64,000 bases of DNA. It comes from Pseudovibrio sp. Ad37. GTDB taxonomy: Bacteria; Pseudomonadota; Alphaproteobacteria; Rhizobiales; Stappiaceae. Every line of letters starts with the position of its first letter. The first letter of the stretch is position 1. Shown here one piece after another: positions 1-64,000 of this stretch. The notes beneath the pieces were generated by a model, which saw only the letters and a list, made by a program, of their open reading frames with translations, did no database searches and was not told where the DNA came from. Location: positions 1 through 64,000 of the forward strand of contig NZ_LMCF01000096.1 in NCBI RefSeq assembly GCF_001623075.1, given 5' to 3'. The position numbers and the translations under genes are program-made.

Positions 1-108
1 GGCTGCGCTCATACCATGCTCCCCGCAAAGCTGCGCAACGGGAATACCGCTTTCTCCCTGCTTCAAAATTGCAATAACCTGCGCGTCGCTAAAACGAGAT
101 TTCTTCAT
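1..108 (-). CDS. IS3-family transposase OrfA, N-terminal part (cut by window edge)
   Basis: The 36 visible codons start with MKKSRFSDAQVIAILKQGE and continue through a PVAQLCGEHGMS segment. This is the helix-turn-helix N-terminus typical of OrfA of IS3-family elements of the IS407 kind. OrfA binds the element ends and is normally joined to the OrfB integrase domain by a -1 frameshift; OrfB would lie to the left of the window. The ATG at 108 is preceded by AGGACTGAATTT, giving a plausible AGGA ribosome-binding site. Whether the whole element is intact cannot be judged. Confidence 0.85.
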   Translation of the reverse strand, partial: MKKSRFSDAQVIAILKQGESGIPVAQLCGEHGMSAA

Positions 109-166
109 AAATTCAGTCCTCAATATGCGGCAACACTATCTCTACTTTTAAACTCGATCAATTTCA
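1..166 (-). mobile_element. IS3-family insertion sequence, left end only
   Basis: The window opens inside an insertion sequence that reads toward lower coordinates. It is recognised by the OrfA start at 108. The end of the element is placed near 166, where the minus strand reads TGAAATTGATCGAG; a terminal TG is usual for IS3-family ends, and LysE-type coding sequence begins directly beyond it. The opposite end lies outside the window, so neither the terminal inverted repeat nor a target duplication can be confirmed. The exact boundary is an inference. Confidence 0.6.
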
Positions 167-167
167 G

Positions 168-659
168 GGGGGATTACCGGGAGACCTGTTTGCAATTACA
201 GCAGCTCTTGCTGGTCTTGGTGCTGTTTTGGCGGCCTCCGCTAAGCTCTTCCAGATCATGAAATACATTGGTGCAGCTTATCTGATCTATATCGGCATCA
301 AGATGTGGCGCAGCAATTCCGGCCCATCTACACAAGTTGAGATGCCACAGGTTCCGGCATTCCAGATCTTTAGAGACACCCTGCTGGTCACCACCTTCAA
401 CCCAAAGGGCATGCTGTTCTTCGTGGCGTTCCTGCCTCAGTTTGTTGACCAAACCCAGCCTGTGTTGATCCAGTTTTTCATTCTCGGCCTCACCTTCGTA
501 ACGCTTGGCGGTGTGAACACAGTGTTCTGGGTGACCATGGCGGGCGGATTGCGCAAAGTTGTCAACGGACCAAACACACTCAAACGCCTCAATAAGGTTG
601 GCGGAACAGGCCTTCTGGGTGCAGGCATTTTCACGGCCCTATCTGGTCGGGTGGGCTAA
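168..659 (+). pseudogene. LysE/RhtB-family exporter, 5' end lost at the IS junction
   Basis: The open frame from about 168 to the TAA at 659 encodes roughly 163 residues of a LysE/RhtB amino-acid exporter. Recognisable parts are DLFAITAALAGLGA, YIGAAYLIYIGIKMW and the TTFNPKGMLFFVAFLPQFV segment, with the usual hydrophobic helices and a complete C-terminus. Family members are about 200-210 residues and start with a first helix and a PGP motif, both missing here. The frame continues left into the insertion sequence until a stop at 108-110, so the exporter start was displaced when the element inserted. An alternative TTG start at 228 would give 143 residues that still lack the first helices. 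A functional product is unlikely. Confidence 0.75.
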
Positions 660-666
660 GTCAAAG

Positions 667-687
667 ACCTCCACCAGAGGTGGAGGT
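667..687. repeat. IS200 end hairpin, 3' side
   Basis: A perfect 9-bp inverted repeat, ACCTCCACC (667-675) and GGTGGAGGT (679-687), flanks a 3-base loop. It begins eight bases after the exporter stop codon. IS200/IS605 transposases bind such subterminal hairpins in single-stranded DNA. The near-identical hairpin at the other end supports this role. Confidence 0.75.
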
Positions 688-704
688 TTGAAACGCTTCG
701 CTTG

Positions 705-721
705 AACCACTAGAAGTGGTT
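705..721. repeat. Second IS200 3'-side hairpin
   Basis: AACCAC (705-710) and GTGGTT (716-721) pair around a 5-base loop, just downstream of the transposase stop at 732. It could act as part of the end structure or as a weak transcription stop. No T-tract follows on the minus strand. Confidence 0.5.
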
Positions 722-731
722 TTGTGAACGC

Positions 732-1166
732 TCAATAACTAAGTTTAAACAGGTCGTTGTAGTCACTCGCCTTATCCTTCTTCTCTTGATTTTGGATATA
801 GCGTCTAACGACCTGTTCTTGATAGCCCGTGGTTGAGACAAAGTATCCCCGCGCCCAAAAATGATAACCTTTGTAGCGTCGTTTCCTAGCATATTTATTG
901 GCAACATAAAGCTAAGTCTTACCCTTCAAGAAGCCAACAATGTGAGAGACAGAGTATTTGGGTGGGATCCAGATTAGCATATGCACATGGTCCGGCATGA
1001 GCTCTCCCTCTTCAATTCGACATCCCTTTTGCAAAGCTAGTGTAACAAAACGATCTTTCAGTTCGCGTCGCAACTCACCATAAAGACGCTTTGTCCGGTA
1101 CTTACTCGTAAAGACAACGTTATATTTACAGTCCCAGCTACTGTGGTTAAGGTGATCAGTATCCAT
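732..1166 (-). pseudogene. tnpA: IS200-family transposase TnpA with an in-frame amber codon
   Basis: The reading frame from the ATG at 1166 to the TGA at 732 spans 145 codons, the usual length of a Y1 (HUH) IS200 transposase. The N-terminal half reads MDTDHLNHSSWDCKYNVVF and contains the metal-binding HUH motif in MPDHVHMLIWIPPKY. After FLKGKT there is a TAG at 912-914. The same frame then continues with YARKRRYKGYHFWARGYFVS and YQEQVVRRYIQNQEK, which carries the catalytic-tyrosine region. A single base change, for example TCG to TAG, explains the break. The 97-residue form starting upstream at 1205 would lack a ribosome-binding site; AGGGAGG lies just before the ATG at 1166. Confidence 0.85.
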
Positions 1167-1171
1167 AAAAA

Positions 1172-1223
1172 ACCTCCCTGCTCCATTGTGGAAAGACCAC
1201 GCCAATGGCCTAAGCAGGGAGGT
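1172..1223 (-). promoter_or_regulatory. Leader hairpin that sequesters the transposase ribosome-binding site
   Basis: The transposase leader contains ACCTCCCTGCT (encoded at 1213-1223 on the minus strand) that pairs with AGCAGGGAGGT (1172-1182), the Shine-Dalgarno region next to the ATG at 1166. An inner stem CCATTG/CAATGG (1183-1188, 1203-1208) extends the structure. In IS200 of enteric bacteria a comparable hairpin blocks translation of tnpA. That it does the same here is inferred from the position. Confidence 0.7.
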
Positions 1224-1253
1224 CTCTTACTGAAAATGTAGAACTCTTCCAGT

Positions 1254-1272
1254 CCTCCACCGGAGGTGGAGG
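1254..1272. repeat. IS200 end hairpin, 5' side
   Basis: CCTCCACC (1254-1261) and GGTGGAGG (1265-1272) form an 8-bp perfect stem around GGA. It matches the hairpin at 667-687 almost base for base, marking the other end of the element. Confidence 0.75.
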
Positions 1273-1291
1273 TTTATTTTGCTTACAATAA

Positions 1292-1316
1292 AAAAGCCCG
1301 GAAATTCTGGACTTTT
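1292..1316 (-). terminator. Terminator after the M20 hydrolase gene
   Basis: On the minus strand AAAAGTCC pairs with GGGCTTTT (one G-U pair) around an 8-9-base loop and runs into a T-tract. It sits just after the M20 gene stop at 1323 and would end the purine block. Confidence 0.7.
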
Positions 1317-1322
1317 CTCACA

Positions 1323-2534
1323 TTATCGAAGAAGTGTTTTCAAGGCGTCTGCGACAATAATCGTAGCCGCCTTTAAGTCCGACAGCTGCAAATGCTCATC
1401 CGCCCCATGAGCATTGGCTTCCAGAATGGAACGCGGTCCTGCACCATAAAGCACTGTTGGAATACCGGCCTCAGCATAATGGCGGGCATCAGTGTAAAGC
1501 GGAGCACCTGTGCTTTTCAGCTCAATGCCCAAAACCTCTTTGGCAGGCCATTTCAACGCTTCCACCAGTTTTTTGGCTCCTGGCAACTCGCGTAGCGGCT
1601 CAGCAATCATAATCCGTCGACACTCAACCTCAACACCGCAATCTTCCGGTACCAAGGCTTCAATCAACGCAATCAACTGCTCTTCTACCTGTTCGCCGTT
1701 TTCTTCGGGGATCAAACGCCGGTCAACGCGAAGCGAGACGCGCTCTGGCACCACATTGGTATTGATGCCACCAGATATGAGCCCCACGGTGATCTGAGGA
1801 GATCCGATACCGTCCTGATCACTCTGAATGGACTTGAGCCTTTCGCGTTCCTCATAAAGCGCTGCGAGAACCGGTGTTGCAGCTTGCAGGGCATCCGCGC
1901 CACTCTCTGGCATTGCAGCATGCGCCTGACGTCCACGGAAGATCACTTCCATGTGCAAACAGCCGTTGTGAGCCGTTGTCGCAGCATAGGAGAACCCTGC
2001 TGAGATCGCATAGTCCGGCTTGGTCAGCTCTTGCTCCAACAACCACTTCGGCCCAACAAACCCGCCAGCTTCCTCATCATACGTCAAGTGCAGTTCCACA
2101 GAGCCTTCCAGCTCATCCGCATACTCACCCAGAGCCAGCAAGGCAAACGCGTAGGTGGCAAAATCTCCTTTGGAAACTGCAGCTCCGCGCCCATACAAAG
2201 CACCATCGTGAATCTCGGCGCCATAAGGGTCTTTAGTCCAGCCTTCCCCCGGAGGAACAACATCACCGTGGGCATTTAGAGCGATCACTGGACCAAACCC
2301 GTCGCCAAACGTTTCACGAATGATCAGATTGGTCACAGAGACCATGCCGTTCTGGCGCACAAATGGTTCTGGAACAGGGTGTTTTTCAACGGTAAAGCCA
2401 AGGCCTTCAAGCAGCTCAGCAGTCCGCAATGCGTGGTGCTCCGTATCCCCTGGCGGGTTGTCGCTTGGCACCTTGACCAATTCGCGCAGGAATTCGACCT
2501 GCTCCGCAAACCGGTTTTCAATCGCGGCCCTCAT
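1323..2534 (-). CDS. M20-family metallohydrolase (ArgE/DapE-type deacylase)
   Basis: The 403-residue protein is an M20-type zinc hydrolase that cleaves amide bonds in small substrates. The metal ligands H89 and D91 lie in NAHGDVVP, the general base region is YDEEAGG (E154, E155), and a late His lies in AHGADEHL. The usual GRGAADMKGG motif appears as YGRGAAVSKGD (about 114-124), so the expected bridging Asp is Val. It is the last gene of the purine block, 139 bp after uraD, with GGGGAGC before its ATG. That position suggests a nitrogen-release step on a purine breakdown product, but the sequence is not a clear allantoate or ureidoglycolate amidohydrolase, so the substrate is unknown. Confidence 0.8.
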   Translation of the reverse strand: MRAAIENRFAEQVEFLRELVKVPSDNPPGDTEHHALRTAELLEGLGFTVEKHPVPEPFVRQNGMVSVTNLIIRETFGDGFGPVIALNAHGDVVPPGEGWTKDPYGAEIHDGALYGRGAAVSKGDFATYAFALLALGEYADELEGSVELHLTYDEEAGGFVGPKWLLEQELTKPDYAISAGFSYAATTAHNGCLHMEVIFRGRQAHAAMPESGADALQAATPVLAALYEERERLKSIQSDQDGIGSPQITVGLISGGINTNVVPERVSLRVDRRLIPEENGEQVEEQLIALIEALVPEDCGVEVECRRIMIAEPLRELPGAKKLVEALKWPAKEVLGIELKSTGAPLYTDARHYAEAGIPTVLYGAGPRSILEANAHGADEHLQLSDLKAATIIVADALKTLLR

Positions 2535-2673
2535 GAATGCTCCCCTTGAATTTTACAGTAACAGTAATCCAATAGATAACGGTGATGGTTGCAAGCATCT
2601 TATAGCGCAGCCTCCCATGTTCCAGTGGATTATTGCCCATTACGTAACTGTAGCAAGCACTTTCCGGCAAGGA

Positions 2674-3210
2674 TCAGGAACTGTAAGCACTCTGTTCATC
2701 TGCCACCAGATCTTCCAGCCGAAAGCTGAAGATCTGGCAGATCTGACGCAATGCCTCCGCAAACTCATCCTTTGCAGAATTCTGCAAACGAAGCTGGAAA
2801 GCCTCCAGAATCTGATGCTTGGTCGCCCCCTTCACCGCAAAGATGAAAGGGAAGCCATAATTGGATTTGTAAGTGCCGTTAAGCTGGGTGAACTGCTCAT
2901 ATTCCGCATCACTCAGTTGATCCAATCCAGCGCCAGACTGCTCATTCACCGAAGCATCGGCCATTTTACCCGCCCGCGCTGCTTTGCCGGCAAGGTCAGG
3001 ATGTGCACGGATTAGCGCCAATTGTGCCTCTTCATCCGCATGTTGCAGAGCATCAGCAAACGCCTCAATCAGTGCATCACGAGAGGCAAAAGGGGCATCT
3101 CGCTGCGCAACAGCCGCAACCCAGGGAGTGTGCTCTGCAACCCCGCCAAACACCTCGACAAAGGTGTCCGGAGAAAACCGGTTCACCTCATCTAGAGAAT
3201 AAGTCACCAT
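2674..3210 (-). CDS. uraD: OHCU decarboxylase (urate to allantoin, step 3)
   Basis: The product is 178 residues long. It decarboxylates 2-oxo-4-hydroxy-4-carboxy-5-ureidoimidazoline to S-allantoin, the last step from urate. Family marks are the catalytic His70 in IRAHPDLAGKAA, the LNGTYKSNYGFPFIFAV segment and the C-terminal helix with F.LRLQNS. The start is the ATG at 3210, four bases after the puuD stop; a longer frame to 3240 would overlap puuD without gain. Coupling to puuD in one transcript fits their sequential roles. Confidence 0.92.
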   Translation of the reverse strand: MVTYSLDEVNRFSPDTFVEVFGGVAEHTPWVAAVAQRDAPFASRDALIEAFADALQHADEEAQLALIRAHPDLAGKAARAGKMADASVNEQSGAGLDQLSDAEYEQFTQLNGTYKSNYGFPFIFAVKGATKHQILEAFQLRLQNSAKDEFAEALRQICQIFSFRLEDLVADEQSAYSS

Positions 3211-3214
3211 CGCT

Positions 3215-4396
3215 TCAGTACCCCTGCAGCCAAGCGCCAAGAATTTCGCGCTCTTCTTTGGTCATACCTGTCTCATTGCCAAGTGGCATGGCAGAGGACC
3301 GCACTGCCTGCGCCATGATCAGGCTGTCATAGCGCTGCAGATCAGCAATGCTGTCCAGCTCAATGTTTTTAGGCGCTTCTGTAAAAGCCTCATTGGTTGG
3401 TGTCGCACTATGGCAGGCCGCACAATGGGTCTGCGCAATTTCCAGCACATCACTGTCTGGGATCGGACCATGTCCACCACCAATCTTGGCTGGCTGTGTC
3501 ACAATGAGAGCCACAAAAAGACTGACAGCTGCCGTAGGCAAGGCCCACCAGAAATTTGCAAAGTTGTCATGCGCATCATGACGATTGATGAAATGGCGCA
3601 CCATACCGCCCATCACGAGGATCAGCGCAACAACCAGCACAGGCTGGCTATGCCCCGTTAGCAACGGATAATGGTTGGACACCATCATCAAAAGAACGGG
3701 CAATGTCAGGTAGTTGTTATGAACCGAGCGCTGCTTGCCAATCAGGCCAAGCGCTGCATCAGGTTTACGTCCCGCCAACAGATCTGCGGTAATTTTCTTC
3801 TGGTTCGGAATAATCACCATAAACACATTGAAGGCCATGAACGTGCCGATCAATGCACCAACGTGAATGAGAACCCCACGGCCTGAAAAGACCTGAGAAT
3901 AACCGTAGGTCGCGCCCAGAATAATCACCAGAAGGCACACGGCCAGCAAAGGTGTGTTCTTGCCAATCGCCGAACGGCACAGGCGATCATAAATGATCCA
4001 GCCAAGCCCAAGAGAGGCGATGGAAATTGCGACAGCCTCAACAGGCAAAAGCTTCATGACCTCAGGGTCAATGAGATAAACTGTTGCGTTGAAGTAGTAC
4101 TGAACGCTCAAAAGAGCAAAACCGGATACCCAGGTGAGATAAGCATCCCACTTGTACCACATCAGGTCTCTCGGCAGCTCTTTCGGTGCCACCATGAATT
4201 TCTCAACATGGTAGAAACCGCCGCCGTGGACTTCCCAGGCGCTGCCAAAAATGCCCTCTGCCTGCCCTTCCCGTTTGCGCAAGGAAAGATCGAGAGCGAT
4301 GAAATAAAAAGAGGTCCCAATCCAGCCCACGCCCACAATCAAGTGAAACCAGCGGAAAAGCAGATTGAGCCATTCACTAAGGAAAGTGGCTGTCAT
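3215..4396 (-). CDS. puuD: PuuD-type urate oxidase, membrane-bound with cytochrome c domain
   Basis: The 393-residue protein oxidises urate to 5-hydroxyisourate and passes electrons to the respiratory chain rather than to oxygen. About eight hydrophobic helices fill residues 1-305, starting with LLFRWFHLIVGVGWIGTSFY. A C-terminal cytochrome c domain carries the haem motif CAACH (325-329) and a likely axial Met370 in SSAMPLGN. The length matches the PuuD family. It follows the BMP binding-protein gene by 118 bp containing two hairpins and is coupled to uraD. Together with uraH and uraD it makes the urate-to-allantoin route complete. Confidence 0.93.
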   Translation of the reverse strand: MTATFLSEWLNLLFRWFHLIVGVGWIGTSFYFIALDLSLRKREGQAEGIFGSAWEVHGGGFYHVEKFMVAPKELPRDLMWYKWDAYLTWVSGFALLSVQYYFNATVYLIDPEVMKLLPVEAVAISIASLGLGWIIYDRLCRSAIGKNTPLLAVCLLVIILGATYGYSQVFSGRGVLIHVGALIGTFMAFNVFMVIIPNQKKITADLLAGRKPDAALGLIGKQRSVHNNYLTLPVLLMMVSNHYPLLTGHSQPVLVVALILVMGGMVRHFINRHDAHDNFANFWWALPTAAVSLFVALIVTQPAKIGGGHGPIPDSDVLEIAQTHCAACHSATPTNEAFTEAPKNIELDSIADLQRYDSLIMAQAVRSSAMPLGNETGMTKEEREILGAWLQGY

Positions 4397-4465
4397 TGTC
4401 TTGTTCTTTTAAGTTCAATTGAAATAAGTGGGCAGCGGGAGAAAGCCCCCACTGCAGAAATCGGT

Positions 4466-4520
4466 GGAGAGCACCCTGAAAAAATGTGGCGCTCTCCGAA
4501 AATAAGCGAAAAGCTTATTT
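4466..4520 (-). promoter_or_regulatory. Two stacked hairpins between binding-protein gene and puuD
   Basis: The first, AAATAAGC/GCTTATTT (4500-4507, 4513-4520), overlaps the stop codon of the binding-protein gene and is followed by TTTTC on the minus strand. The second, GGAGAGC/GCTCTCC (4466-4472, 4491-4497), can extend by two more pairs past an A/C mismatch. Such structures after a binding-protein gene often protect the upstream mRNA and lower downstream expression. That role is an inference here. Confidence 0.55.
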
Positions 4521-5588
4521 AGGCAGCTGGTCGTCGATGCCTTTAACGTAGAAGTTCATGGAAAGCAGAGCACCATCTTCAGCGCTCTCACCAGCTTTCA
4601 GGAACTCAGAGCCATCCTGCTTGGTGATTGGGCCAGTAAATGGCTTCAGCTCACCAGATTTGATCGCAGCAAGAGTTTTTGCAGCTTCATCTGCAACATC
4701 CTGTGGGATGTTGGTGAATGGTGCCATGTGAACCATGTCAACATCCAGACCGCCCCAGGTGTCCTGGCCCTTCCAGTTACCGTCCATCACTGCCTGCACG
4801 CGGGCAATGTAGTAAGCGGACCAGTCGTCGATGATCGCAGTTGCCTGTGCCTTAGGCGCAAACTTGATCATGTCAGATGCCTGACCAAAGCCCATGATGC
4901 CACGCTCTTCAGCAACCTGCAGAGGCGCTGGGGAGTCAGTGTGCTGAACCATGATGTCAACGCCCTGATCGATCAGAGCTTTTGCAGCATCAGCTTCGCG
5001 GCCCGGATCATACCAGGAGTTCACCCAGATAGTCTTGATCTTGAAGTCCGGGTTCACAGACTGCGCACCCAGCATGAAGGAGTTGATGCCACGCACAACT
5101 TCTGGGATCGGGAAGGAACCGATGTAGCCAGCAGTGCCGGATTTGGAGACCTTTGCAGCGATCTGACCAAGCACATAACGACCTTCATAGAAGCGAGCGC
5201 CGTAAGAAGAAACGTTCTTCGCTTGCTTGTAGCCAGTTGCATGCTCAAACTTCACTTTCGGAAACTTGCGCGCAACTTTCAAAGTTGGGTTCATGTAACC
5301 AAAAGACGTTGTGAAGATCAGCTCGTGACCGGAGCGAGCCAGACGCTCAATCGCGCGCTCAGCATCCGCACCTTCGCCCACGCTTTCAATGTAAGTGGTT
5401 TCAACTTTGTCGCCAAAGTGCTTTTCAATCGCCTGACGGCCCTGATCGTGCTGGTAAGACCAGCCATGGTCAGAAACTGGACCAACATAGATGAAACCCA
5501 CTTTCAGTGGATCAGCAGCATTTGAAGCCCCTGCGGAAAGACCAAGTGCAACTGCAGCAGTTGCTGCCAGCTTGAAGATAGTGCGCAT
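4515..5588 (-). CDS. BMP-family (PnrA-like) ABC transporter substrate-binding protein
   Basis: The 357-residue protein has a clear signal peptide (MRTIFKLAATAAVALGLSAG, cleaved near SNA-ADP) and no lipobox, so it should be free in the periplasm. The mature part is the BMP/Med/PnrA fold: KVGFIYVGPVSDHGWSYQHD near the start, then EGADAERAIERLARSGHELI and GPITKQDGSE near the end. BMP proteins of known function bind purine nucleosides. The permeases and ATPase lie just upstream, separated by 374 bp that may hold its own promoter. A purine, nucleoside or urate-related ligand is likely from the surrounding genes. The start is supported by AGGGGAGCG before the ATG. Confidence 0.88.
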   Translation of the reverse strand: MRTIFKLAATAAVALGLSAGASNAADPLKVGFIYVGPVSDHGWSYQHDQGRQAIEKHFGDKVETTYIESVGEGADAERAIERLARSGHELIFTTSFGYMNPTLKVARKFPKVKFEHATGYKQAKNVSSYGARFYEGRYVLGQIAAKVSKSGTAGYIGSFPIPEVVRGINSFMLGAQSVNPDFKIKTIWVNSWYDPGREADAAKALIDQGVDIMVQHTDSPAPLQVAEERGIMGFGQASDMIKFAPKAQATAIIDDWSAYYIARVQAVMDGNWKGQDTWGGLDVDMVHMAPFTNIPQDVADEAAKTLAAIKSGELKPFTGPITKQDGSEFLKAGESAEDGALLSMNFYVKGIDDQLPK

Positions 5589-5768
5589 TGTGCGCTCCCC
5601 TTTATAGGTTAACCTGCATTCCTGCCACGCAACACCCTAATAAGCGCGGCGGAACACACCATTGAGAACCAGATGAACGACGGCGCCAAGCAAACACGAT
5701 AGGAACAAACCCGAAGGCCGTTCTGCGCATTTGTGCGCCCACAAGTTGTTTTTCTGCTTTGTTTTCGC

Positions 5769-5784
5769 TCGCAAATATTTGCGA
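5769..5784. promoter_or_regulatory. 16-bp palindrome, possible operator
   Basis: TCGCAAATATTTGCGA is a perfect 16-bp palindrome about 180 bp upstream of the binding-protein start codon. Perfect AT-centred palindromes of this size are typical regulator sites. The cognate regulator is unknown; the LysR protein of the block is one candidate. Confidence 0.45.
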
Positions 5785-5848
5785 TCGTTTATTCGTGCGC
5801 GTGCAGAAATCCGCAAGTCATGCAGCCGTGAATAGGTTCATATTCACT

Positions 5849-5866
5849 CAGAGATTTAAATCTCTG
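5849..5866. promoter_or_regulatory. 18-bp palindrome, possible operator
   Basis: CAGAGATTTAAATCTCTG is a perfect 18-bp palindrome about 260 bp upstream of the binding-protein start. It differs in sequence from the palindrome at 5769, so the two probably do not serve the same protein. Confidence 0.45.
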
Positions 5867-5916
5867 TTATCTATATCTCCGACCCACCATGTATACGAAG
5901 GTCGAAATATTTACAA

Positions 5917-5951
5917 TTTGACCAACGTCTACTATGAGCGCGTCGGTCAAA
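5917..5951 (-). terminator. Stem-loop after the permease genes
   Basis: Arms TTTGACCAACG (5917-5927) and CGTCGGTCAAA (5941-5951) pair over 11 bp. The single mismatch becomes a G-U pair in minus-strand RNA, the direction of the permease transcript that ends at 5963. No T-tract follows, so it may be an mRNA-end protector or partial terminator rather than a strong stop. Confidence 0.45.
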
Positions 5952-5962
5952 TCAGGTTCTTA

Positions 5963-6892
5963 TTAGCGATCAGGCACAAAGGGCTTACCAAGACATGCAG
6001 GTGTATTCACCTTGGCAAGTGTCTTATTACGCGAGATCATAATCAGCACAATGATGGTTGCCAGATACGGCAGCGCAGACATCAACTGCGTCGGCAAGCC
6101 AATGCCTGCGGCCTGCGCATGGAACTGCAAAATAGAAACAGCGCCAAACAGATAAGCCCCAATCAGCACACGTGCTGGACGCCAGCTTGCAAACACCACC
6201 AGAGCCAGCGCGATCCAGCCGCGGCCCGCTGTCATGCCCTCAACCCACTGCGGGGTGTAAATGAGCGACAGGTAGGCACCGGCGAGACCTGAACATGCTC
6301 CGCCAAACATCACCGCCAGATAACGCACCTGAATAACGGAGTATCCAAGTGAATGTGCTGAGCCGTGGTTGTCACCAACAGCACGGATGATGAGGCCTGT
6401 ACGGGACCTGAACAGCACAAAGTAAACCGCAATCACAAGGCCATAAGAAGCATAGACCAGAATGTCCTGATTGAAGAGCAGCGGACCAATGAAAGGAATG
6501 GCGGACAACACTGGAATAGCAATCGGTTTCAGGCTGATGCCCGGCTGCCCGATGAACGCTTCTCCAATCATACCGGAAAGCCCAAGCCCCAGAATAGTCA
6601 GCGCAAGGCCTGTCGCCACCTGATTGGCCATCAGATTAAGTGTCAGGAAGCCAAACAGCAGGCTCATGGCAACGCCGGAGATCATGGCCGCCACAATCCC
6701 TATGTAAGGAGAACCGGTTGCCTGTGTCGCTGCAAAACCCATCACGGCACCAACAATCATCATGCCCTCAACACCAAGGTTGAGCACACCGGACCGCTCC
6801 ACCACAAGCTCACCGATCGCGGCAAGCAACAGTGGCGTAGACGCGGTGATGATGGTCAGAAGAACAGCTTCGATCATGGAAAGATCAGACAT
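5963..6892 (-). CDS. ABC transporter permease, BMP/nucleoside type (second permease)
   Basis: The 309-residue inner-membrane protein has about eight to nine hydrophobic helices. The segments ERSGVLNLGVEGMMIVGAVM and QVRYLAVMFGGACSGLAGAY are characteristic of the YufQ-like permease of nucleoside ABC importers. Its ATG overlaps the stop of the other permease gene by 8 bases (ATGTCTGA), so the two are translationally coupled and should form a heterodimer. Substrate specificity toward purines or nucleosides is inferred from the binding protein and the neighbouring catabolic genes. Confidence 0.9.
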   Translation of the reverse strand: MSDLSMIEAVLLTIITASTPLLLAAIGELVVERSGVLNLGVEGMMIVGAVMGFAATQATGSPYIGIVAAMISGVAMSLLFGFLTLNLMANQVATGLALTILGLGLSGMIGEAFIGQPGISLKPIAIPVLSAIPFIGPLLFNQDILVYASYGLVIAVYFVLFRSRTGLIIRAVGDNHGSAHSLGYSVIQVRYLAVMFGGACSGLAGAYLSLIYTPQWVEGMTAGRGWIALALVVFASWRPARVLIGAYLFGAVSILQFHAQAAGIGLPTQLMSALPYLATIIVLIMISRNKTLAKVNTPACLGKPFVPDR

Positions 6893-7973
6893 TGCCTGCC
6901 TCCTTCATGCTTTTCGCGCTGGAAGCAAACTTGAACCTGTAAAGAATGAGCGTGTCACACGCGAGCACGAAGAACAGCAGCATGCCCTGGAACACACGGG
7001 TCACCTTGTCAGTCAAACCAAGGCTGACCTGAGCAGATTCACCACCGATATAGGAAAGCCCAAGCAACAATCCGGCAAACATAATGCCGATCGGGTTCAA
7101 GCGGCCAAGGAACGCCACGATAATTGCGGTAAACCCATAACCTGGAGAAATAACGGGTGTCAGCTGTTCAATAGAACCGGAAACTTCCGCCATACCTGCC
7201 AAACCAGCCAAACCGCCAGAAACGAGGAAACCGAACCAGACAACGCCATTGCTGGAAAAACCCGCAAAGCGACCGGCACGTGGGGTCTCACCCATCACCT
7301 TGATCTCAAAACCTTTGAGTGTGCGAGACAGCATCCACCAAACCACCAGAACGGCCAGCACAGCGAAGATCATGCCAATATGCAAACGCCCTTCACCGAT
7401 TTTCGGCAGCACGTGTGCCGCATCAAAAATCCGGCTTTCCGGGAAGTTGAAACCGTCCGGATCACGCCATGGGCCACGGACAAGAAAGTCAAGAATGTAC
7501 TGTGCGATGTAAACCAGCATCAGGCTGGTCAGGATCTCATTGGTCCCAAACCGCACCTTCAAAAACGCCGGAATAAACGCCCACGCCATACCGCCCAAAA
7601 TGCCCATCAAGATCATCAAGGGCAGTGCTAGAGGGCTGGTAAAGTCGAAAAACAGGACCGGAATGATGGATCCAGCCAGCGCACCCATGGTGAACTGACC
7701 TTCTGCACCAATATTCCACGAGTTGGAGAGGAAACAGACAGACAGTCCAACCGCGATCAAGACCAGCGGACCTGCTTTCACCAGCAACTCTTCTATGGAC
7801 CAGCTGGTTGTCAGTGGCTCAATGAAATAGGCATAAAGCGCATCAATCGGGTTGTAGCCCATGCTGACAAACAAAATAGAGCCACACACAAGGGTGAGAC
7901 CAATCGCAATCAGCGGTGAAACAACGGTCATCAACTGAGAGTGCTCAGCGCGTTTTTCAAGTTCAATGCGCAT
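6885..7973 (-). CDS. ABC transporter permease, BMP/nucleoside type (first permease)
   Basis: The 362-residue protein is the YufP-like partner permease. It has a short N-terminal helix, the [20 protein letters not shown] segment that corresponds to the NIG-EGQ motif of this family, and [18 protein letters not shown] near the end. I take the ATG at 7973 ([11 protein letters not shown]), which overlaps the ATPase stop by 11 bases; the frame stays open to 8018 but would run deep into the ATPase gene. It is encoded between the ATPase and the second permease. Confidence 0.9.
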
Positions 7974-9555
7974 GGGTCTCTCCCGCTTTTGCTGCAGGGG
8001 AAGCAGATTTGCCCTCACCCATACCCGCCATCAAAAGACCGATCTTCTCACGCGTCATTTCAGAAGCTGGCTCGGCGACAGAAAGCTCACCACGAGAGAT
8101 CACCGCAATCCGGTCAGACAGCTCGTAGATCTCATCAAGATCTTGGGAAATCACCAAAACAGCAGAACCACCTCGGGCCAGATCAATGATCGCCTGACGG
8201 ATCAAAGCCGCAGCACCTGCATCAACGCCCCATGTCGGCTGGCTAATCACCAACACTTTCGGCACACGGTCCAGCTCACGACCAACCACAAACTTCTGCA
8301 GGTTACCGCCAGAAAGCGAGCGCGCCTCAGGATTATCATGAGACATACGCACATCGTAGGAAACGGTGATGCGCTTTTCCATTTCAGTTGCAAACTTCTG
8401 GTTAAGCATGCCGTGCTTGATCAATGACGGCTCAGTTTTATAGCGCGTCAGCAAAATATTGTCAGAAAGCACAAAGCCCGGCACCGCACCATGACCCAAG
8501 CGCTCTTCAGGCACAAAGGCAGAGCCCAGCAAACGCCGGTCATTGATCTTGCGCTTGCCAACCGGCACACCGCAAATTTCAACCGCATAAGCATCTTTGA
8601 CCTGCGTCTCACCAGAGATCGCGTCAAACAACTCGCTCTGGCCGTTCGCTGCAATCCCGGCAACAGCAACAACCTCGCCGCCGCGCAAATCCAGATTGAC
8701 GTCCTTCAGCTCAATGCCAAACGCACCATCCGACGGAATAGACAGATTGCGCAGCTTGAGCATCACATCGCCCGGTTGTGCTTCAGTCGCACCAGCGGAA
8801 ATATCATGAACATCACCACCCACCATCATACGGGCAAGGCTGGCTGGTGTTTCCTCAGCAGGATCACACCCACCCACCACACGGCCATGACGCATGATCG
8901 TGGCGTTGTGGCAGATCTTCTTCACCTCTTCCAGACGATGAGAGATGTAAAGGATCGCACAGCCTTCAGAGGCAAGACGCTGTAAGGTGACAAAAAGCTG
9001 ATCCGCTTCTTGCGGGGTCAGTACAGACGTAGGCTCATCCATGATGATGAGACTGGGGTTCTGCAAAAGGCAACGTACGATTTCGATACGCTGACGGATG
9101 CCAACCGGCAGATCTGCAACCAGTGCTGCAGGATCCAGAGGCAGGCCATACTTTTGGGAAACCTCAGTAATACGTTTGGAAAGAGCCTCGATTTTCTCGC
9201 CTTTAGGCAAGGCCAGCGCGATGTTTTCAACCACACTCAGTGCTTCAAACAAGGAAAAGTGCTGGAACACCATGCCAACGCCCAGTTTGCGGGCAGCCGC
9301 AGGGTTCGAGATTGAAACCCGTTTCCCCTTCCAGAGGATCTCTCCCGCACCCGGTTCAAGAGCGCCGTAGAGAATTTTCACGAGCGTGGATTTACCCGCT
9401 CCGTTTTCGCCCAGCAAAGCATGAATTTCACCTTGCTTAATGACGAGATCGACATTGTCGTTCGCTAGAATGTCACCAAATCGCTTGGTAATACCCTTGG
9501 CTTCTATGAGATCTACGCCCTCTGCCACCGGGCCAGACCTCTGTTCGTTTTCCAT
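7963..9555 (-). CDS. ABC transporter ATPase with two nucleotide-binding domains
   Basis: The 530-residue protein has two fused ABC domains as in RbsA/YufO-type importers. Domain 1 has Walker [17 protein letters not shown], and Walker [14 protein letters not shown]. Domain 2 has a weaker P-loop, [16 protein letters not shown], which is usual for this family, and the signature [16 protein letters not shown]. Its Walker B region reads [13 protein letters not shown], again as in relatives. The start is the ATG at 9555; a TTG eight codons earlier is possible but less likely. It follows xdhC by 51 bp, linking transport to xanthine oxidation in one transcript. Confidence 0.92.
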
Positions 9556-9606
9556 CGTGTTATCCGTTCCCCCAAGCAAAATTAGATCGAGATGTTCTCC
9601 CTGAAC

Positions 9607-10590
9607 CTAAGAAGCAAAACGAAAACCTCCCTGAGCATTGCTCATTTGCTTTTCCTTTACCACTAGAAGTTGAGCAGCAATAGAAATTGCAATATCAGAC
9701 GGTTTTTTGCTTTTAATCTCAGTAATTCCGACCGGACAAACAAGCTGTTTGCTCTGCGCCTCCGATACCCCGGAGTCTTTGAACCGTTTTAGTGTTCGCG
9801 CGCGCTTTGTTGCACTGCCTATCAATCCAATAAATGCCAGATCGGTTCTACGAACAGCGGCATCTACTATAGCATGATCACGCTTGTGATCATGGGTCAT
9901 TACGATGACATAGTTTCCCGGCTCAAGGTTCTTTACGACGACTTGAGGCTCATTTAGATGAATGCAGCGGATATTGGAAGGTACATATTTAGGAAAAATT
10001 TCACGCCGTTCATCAATCCAACTGATCTGAAAGCCCAAAGAGGCCATCGCAAGCATCAAAGCCTTGCCAACATGCCCTGCACCAAATAGATACAGGTGAG
10101 GCCTATCCTCCCCGAACCTCTCGGTCAGTTTGCCTTGATTTAAAACAATTTCTGCGGAATCTGCACTGCACATTGCAGGGGGTAGTACGTGCCTTTCAAG
10201 GGGGCCGGAGCTGCAAGTATTTGCAGTCGTTGAAAAAATTCCCACCCCTTCTTGTGTGGAAAAATCTTGTGCACGACCGCGATAATTGAGGTGAAATTGC
10301 TCAAATGCGATTTCAACCCGCCCGCCGCAGCACTGCCCAAGGTCTGGACCAAGCGCGTATGAGCGCGTCTGGAAGGCCGCCCCGCCATTTCCCATCAATG
10401 AAACAGCTTCATGCAAAACATCGTACTCAAGACGGCCACCACCGATGGTTCCCTTAAACGACATATCCGGTCGCACCACCATGCGTGCGCCGACCTCGCG
10501 AGGAGATGATCCAGCAACATCCAAAATGCTCACCAGCACGCATTGGCCAGCAGCATCAAGAGCAGACAAAACTTCACCCCAAACCCGCAT
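9607..10590 (-). CDS. xdhC: Xanthine dehydrogenase accessory protein XdhC
   Basis: The 327-residue protein is the XdhC/CoxI-type maturation factor that binds molybdenum cofactor and delivers its sulfurated form to xanthine dehydrogenase. The N-terminal part reads VSILDVAGSSPREVGARMVV and GTIGGGRLEYDVL with the Cys pair in DLGQCCGGRVEIAF; the C-terminal half is a Rossmann domain starting HLYLFGAGHVGKAL. Its ATG shares one base with the xdhB stop (TGATG), so it is translationally coupled. The final residues (EKQMSNAQGGFRFAS) are a loose tail. Confidence 0.93.
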   Translation of the reverse strand: MRVWGEVLSALDAAGQCVLVSILDVAGSSPREVGARMVVRPDMSFKGTIGGGRLEYDVLHEAVSLMGNGGAAFQTRSYALGPDLGQCCGGRVEIAFEQFHLNYRGRAQDFSTQEGVGIFSTTANTCSSGPLERHVLPPAMCSADSAEIVLNQGKLTERFGEDRPHLYLFGAGHVGKALMLAMASLGFQISWIDERREIFPKYVPSNIRCIHLNEPQVVVKNLEPGNYVIVMTHDHKRDHAIVDAAVRRTDLAFIGLIGSATKRARTLKRFKDSGVSEAQSKQLVCPVGITEIKSKKPSDIAISIAAQLLVVKEKQMSNAQGGFRFAS

Positions 10591-12935
10591 CAGCCCTCCT
10601 CTCCGACCTTGATCGCTTTAACAGCTTTCAAAATCGCTTCAGGCGTTGCAGGTGCATCCAGTGTTGGCAAAACACCCTTGTTCAGGCTCGCGACCGCATC
10701 GTTGATCGCGCAAAAAACAGAGATTGGCAGCATCAAAGGCGGCTCGCCAACAGCCTTGGAACGATAGATCGTTGGCTCAGGGTTCCCATCACTCTCATAA
10801 AGCGCCACATTAAAAATCTCAGGCACATCCGTAGCTGTCGGAATCTTGTAAGTAGACGGAGCATGTGTCCGCAGTCGGCCAGAATCATCAAACCACAGCT
10901 CTTCCGTGGTCAGCCAACCCATACCCTGCACAAACCCACCTTCGATCTGACCGATATCCAGCGCCGGATTGAGCGACTTGCCTACATCATGAAGCACATC
11001 AACCCGTTCAACTTTCATCTCCCCAGTCAATGTATCAATCACCACTTCAGAGCAGGAGGCGCCATAGGAAAAATAAAGGAATGGACGTCCCTTTACCCGC
11101 TCGCGATCCCAGATGATCTTCGGCGTTTTGTAAAACCCTGAAGAAGACAGATGAATGCGGTGTTCGTATGCAAGCTGCGCCAGCTCCTTGATGGAAAGCT
11201 TCGGCTTCCCGCTGATCAACATCTGATCATCACAAAGCTCAATATCCCCCTCAGAAACCTCAAAATGTTGAGCGCCGAAGGCTTTCAGGCGACCAACAAT
11301 CTCACGGCACGCAATCGCAGCAGCCATACCATTCAAGTCAGTGCCGGATGAGGCTGCAGTTGGAGAAGTATTTGCAACCTTGGAGGTATTGGTCGTCGTG
11401 ATCTTCACTTTCCCAAGGCTAACACCCATCTCAGTCGCTGCGATCTGGGCAACTTTTTGATAGAGGCCCTGCCCCATCTCAGTGCCGCCATGGTTCAGAT
11501 GTACGGACCCATCCCGGTAAAGATGTACCAGCGCTCCCGCCTGATTGAGATGTGTGAGCGTAAACGAGATGCCAAACTTCACTGGTGTAAGAGCAACCCC
11601 TCTCTTCAGGATCGTATTCTCAGCATTAAACGCTTCAACGGCTTTTCGGCGTGCGCGATAGTCGGAACTTTGCTCCAATTCATCTACCAGCGCGGCCAGC
11701 ACGTCGTGCTCATCAACCGACTGCCCATAGGGCGTGGTGTTCTCGCCATCCCGATAAAAATTCGCCTTACGCACATCAAGCGGATCCTGCTCCATCTTGA
11801 TTGCAATCGCATCCATCAGCCGTTCCGCAGCAAACATCCCTTGCGGGCCACCAAAACCACGGAAAGCTGTATTAGAAACCGTATTTGTTTTCAGCCTCTT
11901 GGAAGCTATGAGAACATCTGGATAGAAATAACTATTATCCGCATGGAACATCGCGCGGTCATTGATACCAAGCGACAGATCAGCAGAGTGTCCGCAGCGC
12001 GAATTCAGATTGATTTGAACAGCTTCAATCTTGCCGGATGCATCACATCCCGCTTCCACATCAACCAGAAAGTCGTGGCGTTTCCCAGTCAGGATCATAT
12101 CGTCATCGCGGTCCAGCCGGCATTTACATGGACGACCAGTAGCGTTTGCAGCTAAAGCCGCCAGTGCGGCCCATTGGTTGGCCTGAGATTCCTTACCACC
12201 AAATGCACCACCCATCCGGCGCACTTCAACGGTCACCGCTGCCTCATCAACACCCAGCACCTTAGCAACGGTATGCTGAACCTCAGTTGGATGCTGTGTG
12301 GAGGAATGCACAAGCATATCGCCATCTTCACCGGGAATGGCAAAGGCCATCTGCCCTTCAAGATAGAAGTGCTCCTGCCCACCAAGCGCAAAACTGCTCT
12401 TCACCGTGTGCGCAGACCGTTCCATAGTGGCTTCCGGTGTCCCACGGCGAAACTCATAGTCCGGCAAGACTTTCTGCTCGGCCTTCAGAGCATCAGCGAC
12501 GCTCACCAACGGCGTTTCAGCCTCAACTTCAATTCGTGCCAGTTGAACAGCCTTGCGCGCCTGTAAACGGCTCTCAGCCACCACAAGAAACACCAGCTGC
12601 CCATGGAATGCGATGCGATCTGATACAAAGACCGGATCATCTCCCATCGCAGGAGAGCAATCATTCACACCGGGAATATCCGCCGCTTCCAGTACCGCAA
12701 CAACACCGGGAGCTGCTCTGACAGCGCTCAGATCGATTATCGTCAGACGGCCACACGCTTCATGGGACGCATACCCCGGCGCCACATGAAGCGTGTCGTA
12801 CGGCTCAATCATGTCATCAATGTACGTCGCAGTGCCAGCTACGTGTTTTTCTGCACTGTCATGTTTGTAGGATTTTCCAACAACCTGAGAGGCCGAGGTG
12901 CGTTCCGCTGTCTTTTCAAGAAGATCAGTTGACAT
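10590..12935 (-). CDS. xdhB: Xanthine dehydrogenase large (molybdopterin-binding) subunit
   Basis: The 781-residue catalytic subunit oxidises hypoxanthine and xanthine to urate. Molybdenum-site motifs are present: GGQEHFYLEGQ, VRRMGGAFGGKESQA, TAFRGFGGPQG, and the catalytic Glu in AVGEPPLMLPISVF. The length fits bacterial XdhB. The start is placed at the ATG at 12935 (MSTDLLEK), which overlaps the xdhA stop by 11 bases; the frame is open further but would extend into xdhA. It needs XdhA for electron transfer and XdhC for cofactor loading, both encoded next to it. Confidence 0.95.
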   Translation of the reverse strand: MSTDLLEKTAERTSASQVVGKSYKHDSAEKHVAGTATYIDDMIEPYDTLHVAPGYASHEACGRLTIIDLSAVRAAPGVVAVLEAADIPGVNDCSPAMGDDPVFVSDRIAFHGQLVFLVVAESRLQARKAVQLARIEVEAETPLVSVADALKAEQKVLPDYEFRRGTPEATMERSAHTVKSSFALGGQEHFYLEGQMAFAIPGEDGDMLVHSSTQHPTEVQHTVAKVLGVDEAAVTVEVRRMGGAFGGKESQANQWAALAALAANATGRPCKCRLDRDDDMILTGKRHDFLVDVEAGCDASGKIEAVQINLNSRCGHSADLSLGINDRAMFHADNSYFYPDVLIASKRLKTNTVSNTAFRGFGGPQGMFAAERLMDAIAIKMEQDPLDVRKANFYRDGENTTPYGQSVDEHDVLAALVDELEQSSDYRARRKAVEAFNAENTILKRGVALTPVKFGISFTLTHLNQAGALVHLYRDGSVHLNHGGTEMGQGLYQKVAQIAATEMGVSLGKVKITTTNTSKVANTSPTAASSGTDLNGMAAAIACREIVGRLKAFGAQHFEVSEGDIELCDDQMLISGKPKLSIKELAQLAYEHRIHLSSSGFYKTPKIIWDRERVKGRPFLYFSYGASCSEVVIDTLTGEMKVERVDVLHDVGKSLNPALDIGQIEGGFVQGMGWLTTEELWFDDSGRLRTHAPSTYKIPTATDVPEIFNVALYESDGNPEPTIYRSKAVGEPPLMLPISVFCAINDAVASLNKGVLPTLDAPATPEAILKAVKAIKVGEEG

Positions 12936-14412
12936 GAGCGCCTCCTTCAACCAGTTCACGTTGCCCAAAGACACGCGTTTTTTGCGAGGATGCAGCAGAG
13001 ATTTCCAGCAGGGCTTTTTCTAAAAGTCCCCGCACAATATCACGCCGATAAGTGCTAGAGGCCCGCATATCAGTCAACGGAACGAATTCGCTCTCAATAA
13101 TATCCAACGCATTCTGCCAGCTGTCTGGATTGCTCAAGGATGCCCCAACCAGAGCTGCTTCGGCCTCACTGGCACGTTTTGGGATGCCTGCAACACCGCC
13201 AAATGCCATGCGGGCACTCTTCACCACACCGTCTTTGACTGTCAGACAGAACGCAGCCATTACCGCAGAAATATCCTGATCAAAACGCTTGGTGATCTTG
13301 TAGGCCCGGAACTGCTCATCAGCACTCAAACGCGGCACATTGATCGACGTCAGCACTTCGTTCTCAGCGATGTCCTGCTTGCCATAGTCAATGAAGAAAC
13401 TCTCCAGCGGCAACGTGCGACGCCCCCGATTGCTTTGCAACTCGATCTCGGCCCCCAACGCAATCAGCATCGGCGGCATATCCCCGATTGGCGAGCCATT
13501 AGCAATATTTCCACCAACGGTACCCGATGCCCGAACCTGCTTTGAGCCAATCCGGCTGACCACCAGATCCAGATCAGGATCAATGGATTTCAGGAACTGC
13601 TCTGCAACCGCATAAGACGCCCCCGCTCCAAGCCGGATGCCCTGCTCATCCTCATAACAAGTGCTCAGACCATTCACTCTCCCTAGATAAATGATCTTTG
13701 GCAGGTCACGCAGGTGTTTGGTGACCCAAAGCCCAACATCTGTAAAACCAGAAACAAGGGTAGCCTCTGGATGCTCTCCATAGGTCTCCAGCAAACGCTG
13801 AAAGCTGCTGGGAGCAAAGAAGAAGCGTTCGCCATCGCCCACATGAACATCCTGCGCATCCTGAAGCACTACAAGTTTGTGCTCTGTCTCTGTCGCTCGG
13901 GCAGAAAATGCATCATTCAAACCATTGCGACATGCATCCAAAGCAGCATCAACAATAGGTCTGTAACCCGTACACCTGCACAAGTTCCCAGCAATCCACG
14001 TATTCACATCCTGTCGTGTCAGACCCGGCGTATTTGCGTGGTAAAGTGTGAACAGGTTCATCACGAAACCGGGCGTGCAAAACCCGCATTGCGAACCGTG
14101 TACGTCAACAAGTGCCTGTTGGACCGGGTGTAATCCGTCAGGTCCTTCCAGATCTTCTACCGTTACAAGCTCACAGCCATCAATCTGGCCAAGCAGTAAG
14201 ATGCAGCTGTTAACGGGCTCATATACGAGTTTGCCGTCACGCAAACGCCCAAGCGCAATGGTGCAGGCACCACAATCCCCTTCGCCACATCCTTCTTTGG
14301 TGCCCGTTGAGCGCTCACTCAGGCGCAGATAATCAAGCAAAGTCGCCGTTGGTTCAAAATTGTCCAACTCGATGACCTGACCTTTTCGAAGGAAGCGGAT
14401 TGCTGTGCGCAT
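12925..14412 (-). CDS. xdhA: Xanthine dehydrogenase small subunit (2Fe-2S and FAD)
   Basis: The 495-residue subunit carries electrons from the molybdenum site to NAD. The first 2Fe-2S cluster is bound by EGCGEGDCGACT, the second by GFCTPGF and NLCRCTGYRP. The FAD domain follows from about residue 190, with ATLVSGFTDVGLWVTK and RASGTVGGNIANGSPIGDMP. The ATG at 14412 lies four bases after the uraH stop and has GGGGGAG before it; an N-terminal extension to 14469 would overlap uraH and is rejected. Confidence 0.95.
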   Translation of the reverse strand: MRTAIRFLRKGQVIELDNFEPTATLLDYLRLSERSTGTKEGCGEGDCGACTIALGRLRDGKLVYEPVNSCILLLGQIDGCELVTVEDLEGPDGLHPVQQALVDVHGSQCGFCTPGFVMNLFTLYHANTPGLTRQDVNTWIAGNLCRCTGYRPIVDAALDACRNGLNDAFSARATETEHKLVVLQDAQDVHVGDGERFFFAPSSFQRLLETYGEHPEATLVSGFTDVGLWVTKHLRDLPKIIYLGRVNGLSTCYEDEQGIRLGAGASYAVAEQFLKSIDPDLDLVVSRIGSKQVRASGTVGGNIANGSPIGDMPPMLIALGAEIELQSNRGRRTLPLESFFIDYGKQDIAENEVLTSINVPRLSADEQFRAYKITKRFDQDISAVMAAFCLTVKDGVVKSARMAFGGVAGIPKRASEAEAALVGASLSNPDSWQNALDIIESEFVPLTDMRASSTYRRDIVRGLLEKALLEISAASSQKTRVFGQRELVEGGAHVN

Positions 14413-14416
14413 CAAC

Positions 14417-14770
14417 TCAGCTCCCCCTGTAGGTGGTGTAACCAAAGGGAGAAAGCAGCAGTGGCACATGATAGTGGCTGCTTACATCCGCAATACCAAA
14501 GCGGATCGGCACCACATCAAGAAATGCAGGTTCTGGAAGAGAAATACCCTCAGCCCGCAAATAGTCGCCAGCATGGAACTGCAGTTCATAGGTGCCCACA
14601 GTCAGGCTATCACCTTCCAGCAACGGCCCATCCACACGCCCGTCATTGTTGGTCGAAAATACACCGATTTTGGAAAAGCTGTTCCCATCAATGCGAACCA
14701 GCTCAACCTGCAGCCCTGCCGCTGGTTTCCCCTGAGCACTGTCCAAAACGTGGGTGGTCAATCGCCCCAT
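14417..14770 (-). CDS. uraH: 5-hydroxyisourate hydrolase (HIUase)
   Basis: The 117-residue protein is a transthyretin-like HIU hydrolase that converts 5-hydroxyisourate to OHCU. It shows the family's N-terminal LTTHVLDSAQGKPAAGL, the central FSKIGVFSTNNDGRVDGPLL, and the diagnostic C-terminus YRGS. The start is the ATG at 14770 with GAGG six bases upstream; a TTG at 14788 is a weaker choice. It is the first structural gene of the catabolic block, so the 116 bp upstream of it may hold the block's main promoter. Confidence 0.95.
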   Translation of the reverse strand: MGRLTTHVLDSAQGKPAAGLQVELVRIDGNSFSKIGVFSTNNDGRVDGPLLEGDSLTVGTYELQFHAGDYLRAEGISLPEPAFLDVVPIRFGIADVSSHYHVPLLLSPFGYTTYRGS

Positions 14771-14886
14771 AGTTGCCTCGTCTTTCAAATGGCAACTGCA
14801 ATAGATGCCAGAATCTAAGTGAAACTACAGAGTGCACGACTATTTATGATAACAAAAGAACAAAAAAGTGTCATACATGATGCCAT

Positions 14887-15816
14887 TTAGGCATCAACTT
14901 TAGGCAAAATCTTCTCCAATCTTGCCTCCGCTTGCTCAAGAAAAATCGCTGGAGCCAGCGCAAGCCCTCGTAATGATGAGGTAATGACGCAAAAATGGCC
15001 GCGTGTCAGCTGCTCATCAATAAGCGGCTTGAAAAGCAGCCGCTTACTCGCCAATTCTTCTTCCAACCCAATGACCGTCTGAAACGCCACCATTTCACCA
15101 GAGCGTACCAAGTGCTTCATAAACCGCAGAGAGTTCGCTTCCACACTACTTTGCCCACCAATGGAACTGTGAGAGAGCGCTACGTCCAGTCGCGCACGAA
15201 TAGAGATCCCTCGTGCAGGCATGGCAACCGGATACTCAAAGCATTGTGCCAGACCAAGTTGCTTTTCACCTGCCAGCGGATGTGTCGGAGCCATGATCGC
15301 CCCAATCTCCAACGCCTTCTTGTAGGTGATGTTCAGCGCATCGGTGTCTGGTGGTTCAAAGGTGAACCCCACATCCACTTCCGCTTTCTCAACGGCCTGC
15401 GCAACCCGCTCAGCCCCCATCACCTGCACATCCACATGAATACCGCTGTAGTCCTTGTGAAACTGCGCAATCACCTCAGGCAACAGCGCCTCAGTCACAC
15501 TTTCAACCGTTGCAATGGAAACCACACCACGGCGAAGACCTTTAAGCGCATCCAGCTCAGCACCGGTCGCCTCCAGATCGGATAGCGTCCGCCGAATATG
15601 GGCCAGCAGAATTTCCCCTGCAGAAGACAGACGGATCGTGCGGCCAACTCGCTCAAACAGCTCCATTCCCAACTGCTTTTCCAGTGTGAGAATTTGTCGG
15701 TTCACCGCAGAAGACGCCACATTGAGCTTGCGTGCTGCCGCCCGAATGGAGTTCTCTTCCGCAGCCGCTGCAAAATAGCGAAGCGCTGGGCCGTAAAGAT
15801 ACCGCGACCGATCCAT
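14887..15816 (-). CDS. LysR-family transcriptional regulator, likely for the purine block
   Basis: The 309-residue protein has an N-terminal winged helix-turn-helix (about residues 5-64, with NSIRAAARKLNVASSAVNRQ) and a LysR effector domain beginning at RRGVVSIATVESV. The ATG at 15816 has GGGAGG five bases upstream. It lies directly upstream of uraH in the same direction, separated by 116 bp. LysR proteins commonly control the adjacent catabolic genes and respond to a pathway intermediate; urate or xanthine would be logical ligands, but this is inference. A small hairpin (GATGCC/GGCATC) spans its stop codon. Confidence 0.88.
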   Translation of the reverse strand: MDRSRYLYGPALRYFAAAAEENSIRAAARKLNVASSAVNRQILTLEKQLGMELFERVGRTIRLSSAGEILLAHIRRTLSDLEATGAELDALKGLRRGVVSIATVESVTEALLPEVIAQFHKDYSGIHVDVQVMGAERVAQAVEKAEVDVGFTFEPPDTDALNITYKKALEIGAIMAPTHPLAGEKQLGLAQCFEYPVAMPARGISIRARLDVALSHSSIGGQSSVEANSLRFMKHLVRSGEMVAFQTVIGLEEELASKRLLFKPLIDEQLTRGHFCVITSSLRGLALAPAIFLEQAEARLEKILPKVDA

Positions 15817-15842
15817 CAATCCTCCCAATCCCTCAAACGTAT

Positions 15843-16820
15843 TTAAGGGATAATCACTGTTGCACCGGTGGTTTTACGCCCTTCCAGATCGCAGTGCGCC
15901 TGCGCAATGTCCTTTAAGCTGTAACGCTGGTTGATCTGAATATTAATTGTCCCGTCAGCCACAGCAGCAAACAGGTCCCCAGCCGTCTCTTCCAGCTCCC
16001 AGCGCTCCGCAATGTAATTGAATAGCGTCGGACGCGTCGCAAACAGCGAGCCTTTCTGAGATAGGATGGCCATGTTGAACTCAGGGAGCGGCCCGGACGA
16101 TTGACCAAAGGAACACCAAAGCCCACGTGGAAGAAGGCAATCCAGCGATGCAGGATATGTATCCTTGCCCACACTGTCATAAACCACATCACAGCCGCGC
16201 CCATCGGTGATCTGACGCACCCGCGCTACCCAATCCTCGCTCTTGTAATTGATCACATACTCATAACCGTTGGCCTGAGCCAGCCGAGCTTTTTCTTCCG
16301 AGCTGACTGTCCCGATCACCCTTGCACCAAGGGCCGACGCCCATTGACCAACGATAAGCCCGACACCGCCTGCCGCTGCGTGGTAAAGCAAAGTCGTATC
16401 CGCTCCCACGTTGTAGGTCTCGCGCAGCAGATAGCGTGCGGTCATGCCTTTCAACATTAAAGCCGCCGCTTGCTCATCACTCACACCTTCGGGGATCTTC
16501 ACAAGCACGCTGGCAGGAATATTACGCTCTTCACTGTAAGCCCCCAGCGGTCCTGCATATGCTACACGGTCTCCAAGAGCGAGCCCGGTCACGCCTTGCC
16601 CAAGCGCAACAACAATCCCTGCCCCCTCATTGCCAGGAATAAACGGGACGCCGTTTGGAGCCGGATAAAGACCAGAGCGAAAATAGGTATCAATAAAGTT
16701 GAGCCCGATCGCAGTGTGCCTGATCCGAACTTCTCCATGCCCCGGATCAGGCAGGTCTACATCCACGTGTGTCAGAACGGACGGATCACCAGTTTTTTCA
16801 ACGCGAACAGCAAAGACCAT
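15843..16820 (-). CDS. NADPH:quinone reductase (medium-chain, Qor type)
   Basis: The 325-residue protein is a zinc-free medium-chain dehydrogenase/reductase of the quinone oxidoreductase group. It shows IGLNFIDTYFRSGLYP, the VPFIPGNEGAGIV segment and the nucleotide-binding AAAGGVGLIVGQWASALGAR. It would reduce quinones or electrophilic carbonyls with NADPH in the cytosol. It ends 26 bp before the LysR gene and may be cotranscribed with it, though no purine role is evident. Confidence 0.9.
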   Translation of the reverse strand: MVFAVRVEKTGDPSVLTHVDVDLPDPGHGEVRIRHTAIGLNFIDTYFRSGLYPAPNGVPFIPGNEGAGIVVALGQGVTGLALGDRVAYAGPLGAYSEERNIPASVLVKIPEGVSDEQAAALMLKGMTARYLLRETYNVGADTTLLYHAAAGGVGLIVGQWASALGARVIGTVSSEEKARLAQANGYEYVINYKSEDWVARVRQITDGRGCDVVYDSVGKDTYPASLDCLLPRGLWCSFGQSSGPLPEFNMAILSQKGSLFATRPTLFNYIAERWELEETAGDLFAAVADGTINIQINQRYSLKDIAQAHCDLEGRKTTGATVIIP

Positions 16821-16934
16821 ATGGATTTTCCCTTACAAAAGCTGGAGGCGGAGTTTGGACAGAATGCCGCTAACTTGCAAGCACCTTTGGGAAAACCATG
16901 CTCCACCCTGAGAAATGCAAGCATCAAAGCAAAA

Positions 16935-16957
16935 AGCCCGACCAATTGGCCGGGCTT
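16935..16957 (-). terminator. Terminator after pcs
   Basis: On the minus strand AGCCCGGCC pairs with GGTCGGGCT around AATT and runs into TTTTT. It lies after the pcs stop at 16980. Confidence 0.85.
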
Positions 16958-16979
16958 CTAAAAACTCATTTATCGAGAA

Positions 16980-17675
16980 TCACATCTTACGAAACAGCTG
17001 GTGAACAGCCCCAACGCAAAACAGATAAAGGCTCGTTGCCGTGATCAGCGCAAACAACCAGTTATCGATAATAAAATCCTGATAAAGGGCAACCGCAAGT
17101 GCAGCACTCCACACAATGAGAATGCCCAAGGTCAGCGGACGCCACTTGACGGTGCGCACCGGGTGGACGAATTCAACAGGAGCAAACGTCAGCACAGAAC
17201 ACAGCACCACCATGCCGATGATGATCCATGGCGGAGACTGCAGTGCAACCAGCACAACAATCACCATATTCCAGACACCAGGGAAGCCAAGGAAGCCACC
17301 GCTTTCTGTCTTCATGTTGCCGTCAGCGAAGTAGATCGCGCCGGTAAACACAATAACAGCACCAGACAGAAGCCCCCAGAACTCTGAGAGAAGGCCGCTT
17401 TGGTATAGCGCGAAAGCAGGCAGGAAAACGTAGGTCGCGTAATCAATCACTAAATCCAGAATAACGCCGCTCCAGCGCGGCAAGCGATTCTGAATGTCAT
17501 ATTTACGTGCTAAAGGACCATCCAGCCCGTCGACAACAAGTGCCACCCAGAGCCAGAAAAACATCATAGGCAGATTGCCGTTCGCTCCAGCGACAAGCGC
17601 AAGCAACGCAATGGGGGCCCCCAATGCGGTGAGGATGTGAATGAGGAACAGCCGGGAGTTGGTCTGACCGGTCAA
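16980..17675 (-). CDS. pcs: Phosphatidylcholine synthase (Pcs)
   Basis: The 231-residue inner-membrane protein condenses CDP-diacylglycerol with choline to make phosphatidylcholine in one step. The CDP-alcohol phosphotransferase motif is present as DGLDGPLAR followed by GVILDLVIDY, with the RLPRWSGV linker typical of Pcs rather than of PgsA or PssA. Seven to eight hydrophobic helices cover the chain. Pcs is common in Rhizobiales and other alphaproteobacteria that take up choline from hosts or seawater. The DUF2182 gene lies 38 bp upstream in the same direction. Confidence 0.93.
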   Translation of the reverse strand: MTGQTNSRLFLIHILTALGAPIALLALVAGANGNLPMMFFWLWVALVVDGLDGPLARKYDIQNRLPRWSGVILDLVIDYATYVFLPAFALYQSGLLSEFWGLLSGAVIVFTGAIYFADGNMKTESGGFLGFPGVWNMVIVVLVALQSPPWIIIGMVVLCSVLTFAPVEFVHPVRTVKWRPLTLGILIVWSAALAVALYQDFIIDNWLFALITATSLYLFCVGAVHQLFRKM

Positions 17676-17713
17676 CTTTGGGTCCTTTGTTATTCTTTAA
17701 GTGCAGGTACCAC

Positions 17714-18619
17714 TTAGAACAATCTATCGCCCAAAGCTTCAATAAGAGGTAAGTCCGCCCGAGCGAAATAGATGTTTGCACCGCCCCATAGCAGAAGTGC
17801 GATACCTATTCCATAGCTTGTAAACGGTGTTTTGCTCTTTTTTTCAAGTGTCATTATGAGACCAAGCAGCGCGATCCAAATAATATTCATGATTCCCACT
17901 GCAAACATAAGCACCATGAGTGCCCAACAGCACCCCAAACAGTACAAACCTTGCTCAATTCCAAACTGGAAGGCACTTTGCTTTTGCTCACCAGAATGCA
18001 GAGCCAATGCAACATTGGGTGTCCGGCACCGGTCAAGACAGGCCTGCTTGGCAGGCGTAAATTGATAGATCGCAGCTGCAATGACTGTTGTGATTGTCAG
18101 TGTAGAAAAGACCGGCAACATCATCGGGCTCATCACGCCCAGCTCATGCAGCACACCTTGGGCAACGGTCGCAACAACGGAAAACGCAATCCAGACAGCC
18201 AGATAGCCGCCAGCCACCACGTAAATAGCTTTACCGCCACGCGCTTCATGGTAGGTCTGCAGCATGGGCATGGCAGTCGGCAACATCATGGCAAGCACCA
18301 TCATGAACCACATCACAAACAACAGAAAATAGTCGTAAAGGCCCATATTCACCAGCGCTGGCATCCCAAACGCTTCCTGAGCCAGAGGCAAACACAGCGA
18401 GGCAAGCTGAACACGCACATGCTCCGGCAGGCCCTGGAACATATTGAACTGATTGAACAGCTCCATGCCCGGCCCCATCTCGCCCATATCCATACGAGAG
18501 ATCATGTCGATGACCATGGCCGCCAGATAAACCCAGCCTAAAACCACAGCACCGCCCAAAACAATGTACGGGAGCCGATAGGACAACTGTAAATCCGTTT
18601 TCGGACTGGTAACTGACAT
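17714..18619 (-). CDS. DUF2182 integral membrane protein, putative metal-binding
   Basis: The 301-residue protein has about seven hydrophobic helices and matches DUF2182: a long stretch of Met-rich helix (LLFVMWFMMVLAMMLPTAMP), a Cys-containing loop (KQACLDRCRTP) and the diagnostic GLYCLGCCWALMVLMFAVG segment. Members are annotated as predicted metal-binding membrane proteins; their biochemical role is unknown to me. The start is the ATG at 18619 with GAGG upstream. It is placed 38 bp before pcs in the same direction, so they may share a transcript. Confidence 0.85.
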   Translation of the reverse strand: MSVTSPKTDLQLSYRLPYIVLGGAVVLGWVYLAAMVIDMISRMDMGEMGPGMELFNQFNMFQGLPEHVRVQLASLCLPLAQEAFGMPALVNMGLYDYFLLFVMWFMMVLAMMLPTAMPMLQTYHEARGGKAIYVVAGGYLAVWIAFSVVATVAQGVLHELGVMSPMMLPVFSTLTITTVIAAAIYQFTPAKQACLDRCRTPNVALALHSGEQKQSAFQFGIEQGLYCLGCCWALMVLMFAVGIMNIIWIALLGLIMTLEKKSKTPFTSYGIGIALLLWGGANIYFARADLPLIEALGDRLF

Positions 18620-18874
18620 AACCAACCTCAAAATCAATCAGGACAGCCGAAACTCTGCGGTTCCGGAACCGGCGCAACTTATGCAGCATCTCTAATAGAC
18701 CAGTAATAGTCCCAATGCGACATTGATTTAGTTCAAATCTAAACTGGAGCCTGCGACATGATGAAGCTGGCGCAACGAGACCTCTCCGCTTTCATTAGGG
18801 GACTATCCGCGTGCGACACCTTGAAACCGATAGGTTTTATCCCCTAGATACTTGGGTAATAGAACGCAAACAAA

Positions 18875-20152
18875 ATGCGGAACGAAAAAATGGCAGCCAA
18901 TCTTGCAACAGACAGCACCAAAGGCAAAAGCAACGACCTCACGCCGTCGCAGGAAAAGAGCTACGATTGCGCTGTAATCGGCACAGGCCCGGCTGGCATG
19001 ATCGCCGCCCTTGCGCTCGCCAGCAATGGACTGGAAACTGCGCTTGTCGGCCCGCCAGTCAACCTCAACGACGCCCGCACCACCGCGCTGATGGACGCCT
19101 CCCGCCAGTTTCTGGATAACATTGGCATTTGGAAAGACTTGCGTTCAGCGTTTACGCCGCTGGAAAAGATGCGTCTGATCGACGGCACCGATCGTCTTTT
19201 ACGTGCACCGGAAACCACATTCTCTGCCTCAGAACTGGACCTGCCTGCCTTCGGCTACAACATCCTCAACAAGGATCTGAACCGGGTATTGTTTGATCTT
19301 GTGAACAACAACGAGCTCATTGAGCTTGTCGAAGACACGATCAAAAACGTCAGCAGCAATGATCATAAAGCCACCATTGAACTGAGCAATACGCCAGACA
19401 TCAGCTGTCATGTTGTCATCGGCGCAGATGGACGGAATTCTGTGGTGCGCCGCTCCGCTGGCATTGAGACTAAGAACTGGAAGTACCCGCAAGCGGCACT
19501 CGTTCTCAATCTCAAACACGACCTGCCGCACTACAACATTTCAACCGAGTTCCATCGCAATACCGGTCCATTCACCATGGTCCCACTTCCGGGCAAGACG
19601 TCTTCCCTTGTTTATGTGGAAACGCCAGAACGCGCAGAAGAGCTAAACAACTACAAGGACGAAGCACTCGAAGCTGAGCTGGAAAAACTCAGCAAGTTCG
19701 TTCTGGGCTCGCTTAAACTGGCAAGCCCAAGGCAGGTCTACCCACTCTCCGGCCTGACAGCCGTTCACATGTGTGGCAATCGCTCGCTGCTTATGGGAGA
19801 GGCAGCCCACGCCTTCCCGCCAATCGGCGCCCAGGGTCTCAACCTGTCTCTTCGCGATGTAGCCGTTGCAACTGAACTGCTAGCAAACGCCAAACACACC
19901 AAAGCAGATATGGGATCGGCTGAGTTGCTGCAAAAATATGATCGCAGCCGCAAGGTAGACGTCATCAGCCGCACAACGGCTGTAGACCTGCTCAACAGAT
20001 CGTTGCTGACGGATGCCTTACCTGTTCAGATGTTGCGTTCTCTGGGGCTCTACACCGCCTCCAGAATCCCACTTGTACGCCGTCTGCTGATGCGTGAAGG
20101 CATCGCTCCATCCTGGAGCCTACCAACACTGATGCGCGCGCAGAACGATTAA
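18875..20152 (+). CDS. UbiH/COQ6-family FAD-dependent hydroxylase (ubiquinone synthesis)
   Basis: The 425-residue flavoprotein belongs to the UbiH/UbiF/UbiL ring-hydroxylase family. It shows the FAD-binding GTGPAGM near residue 36, the DG motif GADGRNSVVRR, and the second FAD motif LLMGEAAHAFPPIGAQGLNL. It would add a hydroxyl to the ubiquinone precursor ring; which ring position cannot be told from sequence alone. The ATG at 18875 has little ribosome-binding signal; the ATG at 18890 has GGAA upstream and may be the true start. It converges on the AEC gene with a 4-bp overlap. Confidence 0.85.
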   Translation: MRNEKMAANLATDSTKGKSNDLTPSQEKSYDCAVIGTGPAGMIAALALASNGLETALVGPPVNLNDARTTALMDASRQFLDNIGIWKDLRSAFTPLEKMRLIDGTDRLLRAPETTFSASELDLPAFGYNILNKDLNRVLFDLVNNNELIELVEDTIKNVSSNDHKATIELSNTPDISCHVVIGADGRNSVVRRSAGIETKNWKYPQAALVLNLKHDLPHYNISTEFHRNTGPFTMVPLPGKTSSLVYVETPERAEELNNYKDEALEAELEKLSKFVLGSLKLASPRQVYPLSGLTAVHMCGNRSLLMGEAAHAFPPIGAQGLNLSLRDVAVATELLANAKHTKADMGSAELLQKYDRSRKVDVISRTTAVDLLNRSLLTDALPVQMLRSLGLYTASRIPLVRRLLMREGIAPSWSLPTLMRAQND

Positions 20153-21099
20153 GGCACCAGTATTCCAGATTGAATGAGATAAATGAGCGTTGGCAAAGTA
20201 ATAACAGATGCCAACGTTCCATAGAGCACGGCTGTAGACGCGCGCTCAACATAGCTCGAGTAGTGCTGAGCTAGCACATAAACATTCGCCGCAGGTGGCA
20301 ACGCTGCCATGAGAACAGCTGTTGAGACCCACAGACTGTCAAAGCCCCCAATCCACTCCAGCAGCACAAATACAAGGATTGGATGCACCACCAGCTTGAT
20401 AAGCAACAGGACCGGCAGCTCCTTCGCCGTTCTCCGGCTAGGCTGCAAGGCAATCGTCACACCCATAGCAAACAACGCACAAGGCGCCGCAGCTTGTCGC
20501 AAAAACGAGATGGTCTGGTCGAGCGCAACAGGTGGCTTGAACTCAATCGCAGCAGCTAAAATGCCCGCAAACACCGCAAGAATGAATGGGTGTGTGATGA
20601 TCTTCTTGAAAATCTCAAAGGCCAGAGGCCCAAACTTGATGTTTCGCGCGCCACCAATCGACATCATCATGGGAACGAGAATGAACAGCAAGATTGTATC
20701 AAAACACAGGATCAAAGCCGTCGGCACCGCCGCCCCTGCCCCAAGAACAGCAAGAGTAACACCCGGTCCCATATAACCAATATTGGAATAAGAACCGACC
20801 AGTGCCTGCACAGTCGCTTCACCAATGCTACCGCGCAATATGAAGCGTGCAAAAGCATAAGCCAGCACAAACATGGCAAAGGTGGAAAATGTAGTCGCAG
20901 CGACAAAATCAAACGTCGCAAGTTCTTCCAGTGGCGTTTCGGAAAGCAGCTGAAAGAACAGCGCAGGCAGCGCCAGATAAATCACGAAAAAGTTCATCCA
21001 TGCCAAACCCTCTCGTGAGAGTTTCGCACTGCGACCAGAAACAAACCCCAGGAAGATGAGCAGGAAAAATGGCATTGCCAAATTAACAACATTGAGCAT
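20149..21099 (-). CDS. AEC-family (auxin efflux carrier type) transporter
   Basis: The 316-residue membrane protein has ten predicted helices in two halves of five. The start NLAMPFFLLIFLGFVSGR, the GSYSNIGYMGPGV segment in helix 4 and the ALPPAANVYVLAQHY segment near the C-terminus are typical of bacterial AEC proteins (YfdV/MadL-like). These export or exchange organic acids such as malonate, but the substrate cannot be assigned. Its 3' end overlaps the UbiH-type gene by four bases on the other strand. Confidence 0.88.
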   Translation of the reverse strand: MLNVVNLAMPFFLLIFLGFVSGRSAKLSREGLAWMNFFVIYLALPALFFQLLSETPLEELATFDFVAATTFSTFAMFVLAYAFARFILRGSIGEATVQALVGSYSNIGYMGPGVTLAVLGAGAAVPTALILCFDTILLFILVPMMMSIGGARNIKFGPLAFEIFKKIITHPFILAVFAGILAAAIEFKPPVALDQTISFLRQAAAPCALFAMGVTIALQPSRRTAKELPVLLLIKLVVHPILVFVLLEWIGGFDSLWVSTAVLMAALPPAANVYVLAQHYSSYVERASTAVLYGTLASVITLPTLIYLIQSGILVP

Positions 21100-21300
21100 C
21101 TAAACCATTTCCCCATGCAATTTTTTAGTGTTCTCCGCATCCAACTGGAGAATGAGTTGCTTTTGAAATGCTTATTGGCTAATCACCATGTCCGAGTTGA
21201 GCGTATATAGCCATTCTACAGAGGTTGGCATACCGGCAACTACGACACTATAGTATGCGAGTAAACGGAACTGGAAAGCTCCATCCGCCCAAAGGCCAAT

Positions 21301-22194
21301 ATGAAAGCTAAAAAATCCCGTCGCCCACTGACACGTCGCGAGAAGCTCAGCTTTCGTGCTGAATGGCTGGCTCTAAGATCTATCGGCGGAATTCTGCGCT
21401 CTATGCCGCTGGATTGGTCCTCCGCTTTTATGGGAAACATGTGGCGCTTGATCGCCCCGATGACCCATAGGCATGCCCGAGCGAAAGCGCACATCATGGC
21501 CGCCTATCCGGAAATGACGCTCAATGAGGCGGATAAAATTGTCCGGGATATGTGGGAAAACCTTGGCCGGGTCTCTGCTGAAACCGTTTTGCTCTCCAAA
21601 ATCCACAAGGATCCGAGCCGCGTCACCTATGTAAACCCAGAGGTCTTTGAAGACTCGGTTGGTGAAGGCGCCGTACTTGTAACCATGCACTCCGGTAACT
21701 GGGAAGTTGTCTCCGACAAAGCAGAGGAACTTGGCCTCCCGCTCGCAGGGGTCTATCAAAAACTGAAGAACCCCTATTCTGAAGAATATTTGGTCGGGAA
21801 AAGAAACTTTCTCTATAAACTTGGCTTGTTTTGCAAAGGCCACGACACCGGCACAAAGATCATTTCAATCCTGCGTAAAAAGGGCTCGGTTGCCTTCGTC
21901 GCAGACGTACGCGACCACCGCGGCGTCAAAATTGAGTTTTTCAAACAACCTTCAGCAGCAACACACATTCCAGCTGCACTTGCGCGTACTATGAACAAGC
22001 GCCTTATTGCTGTGGTTGCGCGCCGTAAAAAAGGCTCCCGCTTCGACATCATTGCCAAGGAAATTCCGGTCGCACGCACCAAAGACCGTGTACAGGATGC
22101 AATCACCACAACTCAGGCAGTACATGACCAGTTTGAAGAATGGATCCGCGAAGAACCATCCCAGTGGATGTGGATCATGAAGAAGTGGATTTAA
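21301..22194 (+). CDS. LpxL/HtrB-type lipid A acyltransferase
   Basis: The 297-residue protein is a late lipid A (lauroyl-type) acyltransferase of the LABLAT superfamily. It has the catalytic H-x5-E motif as HSGNWE, the family segments MWENLGRVSAETVLL and ALARTMNKRLIAVVARR, and the C-terminal PSQWMWIMKKW, close to the PEQYxWxHRRW pattern. It acts at the inner membrane on Kdo-lipid A. The basic N-terminus (MKAKKSRRPLTRREK) suits a membrane-surface protein. Which acyl chain it transfers is not determinable. Confidence 0.87.
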   Translation: MKAKKSRRPLTRREKLSFRAEWLALRSIGGILRSMPLDWSSAFMGNMWRLIAPMTHRHARAKAHIMAAYPEMTLNEADKIVRDMWENLGRVSAETVLLSKIHKDPSRVTYVNPEVFEDSVGEGAVLVTMHSGNWEVVSDKAEELGLPLAGVYQKLKNPYSEEYLVGKRNFLYKLGLFCKGHDTGTKIISILRKKGSVAFVADVRDHRGVKIEFFKQPSAATHIPAALARTMNKRLIAVVARRKKGSRFDIIAKEIPVARTKDRVQDAITTTQAVHDQFEEWIREEPSQWMWIMKKWI

Positions 22195-22387
22195 CCAGTT
22201 CACTCAATGTGTACCGTCGCAAAACGAAAACTGGTGACACACATAAGCAAAAACTGAAGCTGTATAATCAATTCTAACTAAAGACTAAGGGCTTCAGGAC
22301 TTAGCCCAAAGAGCTGATTTTGCACCGCACAATATTCTGTATACTCCCCTCTGAATTTCCATTTCGGCTCAGGAGGGAGCTAGCCAG

Positions 22388-23425
22388 ATGAAAACTTATC
22401 GTTCCTTTTATAAACCTCTGGCCATTGGTGCTCCAACACCGTTTGCTGAGCCACCTGTCGCGCTGGAACGCATGATCCACTTTGTGCCCCCGCATATCGA
22501 AAAGATGCGTGCGAAGATCCCGCAGATGATTTCGCAGGTGGATGTAATTCTCGGCAACCTGGAAGACGCGATTCCAGCCGATGAAAAACTCAATGCCCGT
22601 GAGGGCTTCATCCAGATGGCCAATGACAATGACTTTGGCTCTACAAAGCTCTGGACGCGCATCAATTCACTGGAAAGCCCGTGGGTACTGGACGACATCA
22701 CTGAAATCGTCACCCGCTGCGGCAACAAGCTTGATGTGATCATGCTGCCAAAAGTGAACGGCCCATGGGACATTCACTATTTGGATCAATTACTCGCTCA
22801 ACTGGAAGCCAAGGCAGGCGTGAAAAAGCCAATCCAGATCCACGCTATTCTGGAAACAGCTGAAGGCGTCAACAACGTAGAAGCCATTGCCACAGCCAGT
22901 CCGCGCATGCACGGCATGAGCCTCGGTCCAGCAGATCTTGCGGCCTCCCGTGGTATGAAAACAACTCGCGTTGGCGGTGGTCATCCTGACTATCAGGTAC
23001 TGGCTGATTCCGACGGCGATGCACCACGCACACGTTACCAGCAGGATCTATGGCACTACACCGTCGCCAAAATGGTAGATGCATGCCTGGCCGCAGGCAT
23101 CAAGCCATTCTATGGACCTTTCGGAGACTTCAGCGATCCTGCCGCATGTGAGGCTCAGTTCCGCAACTCATTCCTCATGGGCTGCCTTGGAACCTGGACC
23201 CTGCACCCAAGCCAGATTGGCATCGCAAAATCAGTCTTCTCACCAGAGCCAGATGAAGTGAAATTTGCTCGCAGGATATTGGAAGCAATGCCGGACGGAA
23301 CAGGCGCAGTCATGCTGGATGGGAAAATGCAGGATGATGCAACCTGGAAACAGGCAAAAGTTATCTGTGATCTGGCTGATCTGGTCATCTCAAAAGACCC
23401 GGATTTAGCAGAAACTTTCCAATAA
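22388..23425 (+). CDS. HpcH/HpaI aldolase / citrate lyase family; malyl-CoA lyase-like
   Basis: The 345-residue TIM-barrel protein belongs to the CitE/malyl-CoA lyase group. Metal and substrate residues are visible in [36 protein letters not shown] and [17 protein letters not shown]. It ends with [21 protein letters not shown], as in CoA-ester lyases that split malyl-CoA or beta-methylmalyl-CoA into glyoxylate and an acyl-CoA. That would fit an ethylmalonyl-CoA-type acetate route, but it diverges from the classic Mcl1, so the substrate is open. GGAGGG lies somewhat far (about 11 bases) from the ATG. Confidence 0.8.
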
Positions 23426-23433
23426 TCAATCCT

Positions 23434-23457
23434 GAAGAGTGGTCGGCGCCACTCTTC
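23434..23457 (+). terminator. Stem-loop after the malyl-CoA lyase-like gene
   Basis: GAAGAGTGG and CCACTCTTC pair perfectly over 9 bp around TCGGCG, nine bases after the stop. No T-tract follows, so termination would be weak or Rho-assisted. Confidence 0.6.
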
Positions 23458-23564
23458 AACCCTGCAGATGTGCATATCAATGAAATGTGAGGAGCTATTC
23501 ATCCCCAAACGTCACATTTTGATCGGTTTGTGCTGCCTCTCGCCTCTTTGCTGCGCTATATAGC

Positions 23565-23593
23565 TTGACAATACGCGCATGGCATGACCTTTA
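23565..23593 (+). promoter_or_regulatory. Candidate hspQ promoter
   Basis: TTGACA (23565-23570), a 17-base spacer and CCTTTA (23588-23593) lie about 45 bp upstream of the hspQ start. The -35 is perfect for the housekeeping sigma factor; the -10 is poor and slightly resembles a heat-shock (RpoH) CCTAT box. Confidence 0.35.
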
Positions 23594-23637
23594 AGGCGCC
23601 CTGACAAGATACAGTATCTTCGAAAGCTTGGTGGATT

Positions 23638-23970
23638 ATGGAGACAATTAGAACCGCGAAATTCAGAATTGGACAGGTCGTACGTCACCGCCTGTACCCG
23701 TTCCGTGGCATAGTCTTCGACGTTGATCCCACATTCGACAATACAGAAGAGTGGTGGGAGTCAATTCCCGAAGAAGCACGCCCAAGCAAGGACCAGCCTT
23801 TTTATCACCTTCTCGCTGAAAATGCTGAGAGTGAATACATTGCTTATGTCTCGGAGCAGAATCTGGAAAAAGACGACAGTGGCGAACCTGTGCGACATCC
23901 GCAGGTCGATGAGTTTTTTGATGAGACCACCGATGGAGACTACATCGTCAAGGATGTGGAAATTCATTAA
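23638..23970 (+). CDS. hspQ: Heat shock protein HspQ
   Basis: The 110-residue protein is HspQ, a small DNA-binding and protease-specificity-enhancing factor. The family core is clear: AKFRIGQVVRHRLYPFRGIV near the start, then EEWWESIPEEARPSKDQPFY and YVSEQNLEKD. The acidic C-terminus (FFDETTDGDYIV) is normal. In enteric bacteria it acts on Lon and on mutant DnaA; here only family membership is seen. It stands alone between two hairpins. Confidence 0.93.
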   Translation: METIRTAKFRIGQVVRHRLYPFRGIVFDVDPTFDNTEEWWESIPEEARPSKDQPFYHLLAENAESEYIAYVSEQNLEKDDSGEPVRHPQVDEFFDETTDGDYIVKDVEIH

Positions 23971-24030
23971 AGCCGGTTCCTGAATTCTCTTCATGGAAAC
24001 CGCATCTCTTCAAGATCATCAGATCAATAA

Positions 24031-24060
24031 AAAACCCGAAGGAAAATTCCTTCGGGTTTT
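24031..24060. terminator. Bidirectional terminator between hspQ and the IalB-type gene
   Basis: AAAACCCGAAGGA and TCCTTCGGGTTTT form a 13-bp perfect stem with a T-tract on either strand. It serves both convergent genes. Confidence 0.95.
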
Positions 24061-24084
24061 TTAATTCTTAACGCGAAAACCAAA

Positions 24085-24699
24085 TTACTGGTTTGCTTGA
24101 CGCTGCTGCTCAATCAGCTTCTGACGAGCGGCTTCGGCACGCTTCTGAAGTTCAGACTGCAGGCGCTCCTGCTTTGCCTGGAGTTCTTCAGGCTTGATAG
24201 CTTCACCATCATAAATACGGGTGAACCCCTTCAAAGTAAGGTCGAATGGACGTGCCTTACCCTGCTGGTTCAACGTAGTAATGATCAGCTTGCCACCTTT
24301 TTTCAGGCCACCGATGAAGGTGTCATCAATAACCATCTCGGCAATACAAGCGTTTGGAAAACAAATTGTATATTTAGCTTCAGACTGTTTGCCACCATCA
24401 ACCTGTACACGAAGACCAGGCTGAATCAGCATTCCTGGAGGAACAGCAAGGTGCAGCAACTTGCGGCTTTCACCGGTCACTTCACGCACGACAGCTTGAG
24501 CTAGGAACTGGCCTGTGTCCGTGCGCAGTTCTTGTGTGATAAGGCAAAATTCTTTCTTGGATTTAGGATCAGTGTTACAAACTTTCACCCAAGCATCGTC
24601 TGCCTGTGCATTCTGCGCAACACTGGTGCCTGCAAAGCCAACTGCGGCCATTGCTGCAATAATCCCACCAGTCAGAACGCCCTTAAAATTAACGGCCAT
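24085..24699 (-). CDS. Invasion-associated locus B (IalB) family protein
   Basis: The 204-residue exported protein starts at the ATG at 24699 (GAGGA upstream) with a signal peptide ending near SVAQNAQA. The mature domain carries four cysteines in two pairs (VCNTDPKSKKEFC and ICFPNAC), a hallmark of IalB-family proteins, and KGFTRIYDGE. The last about 30 residues are a Gln/Glu/Arg-rich helix (ELQKRAEAARQKLIEQQRQ). IalB is linked to erythrocyte invasion in Bartonella, but the family is widespread in free-living alphaproteobacteria, where its role is not known. Confidence 0.87.
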   Translation of the reverse strand: MAVNFKGVLTGGIIAAMAAVGFAGTSVAQNAQADDAWVKVCNTDPKSKKEFCLITQELRTDTGQFLAQAVVREVTGESRKLLHLAVPPGMLIQPGLRVQVDGGKQSEAKYTICFPNACIAEMVIDDTFIGGLKKGGKLIITTLNQQGKARPFDLTLKGFTRIYDGEAIKPEELQAKQERLQSELQKRAEAARQKLIEQQRQANQ

Positions 24700-24999
24700 C
24701 CCAAATTTCCTCAAAGTTTGATCCGGTGCAAAACGATGCCTCCGGCAATTACGCAGCAACCATTTTTTAAGTTCAACAGTGTTTTGACTGCTTGTTCGGC
24801 GCCAAGCATACTCAGAACAGAGCTGAAAAAAAGGCAACGCTTCTGTTAAATGCTACTTATGTACTCTTTAAACGCCTCGGAACCATTTTTCCACCTATAG
24901 ATTGGGGTGGTTACTGTCCTTTTCCAAAGCCTCGTAGGCTGAAATTTCCTCAGAATCGTATTATTGCTAGTTTCTGCGGACGCCCTAGGAGAAATTCGA

Positions 25000-26862
25000 A
25001 TGACCAAATTCCGATCCTATGTGAATGGAATAAACAATTTTACGAAAGGGCTTGTTGTCATTTCCGGTATGGCAACATTAGCTTGTTCAACTGCACTGGC
25101 TCAGGATACTGTTCCTTGGAGCCATGCTATTGCAATGCATGGGAAACCTGCGTTACCAGCAGATTACCCCAACCTGCCCTATGCAAACCCGGAAGCTCCT
25201 AAAGGCGGTCGTCTTTCTCTCGGCGTTCAAGGCACATTTGATAGTCTCAATTCCTTTGCTCTCAAAGGAGCATGGACATCCGCACGCGGCATGAAAGAGC
25301 GTCAAATGGGCTCTTTCATCTTGGAGAGCCTCCTTCTTCGCACCAATGACGAAGCATTCACATTGTATGCACACCTTGCTGAAGCTGTGCGGATGCCAGA
25401 AGAGCGGAACTGGATCGAATTTCGTCTGAATTCTGCAGCAAAATTTTCCAACGGTGACCCGTTAACCGTTGACGATATTATCTTTTCTCTTGAAACCATC
25501 CGCGATCATGGCCGCCCGCCTTATGCACGTTGGTATGGTAAAGTCGTCAAGTTCGAAAAAACGGGGGCACATTCCGTAAAGCTGCATTTTAAAGATGGCA
25601 GCGACCGTGAGCTTCCACTGCTCATCGCTCTGGCCCCTATTTTCAACAGCCGCACAACTGATCCTGAAACGTTCGGCAACACCACGCTAACACCGCCAAT
25701 CGGAACTGGTCCTTACTCTTTCTCTGAAATTGATCCCGGTAGACGCACCACCTACACTCGCCGGGACGATTATTGGGCAAAAGACCTGCCTCAAAAAATC
25801 GGCTTCGATAACTTCAATGAAGTGACCGTGGATTATTTCAGGGATTACAACGCATTGCAGGAAGCGTTCCGCAAAGGGGACACAGAGGCACTCATCTATG
25901 GCAACCCAAGCCTATGGGAAAATGCAGGTGACTTTCCTGCGTTTGAAGAAGGCAAGGTTGTCAAAGATGTTTTTGAGCGCGGCACGCCACCAAGCATGAC
26001 CGGCATTGCGTTCAACACCCGTCGCCCCCAGTTCTCTGACAAACGTGTCCGTCAAGCTCTTGGCATGCTGTTGGACTTTCAATGGATCAACAGAACCCTC
26101 TTCAATGGACTGTACAAACGCACAGACGGATATTGGGACAACTCTGACCTCTCCTCCATTGGCCGTCCGGCGAACGAGTTGGAAAAGAAGCTTCTTGAAC
26201 CATACCCGAATGCGGTCACAGACGAGGTTCTGGCAGGAACATGGCGCCCATCTGAGGCAGATGGATCAGGACGTGACCGCAAGGTACTACGTGACGCACT
26301 AAGCCTCTTCAAACAGGCAGGCTACAATCTTGATCAAGGCAAACTGGTCAACGCAAAGTCCGGCGAGCAACTCAGCTTTGAAATTCTTGTTCGCGTTCAG
26401 GATGAAGAGAAAGTCGCGCTTGCATTGCAGCGCACGGCCAAACTTCTGGGCATCGAAATCTCAGTGAGAACGGTCGACGCCGCCCAGTTCGAAGAGCGTC
26501 GCGCATCTTTTGGGTTTGACGCACTCTTCAACACTTGGTTTGCGTCCCTTTCTCCTGGCGGTGAGCAATATGCGCGCTGGTCATCTCAGGCAGCAGACAC
26601 CAAGAGTTCCAGAAACATTGTCGGCGCAAAAGAACCTGCAATCGATGCGCTGATCGACGCCATGGTCGCGGCCCGCACCCGTGAGGAGTTTGTAGCCGCA
26701 GTCCGCGCATTCGACCGTGTTCTGATCTCTGGCTTTTACGCAATTCCGCTCTACCACGCCCCTGCTGAATGGGTTGCGCGATGGACAACCGTTGAGCACC
26801 CAGCCAAATCACCGCTGTACGGCATGCAGTTCGATAACTGGTGGGATGCACCTAAAGAGTAG
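25000..26862 (+). CDS. YejA-like extracellular solute-binding protein, family 5
   Basis: The 620-residue protein has a signal peptide (cleavage near ALA-QD) and the family-5 binding fold. PWSHAIAMHGKPALPADY and YANPEAPKGGRLSLGVQGTF are characteristic of the YejA group, which feeds oligopeptides or microcin C-like compounds to YejBEF. The start is the ATG at 25000 with AGGAG upstream. No permease or ATPase gene is adjacent, so it either serves a transporter encoded elsewhere or is an orphan. Confidence 0.88.
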   Translation: MTKFRSYVNGINNFTKGLVVISGMATLACSTALAQDTVPWSHAIAMHGKPALPADYPNLPYANPEAPKGGRLSLGVQGTFDSLNSFALKGAWTSARGMKERQMGSFILESLLLRTNDEAFTLYAHLAEAVRMPEERNWIEFRLNSAAKFSNGDPLTVDDIIFSLETIRDHGRPPYARWYGKVVKFEKTGAHSVKLHFKDGSDRELPLLIALAPIFNSRTTDPETFGNTTLTPPIGTGPYSFSEIDPGRRTTYTRRDDYWAKDLPQKIGFDNFNEVTVDYFRDYNALQEAFRKGDTEALIYGNPSLWENAGDFPAFEEGKVVKDVFERGTPPSMTGIAFNTRRPQFSDKRVRQALGMLLDFQWINRTLFNGLYKRTDGYWDNSDLSSIGRPANELEKKLLEPYPNAVTDEVLAGTWRPSEADGSGRDRKVLRDALSLFKQAGYNLDQGKLVNAKSGEQLSFEILVRVQDEEKVALALQRTAKLLGIEISVRTVDAAQFEERRASFGFDALFNTWFASLSPGGEQYARWSSQAADTKSSRNIVGAKEPAIDALIDAMVAARTREEFVAAVRAFDRVLISGFYAIPLYHAPAEWVARWTTVEHPAKSPLYGMQFDNWWDAPKE

Positions 26863-26876
26863 ATAAACACATAAAA

Positions 26877-26909
26877 AGTAGGCTGCGTTCTTGATGAAGG
26901 CAGCCTACT
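26877..26909 (+). terminator. Stem-loop after the YejA-like gene
   Basis: AGTAGGCTGC and GCAGCCTACT pair perfectly over 10 bp about 15 bases after the stop. Only a short A/T stretch follows. Confidence 0.7.
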
Positions 26910-26978
26910 CAACAAAAGTGTCTATTAACCAAATTATCGAATCTCTAATTTCTCAGTCGCTTAGCGGACTCACCTTAA

Positions 26979-28652
26979 ATGATACTGTCAAATACCGATG
27001 CCATTGCAAACCACAGCACAACTGGAGTTTGGGGCAATATCACTCTTGATATGTTGTTCCGGCGTGCTGCGCAAAAACATCCAAACCGCTTGGCATTGGT
27101 CGATGCACCCGACAGAGAAACATGGACCGGTGGCAAACCACGCCATCTGACCTATGCCGAGGCAGAACAGGAAATCAGCAGAATTGCTGGCTTCTTCGCA
27201 GCTGTAGGGATGGAACCGGACCACATTCTGGGCCTGCAATCTCCCAATACAGTCGATAATGTTCTTTGCATCCTTGGCGCATTACGCGCTGGCCTGATTG
27301 TTTCCCCCTTCCCGCTGCACTGGCGCCACTCTGAGATTTTGCGCGCACTCAGCACAGTAGATGCCAAAGCCCTGATAACAGCGGACCGTGTTGAAACTCG
27401 CATGCTCGGTGAAGAAGCGCGCGATGCCGCCGCTGACTTTTTCTCTTTGCGTTTCGTTTTTGGCCTCGGCAGCGACATTCCCGACGGCCTCATCGATATG
27501 GCACCTATGTTGGCTGAGAGCGGAGATTCCTTCCCGGAGCCGGTGGTAGATCGGGATGGAGCACCTGCCAATCATATAGCCACACTCACCTGGGTTCACT
27601 CTGGCTCTGAAATCAGCCCAATCCCGCGCAGTCATAACCACTGGGTCTCCACAGGCCTTATGCCGTTTCTCGAAACAAGGCTGGAGCCGGGCGCGCGGAT
27701 TTTACTGCCGTATATCTTGTGCGGAATTACCGGAATTGGGGCCGGTTTGGTCCCGTGGCTGCTGAGTGAAGGCACGCTGCACCTTCACCATCCACATGCT
27801 TTATCCACATTGACCGATCACGCACGCGCCATCGAGGCAAATTATATTTTGACCCCTGGACCGCTTGCGTCTCACATTGATGGAGCCTTGGAAGGTTGGA
27901 AAACAAACACAGTTGCCACATGGGCGATCACCTCTCCAAAGCCTGCCAAATACAAGGCTAAAGGAGTGGTGACAGACCTTCATGTGTTGGATGAATATGC
28001 ACTGGTCGCACATCTGCGAGGAACCTCTGAAGAGCCTGTCCCGCTCATTCCGGGCAACCAGTTTGCACCAAGCACATCCACGCACGGTCCGTGCCTTATT
28101 AATATTGATCCTGTTGAAATAAATGAGGAAATTTCACAAGGATTTGCAACAACCGCGCCCGGATACCACCTCAAACTCAAGGGTGCAATGGTCCCGGATG
28201 CAGATTGGCCAACCAGCGAATCTCACCTGACATTCTTCAGCAATGAGCAAAATGAACATGGACTCATTACTCAAATCCCTGTTGGCGTGCATGGGGTTAC
28301 CGGAGCGATCCATGGCTTCGGAACGCCCGGTCAAAAAGCACCCGGATTGCTCGAACTGGAACGTCTCGACGAAATATACAGTGAATTCTCGGGGGTAAAA
28401 GAAGCGGCTGCTTTTCTGGTAGAAGATGAATTAATGGGTGCACGCCTTATGGTCGCGGTGGTACCGTCAGAAGGTCTTCTTGTTGATGTAGAAGCCTTTT
28501 ACGCCTACCTCGACGCATCACGCGTCAGCCTAACAATGATGCCACATAGAATTCTGTCACTGCGCGCCTTGCCATTGACAGATGATGGCACTGTAGACCG
28601 ACAAAAATTGACCAGACGCTCCCAGCCCAAACCGGTGGAAGCGGTTGCCTGA
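26979..28652 (+). CDS. Degenerate class I adenylate-forming (AMP-ligase-like) protein
   Basis: The 557-residue protein has the overall fold of acyl-CoA synthetases: LTYAEAEQEISRIAGFF, GLQSPNTVDNVLCILGALRAG and a C-terminal domain ending DDGTVDRQKLTRR. Key catalytic motifs are worn. The phosphate-binding loop, usually TSGTTGxPKGV, reads WVHSGSEISPIPRSH (about 205-219). The C-terminal catalytic Lys of the GK(I/V)DR motif is Thr538. The YGxTE and GYxTGD motifs are not recognisable. It is thus probably not a normal ligase and may bind or regulate instead. Eight bases separate it from the next gene, so they form an operon. Confidence 0.75.
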   Translation: MILSNTDAIANHSTTGVWGNITLDMLFRRAAQKHPNRLALVDAPDRETWTGGKPRHLTYAEAEQEISRIAGFFAAVGMEPDHILGLQSPNTVDNVLCILGALRAGLIVSPFPLHWRHSEILRALSTVDAKALITADRVETRMLGEEARDAAADFFSLRFVFGLGSDIPDGLIDMAPMLAESGDSFPEPVVDRDGAPANHIATLTWVHSGSEISPIPRSHNHWVSTGLMPFLETRLEPGARILLPYILCGITGIGAGLVPWLLSEGTLHLHHPHALSTLTDHARAIEANYILTPGPLASHIDGALEGWKTNTVATWAITSPKPAKYKAKGVVTDLHVLDEYALVAHLRGTSEEPVPLIPGNQFAPSTSTHGPCLINIDPVEINEEISQGFATTAPGYHLKLKGAMVPDADWPTSESHLTFFSNEQNEHGLITQIPVGVHGVTGAIHGFGTPGQKAPGLLELERLDEIYSEFSGVKEAAAFLVEDELMGARLMVAVVPSEGLLVDVEAFYAYLDASRVSLTMMPHRILSLRALPLTDDGTVDRQKLTRRSQPKPVEAVA

Positions 28653-28660
28653 GAGGATGA

Positions 28661-29902
28661 ATGGCCGATCATAGCCAACCATTAGAGACTGAAACGCACG
28701 ATTCCAGTTGGGGCAAAATCCTGCTGATCGCACCGGTGCACAATCATGTCTTTGATATGTTGGAGCCTTTGACCGTTCTGTCTGATCGACTAGTCGCAGT
28801 GCGAACAAGCGCACAGCTTATGGAAGAGCTTCAAGGCGCAAGCGTCCTTCCCATCTGCATTCTATTACCATGGCAGGAAGATAACCCTCCTGAGCTTGAT
28901 GAACTCACGCAAACCATTAGGGAATTTCGAAAAGGCCCGGGAGTTGAAGTTCCACTTCTGATTATTACAACTGGCAGTGCGCCCGTCCCGCTGGATTTAA
29001 AGCCAAGCGCGACCGTGAGTGATGCGATACCACCAGATGTATTGTTGCCACGCATTGCCGGTTTGAGACGTCTGGCCAATAGAGCAGAAGAAGCACGCCT
29101 GCGCCGTGGCCTGTTTGGCCCATTGCCGGAGTATAAGATCGAGTTCGGCCCGCTAAAGTCCGCAGGTCTACTGGTCGCTGGCTATGGAAAGCACTTTGGA
29201 CGTACACAAGCTCTGCTGGATATGCCAGTAGAAATCGTGAGCGGGTTCTCCTCCGATATGACGGAGGATTATCTGACAGCACGCCGATTTGAAGCTGTTC
29301 TGATCGATATGCCCGCATGGCAGGCTTGCGAAGAGATTGAGCGCCTGCGAGCTGATCCACGTTACTTCAACTTACCTATACTTGCCCATAGCATTGACGA
29401 AGAATCCGCACACCTCCTCTATTCAGCAGGTGCAACTGATGTCCTACTTGGTGAGGTCTCAGACAAAGCGCTCACGGGTCATATCATCAGCGCCTTGCGG
29501 GCAGGCAGACGCCAGCGTTTGACCGATGCAATCCTGACTGTTTCCAGCCAATGGCTTGCACGTCAGGATAATGATGACTTTCTATCCGAACAAAAATACC
29601 TCAACTACCTGAAACTTCTGGAAGAGTCCACGAAACGACGTGGTGAATCCATCTACGAACTCAATCTTCTTGAACTCATAGAACGTTTCACTGGCAGCAA
29701 CCCTCAGGCATTCGCACAGCATCAAATGTACTGGAGCGGAACTGTTCTTTCCATAGCCATGGCCGTTTGCCGTGATGAAGACTTCGTTGCTAACATTGAA
29801 GGTCGCGGACCCGTTGCCGTTCTACGCAGCAAAAAAGGCATGGAGCAGCTCTCAAACCGCGTGCTCGTCATGGTACGCACTACAGGCTTGGGCAACGGAT
29901 AA
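28661..29902 (+). CDS. PleD-like protein: two receiver-like domains and a degenerate GGDEF-like domain
   Basis: The 413-residue protein has two alpha/beta domains that look like receiver modules (about 18-135 and 165-285). Each ends in an LxxRIxxLRR- or LxxHIxxALRxG-like helix. The second has FEAVLIDMPAWQ with an Asp at the phospho-acceptor strand; the first shows ICILLPWQ, without Asp. The C-terminal part (about 290-413) aligns by pattern with diguanylate cyclases, but the active site reads IEGRGPVAVL (379-388) where GGDEF is expected. It is therefore not expected to make c-di-GMP. The assignment rests on pattern reading only. The upstream partner is the degenerate AMP-ligase. Confidence 0.6.
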   Translation: MADHSQPLETETHDSSWGKILLIAPVHNHVFDMLEPLTVLSDRLVAVRTSAQLMEELQGASVLPICILLPWQEDNPPELDELTQTIREFRKGPGVEVPLLIITTGSAPVPLDLKPSATVSDAIPPDVLLPRIAGLRRLANRAEEARLRRGLFGPLPEYKIEFGPLKSAGLLVAGYGKHFGRTQALLDMPVEIVSGFSSDMTEDYLTARRFEAVLIDMPAWQACEEIERLRADPRYFNLPILAHSIDEESAHLLYSAGATDVLLGEVSDKALTGHIISALRAGRRQRLTDAILTVSSQWLARQDNDDFLSEQKYLNYLKLLEESTKRRGESIYELNLLELIERFTGSNPQAFAQHQMYWSGTVLSIAMAVCRDEDFVANIEGRGPVAVLRSKKGMEQLSNRVLVMVRTTGLGNG

Positions 29903-30007
29903 GCTCTTCCACCTCCTCACGAAACTGTGAGAGTTTTCCTGGGAAACTATCCAATTTTCCTGATAGATTGCAGAGCTAACGAGACAAACCTATAACTGAG
30001 AATACTG

Positions 30008-30664
30008 ATGTCTACTACTGCCCCGATTGTCATTGATGTTATCTCCGATGTCATGTGCCCATGGTGCTTCATCGGCAAACGCCGACTGGAGAAAGCCTTA
30101 ATGATGCTGCCGGACAGCACCGTAAAAGTTCAATGGCACCCCTACCAACTTGATGCGACCCTTCCCAAAGAAGGCAAAGATCGCAAAAAGTATCTGGAAG
30201 ACAAGTTTGGTGGAGCTGAACGGGCAAAAGAGATCTACGCTCAGGTAAGCAATGCCGGTGCAGCAGAAGAAATTGACTTCAAGTTTGAGGCAATCACGAA
30301 ATCCCCCAACACAATCGACAGCCACCGGTTGATCCGCTGGGCCCGCTCTGAAGGCATGCAGGACGCGATGGTCGAAGAGCTGTTCAAGCTTTACTTCACA
30401 GAAGGTGCTGACCTGACCGATAAGCAAGTCCTGACCAGCGCCGCCGAACGCGCAGGTCTCAACAGCAAACTGGTTTCTGATCTATTGAATACAGATCAGG
30501 ACGTAAAAGAAGTTGAAGCAGATGTGGTCCGCGCTCATGAAATTGGTGTTACGGGCGTTCCCTTCTTCATCATCGATGGCCGCTTTGCAGTGGCAGGAGC
30601 AGAAAATCCTGAAACACTTGCAGCAGCAATCCGCCACGCCGTGGAAACAAAAACTGGCGAATAA
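30008..30664 (+). CDS. DsbA-family oxidoreductase, FrnE type
   Basis: The 218-residue thioredoxin-fold protein has the redox motif CPWC in ISDVMCPWCFIGKRRLE and the cis-Pro loop VTGVPFFIIDGRFAVAGAE. These identify the FrnE subgroup of the DsbA family, cytosolic because there is no signal peptide. FrnE proteins act as disulfide oxidoreductases in oxidative-stress defence and resemble 2-hydroxychromene-2-carboxylate isomerases. The gene is monocistronic by context. Confidence 0.9.
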   Translation: MSTTAPIVIDVISDVMCPWCFIGKRRLEKALMMLPDSTVKVQWHPYQLDATLPKEGKDRKKYLEDKFGGAERAKEIYAQVSNAGAAEEIDFKFEAITKSPNTIDSHRLIRWARSEGMQDAMVEELFKLYFTEGADLTDKQVLTSAAERAGLNSKLVSDLLNTDQDVKEVEADVVRAHEIGVTGVPFFIIDGRFAVAGAENPETLAAAIRHAVETKTGE

Positions 30665-30796
30665 AAGAAGTAGCCGCGTCTTTATGTACTCAACGATCTT
30701 CTGAAGTTAAATTCCAAGCGCAACAACAAAGCCACATATTCAACTGCTGGATTTCAATAGTGGCTCTGTTTTGCTTGCAGGTATAACCTTGCATGC

Positions 30797-31084
30797 ATGA
30801 GCCTCAGGACTTTCATCGCACTGCTACTAACACCCATTGCCATTTGGCTTGTAAGTATTGCAGCGCTCTTCGTGATTAGTTCGAGCACTGACTGTTCATT
30901 TTCATCGAAGGGTATAAGCCCCTGCATCATTTATGGGATTGATATTGGGCACTCTTTGTATGATCTCGGTCTGATGGCGGCATGGGGGTTCCTAGCCGTC
31001 CCGTATATCTGGGGTTATCTGTTTGCAGGGTGGTTCATATTCAAAGTCGGAACCTTTTTATACGGCATTTTCATCAGGATGTAG
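30797..31084 (+). CDS. Small membrane protein of unknown function
   Basis: This 95-residue protein is not recognised. It has one hydrophobic helix at residues 4-28 (FIALLLTPIAIWLVSIAALF) and a second hydrophobic region at about 55-92 (LMAAWGFLAVPYIWGYLFAG). Two Cys (CSF and CII) lie in the loop between them. The loop is short, so both ends may face the same side. No clear ribosome-binding site precedes the ATG. It converges on eno across a shared terminator. Confidence 0.5.
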   Translation: MSLRTFIALLLTPIAIWLVSIAALFVISSSTDCSFSSKGISPCIIYGIDIGHSLYDLGLMAAWGFLAVPYIWGYLFAGWFIFKVGTFLYGIFIRM

Positions 31085-31092
31085 AAAGCAAA

Positions 31093-31118
31093 AAAGCCGG
31101 CCCAAATGGACCGGCTTT
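31093..31118. terminator. Bidirectional terminator before eno end
   Basis: AAAGCCGG pairs with CCGGCTTT around CCCAAATGGA (which can form two more pairs). A-rich and T-rich flanks suit termination in both directions, for the small membrane-protein gene and for eno. Confidence 0.9.
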
Positions 31119-31145
31119 CTTAATTTCAAGCAAATGCTGAAGGTC

Positions 31146-32420
<1,275 letters not shown>

Positions 32421-32610
32421 CTAAGAGTACTCCAATGTACTTGTAGAGTGTGGAATTTTGGCTCTAAGAGCTTTTACCCGAAGTACTGCCCCCAAGGAAG
32501 AGAAGAGACCGTACCCTTCTGTAAATCCTTGGGAATAAACGAATGTATTTTGTCGCACCTCTAAGTAAAAACGCAGTATTTTGTCACTTTCCTTAGGTGC
32601 CGTGAAATAT

Positions 32611-33459
32611 CTAAAGCGTAAAACTTCCGTTTTTTGCGATCCGGTCAAAATCCTGCAGCCACAGCAGCAAGTCTTTGAGTCGGTTTAGAGGGATCATATT
32701 CGGACCATCAGATGACGTGGTGTTGTCAGGATCGTCATGCGTCTCCACAAACAGGCCTGCAATACCAACGGCAGCAGCAGCACGTGCCAGTGTTGCAACA
32801 AACTCGCGCTGCCCACCAGATGTACCACCAAGGCCACCAGGCTGCTGTACAGAGTGAGTTGCATCAAACACCACAGGAGCACCCATGTCCGCCATAATCG
32901 GCAGGGCGCGCATGTCTGAGACAAGTGTGTTGTAGCCAAATGTTGCACCACGCTCGCACAGCATCACATTGGAGTTGCCACTCTCAACCACTTTGGTCAT
33001 GACGTTTTTCATGTCCCAAGGTGCGAGAAACTGCCCCTTCTTCACATTTAGCGCTCTGCCGGTTTTCGCAGCAGCAACAAGAAGGTCAGTTTGGCGGCAC
33101 AGGTAAGCTGGAATCTGCAACACATCGCAGACCTCACTAACTGGCGCACAGTGGTTTGGCTCATGCACATCGGTAATCACTGGCAAGCCGTAGGTTTCTT
33201 TGATTTCCGCAAAAACCTCCAGGCCTTTGGCCATGCCCATACCACGGCTGGCAGACAGACTAGTCCGGTTAGCCTTGTCGTAGCTCGCTTTGAAAACCAA
33301 ACCTATGTTCAGCTCTTCTGCAATTTCTTTGACAGCCTGAGCCATTTCCATGGCATGAGCGCGGCTCTCCATCTGGCATGGACCAGCAATAAGAGAGAAC
33401 GGCTTATCATTTGAAAAGACAGTGTTTCCAACTGAAACTTCTGAATTTGGTTGAGACAC
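32611..33459 (-). CDS. kdsA: 3-deoxy-8-phosphooctulonate (KDO8P) synthase
   Basis: The 282-residue aldolase-type enzyme joins phosphoenolpyruvate and arabinose-5-phosphate for lipopolysaccharide inner-core synthesis. It contains SLIAGPCQMESRAHAM, FKASYDKANRTS, the VFDATHSVQQPGG metal/substrate loop and ETHDDPDNTTSDGPNM-like end (here DDPDNTTSSDGPNM). The start codon is GTG at 33459, with AAGGAG well placed upstream. The metal-dependent or independent class cannot be settled from these motifs alone. Confidence 0.95.
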   Translation of the reverse strand: MSQPNSEVSVGNTVFSNDKPFSLIAGPCQMESRAHAMEMAQAVKEIAEELNIGLVFKASYDKANRTSLSASRGMGMAKGLEVFAEIKETYGLPVITDVHEPNHCAPVSEVCDVLQIPAYLCRQTDLLVAAAKTGRALNVKKGQFLAPWDMKNVMTKVVESGNSNVMLCERGATFGYNTLVSDMRALPIMADMGAPVVFDATHSVQQPGGLGGTSGGQREFVATLARAAAAVGIAGLFVETHDDPDNTTSSDGPNMIPLNRLKDLLLWLQDFDRIAKNGSFTL

Positions 33460-33832
33460 GAAGAGATCTCCTTAAGGGCGTGAATATAATCCAAAAGTTG
33501 ATTAGGCGCTTTGGCTCCAAATTACAAGAGCAGGAACGATGCGATACGCTCTCCAGAGATCTTTGGCATGCGCTGGTCTTTGCAACCAGTCCTCCAAATC
33601 TGTGAACGCTAAACCTGAGGCTCATAGGACAGCACGCTCTGCATAGATTGTAACTCATCTGTGAGTAGATTAGTGCTACGCTTTAACTTGGAGGGCTACC
33701 TTTTCAATAACCGAAGCCTGTGGTTCAAGACACATTCTTTGATGAGCTCATTGAAACATAACAGCGCCATTACAAAAGCGAACCGTCAGAAACTGGGCAG
33801 CCAAGCTAAACATCTACTAGGTTAAAACAGCG
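33460..33832. other. Intergenic region upstream of kdsA
   Basis: About 370 bases with no credible gene on either strand. It holds the kdsA leader and presumably its promoter, and the 3' flank of the frameshifted coiled-coil gene. No clear terminator is seen for that gene. Confidence 0.5.
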
Positions 33833-34425
33833 TCACCCAATAACCATAGACATTTCGGCAGTCTTCCCCATAAGTACAATCAAACTCTTCGCATCTGTTG
33901 TTAAGGTAACCCCATAACTCTTTGCTATTTTATCTCGCTTTTTCTCATAGTTATCCTGAAACCGCTCAATTTGCTTTTGGAGCGCGGCCACCTGAGCAAT
34001 CTTCTTCTCAGCGGCATCATAACCTTTGTTCGCAGTATCTAGATGCTGGCGAAGTCTTTGATACTTTTTTCAACGCCAATGAGCTTTTTCTTGTCTCCAC
34101 CAGCTGCAGCTTCCAAAGTTTTCATTCCTTTGGTGATTTGTTCCACCAAATTATGTGCCTTGATATAGTCGTCCTGCGCTTTCGCAAGAGATTTAAGAGC
34201 TTTCTGACCCGTTTCAATATCAGCGGAAATTTTCTTTAGCTTTGATTCATCCTCGACGTGTTTCATGTAGGCCTTTTCGACAGCTGCTTTATCATTTGTC
34301 AACTTGCCGTATTTAGTGACATCTTTAGCCGGGAGCTTATGTTTCTTTTCCATTTCTTTCTGGAAAGCAGGCACACCACTCAAGAACTCTTTGGCATTCT
34401 TATATTTTTTGAGAGCCTTTGGCAT
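33833..34425 (-). pseudogene. Lys-rich coiled-coil protein gene, frameshifted at an A6 run
   Basis: From the ATG at 34425 (GGAGGAAC upstream) the frame encodes 128 residues to a TAG at 34039: MPKALKKYKNAKEFLSG, then long charged helices with heptad-like spacing. Shifting by -1 at the A6 run (minus-strand A's at 34065-34070) opens a second stretch to the TGA at 33833 that continues the same style (HLDTANKGYDAAEKKIAQVA, QKQIERFQDNYEKKRDKIA) for about 76 residues. The joined product would be near 196 residues. So this is a broken gene, a phase-variable gene, a slippage-expressed gene or a sequencing error. No family is recognised and there is no signal peptide. Confidence 0.65.
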
Positions 34426-34588
34426 TTGTTCCTCCAACTATTTTGTATGACAGCGCAAACGCAGCGAGAAACTACCTGATATCGACCCTGCGAAAAATTA
34501 CGAGGTCATGCCTTGGTTAAAAAACCTCAGAGCAATTCGGAAAGATTGGCATAAACCATGCCTGATAAAACGCTCACTTGAAACTGAA

Positions 34589-34614
34589 AAGCCGGGAACT
34601 CTCGTCCCCGGCTT
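34589..34614 (-). terminator. Terminator after cysNC
   Basis: AAGCCGGG pairs with CCCGGCTT around a 10-base loop, then TTTTC on the minus strand, just after the cysNC stop at 34640. Confidence 0.85.
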
Positions 34615-34639
34615 CAAATTCCAAATACTTACTGGTGCT

Positions 34640-36565
34640 TTAAATGACCCAAGTATTGTCCGAGCCAATATAGCCATCTTTAAGCAGACGATCGACGATC
34701 TCATCAGCCAGAGCCTCAACAGTGCGCCCTGCAGTTTTCAGATGCAGTTCCGGAGCCTCAGGTACTTCATAATCGCTATCTATCCCGGTAAAGTTGGAAA
34801 TCTCACCTTTCCGAGCCTTGGCATAAAGTCCCTTAGGATCACGTGTTTCACACTCTTCTAGAGTTGTGTCGACAAAGATTTCAAAGAACTCATCCGTATC
34901 CAGCAAATCACGAGCAAGCTGACGTTCAGCCTTAAATGGCGAGATAAAGGAAACCAGTGTGATCAACCCTGCGTCCACAAAGAGTCTCGATGTCTCAGCA
35001 ACTCGGCGGATGTTTTCAACGCGATCAGCATCGGTAAATCCAAGATCTTTATTCAGACCATGACGAACATTATCGCCATCAAGCAGATAGGTATGCCGTC
35101 CAAGGCTCAAAAGCTTCTGTTCCACCGCATTCGCGATGGTCGACTTCCCGGAACCTGAAAGCCCTGTAAACCAGAGAACTGCAGGCTTCTGCCCTTTAAG
35201 ACCACCACGCGCTTTCTTGTTCACATCCAGGGCTTGGCGATGAACGTTAGTCGCCCGTCGCAGTCCAAACCAGATCAGACCAGCAGCAACAGTCTCATTC
35301 GTCATTCTGTCGATGAGAATAAAGCTGCCAGTATCCCGGTTTGCTTCATATGGATCAAACGCAATTGCTTCAGAAAGCGCCAAATTACAAAATGCGATTT
35401 CATTAAGAGCCAGCTGCTTTGCCGCATGATGATCAAACGTGTTCACATCTACCTTGTGTTTGATCTCAGTAACACTTGCCCCGATCGTTTTAGTGCCACA
35501 CTTCAAAAGATAAGGCCGCCCCGGCAGCATTGCATTTTCAGACATCCAAATCAGATGAGCGGCAAACTGGTCACTTACATCAGGTCGTGAGTGCGCCGGC
35601 GCCAGAACATCGCCACGAGAAATATCGATCTCATCAGCCAATGTCAGAGTAACCGACTGACCATCATCAGCTCGCACCTGATCACCATCCATGGTGACAA
35701 TCTTCTCAACGCAACTGGTTTTGCCAGACTGGGCAACGACGACTTCATCACCCACAATAACAGATCCGCCACGAACAGTGCCGCTATATCCGCGAAAGTC
35801 CAGATTTGGACGGTTCACCCACTGAACTGGAAAACGGAACGCTGCTTCACTGTGCTCTTCACCAAGTTCAACATTTTCAAGGTGTTCAAGCAAAGTCGGA
35901 CCGGTAAACCAACTAAGTTTCTCGCTACTGGTGGTTACATTGTCACCAAAACGCGCTGAAAGCGGAATGACTTCGCTACTGTCAAAATCAAAACCAGATG
36001 AAAAGCTCTCAAAATCCGCCTTGATTTCTTCAAACCGCTTTTGGTCATAGTCAACAAGGTCAATCTTGTTGACCGCCAGAACCACATGACGCACGCCCAA
36101 CAAAGACGCAATAAACGCATGGCGACGTGTCTGCGTTAGCAGTCCATTGCGCGCATCAACCAACAAAATTGCAAGATCTGCCGTTGACGCCCCAGTCGCC
36201 ATGTTCCGCGTATACTGTTCATGCCCAGGTGTATCAGCAACAATAAACTTCCGTTTTTCAGTCGAGAAAAAGCGGTAAGCAACATCAATTGTGATCCCCT
36301 GTTCCCGCTCAGCCTCAAGGCCATCCACGAGCAGTGCAAGATCAATTTCGTCTGCAACAGTTCCGTGCTTGCGGCTATCTTTCTCAAGCGCTGCCAGCTG
36401 ATCCTCAAAAATCAGCTTGGTGTCGTAGAGTAAGCGACCAATAAGCGTGGACTTTCCATCATCGACACTGCCGCAAGTCAAAAACCGCAGGAAACTTTTG
36501 GACTCTTGTGAGTTGATATAGGTGGACAGATCAAATGCTTCTGCCACTGGCGCGATCTTGTTCAT
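34640..36565 (-). CDS. cysNC: Bifunctional sulfate adenylyltransferase GTPase subunit / APS kinase
   Basis: The 641-residue fusion activates sulfate to PAPS. Residues 1-450 are the EF-Tu-like GTPase Cys[19 protein letters not shown], the G3 motif [12 protein letters not shown] and NKIDL. From about residue 467 the APS kinase CysC begins with [16 protein letters not shown], followed by [17 protein letters not shown] and [12 protein letters not shown]. The fused form is common in rhizobia (NodQ-like). Its ATG directly abuts the cysD stop (TAAATG), so the two subunits are coupled. Confidence 0.96.
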
Positions 36566-37474
36566 TTAGAAATACCCCTCACGCTTCTTCTTTTCCATTG
36601 AGCCGGAGCTGTCATGATCAATCAGGCGACCACTGCGCTCAGATGTGCGCGCAATGAGCATCTCACTCACAATATCTTCAAGAGTGTCAGCAGTGGATTC
36701 CACAGCTCCAGTCAGCGGATAACATCCAAGAGTTCTGAAACGAACATCCCGTTGCTCAACTTTCTCACCTGGTTCCAGACGAAAGCGATCATCATCTAAC
36801 ATCAACAAAGTGCCATCCCGCTCAACCACGGGTCGCTTGGCAGAGAAGTAGAGAGGTACAATTTCGATGCCTTCAGCCAGAATGTACTGCCAGATGTCCA
36901 GCTCAGTCCAATTGGAGAGCGGGAATGCGCGAATAGATTCACCTTTGGCAATCCGACCGTTATAAAGTGACCACAGTTCCGGGCGCTGGTTCTTAGGATC
37001 CCAACCATGGCTCGCAGAACGGAACGAAAAAACGCGTTCTTTTGCGCGCGATTTTTCTTCATCACGCCGCGCACCACCGAAAGCTGCATCAAACTTGTAT
37101 TGCGTAAGCGCTTCTTTCAGCGCTTCCGTTTTCATGATGTGCGTATAATTGGAACTGCCGTGATCAAATGGATTGATGTTGTTTTTGACGCCCTCTTCGT
37201 TCGTGTGAACGATCAGATCCAGTCCATACTTATCTACCGTGTAATCACGGAAAGTGATCATCTCCTGAAACTTCCACGTGGTGTCCACGTGCAGTAGAGG
37301 AAATGGAGGCTTGGAAGGATAGAAGGCTTTAAGAGCAAGGTGCAGCATCACCGCGCTGTCTTTACCAATGGAGTAAAGCATCACAGGGTTGTCAAACTCT
37401 GCCGCTACCTCGCGAATAATATGAATGCTCTCGTTTTCTAGTCGTCGCAAATGCGACTGGCTATCAATGCCCAT
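36566..37474 (-). CDS. cysD: Sulfate adenylyltransferase small subunit
   Basis: The 302-residue subunit is the adenylyl-transferring half of ATP sulfurylase. It contains the PP-loop motif [18 protein letters not shown], the [19 protein letters not shown] segment and the C-terminal [20 protein letters not shown]. The start is the ATG at 37474 with GGAG six bases before it. It is 71 bp after cysQ and abuts cysNC, forming a sulfate-activation operon. Confidence 0.96.
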
Positions 37475-37545
37475 CACGGTCTCCAAAGGACGTGTCGTTA
37501 AGTCTTGATCCAGAGTTTAACGGTTGAGCATTGATGCGCCGAAGC

Positions 37546-38355
37546 TTACCAACCCGACCTTAAGCCATAATGGGAAATAATTTTTTCGTCTGCGACCGCA
37601 AGGAAGCAAGGATTTGCGAAAGGCTTGCCTTGAGGCGTTTCCAGCTTGCCATATTCAAGTGGCTCTCCGCCTTCCACTATAACGCTTCCCCCAGCTGCAC
37701 ACAGAATTGCCTGTCCAGCAGCTGTGTCCCACTCCATCGTAGGCTCCATACGCGGATAAAAATCGGCTTTACCTTCTGCTAAGCGGCAAAATTTCAAAGA
37801 CGACCCAGCAGCAACAATCGACGAATTCTCCAATTTCTCCAACATCGCATTGGTCCGTTCACTACGATGCGATCGGCTAGCAAGAACCCGCAGCTCTTCA
37901 GCAAAGGCAGAACAGCTCATTTCAACAGCCTCTCCCAGCTCAAGCCCTTTGACTTCCGCTCGATAAGCGCCCTGTCCGACATTTCCCCAGAACAGCTCAC
38001 CGACCACAGGGGCAAAGATAACGCCTTTGGTGGGAGTTCCGTTTTCGATCAAAGCGATATTGACTGTGAACTCGCCATTCCGGCTGATGAACTCTCGCGT
38101 CCCATCCAGAGGGTCTACGAGAATAAAGCGGGAACCGATTTCTGGCATAATTCCAGCGGCCATTGCCTCTTCAGCAATCACAGGTACATCAGGGCAAAGA
38201 ACAGACAGGTGGTTGAGGATAATCTCTTCAGCCTGCTGATCCGCAATTGTGACAGGAGAACCGTCTCCTTTTGTCTCCGACTGAAAGCCGTCCTCATAAA
38301 TCCCCAGAATTCGTTGCCCGGCTTCCAGCGCCGCAAGCTTAAAACCTTCAATCAC
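37546..38355 (-). CDS. cysQ: 3'(2'),5'-bisphosphate nucleotidase CysQ
   Basis: The 269-residue phosphatase of the inositol monophosphatase family removes the 3'-phosphate of PAP, a by-product of PAPS use. Metal-binding motifs are DGSPVTIADQQAEE, VIAEEA, ILVDPLDGTREFI and the late MEWDTAAGQAIL. Its place as first gene before cysD and cysNC confirms the sulfur role over inositol phosphatase. The upstream region is shared with the divergent galU. Confidence 0.92.
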   Translation of the reverse strand: MIEGFKLAALEAGQRILGIYEDGFQSETKGDGSPVTIADQQAEEIILNHLSVLCPDVPVIAEEAMAAGIMPEIGSRFILVDPLDGTREFISRNGEFTVNIALIENGTPTKGVIFAPVVGELFWGNVGQGAYRAEVKGLELGEAVEMSCSAFAEELRVLASRSHRSERTNAMLEKLENSSIVAAGSSLKFCRLAEGKADFYPRMEPTMEWDTAAGQAILCAAGGSVIVEGGEPLEYGKLETPQGKPFANPCFLAVADEKIISHYGLRSGW

Positions 38356-38510
38356 AATTACATCCTTGATAGCTTTCTGTTCATCTCGGAGTAACTTTTA
38401 AAGCAGCATGTTCTGGAGAAACAAGAGAGCTTCACAATTTCGCGATAATTGACTGCGAATGAACATCTCTAAAGAATGAGTAATTCAAATTTCGGGCAAT
38501 CGAAGCATTA

Positions 38511-38522
38511 TGTCCTAGGACA
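38511..38522. promoter_or_regulatory. 12-bp palindrome between cysQ and galU
   Basis: TGTCCTAGGACA is a perfect 12-bp palindrome in the 261-bp divergent region, about 95 bp before galU and 155 bp before cysQ. It could be an operator for either gene. No regulator is suggested by sequence. Confidence 0.3.
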
Positions 38523-38616
38523 AATTCATTTGGTACCATTAACGAGCCTAATTCGCTGCAGATAAGTGCTAAGAAAATGACTGTTTCGATCTCCTTGACC
38601 TAAGGAATTCAAATAT

Positions 38617-39501
38617 ATGACACGTGCGATACGAAAAGCTGTTCTCCCGGTTGCAGGTCTGGGCACCCGCTTCCTTCCTGCAACAAAAGCCGTACCAAAA
38701 GAAATGCTGACCATTCTGGATCGGCCTATCATCCAATACGTGGTTGATGAAGCTCGCGCTGCCGGGATTGAGCACATCGTATTTGTAACAGGCAGAAACA
38801 AACAGGTGATCGAAGATCACTTCGACATTGCTTACGAGCTGGAAGAAACTCTGCGCCGCAGAAACAAAGACCATGCATTGGAACTTCTTGAAAAAATCCG
38901 CCCTTCCGCAGGTACAACCAGTTTCACCCGTCAGCAGGAACCTCTCGGCCTAGGGCATGCGATCTGGTGCGCGCGCGACATCATCGGCGATGAACCCTTC
39001 GCTATTTTGCTGCCAGACATGCTGATGAAAGCACCAAAAGGTTGCCTGTCGCAAATGGTAGAAGCCTATGAGAACCATGGCGGCAACATCATCTCAGTTG
39101 AGGAAGTGCCGTGGGATCAGACACACAAATACGGCATTGTCGAGCGGGATGCTCCTCGCGCTGATGACACGTTCTCCATTACTGGCATGATTGAAAAGCC
39201 AGCAGAAGGGACTGCACCATCGAACCTCTACATCAATGGCCGTTATATCCTGCAGCCAGAGATTTTTGGGCTTCTCGAAAAACAGAGCACCGGTGCTGGT
39301 GGTGAAATCCAGCTCACCGATGCAATGCTCACATTGATGGGCCAGCAGGACTTCCACGGCGTCGAATTCCGTGGAGAAACCTACGACTGTGGTTCTCGCT
39401 CCGGGTTCTTGTCGGCAAATGTCGCGTATGCATTGGATGATTCGGAGCTGGCTGCTCAGCTACGCCCAATGCTTGACAAGCTTCTTGTAAAAACCAGCTG
39501 A
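38617..39501 (+). CDS. galU: UTP-glucose-1-phosphate uridylyltransferase
   Basis: The 294-residue enzyme makes UDP-glucose. It shows the nucleotidyltransferase signature [18 protein letters not shown], the [16 protein letters not shown] segment and the [10 protein letters not shown] motif. AAGGA lies before the ATG. It heads a plus-strand group with two more nucleotide-sugar enzymes. UDP-glucose feeds UDP-glucuronate and UDP-galactose synthesis for surface polysaccharides. Confidence 0.96.
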
Positions 39502-39518
39502 GTATCGGGAAACGTGAA

Positions 39519-40529
39519 ATGGAAAAAGTACTTGTAACAGGTACTGCCGGCTTTATTGGCAACGCTGTAGCCCTCCGTCTGTTACAAGATGGCTATCATG
39601 TCATCGGCTTGGATTGTGTCACAGACTACTATGATGTGACGCTGAAGGAAGAGCGACTGAAACGCCTCACATCCTCTAACCATTTCACAGAGGAACGGGT
39701 CAGGCTTGAAGATACCGAAGCTGTCATGCGCATCTTCAAGCAACATGCACCCTCAAAGGTCATTCATCTAGCAGCTCAGGCAGGCGTACGCTACTCGCTG
39801 GAAAGTCCTCAGTCTTACGTCGATGCAAACGTCACTGGCTTTTTATCGATATTGGAAGGTGCTCGCGCGCATGATGTAAGGCATCTGGTCTATGCCTCCA
39901 CGAGCTCTGTCTACGGGCTCGATGAAACGATGCCGTTGTCGACACATCGCGGTGGCAATCATCCGGTTTCATTTTATGCTGCGACCAAAAAAGCCAACGA
40001 GGCCATGGCCCATTCCTATGCCCACCTCTTTGACATCCCTTGCACAGGCCTACGGTTCTTTACCGTGTACGGTCCTTGGGGACGCCCGGACATGGCTCTG
40101 TTCAAATTCACCAAAGCCATATTGGAGGGGAAACCTGTCCCTCTGTTTAACCACGGCAACATGATCCGCGACTTCACATACGTGGACGATATTGTGGAAG
40201 GTATTGTACGGATTTCCAACCTCCCCCCAAAACGAACGGATGATTGGGATGGCAAAGCAGCTGATCCGGCGACCTCCAGCGCTCCTTATCAAGTCTTCAA
40301 CATCGGCAACAGCGATCCGGTTCAGCTAATGGACTATCTTGCCGCTATCGAAGACGCGCTGGGCATGTCCGCAAAGAAAGAGTTCTTACCATTCCAGCCC
40401 GGAGACGTTGCAGCCACCTTCGCTGATGTTACGGATCTGATTGAGACAACCGGCTTCAAACCCCAAACCTCCGTAAAGGCAGGGGTTGCAAACTTCGTCA
40501 AATGGTATCGGGATTACTACAATGTGTAG
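39519..40529 (+). CDS. NAD-dependent epimerase, UDP-glucuronate 4-epimerase type
   Basis: The 336-residue short-chain dehydrogenase begins VLVTGTAGFIGNAVALRLL (NAD-binding GxxGxxG). It carries the YASTSSVYG segment with the catalytic Ser/Thr and the YxxxK pair in SFYAATKKANE. The segments DCVTDYYDVTLKEERLKRL and TVYGPWGRPDMALFKFTKAI are typical of the GAE/LpsL type that makes UDP-galacturonate. It starts 17 bp after galU and precedes the dehydrogenase by 21 bp. Confidence 0.9.
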   Translation: MEKVLVTGTAGFIGNAVALRLLQDGYHVIGLDCVTDYYDVTLKEERLKRLTSSNHFTEERVRLEDTEAVMRIFKQHAPSKVIHLAAQAGVRYSLESPQSYVDANVTGFLSILEGARAHDVRHLVYASTSSVYGLDETMPLSTHRGGNHPVSFYAATKKANEAMAHSYAHLFDIPCTGLRFFTVYGPWGRPDMALFKFTKAILEGKPVPLFNHGNMIRDFTYVDDIVEGIVRISNLPPKRTDDWDGKAADPATSSAPYQVFNIGNSDPVQLMDYLAAIEDALGMSAKKEFLPFQPGDVAATFADVTDLIETTGFKPQTSVKAGVANFVKWYRDYYNV

Positions 40530-40550
40530 GATGTCCCAAGGTGCCATTTT

Positions 40551-41837
40551 ATGGAAGAAATCGTCTCAGTTGTCGGGCTTGGCTATGTAGGCTTGCCCGT
40601 TGCTTGCGCGCTGGCGCATGCAGGTATCAAAACCATTGGTTACGATATAGATCGTCACCGGGTCCAAGAGCTTCTCGAGGGAAATGATAGAACTGCATCT
40701 GTCAGCAAGACGGCTCTTTCTTCCAAAAAACTGACGCTCACGTATTCCGCGCCTGATATCAGACAGGCGCGGATCCACATAGTGGCAGTCCCTACCCCAA
40801 TAAATATCTCCAAACGCCCTGATCTCGGCCCGATCAAGAAGGCCTCAAAAATCGTTGGTGCCTTTATGAAGCCCAACGACATCGTTGTTTTCGAGTCCAC
40901 AGTTTATCCTGGTGCAACCGAAGAGATTGCGATCCCTTTGCTACAACGAGAATCCGGCCTGCGGTTTCAAAAAGATTTCCAGATCGGATATTCACCCGAG
41001 CGGATCAATCCCGGCGATAAAAAGCACACACTTTCCAACCTGCTCAAAATTGTTTCAGCCAGTTCAGAGGATGCACTTGAAACACTGGCGGAGCTTTATG
41101 GAAAGATCGTCAAAGCAGGTGTTTACAAAGCCTCATCCATCAAAGTCGCAGAGGCGGCCAAGGTCATTGAGAATACACAGCGTGATTTGAACATAGCCCT
41201 CATGAATGAGCTCTCCATGCTATTTCATGCAATGGACATCGATACACGCGATGTTCTGGAAGGCGCTTCAACCAAATGGAACTTCCTGCCATTTCATCCC
41301 GGTTTGGTCGGCGGTCACTGCATCGGCGTTGACCCTTACTACCTGACAGATAAAGCACATCAGCTTGGTTTTTCTCCGCAGGTCATCCTTGCAGGACGAG
41401 GCACCAATGAAAGTATGAGCAGGTTCATTGCAACAGAGGTTATTCAAGGCTGCGTAAAGCTTGCACGCCCCATGCCGCCTCGTATTGCTATATTGGGCAT
41501 CACATACAAGGCAGACGTGCCCGATACGCGAAATTCTAAAGTAATCGACTTGATTAGAGAATTGGAGCGTTTCGGAGCCCACATCTTCGCTGTTGATCCT
41601 TTAGCCGATCCGGAACACACGAAGGAACACTTTGGCGTTGAGCTCTACCAGGAAACTCCGCCAGGTGACTGTGATGCGGTTATTCTGGCAGTCCCCCATC
41701 ATGCTTTCTTCGAAAACGAAGAACCTTGGCATGTGATGGAACGGTACTTAAGTGCAGAAAAAGTCTTTGTGGCTGATCTTCACGGTCTTTTGGAAAGGGA
41801 GAAGACACCAGAACATGTGCTTCTATGGCGCTTATAG
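40551..41837 (+). CDS. Nucleotide sugar dehydrogenase (WecC/TviB/WbpA type)
   Basis: The 428-residue enzyme oxidises the C6 hydroxyl of a UDP-sugar twice, to the uronic acid. Features in order are the NAD site VVGLGYVGLPVACALAHAG, the dimer helix KVAEAAKVIENTQRDLNIAL, the catalytic Cys in GGHCIGVDPYYLT, and the C-terminal domain with LGITYKADVPDTRNSK. It resembles the UDP-HexNAc dehydrogenases of O-antigen and Vi antigen more than the UDP-glucose dehydrogenases. It would supply a uronic acid for capsule or exopolysaccharide. Confidence 0.9.
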   Translation: MEEIVSVVGLGYVGLPVACALAHAGIKTIGYDIDRHRVQELLEGNDRTASVSKTALSSKKLTLTYSAPDIRQARIHIVAVPTPINISKRPDLGPIKKASKIVGAFMKPNDIVVFESTVYPGATEEIAIPLLQRESGLRFQKDFQIGYSPERINPGDKKHTLSNLLKIVSASSEDALETLAELYGKIVKAGVYKASSIKVAEAAKVIENTQRDLNIALMNELSMLFHAMDIDTRDVLEGASTKWNFLPFHPGLVGGHCIGVDPYYLTDKAHQLGFSPQVILAGRGTNESMSRFIATEVIQGCVKLARPMPPRIAILGITYKADVPDTRNSKVIDLIRELERFGAHIFAVDPLADPEHTKEHFGVELYQETPPGDCDAVILAVPHHAFFENEEPWHVMERYLSAEKVFVADLHGLLEREKTPEHVLLWRL

Positions 41838-41839
41838 AA

Positions 41840-41869
41840 AAGGCTTGGGCATTCTCACACCCAAGCCTT
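41840..41869. terminator. Bidirectional terminator between dehydrogenase gene and tgt
   Basis: AAGGCTTGGG and CCCAAGCCTT pair perfectly over 10 bp around CATTCTCACA, between the two convergent genes. Confidence 0.85.
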
Positions 41870-41892
41870 CATAGTTTCATGTTCGCTAAAGC

Positions 41893-43074
41893 TTATGACC
41901 AAACATAAGGCTCAATATCGCCATGCGCCCAGTCTTCTTTGGTCTGCTGGCGGAATTCCTCAAACCGACCTTCATCAATCGCATCACGGATGCCCTGCAT
42001 CAGGTACTGGTAGTAAGCGAGGTTGTTCCAGGTCAACAGCATTGCCGCCAGACCTTCATTCACGCGCACCAGATGATGCAGATAAGCGCGGGAGTATTTG
42101 GAGGTTGCTTCACAATTGGATTGCTCATCCAATGGGCGCGGGTCTTCAGAATGACGGGCATTCTTTAGGTTCATCTTACCAAAACGCGTGTAAGCCAAGC
42201 CATGGCGGCCAGCACGGGTTGGCATCACACAGTCAAACTGATCAATACCACGCGCGACACTTTCCAGAATATCTTCTGGTGTACCAACACCCATCAGGTA
42301 TCGTGGCTTATCCTTTGGCATCGCTGGTGTTGTAATTTCCAACATCTTCAGCATAACGGCTTGAGGCTCACCTACGGCCAGACCACCAACGGAATAACCT
42401 TCCATCGGAAGCTCACCGAGACGCTGAGCAGATTCAACACGTAGATCAGGGACATCACCGCCCTGAACGATACCGTAAAGACCTTGCCCCTTTTCTGGAC
42501 CACCCATTTTCTCAAACTGAGCACGGGAGCGTTCAGCCCAACGCAGAGACAATTGCATCGCACGTTCAACTTCATCGCGCTCAGCAGGAAGCGCAATACA
42601 CTCATCAAGCTGCATCTGGATATCAGAACCAAGCAGGCCCTGAATTTCAACAGAACGCTCCGGGCTCATGAAGTGCTTAGACCCATCATGGTGAGACGAG
42701 AAGGTCACACCTTCTTCAGTCATCTTGCGAAGACCAGACAGAGACATCACCTGAAATCCGCCGGAGTCCGTCAAAATGGTATGGTCCCATCCCATAAACT
42801 TGTGCAAGCCGCCAAGCTTGGCAATCCGTTCTGCAGTCGGTCGCAGCATCAGATGGTACGTGTTACCAAGAACAACATCCGCCCCCAGATCACGCACTTG
42901 CTGCGGATACATAGCCTTTACAGTCGCCTGTGTACCAACCGGCATAAACGCAGGCGTACGAACTTTGCCGTGCGGCGTTGTAATTTCACCGCGGCGCGCC
43001 ATGCCATCTGTTTTCAGCAGCTTGAAGGAAAACGGCTTGGTGCCTTGCTGTGTTTCACGAGATGTTTTGGTCAT
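41893..43074 (-). CDS. tgt: tRNA-guanine transglycosylase (queuosine pathway)
   Basis: The 393-residue TIM-barrel enzyme exchanges guanine 34 for preQ1 in GUN-anticodon tRNAs. It has [13 protein letters not shown], the [15 protein letters not shown] region, GIVQGGDV and the nucleophile region [13 protein letters not shown]. The structural zinc site, usually CxCxxC plus His, reads SNCEATS (about 319-325), so only one of three cysteines (C321) remains. The ATG overlaps the queA stop by 4 bases (ATGA). Confidence 0.95.
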
Positions 43075-44156
43075 TTGGTAGCCTTCTTGAACAGCAGCGA
43101 GCTGTCTCCATAACTATAAAAACGGTAGCCAGTGTTGATCGCATGCTCATAAGCAGCGCGCATTTCGTCCATACCACTCAGCGCACTCACAAGCATAAAC
43201 AGCGTTGAGCGCGGTAAATGGAAGTTGGTCATCAGCGCATCAATGGCTTTGAACTGATAGCCCGGCGTAATGAAAATGTCGGTGCTCTGAGAAATCGGGT
43301 TAATCACGCCGTCCTCAGAAACTGAGCTCTCAAGAATGCGCAGTGAAGTTGTACCAACAGAAACAATCTTGTTGCCACGGGCACGAACAGCGTTGAGCGC
43401 TGCAGCTGTCTCACCGCTGATCTCGCCATACTCAAAGTGCATTTTATGGTCTTCAGTCTTGTCGGCTTTAACTGGCAAAAACGTGCCAGCGCCCACATGA
43501 AGCGTCACGAAGTGTTTCTCAACACCGCGCTCTTCAAGGGCAGCAAACAGCTGGTCCGTAAAATGCAAGCCAGCAGTGGGTGCAGCAACAGCACCTTCAT
43601 ATTTTGCGTAGATGGTTTGATAGTCTTTGCGATCCTGATCGTCTTCAGCCCGCTTAGCTGCGATGTATGGCGGCAGCGGAATGTGCCCCACCTGTGCAAT
43701 CGCAGCATCCAGCTCACCGGCAGAACGGTCAAACTCAAACAGAATATCGCCTGCTTCGGACTTCTCAGTCACAACAGCAGAAAGCTCTGCAGTATCTTTA
43801 CTTTCCTCATCAAAAGCAAAACGAACAGTATCGCCAACTTTCAGTTTCTTAGCTGGACGAACAAAGGCACGCCATTCCTTCGCACTGGCACGCTGGTGCA
43901 ATGTCACACCAACTTTTGTCGTCAGGCCATCACGCGAGCGGAAGCCAAGCAGCTGTGCCGGAATAACTTTTGTATCATTAAAGACGAGCGCATCACCCGG
44001 CTCTAAAAGATCAGGCAGAGACAGCACCTGATCATCTGTCAGCAGTTGCTCACCATCAGGGCGCACCACCAACATCCGTGAACTATCACGCGGAACTGCC
44101 GGGCGGAGCGCAATGTTTTCCGGCGGCAGATCAAAATCAAAATCATCAACCAGCAT
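43071..44156 (-). CDS. queA: tRNA ribosyltransferase-isomerase QueA
   Basis: The 361-residue enzyme adds the cyclopentene ring of epoxyqueuosine from S-adenosylmethionine. It begins [20 protein letters not shown], with [33 protein letters not shown] and [20 protein letters not shown]. The ATG at 44156 matches the usual N-terminus; an extension to 44243 has no family support. It is translationally coupled to tgt, its pathway predecessor. Confidence 0.96.
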
Positions 44157-44378
44157 AGGGTATCCAGTTTTACAAAACAGCAAATCAGCGCCGCACAGTA
44201 TGTGGTCGCCATCTCCGTGCTGTCTTATTGGAATTATTGCCAAATCCGTTTGTATTCTGCAGGCCTTGCTGTCACCTGTCCCGCAGTCAAACGATTGAAG
44301 CCAGAGGGAGATACCCGTTGATGCGATTTAGGTCAACCTGTTTAGAAGAGCGCTGCGTCCATTTGCATAGCCCTAACA

Positions 44379-44407
44379 AAAAGGCCCGGCAAAATGCCGA
44401 GCCTTTT
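44379..44407 (-). terminator. Terminator after the cytosolic cyclophilin gene
   Basis: AAAAGGC-C-CGGCA pairs with TGCCG-A-GCCTTTT around AAA, followed on the minus strand by T residues, just after the stop at 44430. Confidence 0.85.
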
Positions 44408-44429
44408 ATAATTCGCAGTGCGTTCGCTA

Positions 44430-44900
44430 TTAAGCGTCCGCAGCAACCTTCAAAGATACGATCTTATCTGGGTTGGAAACAGGTTCACCACGTTTGATCT
44501 TGTCAACGTTGTCCATACCTTCAACAACCTGGCCCCATGCGGTGTACTGACCGTCGAGCCAGGATGCATCGCCGAAGCAGATGAAGAACTGGCTGTCGCC
44601 GGAGTTCGGATCCATAGAACGAGCCATGGAGCATGTGCCGCGAACGTGTTTCGCATCGTTGAACTCAGCTTTCAGCTTTTTGCCGGAGCCGCCAGTACCT
44701 GTGCCCTGAGGGCAGCCGGTCTGAGCCATGAAGCCGTCAATCACACGGTGGAACACGATGCCGTCGTAAAAGCCTTCACGTGCGAGCTCTTTAATACGAG
44801 CAACGTGGTTAGGTGCCAGGTCAGGACGCAGTTCAATAACAACGTTGCCCTGAGTGGTTTCCAGCAGCAGTGTGTTTTCTGGATCTTTGATATCAGCCAC
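44430..44900 (-). CDS. ppiB: Peptidyl-prolyl cis-trans isomerase, cytosolic cyclophilin
   Basis: The 156-residue cyclophilin has the active-site segment YDGIVFHRVIDGFMAQTGCP, the SQFFICFGDASWLDGQYTAWG segment and no signal peptide. The start is best placed at GTG 44900 (VADIKDPENTL), which has AAGGAC six bases upstream; no ATG fits the N-terminus. Its sequence is very close to the exported cyclophilin encoded just upstream, suggesting an old tandem duplication. Confidence 0.92.
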   Translation of the reverse strand: MADIKDPENTLLLETTQGNVVIELRPDLAPNHVARIKELAREGFYDGIVFHRVIDGFMAQTGCPQGTGTGGSGKKLKAEFNDAKHVRGTCSMARSMDPNSGDSQFFICFGDASWLDGQYTAWGQVVEGMDNVDKIKRGEPVSNPDKIVSLKVAADA

Positions 44901-44946
44901 GGGACTGTCCTTTATCTTAGAATAAGTCTGAGTGCAGACATAGCCT

Positions 44947-45480
44947 CTACTTGGCGTCTGCCGCAACCTGCATTTTGATGATCTTATCAGGGTTACGAAC
45001 AGGTTCGCCGCGTTTGATCTTGTCTACAGCGTCCATTCCGGAAACCACGTCACCAAATACGGTGTACTGACCATCAAGCCAAGACCCATCATTGAACATG
45101 ATAAAGAACTGAGAGTTCGCACTGTTCGGGCTGCGGGACCGCGCCATGCCAAGAGTACCGCGCTTGAACGGAGCCTTGGAGAACTCAGCTTTCAGGTCAG
45201 GCATTTCAGAGCCGCCCATGCCTGTGCCGGTTGGGTCGCCAGTCTGCGCCATGAAGCCATCAATCACACGATGGAATACGATGCCATCATAAAAGCCTTC
45301 ACGTGTAAGCTGTTTAATACGCTTCACATGCTCAGGTGCAAGATCAGGACGCAGCGCAATTTCAACGCGTCCGTCTTTCAGGTCCAGATAAATCGTGTTT
45401 TCAAGATCTTTCGCGCTGGCGGTGAATGGCATCATAAATGCGCCTACAACCATCGCACATGCTGTCAGGATACGTAGCAA
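44947..45480 (-). CDS. Peptidyl-prolyl cis-trans isomerase, exported cyclophilin
   Basis: The 177-residue protein has a signal peptide (LRILTACAMVVGAFMMPF, cleavage near ASA-KD) and a cyclophilin domain with YDGIVFHRVIDGFMAQTGDP and SQFFIMFNDGSWLDGQYTVFG. The only start giving a basic signal-peptide N-terminus is a TTG at 45480 with AGGA upstream; ATGs further in would remove the charged n-region. It should fold proteins in the periplasm, with its cytosolic paralogue 46 bp downstream. Confidence 0.9.
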   Translation of the reverse strand: MLRILTACAMVVGAFMMPFTASAKDLENTIYLDLKDGRVEIALRPDLAPEHVKRIKQLTREGFYDGIVFHRVIDGFMAQTGDPTGTGMGGSEMPDLKAEFSKAPFKRGTLGMARSRSPNSANSQFFIMFNDGSWLDGQYTVFGDVVSGMDAVDKIKRGEPVRNPDKIIKMQVAADAK

Positions 45481-45652
45481 GATTTCTGTCCTTGTCTTAG
45501 CTAAGGCGTACCTCCCAAATTCCCAATTGGCTTTCGAAAAGAGATACGCACACAAAACAAAATTTAGCGGGTGTTATGTGATTGCACATAAACGCGACGC
45601 GCTAAAAAAGTCTAACCCTATCAAATAGGCAGTCTTTTCTGTTGCGTTGTTT

Positions 45653-46156
45653 TTAAGCAATCTCAAAGCGCTTTTTAAGCGCAGCCTCAACACACTTGGG
45701 GACAAACGAACTGTAATCTCCCCCCATCTTTGCAATCTGGCGCACCAGTGTAGCCGTAATGGGGCGCATCACTGGTGAGCTTGGAAAAAATACGGTCTTG
45801 ATGTCAGGTGCCATCGCCCCATTCATTCCAGCCATCTGCATTTCATAATTGAGATCAGTCGAGTCTCGAAGTCCGCGCACCAGAATATTAGAGCCATGCT
45901 CTCGCGCTGCATCCACGACCAGCCCAGTAAAGGAGACTGTACGAATACGAGCAGCATTTTCTGCACCAAACTGCTCTTCACAAGCAAGGCGGATCAACTC
46001 CACACGTTCTTCAAAGGAAAACAACGGAGCCTTGGAAGCCTGAATGCCAATAGCTACAATCACCTCATCAGCCAAAACCAATGATTGCTCCAGAATGTCC
46101 AGATGGCCGTGTGTCATAGGATCAAAAGACCCCGGATAAAGTGCAATGCGCTTCAT
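45653..46156 (-). CDS. coaD: Phosphopantetheine adenylyltransferase
   Basis: The 167-residue enzyme makes dephospho-CoA from 4'-phosphopantetheine and ATP. It contains the nucleotidyltransferase motif [17 protein letters not shown], the [20 protein letters not shown] segment and the end [14 protein letters not shown]. The ATG at 46156 is the family start. It lies upstream of the cyclophilin, queA and tgt genes in one direction. Confidence 0.95.
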
Positions 46157-46296
46157 ATAATCTCTCGCGTCACAAATGCCTCTCCCCATAAGCATCATAA
46201 ATGACACTTACCTTTCAGGCGCTAGCGCGATTGAAACGGGAAAAATGTTGATTTTCAAGTTTAATCCGATTTCTTATAGTATTTTTGCCTGGTTTA

Positions 46297-46851
46297 TTAT
46301 GAAGTAATTTCGAGGCTTTTGGTCTTCATCCAGTAATCCGGAGCAATAACGATTTTGCCATCTTCGGATGCGTATTCCGACACGGCGCCACGCGTGCCCT
46401 CGTAATGCATAATCTCTTTTAATGGAGTATCCGCAAGCTGATGTTCATCGCCCTTTTCCCTCAACATCTCAATGAGCTGATCAGGTATGTCATCATCGTA
46501 CTTATGCTTAAGTTCACCAGTCATATAGCGGTGCCAATTGTCTAAAGCTATTCGGCAAATATGTTTTGTATCATGCGCCTTATCTGCATCAACAAGTGCA
46601 CCCCAGAGCCAATGTCCGACCCCTTCAACCAAGAAAATATAAGCAGCTGTACCTTTGTCACAGTTATCCTGAGCCAAAATCCATGACAAGACCTCATTAC
46701 CAGCATCCCAATTCCAGTTCATTACAACCTGGTGCCAAGTGTCAGGAGTTTGATGCCCGAGCCACTCAATAATCTGATCTGTTTCATTAGCTGGTATGAT
46801 GAGAACGTCTGGGTCCGCCCACCATTTACATAATACATCATAGTGATCCAT
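46297..46851 (-). CDS. DUF4274-type protein of unknown function
   Basis: The 184-residue soluble protein contains the pattern VMNWNWDAGNEVLSWILAQ followed by NCDKGTAAYIFLVEG, which I recognise as DUF4274. The remainder is acidic, with an HGLK-like YMTGELKHKYDDDIPDQLI segment. The ATG at 46851 has GGAAGG upstream. DUF4274 proteins have no established role; some related small domains occur as immunity proteins. It sits between coaD and gyrA in a block otherwise made of conserved housekeeping genes. Confidence 0.65.
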   Translation of the reverse strand: MDHYDVLCKWWADPDVLIIPANETDQIIEWLGHQTPDTWHQVVMNWNWDAGNEVLSWILAQDNCDKGTAAYIFLVEGVGHWLWGALVDADKAHDTKHICRIALDNWHRYMTGELKHKYDDDIPDQLIEMLREKGDEHQLADTPLKEIMHYEGTRGAVSEYASEDGKIVIAPDYWMKTKSLEITS

Positions 46852-46924
46852 TGAAGTCCTTCCCAAAGCCAGTCAAGCTGACTTCGTCTGTCGTTCTAAA
46901 TACAAAATCTCTAGTTAACTTACG

Positions 46925-46954
46925 AAAAAGGCGGAGCACATGCCCCGCCTTTTT
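46925..46954 (-). terminator. Terminator after gyrA
   Basis: AAAAAGGCGG and CCGCCTTTTT form a 10-bp stem around a 10-base loop, with a run of T on the minus strand, just after the gyrA stop at 46971. Confidence 0.95.
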
Positions 46955-46970
46955 CTAGAATCTACATCAC

Positions 46971-49769
46971 TTACTCAGTGCTGGACGCTTCACCACCGTC
47001 ACCCTCAGGTGTCGGAGCAGCGCTCTCTGCGTCTGCCCCTCCGGTGTCTGTACCAACCTCAACAGCGTCTTCAGCTTCAACATTCTCGTCATCATCAGCT
47101 TCGCTAATGCGCTCCACTGCAACAACTTGCTCTTCAGCAGAGGTATTGAACACGGTCACACCCTGTGTCGAACGGCCTGCAATGCGAATGCCATTGACAG
47201 GGCAACGGATCAGCTGACCACCATCGGTCACCAGCATAATCTCGTCGCTGTCCTCACTACGGAAAGACGCAACCAGGCGGCCATTACGATCATTCACCGT
47301 CATCGCCGCGATCCCCTTACCGCCGCGACCGGTAGTGCGGTACTCGTACGAGCTGGTGCGCTTGCCATAACCCTTTTCAGAAACAGTAAGAATGACTTCT
47401 TCACTCTCGTCCATCTCTTTAAAGCGTTCTTCGGAGATGCCCGCGTCCTCGAAGGACACATTATCTTCTGCTTCCTCACCGCGCATAGCACGGGAAAGCT
47501 TCAGATAAGCCGTCCGCTCTTCGGAATCGCACTCGAAGTGATCAAGGATCGTCATGGAGATGACGTGATCACTCTCAGCAAGGTTGATCCCACGAACACC
47601 AACGGAGTTTCGGCCAGAGAATACACGAACATCTGTTGCCGGGAAGCGAATACACATACCCGATGAGGTCGTCAGCAGAACATCATCGTCTTCCGTCGAA
47701 GTCATAACGTTGACGATGCCATCGCCCTCTTCCAACTTCATGGCGATCTTGCCGTTTTTGTTGATCTGAGCGAAGTCTGAAAGCTTGTTCCGGCGGATAG
47801 TTCCACGCTTGGTCGCAAACATCACGTCCAGCTCTGCCCATGTTTCCTCATTTTCAGGAAGCGGCAGAATAGAGGTGATGCGCTCACCCTGCTCAAGTGG
47901 CAGCATGTTGACCAACGCATTCCCGCGTGCTTGCGGGCTCGCCAGCGGCAAACGCCAGACTTTCATCTTGTAGGCAATACCGCGAGACGAGAAGAACAGA
48001 ACTGGCGTATGCGTATTGGCAACGAACAGACGGGTTACAAAATCTTCGTCTTTCGTCCGCATGCCAGACCGGCCCTTACCGCCACGACGCTGCGCACGAT
48101 AGGTGTCCAGAGGAACGCGTTTGATGTAGCCGGTATGAGATACGGTCACGACCATATCTTCACGCTGGATCAGATCTTCATCATCCAGATCTCCACCACC
48201 ATCGGTAATTTCTGTCCGGCGCGGTGTCGCAAACTCATCACGCACTTCTTCAAGTTCGGTACGAACGATCTGAAGAATACGCTCACGGCTACGCAGAATA
48301 TCAAGATAATCCTTGATCTCCGTTGCAAGCTTGTCGAGTTCATCGCCAATCTCGTCACGGCCCAGAGCAGTCAGACGCTGCAAGCGCAGATCCAGAATGG
48401 CGCGAGCCTGATCTTCAGAAAGTTTGAACGTACCATCTTCCTGAATAGCGTAGCGTGGATCATCAATCAGCTGGATCAGCGGCTCGATGTCTTTCGCTGG
48501 CCAGTTACGCTCCATCAGCTGACGGCGCGCAGTCGCAGGATCAGGTGCTGTGCGAATAAGATGAATAACATCATCAATGTTGGCAGTCGCAACAGCCAAA
48601 CCTACGAGAACATGAGCACGATCACGCGCTTTGTTCAGAAGGAACCGGGTCCGGCGACCAATAACCTCTTCACGGAAAGCAATGAACGCTTTCAGCATAT
48701 CCTGCAGAGCAAGCTGCTCAGGACGGCCACCATTCAAGGCCACCACGTTACAGCCAAAGCTCTGTTGAAGCTGAGAATAACGATAGAGCTGGTTCAGGAT
48801 AACATCAGGAACCGCATCACGCTTCAGCTCAATAACAACGCGCATGCCACGACGATCTGATTCGTCGCGAATATCAGAGATGCCCTCAATCCGCTTTTCA
48901 CGAACAAGCTCTGCGATCTTTTCGATCATAGAGGATTTGTTCACCTGATAAGGGATTTCAGTGACAATCAATGCCATACGGCCTGAGCGAATTTCTTCCG
49001 TCTCAACCCGGCTGCGCATAAGAACGGAACCACGTCCGGTCTCATAAGCTGATTTGATGCCAGCACGGCCAAGAATAATACCACCGGTCGGGAAGTCCGG
49101 ACCCGGGATAATCTCCATCAGCTCTGGCAGAGTGATTTCAGGGCGCTCGATCATTGCGATCGTGCCATCAATCACTTCACCCATGTTATGCGGCGGAATA
49201 TTGGTCGCCATACCAACAGCAATACCGCCAGCACCGTTTACCAGTAGGTTCGGATAGCGTGCTGGGAGAACTTCAGGTTCCGTCTCGGAGCCATCGTAGT
49301 TCTCATTGAAGTTCACCGTATCTTTGTCGATATCGGAAAGCTGTGTCTGAGCAACTTTTTCGAGGCGACACTCTGTGTAACGCATCGCTGCAGCACGGTC
49401 ACCATCAACCGAGCCAAAGTTGCCCTGCCCATTAATGAGTGGCAGGCGCATGGAAAAATTCTGCGCCATACGAACAAGAGCATCATAAATCGCACTATCA
49501 CCATGTGGGTGATATTTACCCATAACGTCACCAACGACGCGGGCGGATTTACGATAGGGCTTGTTCCACTCATATCCGTTTTCATGCATAGAATACAGAA
49601 TACGGCGGTGAACCGGCTTCAAACCATCACGAACATCGGGAAGCGCACGGCTCACAATCACGCTCATTGCGTAATCGAGATAGCTGCGCTTCATTTCATC
49701 TGTGATAGAGACGGGCCGAATGTCGCTAGGTAGGCCACCTGGTGGTGTACTTAAGTCCTGATCTGCCAA
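46971..49769 (-). CDS. gyrA: DNA gyrase subunit A
   Basis: The 932-residue subunit cuts and rejoins DNA in the gyrase tetramer. The catalytic Tyr131 lies in [13 protein letters not shown]. The quinolone-resistance region reads [10 protein letters not shown] (88-97), with the susceptible residues Ser92 and Asp96 at the positions equal to S83 and D87 of E. coli. The C-terminal wrapping domain contains the GyrA box QRRGGKG (around residue 560) and ends in an acidic tail from about 870 ([18 protein letters not shown]). The acidic tail is longer than in E. coli. Confidence 0.98.
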
Positions 49770-50102
49770 GGATTATTCTCATCAATTTTAAGTCAGAATT
49801 CCTAGCCTTTATAGCCGATTCAAACCGCAGAACCAAACGCCACAAGCCCTGAAAAGACACCTAATAACAACTACCTTACCCCACGGCCTCATCGACCACT
49901 GGTTACTAGGCCTTTCTACGCAGTTTCGTTGCTCAAAAGCATCGCTCTTCCTCATAAAAATACTAAGCTATACGCAGGCGATGCAAAATCCTATCAAACT
50001 CTTGCTAAATACAACATTGTCTGGTAGCGCCCTCTCAAGAACCGCAGAAATGCGGGTAAAAGCGCCCAAAGATGGGCTAAACCACATACAAGGTAAAGCG
50101 CA
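49770..50102. other. Divergent region between gyrA and marC
   Basis: These 333 bases carry no gene or strong hairpin. They should contain the promoters of gyrA (minus) and marC (plus), but I find no pair of boxes good enough to name. Confidence 0.5.
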
Positions 50103-50735
50103 ATGCTCATTGAGTTCCTCATCAATGCATTTGCCATGCTGTTTGTCACCATCGACCCGATTGGTCTGGCACCAATTTTTCTGGCCGTAACCGCCGGGGC
50201 AAGCAGTGTTGAGCGCCGTCAGATTGCGATTAAAGCCATAGTCATTTCTGGCATCACGCTCCTGGCATTTTTCTTTGCCGGACGCCAGCTTCTGGAAGTT
50301 CTCGGCATCTCTCAAGCTGCCTTTAAGGTTGCAGGCGGTCTTCTGCTCTTCATCATTGCAACTGAGATGGTGTTCGAGCATCGCCAGAAGCGTAAAGCTG
50401 AAAGTGCGGAAAAGGTTGTCGAACAGGAAGACCTGTCCCAGACAGCAGTGTTCCCGCTGGCTATTCCGCTCATTGCAGGTCCGGCAACTATCTCTGCAAT
50501 CATCCTGCTCGCCGGTCAGGCACCGGGCTTCGCTGGCCAGATGAGCCTGATCGCAGTCCTTCTGTCTGTGCTCGCACTCAGCTTCTTCGTGTTTCTGCTG
50601 GCAGCGCGCATCGATAAACTGCTCGGCTCAACAGTTCAGCTCATCATCACCCGTCTTTTTGGTGTGATCCTCGCAGCACTGTCCGTTCAGTTCGTTGCAG
50701 ATGGCATCTTCTCGTTAATCGAGATGCATTCATAA
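50103..50735 (+). CDS. MarC-family integral membrane protein
   Basis: The 210-residue protein has six hydrophobic helices and the MarC-family start AFAMLFVTIDPIGLAPIFLA, plus FPLAIPLIAGPATISAIILL in the middle. MarC was once tied to multiple antibiotic resistance, but its transport role is unproven. AAGG precedes the ATG. A terminator follows. Confidence 0.9.
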   Translation: MLIEFLINAFAMLFVTIDPIGLAPIFLAVTAGASSVERRQIAIKAIVISGITLLAFFFAGRQLLEVLGISQAAFKVAGGLLLFIIATEMVFEHRQKRKAESAEKVVEQEDLSQTAVFPLAIPLIAGPATISAIILLAGQAPGFAGQMSLIAVLLSVLALSFFVFLLAARIDKLLGSTVQLIITRLFGVILAALSVQFVADGIFSLIEMHS

Positions 50736-50742
50736 TTCAGGC

Positions 50743-50769
50743 GAGCGCCCATACCTCTTGTGGGCGCTC
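50743..50769 (+). terminator. Terminator after marC
   Basis: GAGCGCCCA and TGGGCGCTC pair over 9 bp around TACCTCTTG, then TTCTCC. Confidence 0.85.
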
Positions 50770-50846
50770 TTCTCCCCAAATGAGTTAAAGCTTGCAGTCC
50801 CAAATCCCCTTCGTAAAGTCACCGTTGTATTTTACGGAGGATTCGA

Positions 50847-51779
50847 ATGGCTGCCCACGGCTCAAAAAAAGTGATTTTCGCCGCCCTTGCTGGCAACACA
50901 CTCATTTCAATCACCAAATTTGCTGCCGCAGCCTATACCGGGTCTGCCGCAATGCTGTCCGAAGGCATTCACTCGCTCGTTGACACAGGAAACCAGGGCC
51001 TGCTGCTGCTTGGCATGAAGCGCGCTGAAAAACCTGCAGATGAAAAACACCCGTTCGGATACGGCTCAGAAATTTACTTCTGGGCATTTGTCGTCGCCAT
51101 CATGATTTTCGCCGTTGGTGCAGGAATTTCGCTTTACGAAGGCATTCAGAAAATTCTCAATCCTCACCCGATTGAATCTGCCCTGATCGCTTACATCGTC
51201 CTTGGACTCGCACTTATTTTTGAAGGCTGGGCCTGGATGGTCGCCTACAAAGAGTTCAAAAAAACCAAAGGCAAGCGCCCTTTCCTTGCCGCTGTGCGCG
51301 ACAGCAAAGACCCAACAGTTTTCACTGTGCTTTTCGAAGATACAGCCGCAATGCTCGGCCTGCTCGTAGCACTTGTCGGCATCTACGGCGCTCAAGCTTT
51401 GGGCATTGCATGGCTGGACGGAGCAGCCTCTGTCGTAATTGGCCTCATCCTCGCAGGCACAGCATTTGTACTGGCATTGGAAACCAAAGGCCTCCTCATC
51501 GGCGAAAGCGCTTCTGACGAACTTGTTGCCTCCGTACGAGAAATTCTACAGGCACCAGCAGCCGTCAAAGGCGTGAATGAAATCCGCACCCTGCACCTGG
51601 GCCCAAATGACGTCCTTCTCGCAGCCTCGCTGGATTTCGAAGACGCTCTGACAGCAGGTGCAGTTGAAGAAGTCATCTTCTCACTGGAAGACACGATCAA
51701 ACGGGCACAACCATTGATCGGACGCGTATTCCTTGAAGTCCAGGCTGCGCGCGATCATCAGATTCTTGAGGGCGAGTAG
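50847..51779 (+). CDS. Cation diffusion facilitator (CDF) transporter
   Basis: The 310-residue protein has six helices and the CDF metal motifs: SAAMLSEGIHSLVDTGNQ in helix 2 and TVLFEDTAAMLGLLVALVG in helix 5. A cytosolic C-terminal domain follows from about residue 210. The H/D rather than D/D arrangement (HSLVD) and the NQGLLLLGMKRAEK sequence place it near the ZnT9-like branch. It would export a divalent metal such as zinc or manganese; the metal is not determined. Confidence 0.88.
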   Translation: MAAHGSKKVIFAALAGNTLISITKFAAAAYTGSAAMLSEGIHSLVDTGNQGLLLLGMKRAEKPADEKHPFGYGSEIYFWAFVVAIMIFAVGAGISLYEGIQKILNPHPIESALIAYIVLGLALIFEGWAWMVAYKEFKKTKGKRPFLAAVRDSKDPTVFTVLFEDTAAMLGLLVALVGIYGAQALGIAWLDGAASVVIGLILAGTAFVLALETKGLLIGESASDELVASVREILQAPAAVKGVNEIRTLHLGPNDVLLAASLDFEDALTAGAVEEVIFSLEDTIKRAQPLIGRVFLEVQAARDHQILEGE

Positions 51780-51848
51780 TTTATCCGCCTAGTGACACAC
51801 AGATTAAACCCTTAAGAAGCTTACATACTAAGAATTTTGGAGCAGACA

Positions 51849-52838
51849 ATGACCATACTTGTAACAGGCGGCTGCGGATATATTGGAAGCCACATGACGT
51901 GGTGTCTTCACGACGCAGGAGAGGATTTTGTCGTCATAGACAACCTGTCCACGGGCTTCGATTGGGCCATCCCGCAGAGCACCAAGCTTTACGAAGGCGA
52001 AATCACAGACCTTGATCTGCTCCAGACAATCTTCCGCAACCACGACATCTCTGCGGTCATTCACTTCGCGGGCTCAATTATCGTCCCAGAATCCGTCTCT
52101 AACCCACTGAAATATTATGAGAATAACACAGCAGCTTCACGCACATTAATTGAAGCCTGTGTGAAGAATGGCATCAAGCATTTCATCTTCTCATCAACCG
52201 CAGCAGTTTATGGTGATCCAGAAGTTATTCCAGTTTCTGAAGACACCCCCTTAACTCCCTTAAGCCCCTACGGCACTTCAAAGTTAATGACAGAACTTAT
52301 GTTGCGCGACACGGCCGCCGCCCACGAGTTCAAATACACGGCTCTACGCTATTTTAATGTGGCAGGCGCTGATCCGGAAGGTCGCACTGGCCAGTCCACC
52401 AAGAATGCGACACATCTGATCAAAGTGGCCTGCGAAGCTGCCCTCGGTAAGCGTACCCATCTCGGCATTTTTGGCGATGATTTCGACACACCAGATGGGA
52501 CTGGAGTGCGCGATTACATCCACGTTTCCGACCTCGCAAGTGCACATTACCTTGCCCTAAAACGCCTGCGCGATGGCGGAGATAGCATCATCATGAACGC
52601 AGGCTACGGTGACGGCTACTCAGTCCTTCAGGTCATCGACGCTATGAAAGCCGTATCAGACGTTAATTTTGAGGTGAAAAAAGAGCCGCGCCGTGCTGGT
52701 GACTCTCCAAAAGTTGTCGCAGACAACTCCAGAATCATGAGCAATCTGGAATGGAAGCCACGCTTTGATGACCTGCCAACAATCGTAAAACATGCGCTGG
52801 ATTGGGAGAAAAAGCTCCAATTCAAAAACAGCCTTTAA
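51849..52838 (+). CDS. galE: UDP-glucose 4-epimerase
   Basis: The 329-residue enzyme interconverts UDP-glucose and UDP-galactose. It shows ILVTGGCGYIGSHMTWCL, the catalytic Ser in FIFSSTAAVYGDPE and the YxxxK pair in SPYGTSKLMTELM. The RYFNVAGADPEGRTGQ segment is diagnostic for GalE. The start is the ATG at 51849 with GGAG upstream; a TTG four codons earlier overlaps that site. It is separated from the galU cluster by 10 kb. Confidence 0.95.
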   Translation: MTILVTGGCGYIGSHMTWCLHDAGEDFVVIDNLSTGFDWAIPQSTKLYEGEITDLDLLQTIFRNHDISAVIHFAGSIIVPESVSNPLKYYENNTAASRTLIEACVKNGIKHFIFSSTAAVYGDPEVIPVSEDTPLTPLSPYGTSKLMTELMLRDTAAAHEFKYTALRYFNVAGADPEGRTGQSTKNATHLIKVACEAALGKRTHLGIFGDDFDTPDGTGVRDYIHVSDLASAHYLALKRLRDGGDSIIMNAGYGDGYSVLQVIDAMKAVSDVNFEVKKEPRRAGDSPKVVADNSRIMSNLEWKPRFDDLPTIVKHALDWEKKLQFKNSL

Positions 52839-52845
52839 CCGTTAT

Positions 52846-52874
52846 TGTGCTGACTGAACTGCTCAGTCAGCACA
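52846..52874. terminator. Bidirectional stem-loop between galE and the DUF192 gene
   Basis: TGTGCTGACTGA and TCAGTCAGCACA form a 12-bp perfect stem around ACTGC, between two convergent genes. Confidence 0.8.
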
Positions 52875-52902
52875 CTTTCCTGCGAACCACAAAACGCTTC
52901 AT

Positions 52903-53340
52903 CTATGGGATACGGATAACGCGATCTCCAGGCTGAATACCCAATTCAGCCGCGCGCCCAGCCACCACCTCTAAAACATATTGAGCAGGCAAACCGGAAG
53001 GGATAATCTCTTCCGAATACGGCACTGTGTTCGCAGCAATGCTTTTAACTTTATAATCAGACCCGATGAAAATGATATCGAGCGAAGTCGGCGTATTCTT
53101 CATCCAGAAGTACTGAAGACCCGACTGCGGGAAAATGAACAGCATCCCCTGATCAGCTGTCAGATCCGTTCGGCCCATCAAGCCTTGAGCTCTATCATCA
53201 GGCGTTTCAGCGACCTCAACTTGGAACTCATGCGTTCCATTGGCACTACGCACTTCAAGAATTTCAGTTCTCATACCTGCAGCGACCGTCGATGTCATAC
53301 CTAGCAAAACAAAAATGAAAGCAATTCGAAGAACCGTCAT
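52903..53340 (-). CDS. DUF192 family exported protein
   Basis: The 145-residue protein has a signal peptide (MTVLRIAFIFVLLGMTSTVA, cleavage near AAG) and a DUF192 domain: VEVAETPDDRAQGLMGR, FIFPQSGLQYFWMKNTPTSL and EVVAGRAAELGIQPGDRV. DUF192 proteins are small beta-barrels of unknown function, widespread in bacteria and archaea. It shares direction with the cold-shock gene upstream, but a terminator separates them. Confidence 0.9.
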   Translation of the reverse strand: MTVLRIAFIFVLLGMTSTVAAGMRTEILEVRSANGTHEFQVEVAETPDDRAQGLMGRTDLTADQGMLFIFPQSGLQYFWMKNTPTSLDIIFIGSDYKVKSIAANTVPYSEEIIPSGLPAQYVLEVVAGRAAELGIQPGDRVIRIP

Positions 53341-53384
53341 ATAGCCCTAAACCTCGTTTTCTTTAGCTTTGAGCCAAAGAAAAA

Positions 53385-53405
53385 CCCTTGGCAAGTCGCC
53401 AAGGG
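53385..53405 (-). terminator. Terminator after the double cold-shock-domain gene
   Basis: CCCTTGGC and GCCAAGGG pair over 8 bp around AAGTC, with TTTTTC following on the minus strand. Confidence 0.88.
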
Positions 53406-53456
53406 CTTAAAATCAGCAAATCTCAGGAATGTGATCTGAAAACGGTCAGCCTCTCG

Positions 53457-54038
53457 TCAGTGAGATGCCGGAATGTGAGTACCACTCCCAACAGGCCGAA
53501 CTTCCGCAGCCATCTTGCCTTTCGGCCCATCACCAAAGCGCACCTGCACCTTTTGACCAGGCCGCAACTCAGTAATACCGAAACGACGTAGCGTTTCCAT
53601 ATGAATGAAGATATCTTCCGTGCCTTCACCGCGGGTCAGGAAACCAAAGCCCTTGACCCGGTTAAACCATTTTACTTCCGCGTCGATAAAGCTACCCTCT
53701 GGCGTCACCTGCACGTGCGTCCGAGACGGTGGCAGCTGAGAAGGATGAACCGCATAACTCTCATCCATGGAAAGAATGCGCATCGCCTGCAATCCGCGCG
53801 GACGATTAAGCACCTCGCAAACAACACGCGCGCCTTCATACGCCGTCTGATAGCCGTCCCTGCGCAAGCATGTAACATGCAACAAGACGTCAGGCAGATC
53901 GTCTTCCGGCTCTACAAAACCATAGCCTTTACCAATATCAAACCACTTGATTGTTCCTGCCACTTGAAGAACATCTAAGGCTGTATCGTCAACCAGGTCC
54001 TCGACAGAGCCTAACTGAGGCGCCGTTTTTACCACCAT
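53457..54038 (-). CDS. Double cold-shock-domain protein
   Basis: The 193-residue protein has two cold-shock domains. Domain 1 (about 26-90) has [16 protein letters not shown] and VLLHV, domain 2 (about 119-183) has [13 protein letters not shown] and IFIHM. A short linker with QLPPSRTHV joins them. Tandem-CSD proteins of this size are typical of Rhizobiales and Caulobacter, where they bind RNA or DNA in cold or stationary phase. The start is the ATG at 54038; a TTG at 54086 is less likely. Confidence 0.92.
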
Positions 54039-54455
54039 GATGAATGCCCCGAAATTTGCCGCATCTGAAATGTAACGCTCGATCAAAACCGAACACCACT
54101 TGATTCCACAAAAAGAATATCATTACGCCCGACGGCAAAAAGGTAAAAAATTAACAAAGAGCTAAATGATCCCCCATTGATTTGGTTAGTGTTGTCCTAT
54201 CAACACCATTTACCTGAAGTTTGGAGGGGGTATAGCTAACACTACTGAAGATTTTATCCCATGAATCCCCGCGTTACTTTCAAAGTCTCCGCTTGTCATC
54301 AGATACACACTATTGCGGAGCATACCTTGCATATTCAGAATTCAGAAATACTAGGCACCCTTCCCTCCTAGCTTTTTTCGCGCTAGCTTCGGCCAACTTC
54401 AACCTCTGCTGGTTCCCACTTCACAGAGCCAATCCCATAAAAGAAAGAGTTCGAC
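54039..54455. other. Divergent region between double-CSD gene and gloA
   Basis: About 417 bases without a convincing gene. A small hairpin GTGTTG/CAACAC (54189-54206) lies near its middle. A 36-codon frame starting at 54261 has no ribosome-binding site or family match and is not called. Long leaders are common for cold-shock genes, so part of this may be a 5' untranslated region. Confidence 0.45.
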
Positions 54456-54896
54456 ATGCGTTATCTACACACCATGGTCCGCGTTAAAGATCTTGATGAA
54501 TCCTTGAAGTTTTATTGCAGCATCTTTGGGCTGGAAGAAGTTCGCCGTCACGAAAGCGAAGCTGGCCGCTTCACGCTTGTCTTCCTGGCTGCGCCTGAAG
54601 ACAAAGAAAGCTTCAGCGCATCTTCCGCACCAGCACTCGAGCTAACATACAACTGGGATCCGGAAGAGTACGCCGGAGGTCGCAACTTCGGCCACCTTGC
54701 CTATGAAGTCGACAATATCTATGAGACCTGCGAAAAACTCCAAGCCTCTGGGATCACAATCAACCGACCACCACGCGACGGCCGTATGGCATTCATTGTT
54801 TCTCCAGATGGAATTTCCATTGAGCTTCTGCAAAAAGGTGGAAGCCTTGAGCCAGCTGAGCCATGGCTCTCCATGGGCAACACCGGCAGCTGGTAA
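54456..54896 (+). CDS. gloA: Lactoylglutathione lyase (glyoxalase I)
   Basis: The 146-residue enzyme converts the methylglyoxal-glutathione hemithioacetal to lactoylglutathione. It is the single-domain GloA with metal ligands His5 ([20 protein letters not shown]), Glu in LELTYNW, His in [10 protein letters not shown] and Glu in ISIELLQ. AAAGA lies before the ATG. A strong terminator follows. Confidence 0.94.
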
Positions 54897-54910
54897 TCCC
54901 AGCACAAGCT

Positions 54911-54944
54911 TTTCAGCGCCTCAATTTCGAGTGAGGCGCTGAAA
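54911..54944 (+). terminator. Terminator after gloA
   Basis: TTTCAGCGCCTCA and TGAGGCGCTGAAA form a 13-bp perfect stem around ATTTCGAG. Confidence 0.88.
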
Positions 54945-55087
54945 TCTAACAATAATTAAGAAAAGAATAGACCAAATCCATATTTGTGGATTGTTTGAAT
55001 TATAAAATTTTAAGCACTAGACAATATCCTACTGAAAACTTATAAGCCTCCTCACACAGCGCGCCACATGCGCAAATGCTGTAGAGT

Positions 55088-55162
55088 GCGCCCATCGTCT
55101 AGCGGTTAGGACGCCGCCCTTTCACGGCGGAAACAGGGGTTCGATTCCCCTTGGGCGTACCA
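55088..55162 (+). tRNA. tRNA-Glu, anticodon UUC
   Basis: A complete cloverleaf is seen. The acceptor stem GCGCCCA pairs with TGGGCGT (one G-U), the anticodon stem CCGCC/GGCGG encloses loop CTTTCAC with anticodon TTC at 55121-55123, and the T loop reads GGTTCGATTCC. The CCA end is encoded (55160-55162). It reads GAA and GAG codons. The gene stands alone between gloA and ssb. Confidence 0.97.
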
Positions 55163-55329
55163 ATTCTTTCCCTTTAATTTATTTCGTTTGCTAGCATTGC
55201 ATTTCTGCGCGTGCTGCTTCTCTTTTATTTTAAGAGTACGCCCCCAAGCAGACATTTCACCACACCTCAAGCCAGCACCTTCTAGTCGCGCCCTCCCTTT
55301 AACAAGACTTCGCACCAGAGCACAAAAAA

Positions 55330-55360
55330 GCCCGGTAGTAAAACAATGCTCACTCCGGGC
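55330..55360 (-). terminator. Terminator after ssb
   Basis: On the minus strand CCCGG-AGT and ACT-ACCGGG pair as a nested stem, followed by TTTTTT. It lies just after the ssb stop at 55383. Confidence 0.85.
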
Positions 55361-55382
55361 CATCTTGAATTGCCTGCTTGGA

Positions 55383-55934
55383 TTAGAACGGAATTTCGTC
55401 GTCCATTCCACCGCCGAAACCGCCAGATGGTGCTTGACCACCTCCACCGCCACCGCCGAAGCCGCCGCCCTGATTGCTGGAGCCACCACCACCAAAGCCA
55501 CCGCCCTGGTCGTATCCGCCGCCACTGCCGCCGCCGAAGCCACCGGACTGGCCACCTTGGCCGCCTGCACCACCGCCTTCGCCGCGACCATCAAGCATAG
55601 TCAGCGTCGAGTTGAAGCCCTGCAGAACGATCTCGGTGGAGTATTTCTCCTGGCCGCTCTGGTCCTGCCATTTGCGGGTTTGCAACTGACCTTCGATGTA
55701 AACCTTGGAGCCTTTGCGCAGGAATTGCTCGGCAACCTTTGCAAGGCCTTCATTAAACACAACAACACGGTGCCATTCGGTCCGCTCACGGCGTTCGCCG
55801 CTGTTACGGTCACGCCAGCTCTCCGAAGTAGCGATACGCAAGTTGACGATTGGACGACCGTCCTGCGTACGGCGAATTTCCGGATCTGCGCCCAAATTTC
55901 CAACCAAAATGACTTTATTGACGCTACCGGCCAT
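55383..55934 (-). CDS. ssb: Single-stranded DNA-binding protein
   Basis: The 183-residue protein has an OB fold at residues 1-110 ([58 protein letters not shown]). A long glycine-rich linker follows. It ends in the acidic tip MDDEIPF that recruits repair partners. The ATG at 55934 gives the standard MAGSVNKV start. A LexA box overlaps a promoter-like sequence about 175 bp upstream, so SOS induction is likely. Confidence 0.96.
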
Positions 55935-56106
55935 TGAATTACTCCTAAGTCTGAACTCGCCCAAAGTTTAAGCGAGTTAAGTTGGCAAGTAACCTATGCT
56001 CCGCGCTCTACAATTCAAACAGACTTTCTCAAAGCCGCCGTGGTTGTCCACATTTCCTAGGCTTTCAGTCGGAATATCAGGCGCCCGCAAGCAAGGCTCT
56101 CCACTC

Positions 56107-56121
56107 GTTCTATATTTGTTC
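56107..56121. promoter_or_regulatory. LexA (SOS) box on the ssb side
   Basis: GTTC-TATATTT-GTTC fits the alphaproteobacterial LexA site GTTC-N7-GTTC exactly. On the minus strand it covers AATATA (56111-56116), a -10-like box 17 bp from TTGCAA (56134-56139). It therefore lies over a likely ssb promoter, 173 bp from the start codon. Confidence 0.75.
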
Positions 56122-56218
56122 CAGCACAATGCCTTGCAAAACTGCCAAGTTCAACTCTCAATTTTTCTAAAAGACAATTTTGCGCGAGCAAACTCAAAAA
56201 GGCTTGCCCCTTAAAATT

Positions 56219-56233
56219 GTTCCGTTTATGTTC
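56219..56233. promoter_or_regulatory. LexA (SOS) box on the uvrA side
   Basis: GTTC-CGTTTAT-GTTC is a second exact match to GTTC-N7-GTTC, 102 bp before the uvrA start codon. uvrA is a classic SOS gene in alphaproteobacteria. The remaining 401-bp ssb-uvrA interval holds no gene. Confidence 0.8.
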
Positions 56234-56335
56234 CACCTGATTTCCAGCGCACATTCTCCTGCATTTTGAGGATCGCGCCCAGACCTGTTTTGCTTTTTAT
56301 ATGCGAACTCGGCATCCGTGATAAAGGACAGTTCC

Positions 56336-59269
56336 ATGGCGAAGTCGCCAACACATGACACACACAACACTTCCGCGCGCGCAGATCTTACGAAGCAGAT
56401 TACTGTACGCGGCGCTCGCGAACATAACTTGAAAAATGTGGATCTGGATCTTCCACGCGATAGCCTCATTGTTATGACTGGCCTGTCCGGCTCAGGCAAA
56501 TCTTCGCTTGCCTTCGATACCATTTATGCCGAGGGGCAGCGCCGCTACGTTGAAAGCCTGAGCGCTTACGCCCGCCAGTTCCTTGAAATGATGCAGAAAC
56601 CGGATGTGGATCAGATTGACGGCCTGTCACCTGCCATCTCCATTGAGCAGAAAACCACATCAAAAAACCCCCGCTCCACGGTCGGCACAGTCACCGAAAT
56701 CTATGACTACATGCGCCTTCTGTTCGCACGCGTGGGCATCCCATATTCCCCGGCAACAGGCCTTCCAATTGAAAGTCAGACCGTCTCCCAGATGGTCGAC
56801 CGCATTTTGATGCTGGAAGAAGGAACTCGCCTGTACTTGCTGGCCCCCATCGTGCGTGGCCGCAAAGGGGAATATAGAAAAGAACTCGCCGAGCTGATGA
56901 AGAAAGGCTTCCAGCGTGTAAAAGTTGACGGCGAATATTATGAAATCGCCGATGCACCTGCTCTGGATAAGAAATTCAAGCACGACATTGACGTTGTTGT
57001 TGACCGTATCGTCGTGCGTGAAGACATGGCTGGCCGCCTGGCAGATTCTCTGGAAACCGCACTGGAGCTGGCCGAAGGCCTCGCTACCGTTGAGTTTGCA
57101 GATCAGCAAGACGAAAAAGGCAAAGCAAAGCAGCTCATTTTCTCTGAAAAGTTCGCCTGCCCAGTCTCCGGTTTCACGATCCCGGAGATTGAACCGCGCC
57201 TGTTCTCGTTCAACAACCCCTTTGGTGCATGCCCGACCTGCGACGGGCTAGGAACAAAACTGGCCTTTGAGGCCGAACTCGTTGTACCGGACCAGACTCT
57301 GTCCCTAAGGGGCGGCGCAATCCTGCCGTGGTCAAAAACAGGCTCAACCTCCCCTTATTATACTCAAACGCTGGAAGCATTGGCCAAGCACCACAAACAG
57401 CCAATGACCAAAGCCTGGAAAGACCTCCCAGAAGACTTCCGCAATGCAGTGCTGTTTGGAACCGGCAATACAAAAGTACAGTTCGTTTACGACGATGGTA
57501 CCCGCTCTTACAAAACCGAAAAGCCATTTGAAGGCGTTGTCGGCAACATTGAGCGCCGCTGGCGTGAAACAGATTCTCAAATGGTGCGCGACGAGCTTTC
57601 ACGCTACCAGTCAGACCATGCCTGCGATGCCTGTAAAGGCTACCGCCTCAAACCTGAGGCCCTTTGCGTCAAAATTGCAGACCGCCACATCGGTGAGATC
57701 ACAGCTCTTTCCATCAAAACTGCACATGACTGGTTCTCCAGCATTGACGAAAAGCTCTCCGACAAACAGAACGAAATTGCGTACCGCATCCTTAAGGAAA
57801 TCCGTGAGCGCCTGAAGTTCCTCAACGATGTTGGCCTGGAATACCTCTCCATGGACCGCTCTTCTGGAACCCTGTCTGGCGGTGAAAGCCAGCGCATTCG
57901 TCTGGCCTCTCAGATTGGCTCCGGCCTGACTGGTGTTCTTTATGTTCTGGATGAGCCATCCATCGGCCTGCACCAGCGTGACAATGCCCGCCTTCTGGAA
58001 ACACTGAAGCACCTGCGCAATCTGGGCAACACCGTCATCGTGGTAGAACACGACGAAGACGCCGTTCTGACTGCGGATTACGTGGTGGATGTAGGCCCGG
58101 GCGCAGGTATCCATGGCGGACAGGTAGTTGCCAAAGGTACACCAGATGAAGTGATGGCTAATCCGGCCTCTCTCACTGGTAAGTATCTTTCCGGCAAAAT
58201 GAGCATCCCGCAACCAGATGAGCCGCGCAAGATTGACAAGAACCGTCAGATCAAGGTGTTCGGCGCACGCGGCAACAACCTCAAAGACGTGAATGCAACC
58301 ATTCCGCTTGGCACTTTCACATGTGTGACCGGTGTATCCGGTGGCGGTAAGTCAACATTCCTGATCGACACCGTCTACAAGGCAACGGCTCGTCGTCTCA
58401 ACGGTGCACGCGACAACCCCGCCCCGCATGACCGGATTGAAGGTCTGGAGCGCCTGGACAAAGTCATCGACATTGACCAATCCCCGATTGGCAGAACCCC
58501 GCGCTCCAACCCGGCAACCTACACAGGCGCGTTCACTCCAATCCGTGAGTGGTTTGCAGGCATGCCGGAAGCAAAAACACGCGGCTACGCGCCGGGTCGC
58601 TTCTCTTTCAACGTGAAAGGCGGACGCTGCGAAGCCTGTCAGGGTGACGGTGTTATCAAGATCGAGATGCACTTCCTACCTGATGTATATGTCACCTGTG
58701 ATGTGTGTAAGGGCAAGCGCTACAATCGCGAGACACTGGAAGTTCAGTTCAAGGGCAAATCCATTGCAGATGTACTGGACATGACCGTTGAAGAAGCAGC
58801 AAGCTTCTTCTCTGCCGTGCCATCCATCCGCGACAAGATGGAAACCCTCGCCCGCGTGGGCCTCGGCTACATCAAGGTCGGCCAACAAGCCACCACCTTG
58901 TCCGGCGGTGAAGCACAACGTGTGAAACTGGCAAAGGAACTTTCCAAACGCTCAACTGGCCGTACGCTCTATATTCTGGACGAACCAACAACCGGTCTCC
59001 ATTTCCACGATGTCGCCAAGCTGCTCGATGTCCTTCATGAGCTGGTCGATCAAGGCAACACAGTTCTCGTGATCGAACACAATCTGGAAGTGATCAGAAC
59101 CGCAGACTGGATCCTTGACCTTGGCCCTGAAGGGGGTGACGGCGGCGGAACCATCGTTGCAACCGGCCGTCCACAGGATGTGGCAGAGGTACCAGAGAGC
59201 TATACGGGACACTTCCTCAAGGAATTGTTTGAAAGGCGAAGCGCCAGCAAACTGGACGCCGCAGAATAA
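56336..59269 (+). CDS. uvrA: Excinuclease ABC subunit A
   Basis: The 977-residue ATPase finds DNA damage for nucleotide excision repair. It has two ABC modules: [20 protein letters not shown] at the first P-loop and [18 protein letters not shown] at the second, with signatures [18 protein letters not shown] and [15 protein letters not shown]. Zinc modules are CDACKGYRL in the first half and CEACQGDGV...[10 protein letters not shown] in the second. The insert that normally starts CxxC reads CPVSG, with one Cys gone, before CPTCDGLG. The ATG at 56336 (AGGA upstream) is chosen over a GTG at 56318. Confidence 0.97.
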
Positions 59270-59276
59270 AAACCAA

Positions 59277-59300
59277 ATGACCGGGCATTGTCCCGGTCAT
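59277..59300 (+). terminator. Terminator after uvrA
   Basis: ATGACCGGG and CCCGGTCAT form a 9-bp perfect stem around CATTGT, followed by eight T residues. Confidence 0.95.
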
Positions 59301-59633
59301 TTTTTTTGCAAAAACCGTCACCCCAACAGTCTCTTTCCGCGAGAACAACACAAAATACCAGTTGGCGCCGCTCTATTACAAAGCCTGCTCAAAGCCGGCG
59401 ACACATTGAAATATGATTAAGTTTTCAGCACCAACTGCCTAAAAACAGCACTCCCAGCCCCTCAGGTATGCAGATTTGTGCCGCAAATCACAAAATTACC
59501 GCACTGCACAATCGTTAATTTTAGCATTTATGTCGTTTTGAAGAATGGTAGCGCCATCATTTGCCATAATGCCATGCATTTTTTGCATATCGGACATGCG
59601 AAATGATGTGATGCACAATTGGAAAGTCTTTTG
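59301..59633. other. Intergenic region between uvrA terminator and RNA locus
   Basis: No gene is seen in these roughly 330 bases. There is a long-range inverted repeat CATCATTT/AAATGATG (59555-59562, 59601-59608) in the last third. TATAAA at 59634-59639 could be the -10 box of the following RNA locus; I cannot find a matching -35 box at 16-18 bp. Confidence 0.4.
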
Positions 59634-59645
59634 TATAAACCAACT

Positions 59646-59810
59646 CAAGGCCGCTGAGGAACTCCTCCCAATTAAACCTCGGCAGCCTAACATACAATCC
59701 TCAGGCAGCACCTCCTCCCAAGCTGCTTGATGGTTCTAAACAGAGATTTCCTCCCAGTTCTCTGTTTACTAGCTTCGCCCGTCGTTCCTCCCATCGACGG
59801 GCGTTAGCTG
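59646..59810 (+). ncRNA. Probable anti-Shine-Dalgarno small RNA with four TCCTCCCA stem-loops
   Basis: Four stem-loops follow one another on the plus strand, each with TCCTCCCA in the loop. Hairpin 1 is GCTGAGG/CCTCGGC (59653-59659, 59677-59683), hairpin 2 TCAGGCAGC/GCTGCTTGA (59701-59709, 59722-59730), hairpin 3 TAAACAGAGA/TCTCTGTTTA (59737-59746, 59759-59768), hairpin 4 CGCCCGTCG/CGACGGGCG (59776-59784, 59795-59803). The stems differ in sequence but all are paired, and only the loop is conserved, which points to selection on RNA structure. Alphaproteobacterial sRNAs with CCUCCUCCC loops (alpha-r14 and the Rhodobacter CcsR 'cuckoo' group) have this design and target ribosome-binding sites. 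Strand and ends are inferred. Confidence 0.7.
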
Positions 59811-59951
59811 TTTTAAGGGCCTATTTTCCTCAAAACTGCCCATCGTCCTCAGTAAAGCAATCACACAAAAGAAAAGCGCACCAGCCTCGCTGATACGCTC
59901 TCCAAATCATCACTGCTTTACGCACATCACTGCGCAACTCTCATCACCAGC

Positions 59952-60617
59952 TCACCTGCCTGATGGGTTTTCCAAATCAGCGCTGGTCATAGTCAGCCAC
60001 TTAGTCATATGCAGAATATCCGGCGGCTTGCCATTACTCAGGCGCCAGCTGTCTACCACCCATGGAATCTCAGTCGTTGTATCCACCACAACAGCTGAAG
60101 CATGCGGATACTTACCATCAAGGAAGAAACCACGAGAGGCAGGCCGCGCCGCACGGTGGTATTTAAGCCAACCCTGAGAACCCGCATAAACCAGCAGGCT
60201 TGTCGTGTTGGTCGCCTCGTCAATGCAATCCATCTGCCCTTTAACGTTGCCATTACCCATATCCAGCCCACCAATATCATTGGATGACCCAACCACAGGC
60301 CCAACACGCTTTTCTTGCCACTGCACCGCTTTGGAAATTGCAGCACGTTCTGCCTCAGGGCTTCGATGCCCTCGCTTCAAAATCGAGCGCAACCGCTGTT
60401 TGTCTTTCTGGCTAAACGTCACAGCCGTGCGATATTCGCAGCCGAAACCATGACAGATGTACAGTGTGTCACCTTTGTTTTCGATGCCACCCATCTGAGT
60501 ATACCAGGTACTTGGCTTTCTATTAATTTGGCTCATGCACGCAGTTAGCCCAATTGCGCCAACTGCAATCACGAAGGCCTGAGAAATTTTCTTCAGTTTC
60601 TTATTTGAAAAATACAT
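59952..60617 (-). CDS. Putative lipoprotein with a Cys-His-Asp pattern
   Basis: The 221-residue protein is not recognised as a named family. MYFSNKKLKKISQAFVIAVG leads to lipobox LTAC with Cys27 as lipidation site. The C-terminal half reads MDCIDEATNTTSLL, then HRAARP, YPHASAVVVDTT and IPWVVDSWRLSNG. Cys131, His172 and Asp189 occur in the order of a transglutaminase-like or papain-like triad, an inference from spacing only. The start at 60617 is preferred for the signal peptide; an ATG at 60647 adds ten residues. No clear ribosome-binding site is seen. It is divergent from trmFO. Confidence 0.7.
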   Translation of the reverse strand: MYFSNKKLKKISQAFVIAVGAIGLTACMSQINRKPSTWYTQMGGIENKGDTLYICHGFGCEYRTAVTFSQKDKQRLRSILKRGHRSPEAERAAISKAVQWQEKRVGPVVGSSNDIGGLDMGNGNVKGQMDCIDEATNTTSLLVYAGSQGWLKYHRAARPASRGFFLDGKYPHASAVVVDTTTEIPWVVDSWRLSNGKPPDILHMTKWLTMTSADLENPSGR

Positions 60618-60771
60618 GTGTTTTTGTGAATCACTTTGCACAACCATGGAAGATTGATGGCCTAAATGATTGAACTGAGCAAGTTCAGAGGCTAAGCAAT
60701 TCGCAAGCGATAAACACTTAGGCTTCATCAGACGCTTTGGCGCAACAGAAGCCCAGTCGATTGGATAGGAA

Positions 60772-62169
60772 ATGACGAAGCAGCCCATACACGTGGTTGG
60801 CGGCGGCCTGGCAGGCTCCGAAGCAGCATGGCAGATCGCAGAAAAAGGCCTGAAGGTCGTTCTGCACGAAATGCGCCCAACACGTGAGACCGATGCACAC
60901 AAAACAGATGGCCTTGCAGAACTGGTGTGCTCCAACTCATTCCGTTCTGACGATGCTGAAAACAACGCTGTTGGCCTGCTTCATGCTGAGCTACGCGCTG
61001 CCGGCTCCCTGATCATGAGATGCGCAGATGCCAACAAAGTGCCTGCTGGCGGCGCACTGGCCGTTGACCGTGATGGATTTTCCCAAGCTGTACAAGCTGC
61101 GCTGGAAAGCCACGAGAACATAGAGATCCTCCGTGAAGAAGTGACTGAGATCCCATCCGCAGAAATCGGTCAGGTCATTCTTGCAACCGGCCCGCTCACA
61201 TCTCCAGCTCTTTCAGAGCAGATCCTGCAAGCAACCGGCGAAGACTCCCTCGCCTTTTTTGATGCTATTGCACCGATCATCCACACTGAAACCATCAATA
61301 TGAACAAAGCATGGTTTCAGTCTCGCTACGACAAAGTCGGCCCGGGCGGTACAGGTAAAGATTACATCAACTGCCCAATGGATAAAGAGCAATACGAAGC
61401 CTTTATCGATGCACTGATTGGCGGCGAAAAGACCTCCTTCAAAGAATGGGAAGAAAACACGCCATACTTTGATGGCTGCCTGCCAATTGAAGTGATGGCA
61501 GAACGTGGCCGCGAGACCCTGCGCCACGGCCCGATGAAACCAATGGGCCTGACCAATGCCCATCAGCCAGACATCAAGGCCTACGCTGTGGTGCAGCTGC
61601 GTCAGGACAATGCCCTTGGCACGCTTTACAACATGGTTGGTTTTCAGACCAAACTGAAGTACGGCGCACAGGCAGAAATTCTCCGCATGATCCCGGGCCT
61701 GGAAGAAGCTCAGTTTGCCCGCCTCGGCGGCCTGCACCGCAACACCTTCCTCAATTCACCGCGTCTTCTCGATGATCAAATGCGCCTCAAAGCTCTGCCA
61801 TACGTGCGTTTTGCAGGTCAGATCACCGGCTGTGAAGGTTATGTGGAATCCACCGCCGTTGGATGTTTGACAGGTTTATTCGCAGCTCATCAGGCACTTG
61901 GAACCGACATTGCACCTCCGCCAATCACAACCGCATGCGGTGCAATCGTCAACCATATCACGGGTGGTCACATTGATCGCGAAGATGGTTCCGGCTCGCG
62001 TTCCTTCCAGCCAATGAACATCAACTTCGGCCTTCTGCCTCCACTGGACGAAATGCCGAAGCATCCGGAAGGCAAGCGCCTGCGCGGCAAAGAAAAGACC
62101 CGCCTTAAAAAGCAGGTTATGGCCAAGCGGGGTCTGGATGACTTTAAAGCATGGGTCGCGAACGTCTAA
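60772..62169 (+). CDS. trmFO: Folate-dependent tRNA (uracil-54-C5) methyltransferase TrmFO
   Basis: The 465-residue flavoprotein methylates U54 of tRNA using methylenetetrahydrofolate. It begins [20 protein letters not shown] (FAD site) and has [37 protein letters not shown], the [20 protein letters not shown] segment, and [15 protein letters not shown] near the end. It is full length. A terminator follows, facing the NDUFAF6-like gene. Confidence 0.95.
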
Positions 62170-62199
62170 CGCGCACGCAACATGCTATTAGAGACAGGA

Positions 62200-62220
62200 A
62201 AGGCCGGAAACTCCGGCCTT
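62200..62220. terminator. Terminator between trmFO and the NDUFAF6-like gene
   Basis: AAGGCCGG and CCGGCCTT form an 8-bp stem around AAACT, followed by a T-run on the plus strand and A/T flanks on the minus strand. Confidence 0.92.
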
Positions 62221-62224
62221 TTTT

Positions 62225-63085
62225 CTATTTCCGCGAGAGTTTGGTAAGGCGGCGAGATGTCCGCCACATATGCCAGACACGGCGCATATGCGGCGCCCCA
62301 CCGCAAACCTGCAGCGGCTCAAAGCTGTCTTTATCTGCCTCGTTGAAAAACAACTCCACCTGAAACACAGGCAAGAACGCTGGCAGCACAGACGGATCAA
62401 TCCCTTCCAACGCACTCTCACAATCATCGAGGTGCTTTTTACTCAGCTCTATCATCTCTTCAAAAGCCGCCCAGAGCGCGTCATTTGAGCGATTTCCCTG
62501 CAAGGTATTGGCCTCCACACCATGCCGTTCCATCACATCTTTTGGAAGGAACTGCTGATGCCGCGAAGCCTGCCACGCCAGGGTCTGCATAAGGCCAGAC
62601 ATCGCATACGCCACACCACCATGCCCACATGCGTCAGAAACCTGACGATCTGCTGGTTCCCCACTCAGGATCATCGAGGCAAGCAGAACGACTGTAGAGT
62701 TAGTCTCCCCGCAATACCCTTCCAGATCATTGATGGTCGGCATCGGATCAGAATAAAGATCAAATCGGCGCGCAGAAATCAGGTTAAGGAACGGCTCTCT
62801 TGGCAGTTTATGATGTTCAATGGTCTCAATGATCGCCTGCGCAACCGGGTTGTGCATCACATCGCCATGATCAGTTCCACTCAGCGCATCATGCCACCAT
62901 TGCAGGCGAATTTCTCCGGGCATCGGCTCATTCACCAGCTCGCGGATACGCGCAATCTCACAGGCAAAGGCGTAAAGGGCAATCAAACTCGGACGCGCAA
63001 TGATCGGAGCATACAATGTGCTCAGGTAACGCTCGTAGGAGAAGCGTTTTACGAAATCATTACAGTGGTCATAGGCCTGGCTCAT
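62225..63085 (-). CDS. Squalene/phytoene synthase-fold protein, NDUFAF6-like
   Basis: The 286-residue protein has the all-helical fold of squalene/phytoene synthases but lacks their chemistry. The first Asp-rich motif (DxxxD) is replaced by FACEIARIRELV (40-51), and the second is not seen near EGYCGETNSTVV. The segments RYLSTLYAPIIARPSLIALY and GEIRLQWWHDAL match NDUFAF6, the mitochondrial complex I assembly factor. It lies 21 bp after the Mth938 gene, a homologue of another assembly factor, NDUFAF3. A role in complex I maturation is inferred from this pair. Confidence 0.8.
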   Translation of the reverse strand: MSQAYDHCNDFVKRFSYERYLSTLYAPIIARPSLIALYAFACEIARIRELVNEPMPGEIRLQWWHDALSGTDHGDVMHNPVAQAIIETIEHHKLPREPFLNLISARRFDLYSDPMPTINDLEGYCGETNSTVVLLASMILSGEPADRQVSDACGHGGVAYAMSGLMQTLAWQASRHQQFLPKDVMERHGVEANTLQGNRSNDALWAAFEEMIELSKKHLDDCESALEGIDPSVLPAFLPVFQVELFFNEADKDSFEPLQVCGGAPHMRRVWHMWRTSRRLTKLSRK

Positions 63086-63105
63086 AGCTGGGTTCCGCGC
63101 TTCTT

Positions 63106-63510
63106 TTAAACGTCTTCAACTGCAATAAACACGGCTGCTACAGCTCGGTCTTCACCAAGAAGCACATTGTATGTGCGCACAGCAGCACCAGTGGACATGC
63201 TATCGACCATGATGCCCTTCTCACGAAACGGCCCCTTACGAGACTCTGGAAATGGCTTCAGCTCGTCACCAGCACCAATCAGCAACACTTCAATATCATC
63301 AGATTCTGCAAGGATTTGCGCCAATGCCTCGTCCGTAACTTCGTCAAAGCTGGTAGGTGCCCAACCATAAACACCAGATGGCACACACATCAGCGATCCA
63401 CGATGAGACATATCCGCAAATCGAAACCCGCCGTTTCCGTAGGCATCGATCTGAACCATGCTTGGATAATGCGCATCCCGCACTTCCAAAGGCTCTCCAC
63501 GTTTTCCCAT
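63106..63510 (-). CDS. Mth938-domain protein, NDUFAF3-like
   Basis: The 134-residue protein has the Mth938/DUF498 fold: QIDAYGNGGFRFADMSHRGS, VPSGVYGWAP, and IEVLLIGAGDELKPFP with MVDSMSTGAAVRTYNVLLGE at the end. NDUFAF3 in mitochondria shares this domain and helps build complex I. The start is the ATG at 63510 with GGAGGAC upstream. It is placed between secF and the NDUFAF6-like gene. Confidence 0.88.
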   Translation of the reverse strand: MGKRGEPLEVRDAHYPSMVQIDAYGNGGFRFADMSHRGSLMCVPSGVYGWAPTSFDEVTDEALAQILAESDDIEVLLIGAGDELKPFPESRKGPFREKGIMVDSMSTGAAVRTYNVLLGEDRAVAAVFIAVEDV

Positions 63511-63595
63511 AGTGTCCTCCAATGGCTGTTTTCGCCCAGTATACCCGCAAATTGATAGCCTCTGTTTAATTACACGCGAAAGAATGTCCAATAGA

Positions 63596-63631
63596 AAATG
63601 GGGCTGACCACAACTGTGGCCAGCCCCATTT
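63596..63631 (-). terminator. Stem-loop between secF and the Mth938 gene
   Basis: AAATGGGGCTG and CAGCCCCATTT pair over 11 bp, with an inner CCACA/TGTGG stem, and TTTTC follows on the minus strand. It would end or attenuate the secDF transcript before the Mth938 gene. Confidence 0.85.
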
Positions 63632-63654
63632 AAAATCTAAGCAGTTTCTGCTGG

Positions 63655-64000
63655 TTAAGCCGATTTTGCAGGAGATGTTTCGTCGTCTTTCTTATCAAAC
63701 ACGCTGGTGCGAAGCTTCATGAGCATCAGCAGCGGAGAGGCAAGGAAGATAGAAGAGTAAGTCCCGATCACGATACCGAAGATCATTGCCAACACGAATG
63801 ACTGGATCACTTCACCGCCCAGGAAGTACAACGCAAACAGCGCCAGCAAAGTGGTCACGGATGTCATTGTTGTACGGGACAGGGTCTCGTTGATGGACTT
63901 ATCAAGCAGCTCTTCCAGAGAAAGACGCTTGTAACGACGCAGGTTCTCACGAATACGGTCATAAACAACCACCGTATCGTTAAGTGAATAACCGATAATC
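63655..64000 (-). CDS. secF: Protein translocase subunit SecF, C-terminal part (cut by window edge)
   Basis: The last 114 codons of SecF are present. The segment IIGYSLNDTVVVYDRIRENL, starting at the window edge, is the conserved motif of SecF, followed by LLALFALYFLGGEVIQSFVL and IVIGTYSSIFLASPLLM. SecF with SecD uses proton flow to help pull exported proteins across the inner membrane. secD is expected to the right of the window. Confidence 0.93.
   Translation of the reverse strand, partial: IIGYSLNDTVVVYDRIRENLRRYKRLSLEELLDKSINETLSRTTMTSVTTLLALFALYFLGGEVIQSFVLAMIFGIVIGTYSSIFLASPLLMLMKLRTSVFDKKDDETSPAKSA

Follow-up and report, generated by a model that had tools for sequence, protein, structure and literature searches.

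The window, that is, the whole stretch of DNA analysed, comprises 64,000 nucleotides of a contig of Pseudovibrio sp. Ad37, a member of the Stappiaceae. Near its end, an open reading frame on the plus strand (56318-59269), which we take from its sequence to be uvrA, is followed by a terminator-like site (59275-59302, terminator scan). Downstream of this site lie a conserved promoter block, a probable -10 element, and an array of four hairpins that ends in a short U tract. The C-terminal part of UvrA was present in 27 of the 28 relatives searched.

Hairpin array downstream of uvrA

The 8-mer TCCTCCCA is found on the plus strand at 59663, 59713, 59749, and 59786, and the window holds one other copy, at 15820. 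At least five copies were reached in 2 of 100 shuffles of the window, so the evidence lies in the clustering and folding of the motif and not in its count. In 300 copies of the window generated by a first-order Markov model, no strand had four TCCTCC within 131 nt; the maximum was three. A motif-plus-hairpin detector was applied to both strands of the rest of the window in 244 overlapping stretches of 1500 nt and returned no array of at least two. Throughout the 5.9 Mb genome, three TCCTCCCA copies with gaps of 24-50 are unique to the uvrA array (two overlapping matches).

The minimum-energy fold of 59640-59840 consists of four hairpins, each exposing the motif unpaired in its loop. At -72.2 kcal/mol, the fold is far more stable than the shuffled mean of -42.9 (z -7.69), and none of 200 shuffles was as good. 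Hairpin 1 (H1) spans 59648-59688 and carries the loop AACTCCTCCCAATTAAA, hairpin 2 (H2) spans 59696-59735 with the loop ACCTCCTCCCAA, hairpin 3 (H3) spans 59737-59768 with the loop TTTCCTCCCAGT, and hairpin 4 (H4) spans 59771-59809 with the loop TTCCTCCCAT, all on the plus strand. The loops measure 17, 12, 12, and 10 nt, respectively, and all four stems are dissimilar. The initial annotation had described four tandem hairpins of unrelated stem sequence that present a single exposed loop, and this description stands, positions included. H4 is the probable stem of an intrinsic terminator. It is followed by GTTTT (59810-59814, plus strand), a short U tract at which transcription would end; a terminator scan limited to loops of 3-8 did not list the site after H4.

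The covariance model of ar14 (Rfam RF02344) matches H2-H4 with 54.3 bits (E 4e-9 in 601 bases, 9.3e-9 in the genome), short of the gathering score of 58.8 bits. At the gathering threshold, Rfam reports only a tRNA in the window, and the ar14 match appears in E-value mode. H2, H3, and H4 align to the first, second, and third hairpins of the model, H1 precedes the match and lies outside it, and the U tract is short. At E <= 0.001, ar14 was matched in 85 of 87 family genomes (61 of 87 above the gathering score) and in none of 14 control genomes; at E <= 10, 9 of the 14 control genomes yield matches as well. Within the genus, the best ar14 match stays under the gathering score in all 16 genomes. 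Rejected at less than half of their cut-offs were sX13 (24.6 of 50 bits) and anti-hemB (16 of 49.5), which have C-rich loops in common with the array, and ctRNA_p42d (20.3 of 50), a match on the minus strand outside it.

Cuckoo RNAs are defined, in PMC4504443 and PMC3927594, by two to four adjacent hairpins with a common loop motif and unconserved stem sequence. The latter source describes members with two, three, and four hairpins (SmelC201, SmelA075, and SmelA099). The uvrA array has four adjacent hairpins, a constant loop motif, and changing stems. It belongs to the cuckoo family and is a relative of ar14, and by Rfam's own rule it is no ar14 member. Its RNA is one more cuckoo RNA, and four loops are already a known form. 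The kinship to alpha-r14 and CcsR that the initial annotation proposed, together with its view of a structured RNA whose loops could block ribosome-binding sites, is in line with the ar14 match, the fold, and the covariation reported below. It had also called four loops unusual, a view which the published range of two to four (PMC4504443), the four-hairpin members in PMC3927594, and the folding of SmelA099 into four hairpins contradict.

Further arrays are present in the same genome. L003:1425-1640 (G000:C218, ~52079-52294) contains three motif hairpins, of which the last is a long terminator-like stem, and one or two extra motif hairpins are visible upstream by eye. This array was missed by the triple-TCCTCCCA pattern because one of its gaps is 22. 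Its flanking open reading frames were read by eye as an aminopeptidase and PrmA, and Pseudovibrio axinellae (L158) shows nearly the same motif spacing. A shorter array at L002:1501-1590 (G000:C17, 13237-13326) has two hairpins with the loops CCTCCCCTCCCA and TCCTCCCA and a T run. The genome thus holds two-, three-, and four-hairpin forms.

Conservation of loops and turnover of stems

The array was located downstream of uvrA in 15 of 16 Pseudovibrio genomes, including the one studied here (G000). Fourteen of them carry four hairpins, and the uvrA locus of G019 (L089) carries five motif hairpins, one above the range given in PMC4504443. G016 (L065) is free of an array downstream of uvrA, and no ar14 match was found in its genome at E <= 0.001. 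The stems differ widely among the genus genomes and the loops are kept, apart from a few that are worn in G025, G026, and G020. The H1 stems are very different in G018, G019, G020, G026, and G027.

Across 10 close orthologues (nine distinct), 96.7% of stem cells pair, compared with 24-48% in slid controls. Four pairs (nine cells) show changes on both sides, one of them in H1 and three in H2; the shuffles averaged 1.2 such pairs, and none of 500 was as high. Further pair types in the 10-sequence alignment were not above shuffles (375 of 500 as high). H3 is nearly invariant in close relatives, and 13 of the 14 pairs of H4 never vary, which is neither for nor against pairing. A consensus of 14 sequences computed with RNAalifold kept H1, part of H2, and H4, and for 15 of 30 pairs at least one sequence has both sides altered. 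H3 was not kept in this consensus, in which divergent stems are poorly aligned. The five-hairpin G019 was omitted from the 10- and 14-sequence alignments. Compensatory change is thus seen in H1 and H2, and H3 and H4, which hardly vary, are neutral. The constancy of the loop holds in 15 genomes, in which the loops remain the same while the stems turn over. Together with the covariation and the z-score of the fold, this turnover leaves practically no room for the reading as chance inverted repeats, or repeats acting at the DNA level, that have no function as RNA.

In the other genera, 26 of 71 genomes were examined in detail, namely those with uvrA and an array on one fetched stretch. The first array contains three hairpins in 23 of these loci, four in G012, six in G028, and nine in G039. 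The position next to uvrA, which had initially been judged unusual, is therefore usual for the family, with the array there in all 26 other-genus loci examined. The uvrA loci of G002, G003, and G073 are without an array within 1.5 kb; ar14 matches lie ~1.4-1.9 kb downstream of uvrA in G002 and G003 and ~690 kb off in G073, so this place is not universal in the family. Among the matches listed, a DUF1127 match stands just before an ar14 match in G002 and G073.

Longer arrays were observed in several relatives. Four three-hairpin units stand in tandem in L092 (G001:C5, ~60526-61239), adding up to 12 motifs behind one DUF1127 gene. Nine hairpins follow in a row in G039, and tandem units comprise ten in G072 and nine in G040. 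In Amylibacter cionae (L157:7275-7794, minus strand), twelve motifs within ~510 nt are arranged as six pairs, resembling six two-hairpin units, and a regular-expression search over 8 kb found no DUF1127 motif on the array strand. A triple-motif scan over species genomes, which is not a survey, listed matches that include unrelated phyla; among the matches listed, Pseudovibrio exalbescens M63 has the motif spacing of G027, a genome of the genus.

Promoter block and the DUF1127 gene

The promoter block begins with the TGCA-N6-GCAT box TGCATTTTTTGCAT (59575-59588, plus strand), which has the form of the LsrB box described at the promoter of NfeR1. Its second conserved half, GCATATCGGACATGC (59585-59599, plus strand), overlaps TGCATTTTTTGCAT. 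The box form occurs four times on the plus strand of the window, so that its conservation is what counts. Among the array-bearing loci of the genus, 12 of 15 have the exact form, each time 88 nt ahead of the first TCCTCC, compared with 0.07 of 15 in shuffled stretches; in the other genera, 14 of 26 loci have it upstream of DUF1127. Written as the pattern GCA-N5/6-G-N-[CT][AG]TGC, the second half precedes DUF1127 in all 26 other-genus loci and the array in 13 of 16 genus loci; mononucleotide shuffling of these stretches yielded 0.28 of 26 and 0.09 of 15. In G026 and G020, GACATGC was seen by eye near the place of the block.

A probable -10 element, TATAAA (59634-59639, plus strand, reading GTATAAA), would place the transcription start near 59645-59648. 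Counted from the start of GCAT...CATGC, TATAA or TATAT follows at 49 nt in all 13 genus loci with the pattern. In the other genera, a -10-like element follows at 48-49 nt in 23 of 26 loci, at 44 in G005 and G006, and nowhere in G047. The accepted -10 forms were picked after the sequences were seen. The block is 110-145 nt from the DUF1127 start in 25 of 26 loci (173 in G058, which has a late chosen start) and 78 nt from the first TCCTCC in 13 genus loci. From its sequence, one and the same promoter appears to precede DUF1127 in the other genera and the array in Pseudovibrio. Counted from the start implied by the -10, the centre of the LsrB-type box is ~64-66 nt upstream, so that a sequence match to TGCA-N6-GCAT is found near -66 and directly before the array, as is characteristic of NfeR1.

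A sigma-70 consensus scan gave no site at the array promoter. The NfeR1 -35 element CTTAGAC is absent from 59550-59650, and with it the NfeR1 signature CTTAGAC-N17-CTATAT. Of the VtlR site forms published in PMC7486931 and PMC12595884, GCAT-N3-TG-N3-T is absent from the promoter stretch and CAATGCAGCCATGCA from the plus strand of the window. PMC12595884 also describes regulation of three DUF1127 genes and AbcR2 by VtlR in Brucella melitensis. The AbcR/suhB matches were tried as a route to the LsrB gene and discarded, as the longer adjoining open reading frames did not read as LysR proteins; no LsrB/VtlR gene was found beside these matches in the genome. The missing VtlR site forms, the missing NfeR1 -35, and the failure to find the regulator gene by this route argue against a simple transfer of the facts known for LsrB and VtlR.

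A small open reading frame stands directly before the array in all 26 other-genus loci, with its stop 22-37 nt before the first TCCTCC, and all eight such small proteins that were submitted matched Pfam DUF1127. In Pseudovibrio, a motif search found DUF1127 downstream of uvrA in none of 16 loci. A hidden Markov model built from the relatives and run in six frames over these 16 loci scored 1.5 bits at best, compared with 84-96 bits in three control loci. The CcsR/CIN1 arrangement, in which a DUF1127 gene is co-transcribed before the array, is thus not present at the uvrA array. DUF1127 genes as such occur in all 87 family genomes, with 1-2 in each Pseudovibrio genome and 3-10 elsewhere; in the genus, their position was checked around uvrA and, for G000, elsewhere as well, and the one gene of G000 is situated away from the uvrA locus with no array within ~1.5 kb. 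The initial remark that the array is not beside a DUF1127 gene therefore holds for Pseudovibrio. It does not hold as an oddity of the array, given that the stand-alone NfeR1 is known and that DUF1127 directly precedes the array in all 26 other-genus loci. Accounts of what DUF1127 proteins do differ, with RNA binding described in Rhodobacter and protein partners in Salmonella and Agrobacterium (PMC12501420).

RNase E could process a CcsR-type precursor into RNAs of one or two hairpins, each acting on its own, in the manner of CcsR1-4 of Rhodobacter sphaeroides, which are cut from one transcript according to PMC8625941 and PMC10253847. The latter source involves the DUF1127 protein CcaF1 in CcsR maturation, whereas no such gene stands at the Pseudovibrio locus, and the single distant DUF1127 gene of G000, though it could still act in trans, is without a nearby array. 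Several processed forms of SmelA075 (PMC3927594) and the tandem arrays of 6 to 12 hairpins in relatives would suit such cutting, against which PMC10746234 describes NfeR1 as a transcript of 123 nt. We consider processing into singly acting units, which the initial annotation had also named, conceivable but rather unlikely.

As to the origin of this arrangement, it is fairly probable that the leader and the DUF1127 part were lost in the Pseudovibrio ancestor with the promoter spacing kept, and that the array grew from three to four hairpins (once to five). Of the possible histories, we hold loss of the coding part to be the most likely. In a UvrA tree, the genus forms one group (94/99) and the deep order in the family is not resolved, so that the direction of the DUF1127 change is likely and not proven. 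The open deep branching would also accommodate a stand-alone array that is ancestral in the family, with DUF1127 inserted later in the other genera, and NfeR1 of Rhizobiaceae, with its own transcription unit and TGCA-N6-GCAT box (PMC10746234), provides a parallel. Such an insertion would have had to hit the interval from start site to array in an ancestor shared by the other genera. Moreover, DUF1127 was found behind uvrA in 2 of 18 sampled genomes from other families of the order, one of which (L281) has a weak ar14 match (32 bits, E 0.0048), and we regard a later insertion as unlikely. In the part of the open-access literature searched, we found no report of DUF1127 loss before such an array, nor of a Pseudovibrio sRNA; the papers defining cuckoo RNAs, CcsR, and CcaF1 lie outside this coverage and may describe it.

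The DUF1127-linked type (CcsR) and the stand-alone type (alpha-r14/NfeR1) are found in one genomic place and behind one common promoter block, and thus look like two states of one gene. If the loss of DUF1127 in Pseudovibrio is true, the genus would serve as a natural experiment that asks whether the RNA depends on the DUF1127 protein. With the RNA and its promoter kept and the neighbouring protein gene gone, the role of DUF1127 becomes open to a direct test.

Candidate targets and comparison with known systems

The complement of the full loop, TGGGAGGA, is positioned 3-9 nt before an ATG 45 times in the genome, compared with 7 times for the reversed pattern; the 45 matches include four copies of a single repeat and count one site twice. 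Thirty of them were fetched, and 17 distinct open reading frames of at least 50 amino acids were readable. Pfam assigned six of these 17 to solute-binding receptors and one to a nucleoside transporter. The control AAGGAGAA precedes an ATG 30 times (12 reversed), and reading of 19 control open reading frames revealed no solute-binding receptor, although an ABC-permease-like and an ABC-exporter-like protein were recognized by eye. Ten of the 19, hand-picked and scanned with Pfam over at most 150 amino acids each, contained no receptor and one EamA transporter. The comparison is small, and the control holds other transport proteins. Strong Shine-Dalgarno sequences generally show some complementarity to the array loops. 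Before the start of the gene preceding ntrC, taken as ntrB by its position, GAGGAGT could pair, as many ribosome sites would, and this pairing is therefore weak evidence. A separate observation concerns TGGGAGGATTGATG (window 15814-15827, minus strand), which lies at the start of a LysR-family gene, holds the only motif copy of the window outside the array, and is a candidate target. Transporter-receptor mRNAs are the leading candidate targets, as predictions from sequence.

The most likely function of the RNA, as this analysis suggests, is that of a trans-acting repressor masking Shine-Dalgarno sites. We postulate a stand-alone, trans-acting sRNA of the alpha-r14/cuckoo type, with an LsrB-type promoter, four loops that block Shine-Dalgarno sites, and the DUF1127 gene missing, and assign this reading a probability of roughly 0.8. 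The sRNA would be ~165-170 nt long, reaching from near 59647 to near 59814 by our estimate of both ends. The conserved promoter block with its LsrB-type box would control it. The loops ACTCCTCCC, CCTCCTCCC, TTTCCTCCC, and TTCCTCCC (in DNA letters) would pair with purine-rich Shine-Dalgarno sequences and so block translation initiation, as has been shown for NfeR1. The stems may serve as scaffolds whose sequence is free to change while pairing holds, as seen for H1 and H2. With the DUF1127 gene missing, the promoter would drive the array directly, and the array would carry one hairpin more than usual.

Several identical sites on one RNA are, on general reasoning, also what a sponge, the form mentioned in the initial annotation, requires, and the loops might mainly bind partners other than start sites, for example purine-rich regulatory RNAs. 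The same loops in NfeR1 silence mRNAs directly, an effect lost on loop mutation (PMC10746234), which makes a sponge or decoy improbable. Under the preferred reading as a repressor, the variable hairpin number leads to a testable question, namely whether more loops give stronger or broader repression.

CcsR RNAs presumably have two hairpins each, and we take RS0680a to be one of them. PMC3927594 describes RS0680a with two hairpins. CcsR1-4 of Rhodobacter sphaeroides, encoded with the DUF1127 protein CcaF1, have anti-Shine-Dalgarno loops like those of the Pseudovibrio array. The order of DUF1127 and then array in the other genera is that of CcsR, whereas the Pseudovibrio locus is without the DUF1127 gene. 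The CcsR RNAs differ further in being processed from a DUF1127 mRNA (PMC8625941, PMC10253847).

SmelA099, on pSymA of Sinorhizobium meliloti, resembles the uvrA array in having four hairpins in succession, whose stems are unrelated and whose loops read CCTCCTCCC. Its last hairpin is followed by a T run. Like the uvrA array, it shows no DUF1127 motif on the array strand in the 1.8 kb read. In contrast to the Pseudovibrio array, where the loops end in CCCA, those of SmelA099 end in CCCG; it is located on a megaplasmid, and the 200 nt preceding its first motif contain no exact TGCA-N6-GCAT.

NfeR1 (SmelC397), the founding alpha-r14 RNA, forms its own transcription unit with the LsrB box TGCA-N6-GCAT at -72 to -60. 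Its three loops are redundant, and direct mRNA silencing is lost when they are mutated; these data come from PMC10746234, which together with PMC7143759 reports silencing of ntrB and transporter mRNAs. Induction by nitrogen stress is a further trait of NfeR1. NfeR1 differs from the uvrA array in its three hairpins, its length of 123 nt, and its -35 CTTAGAC, which the Pseudovibrio promoter is missing. As for the NtrC site of NfeR1, Pseudovibrio has a TGC-N11-GCA spacing at 59562, which does not coincide with the position published for NtrC and which, judged by eye, some close relatives lack. Like the uvrA array, NfeR1 has its own promoter, one loop motif in every hairpin, and an LsrB box equally far from the start.
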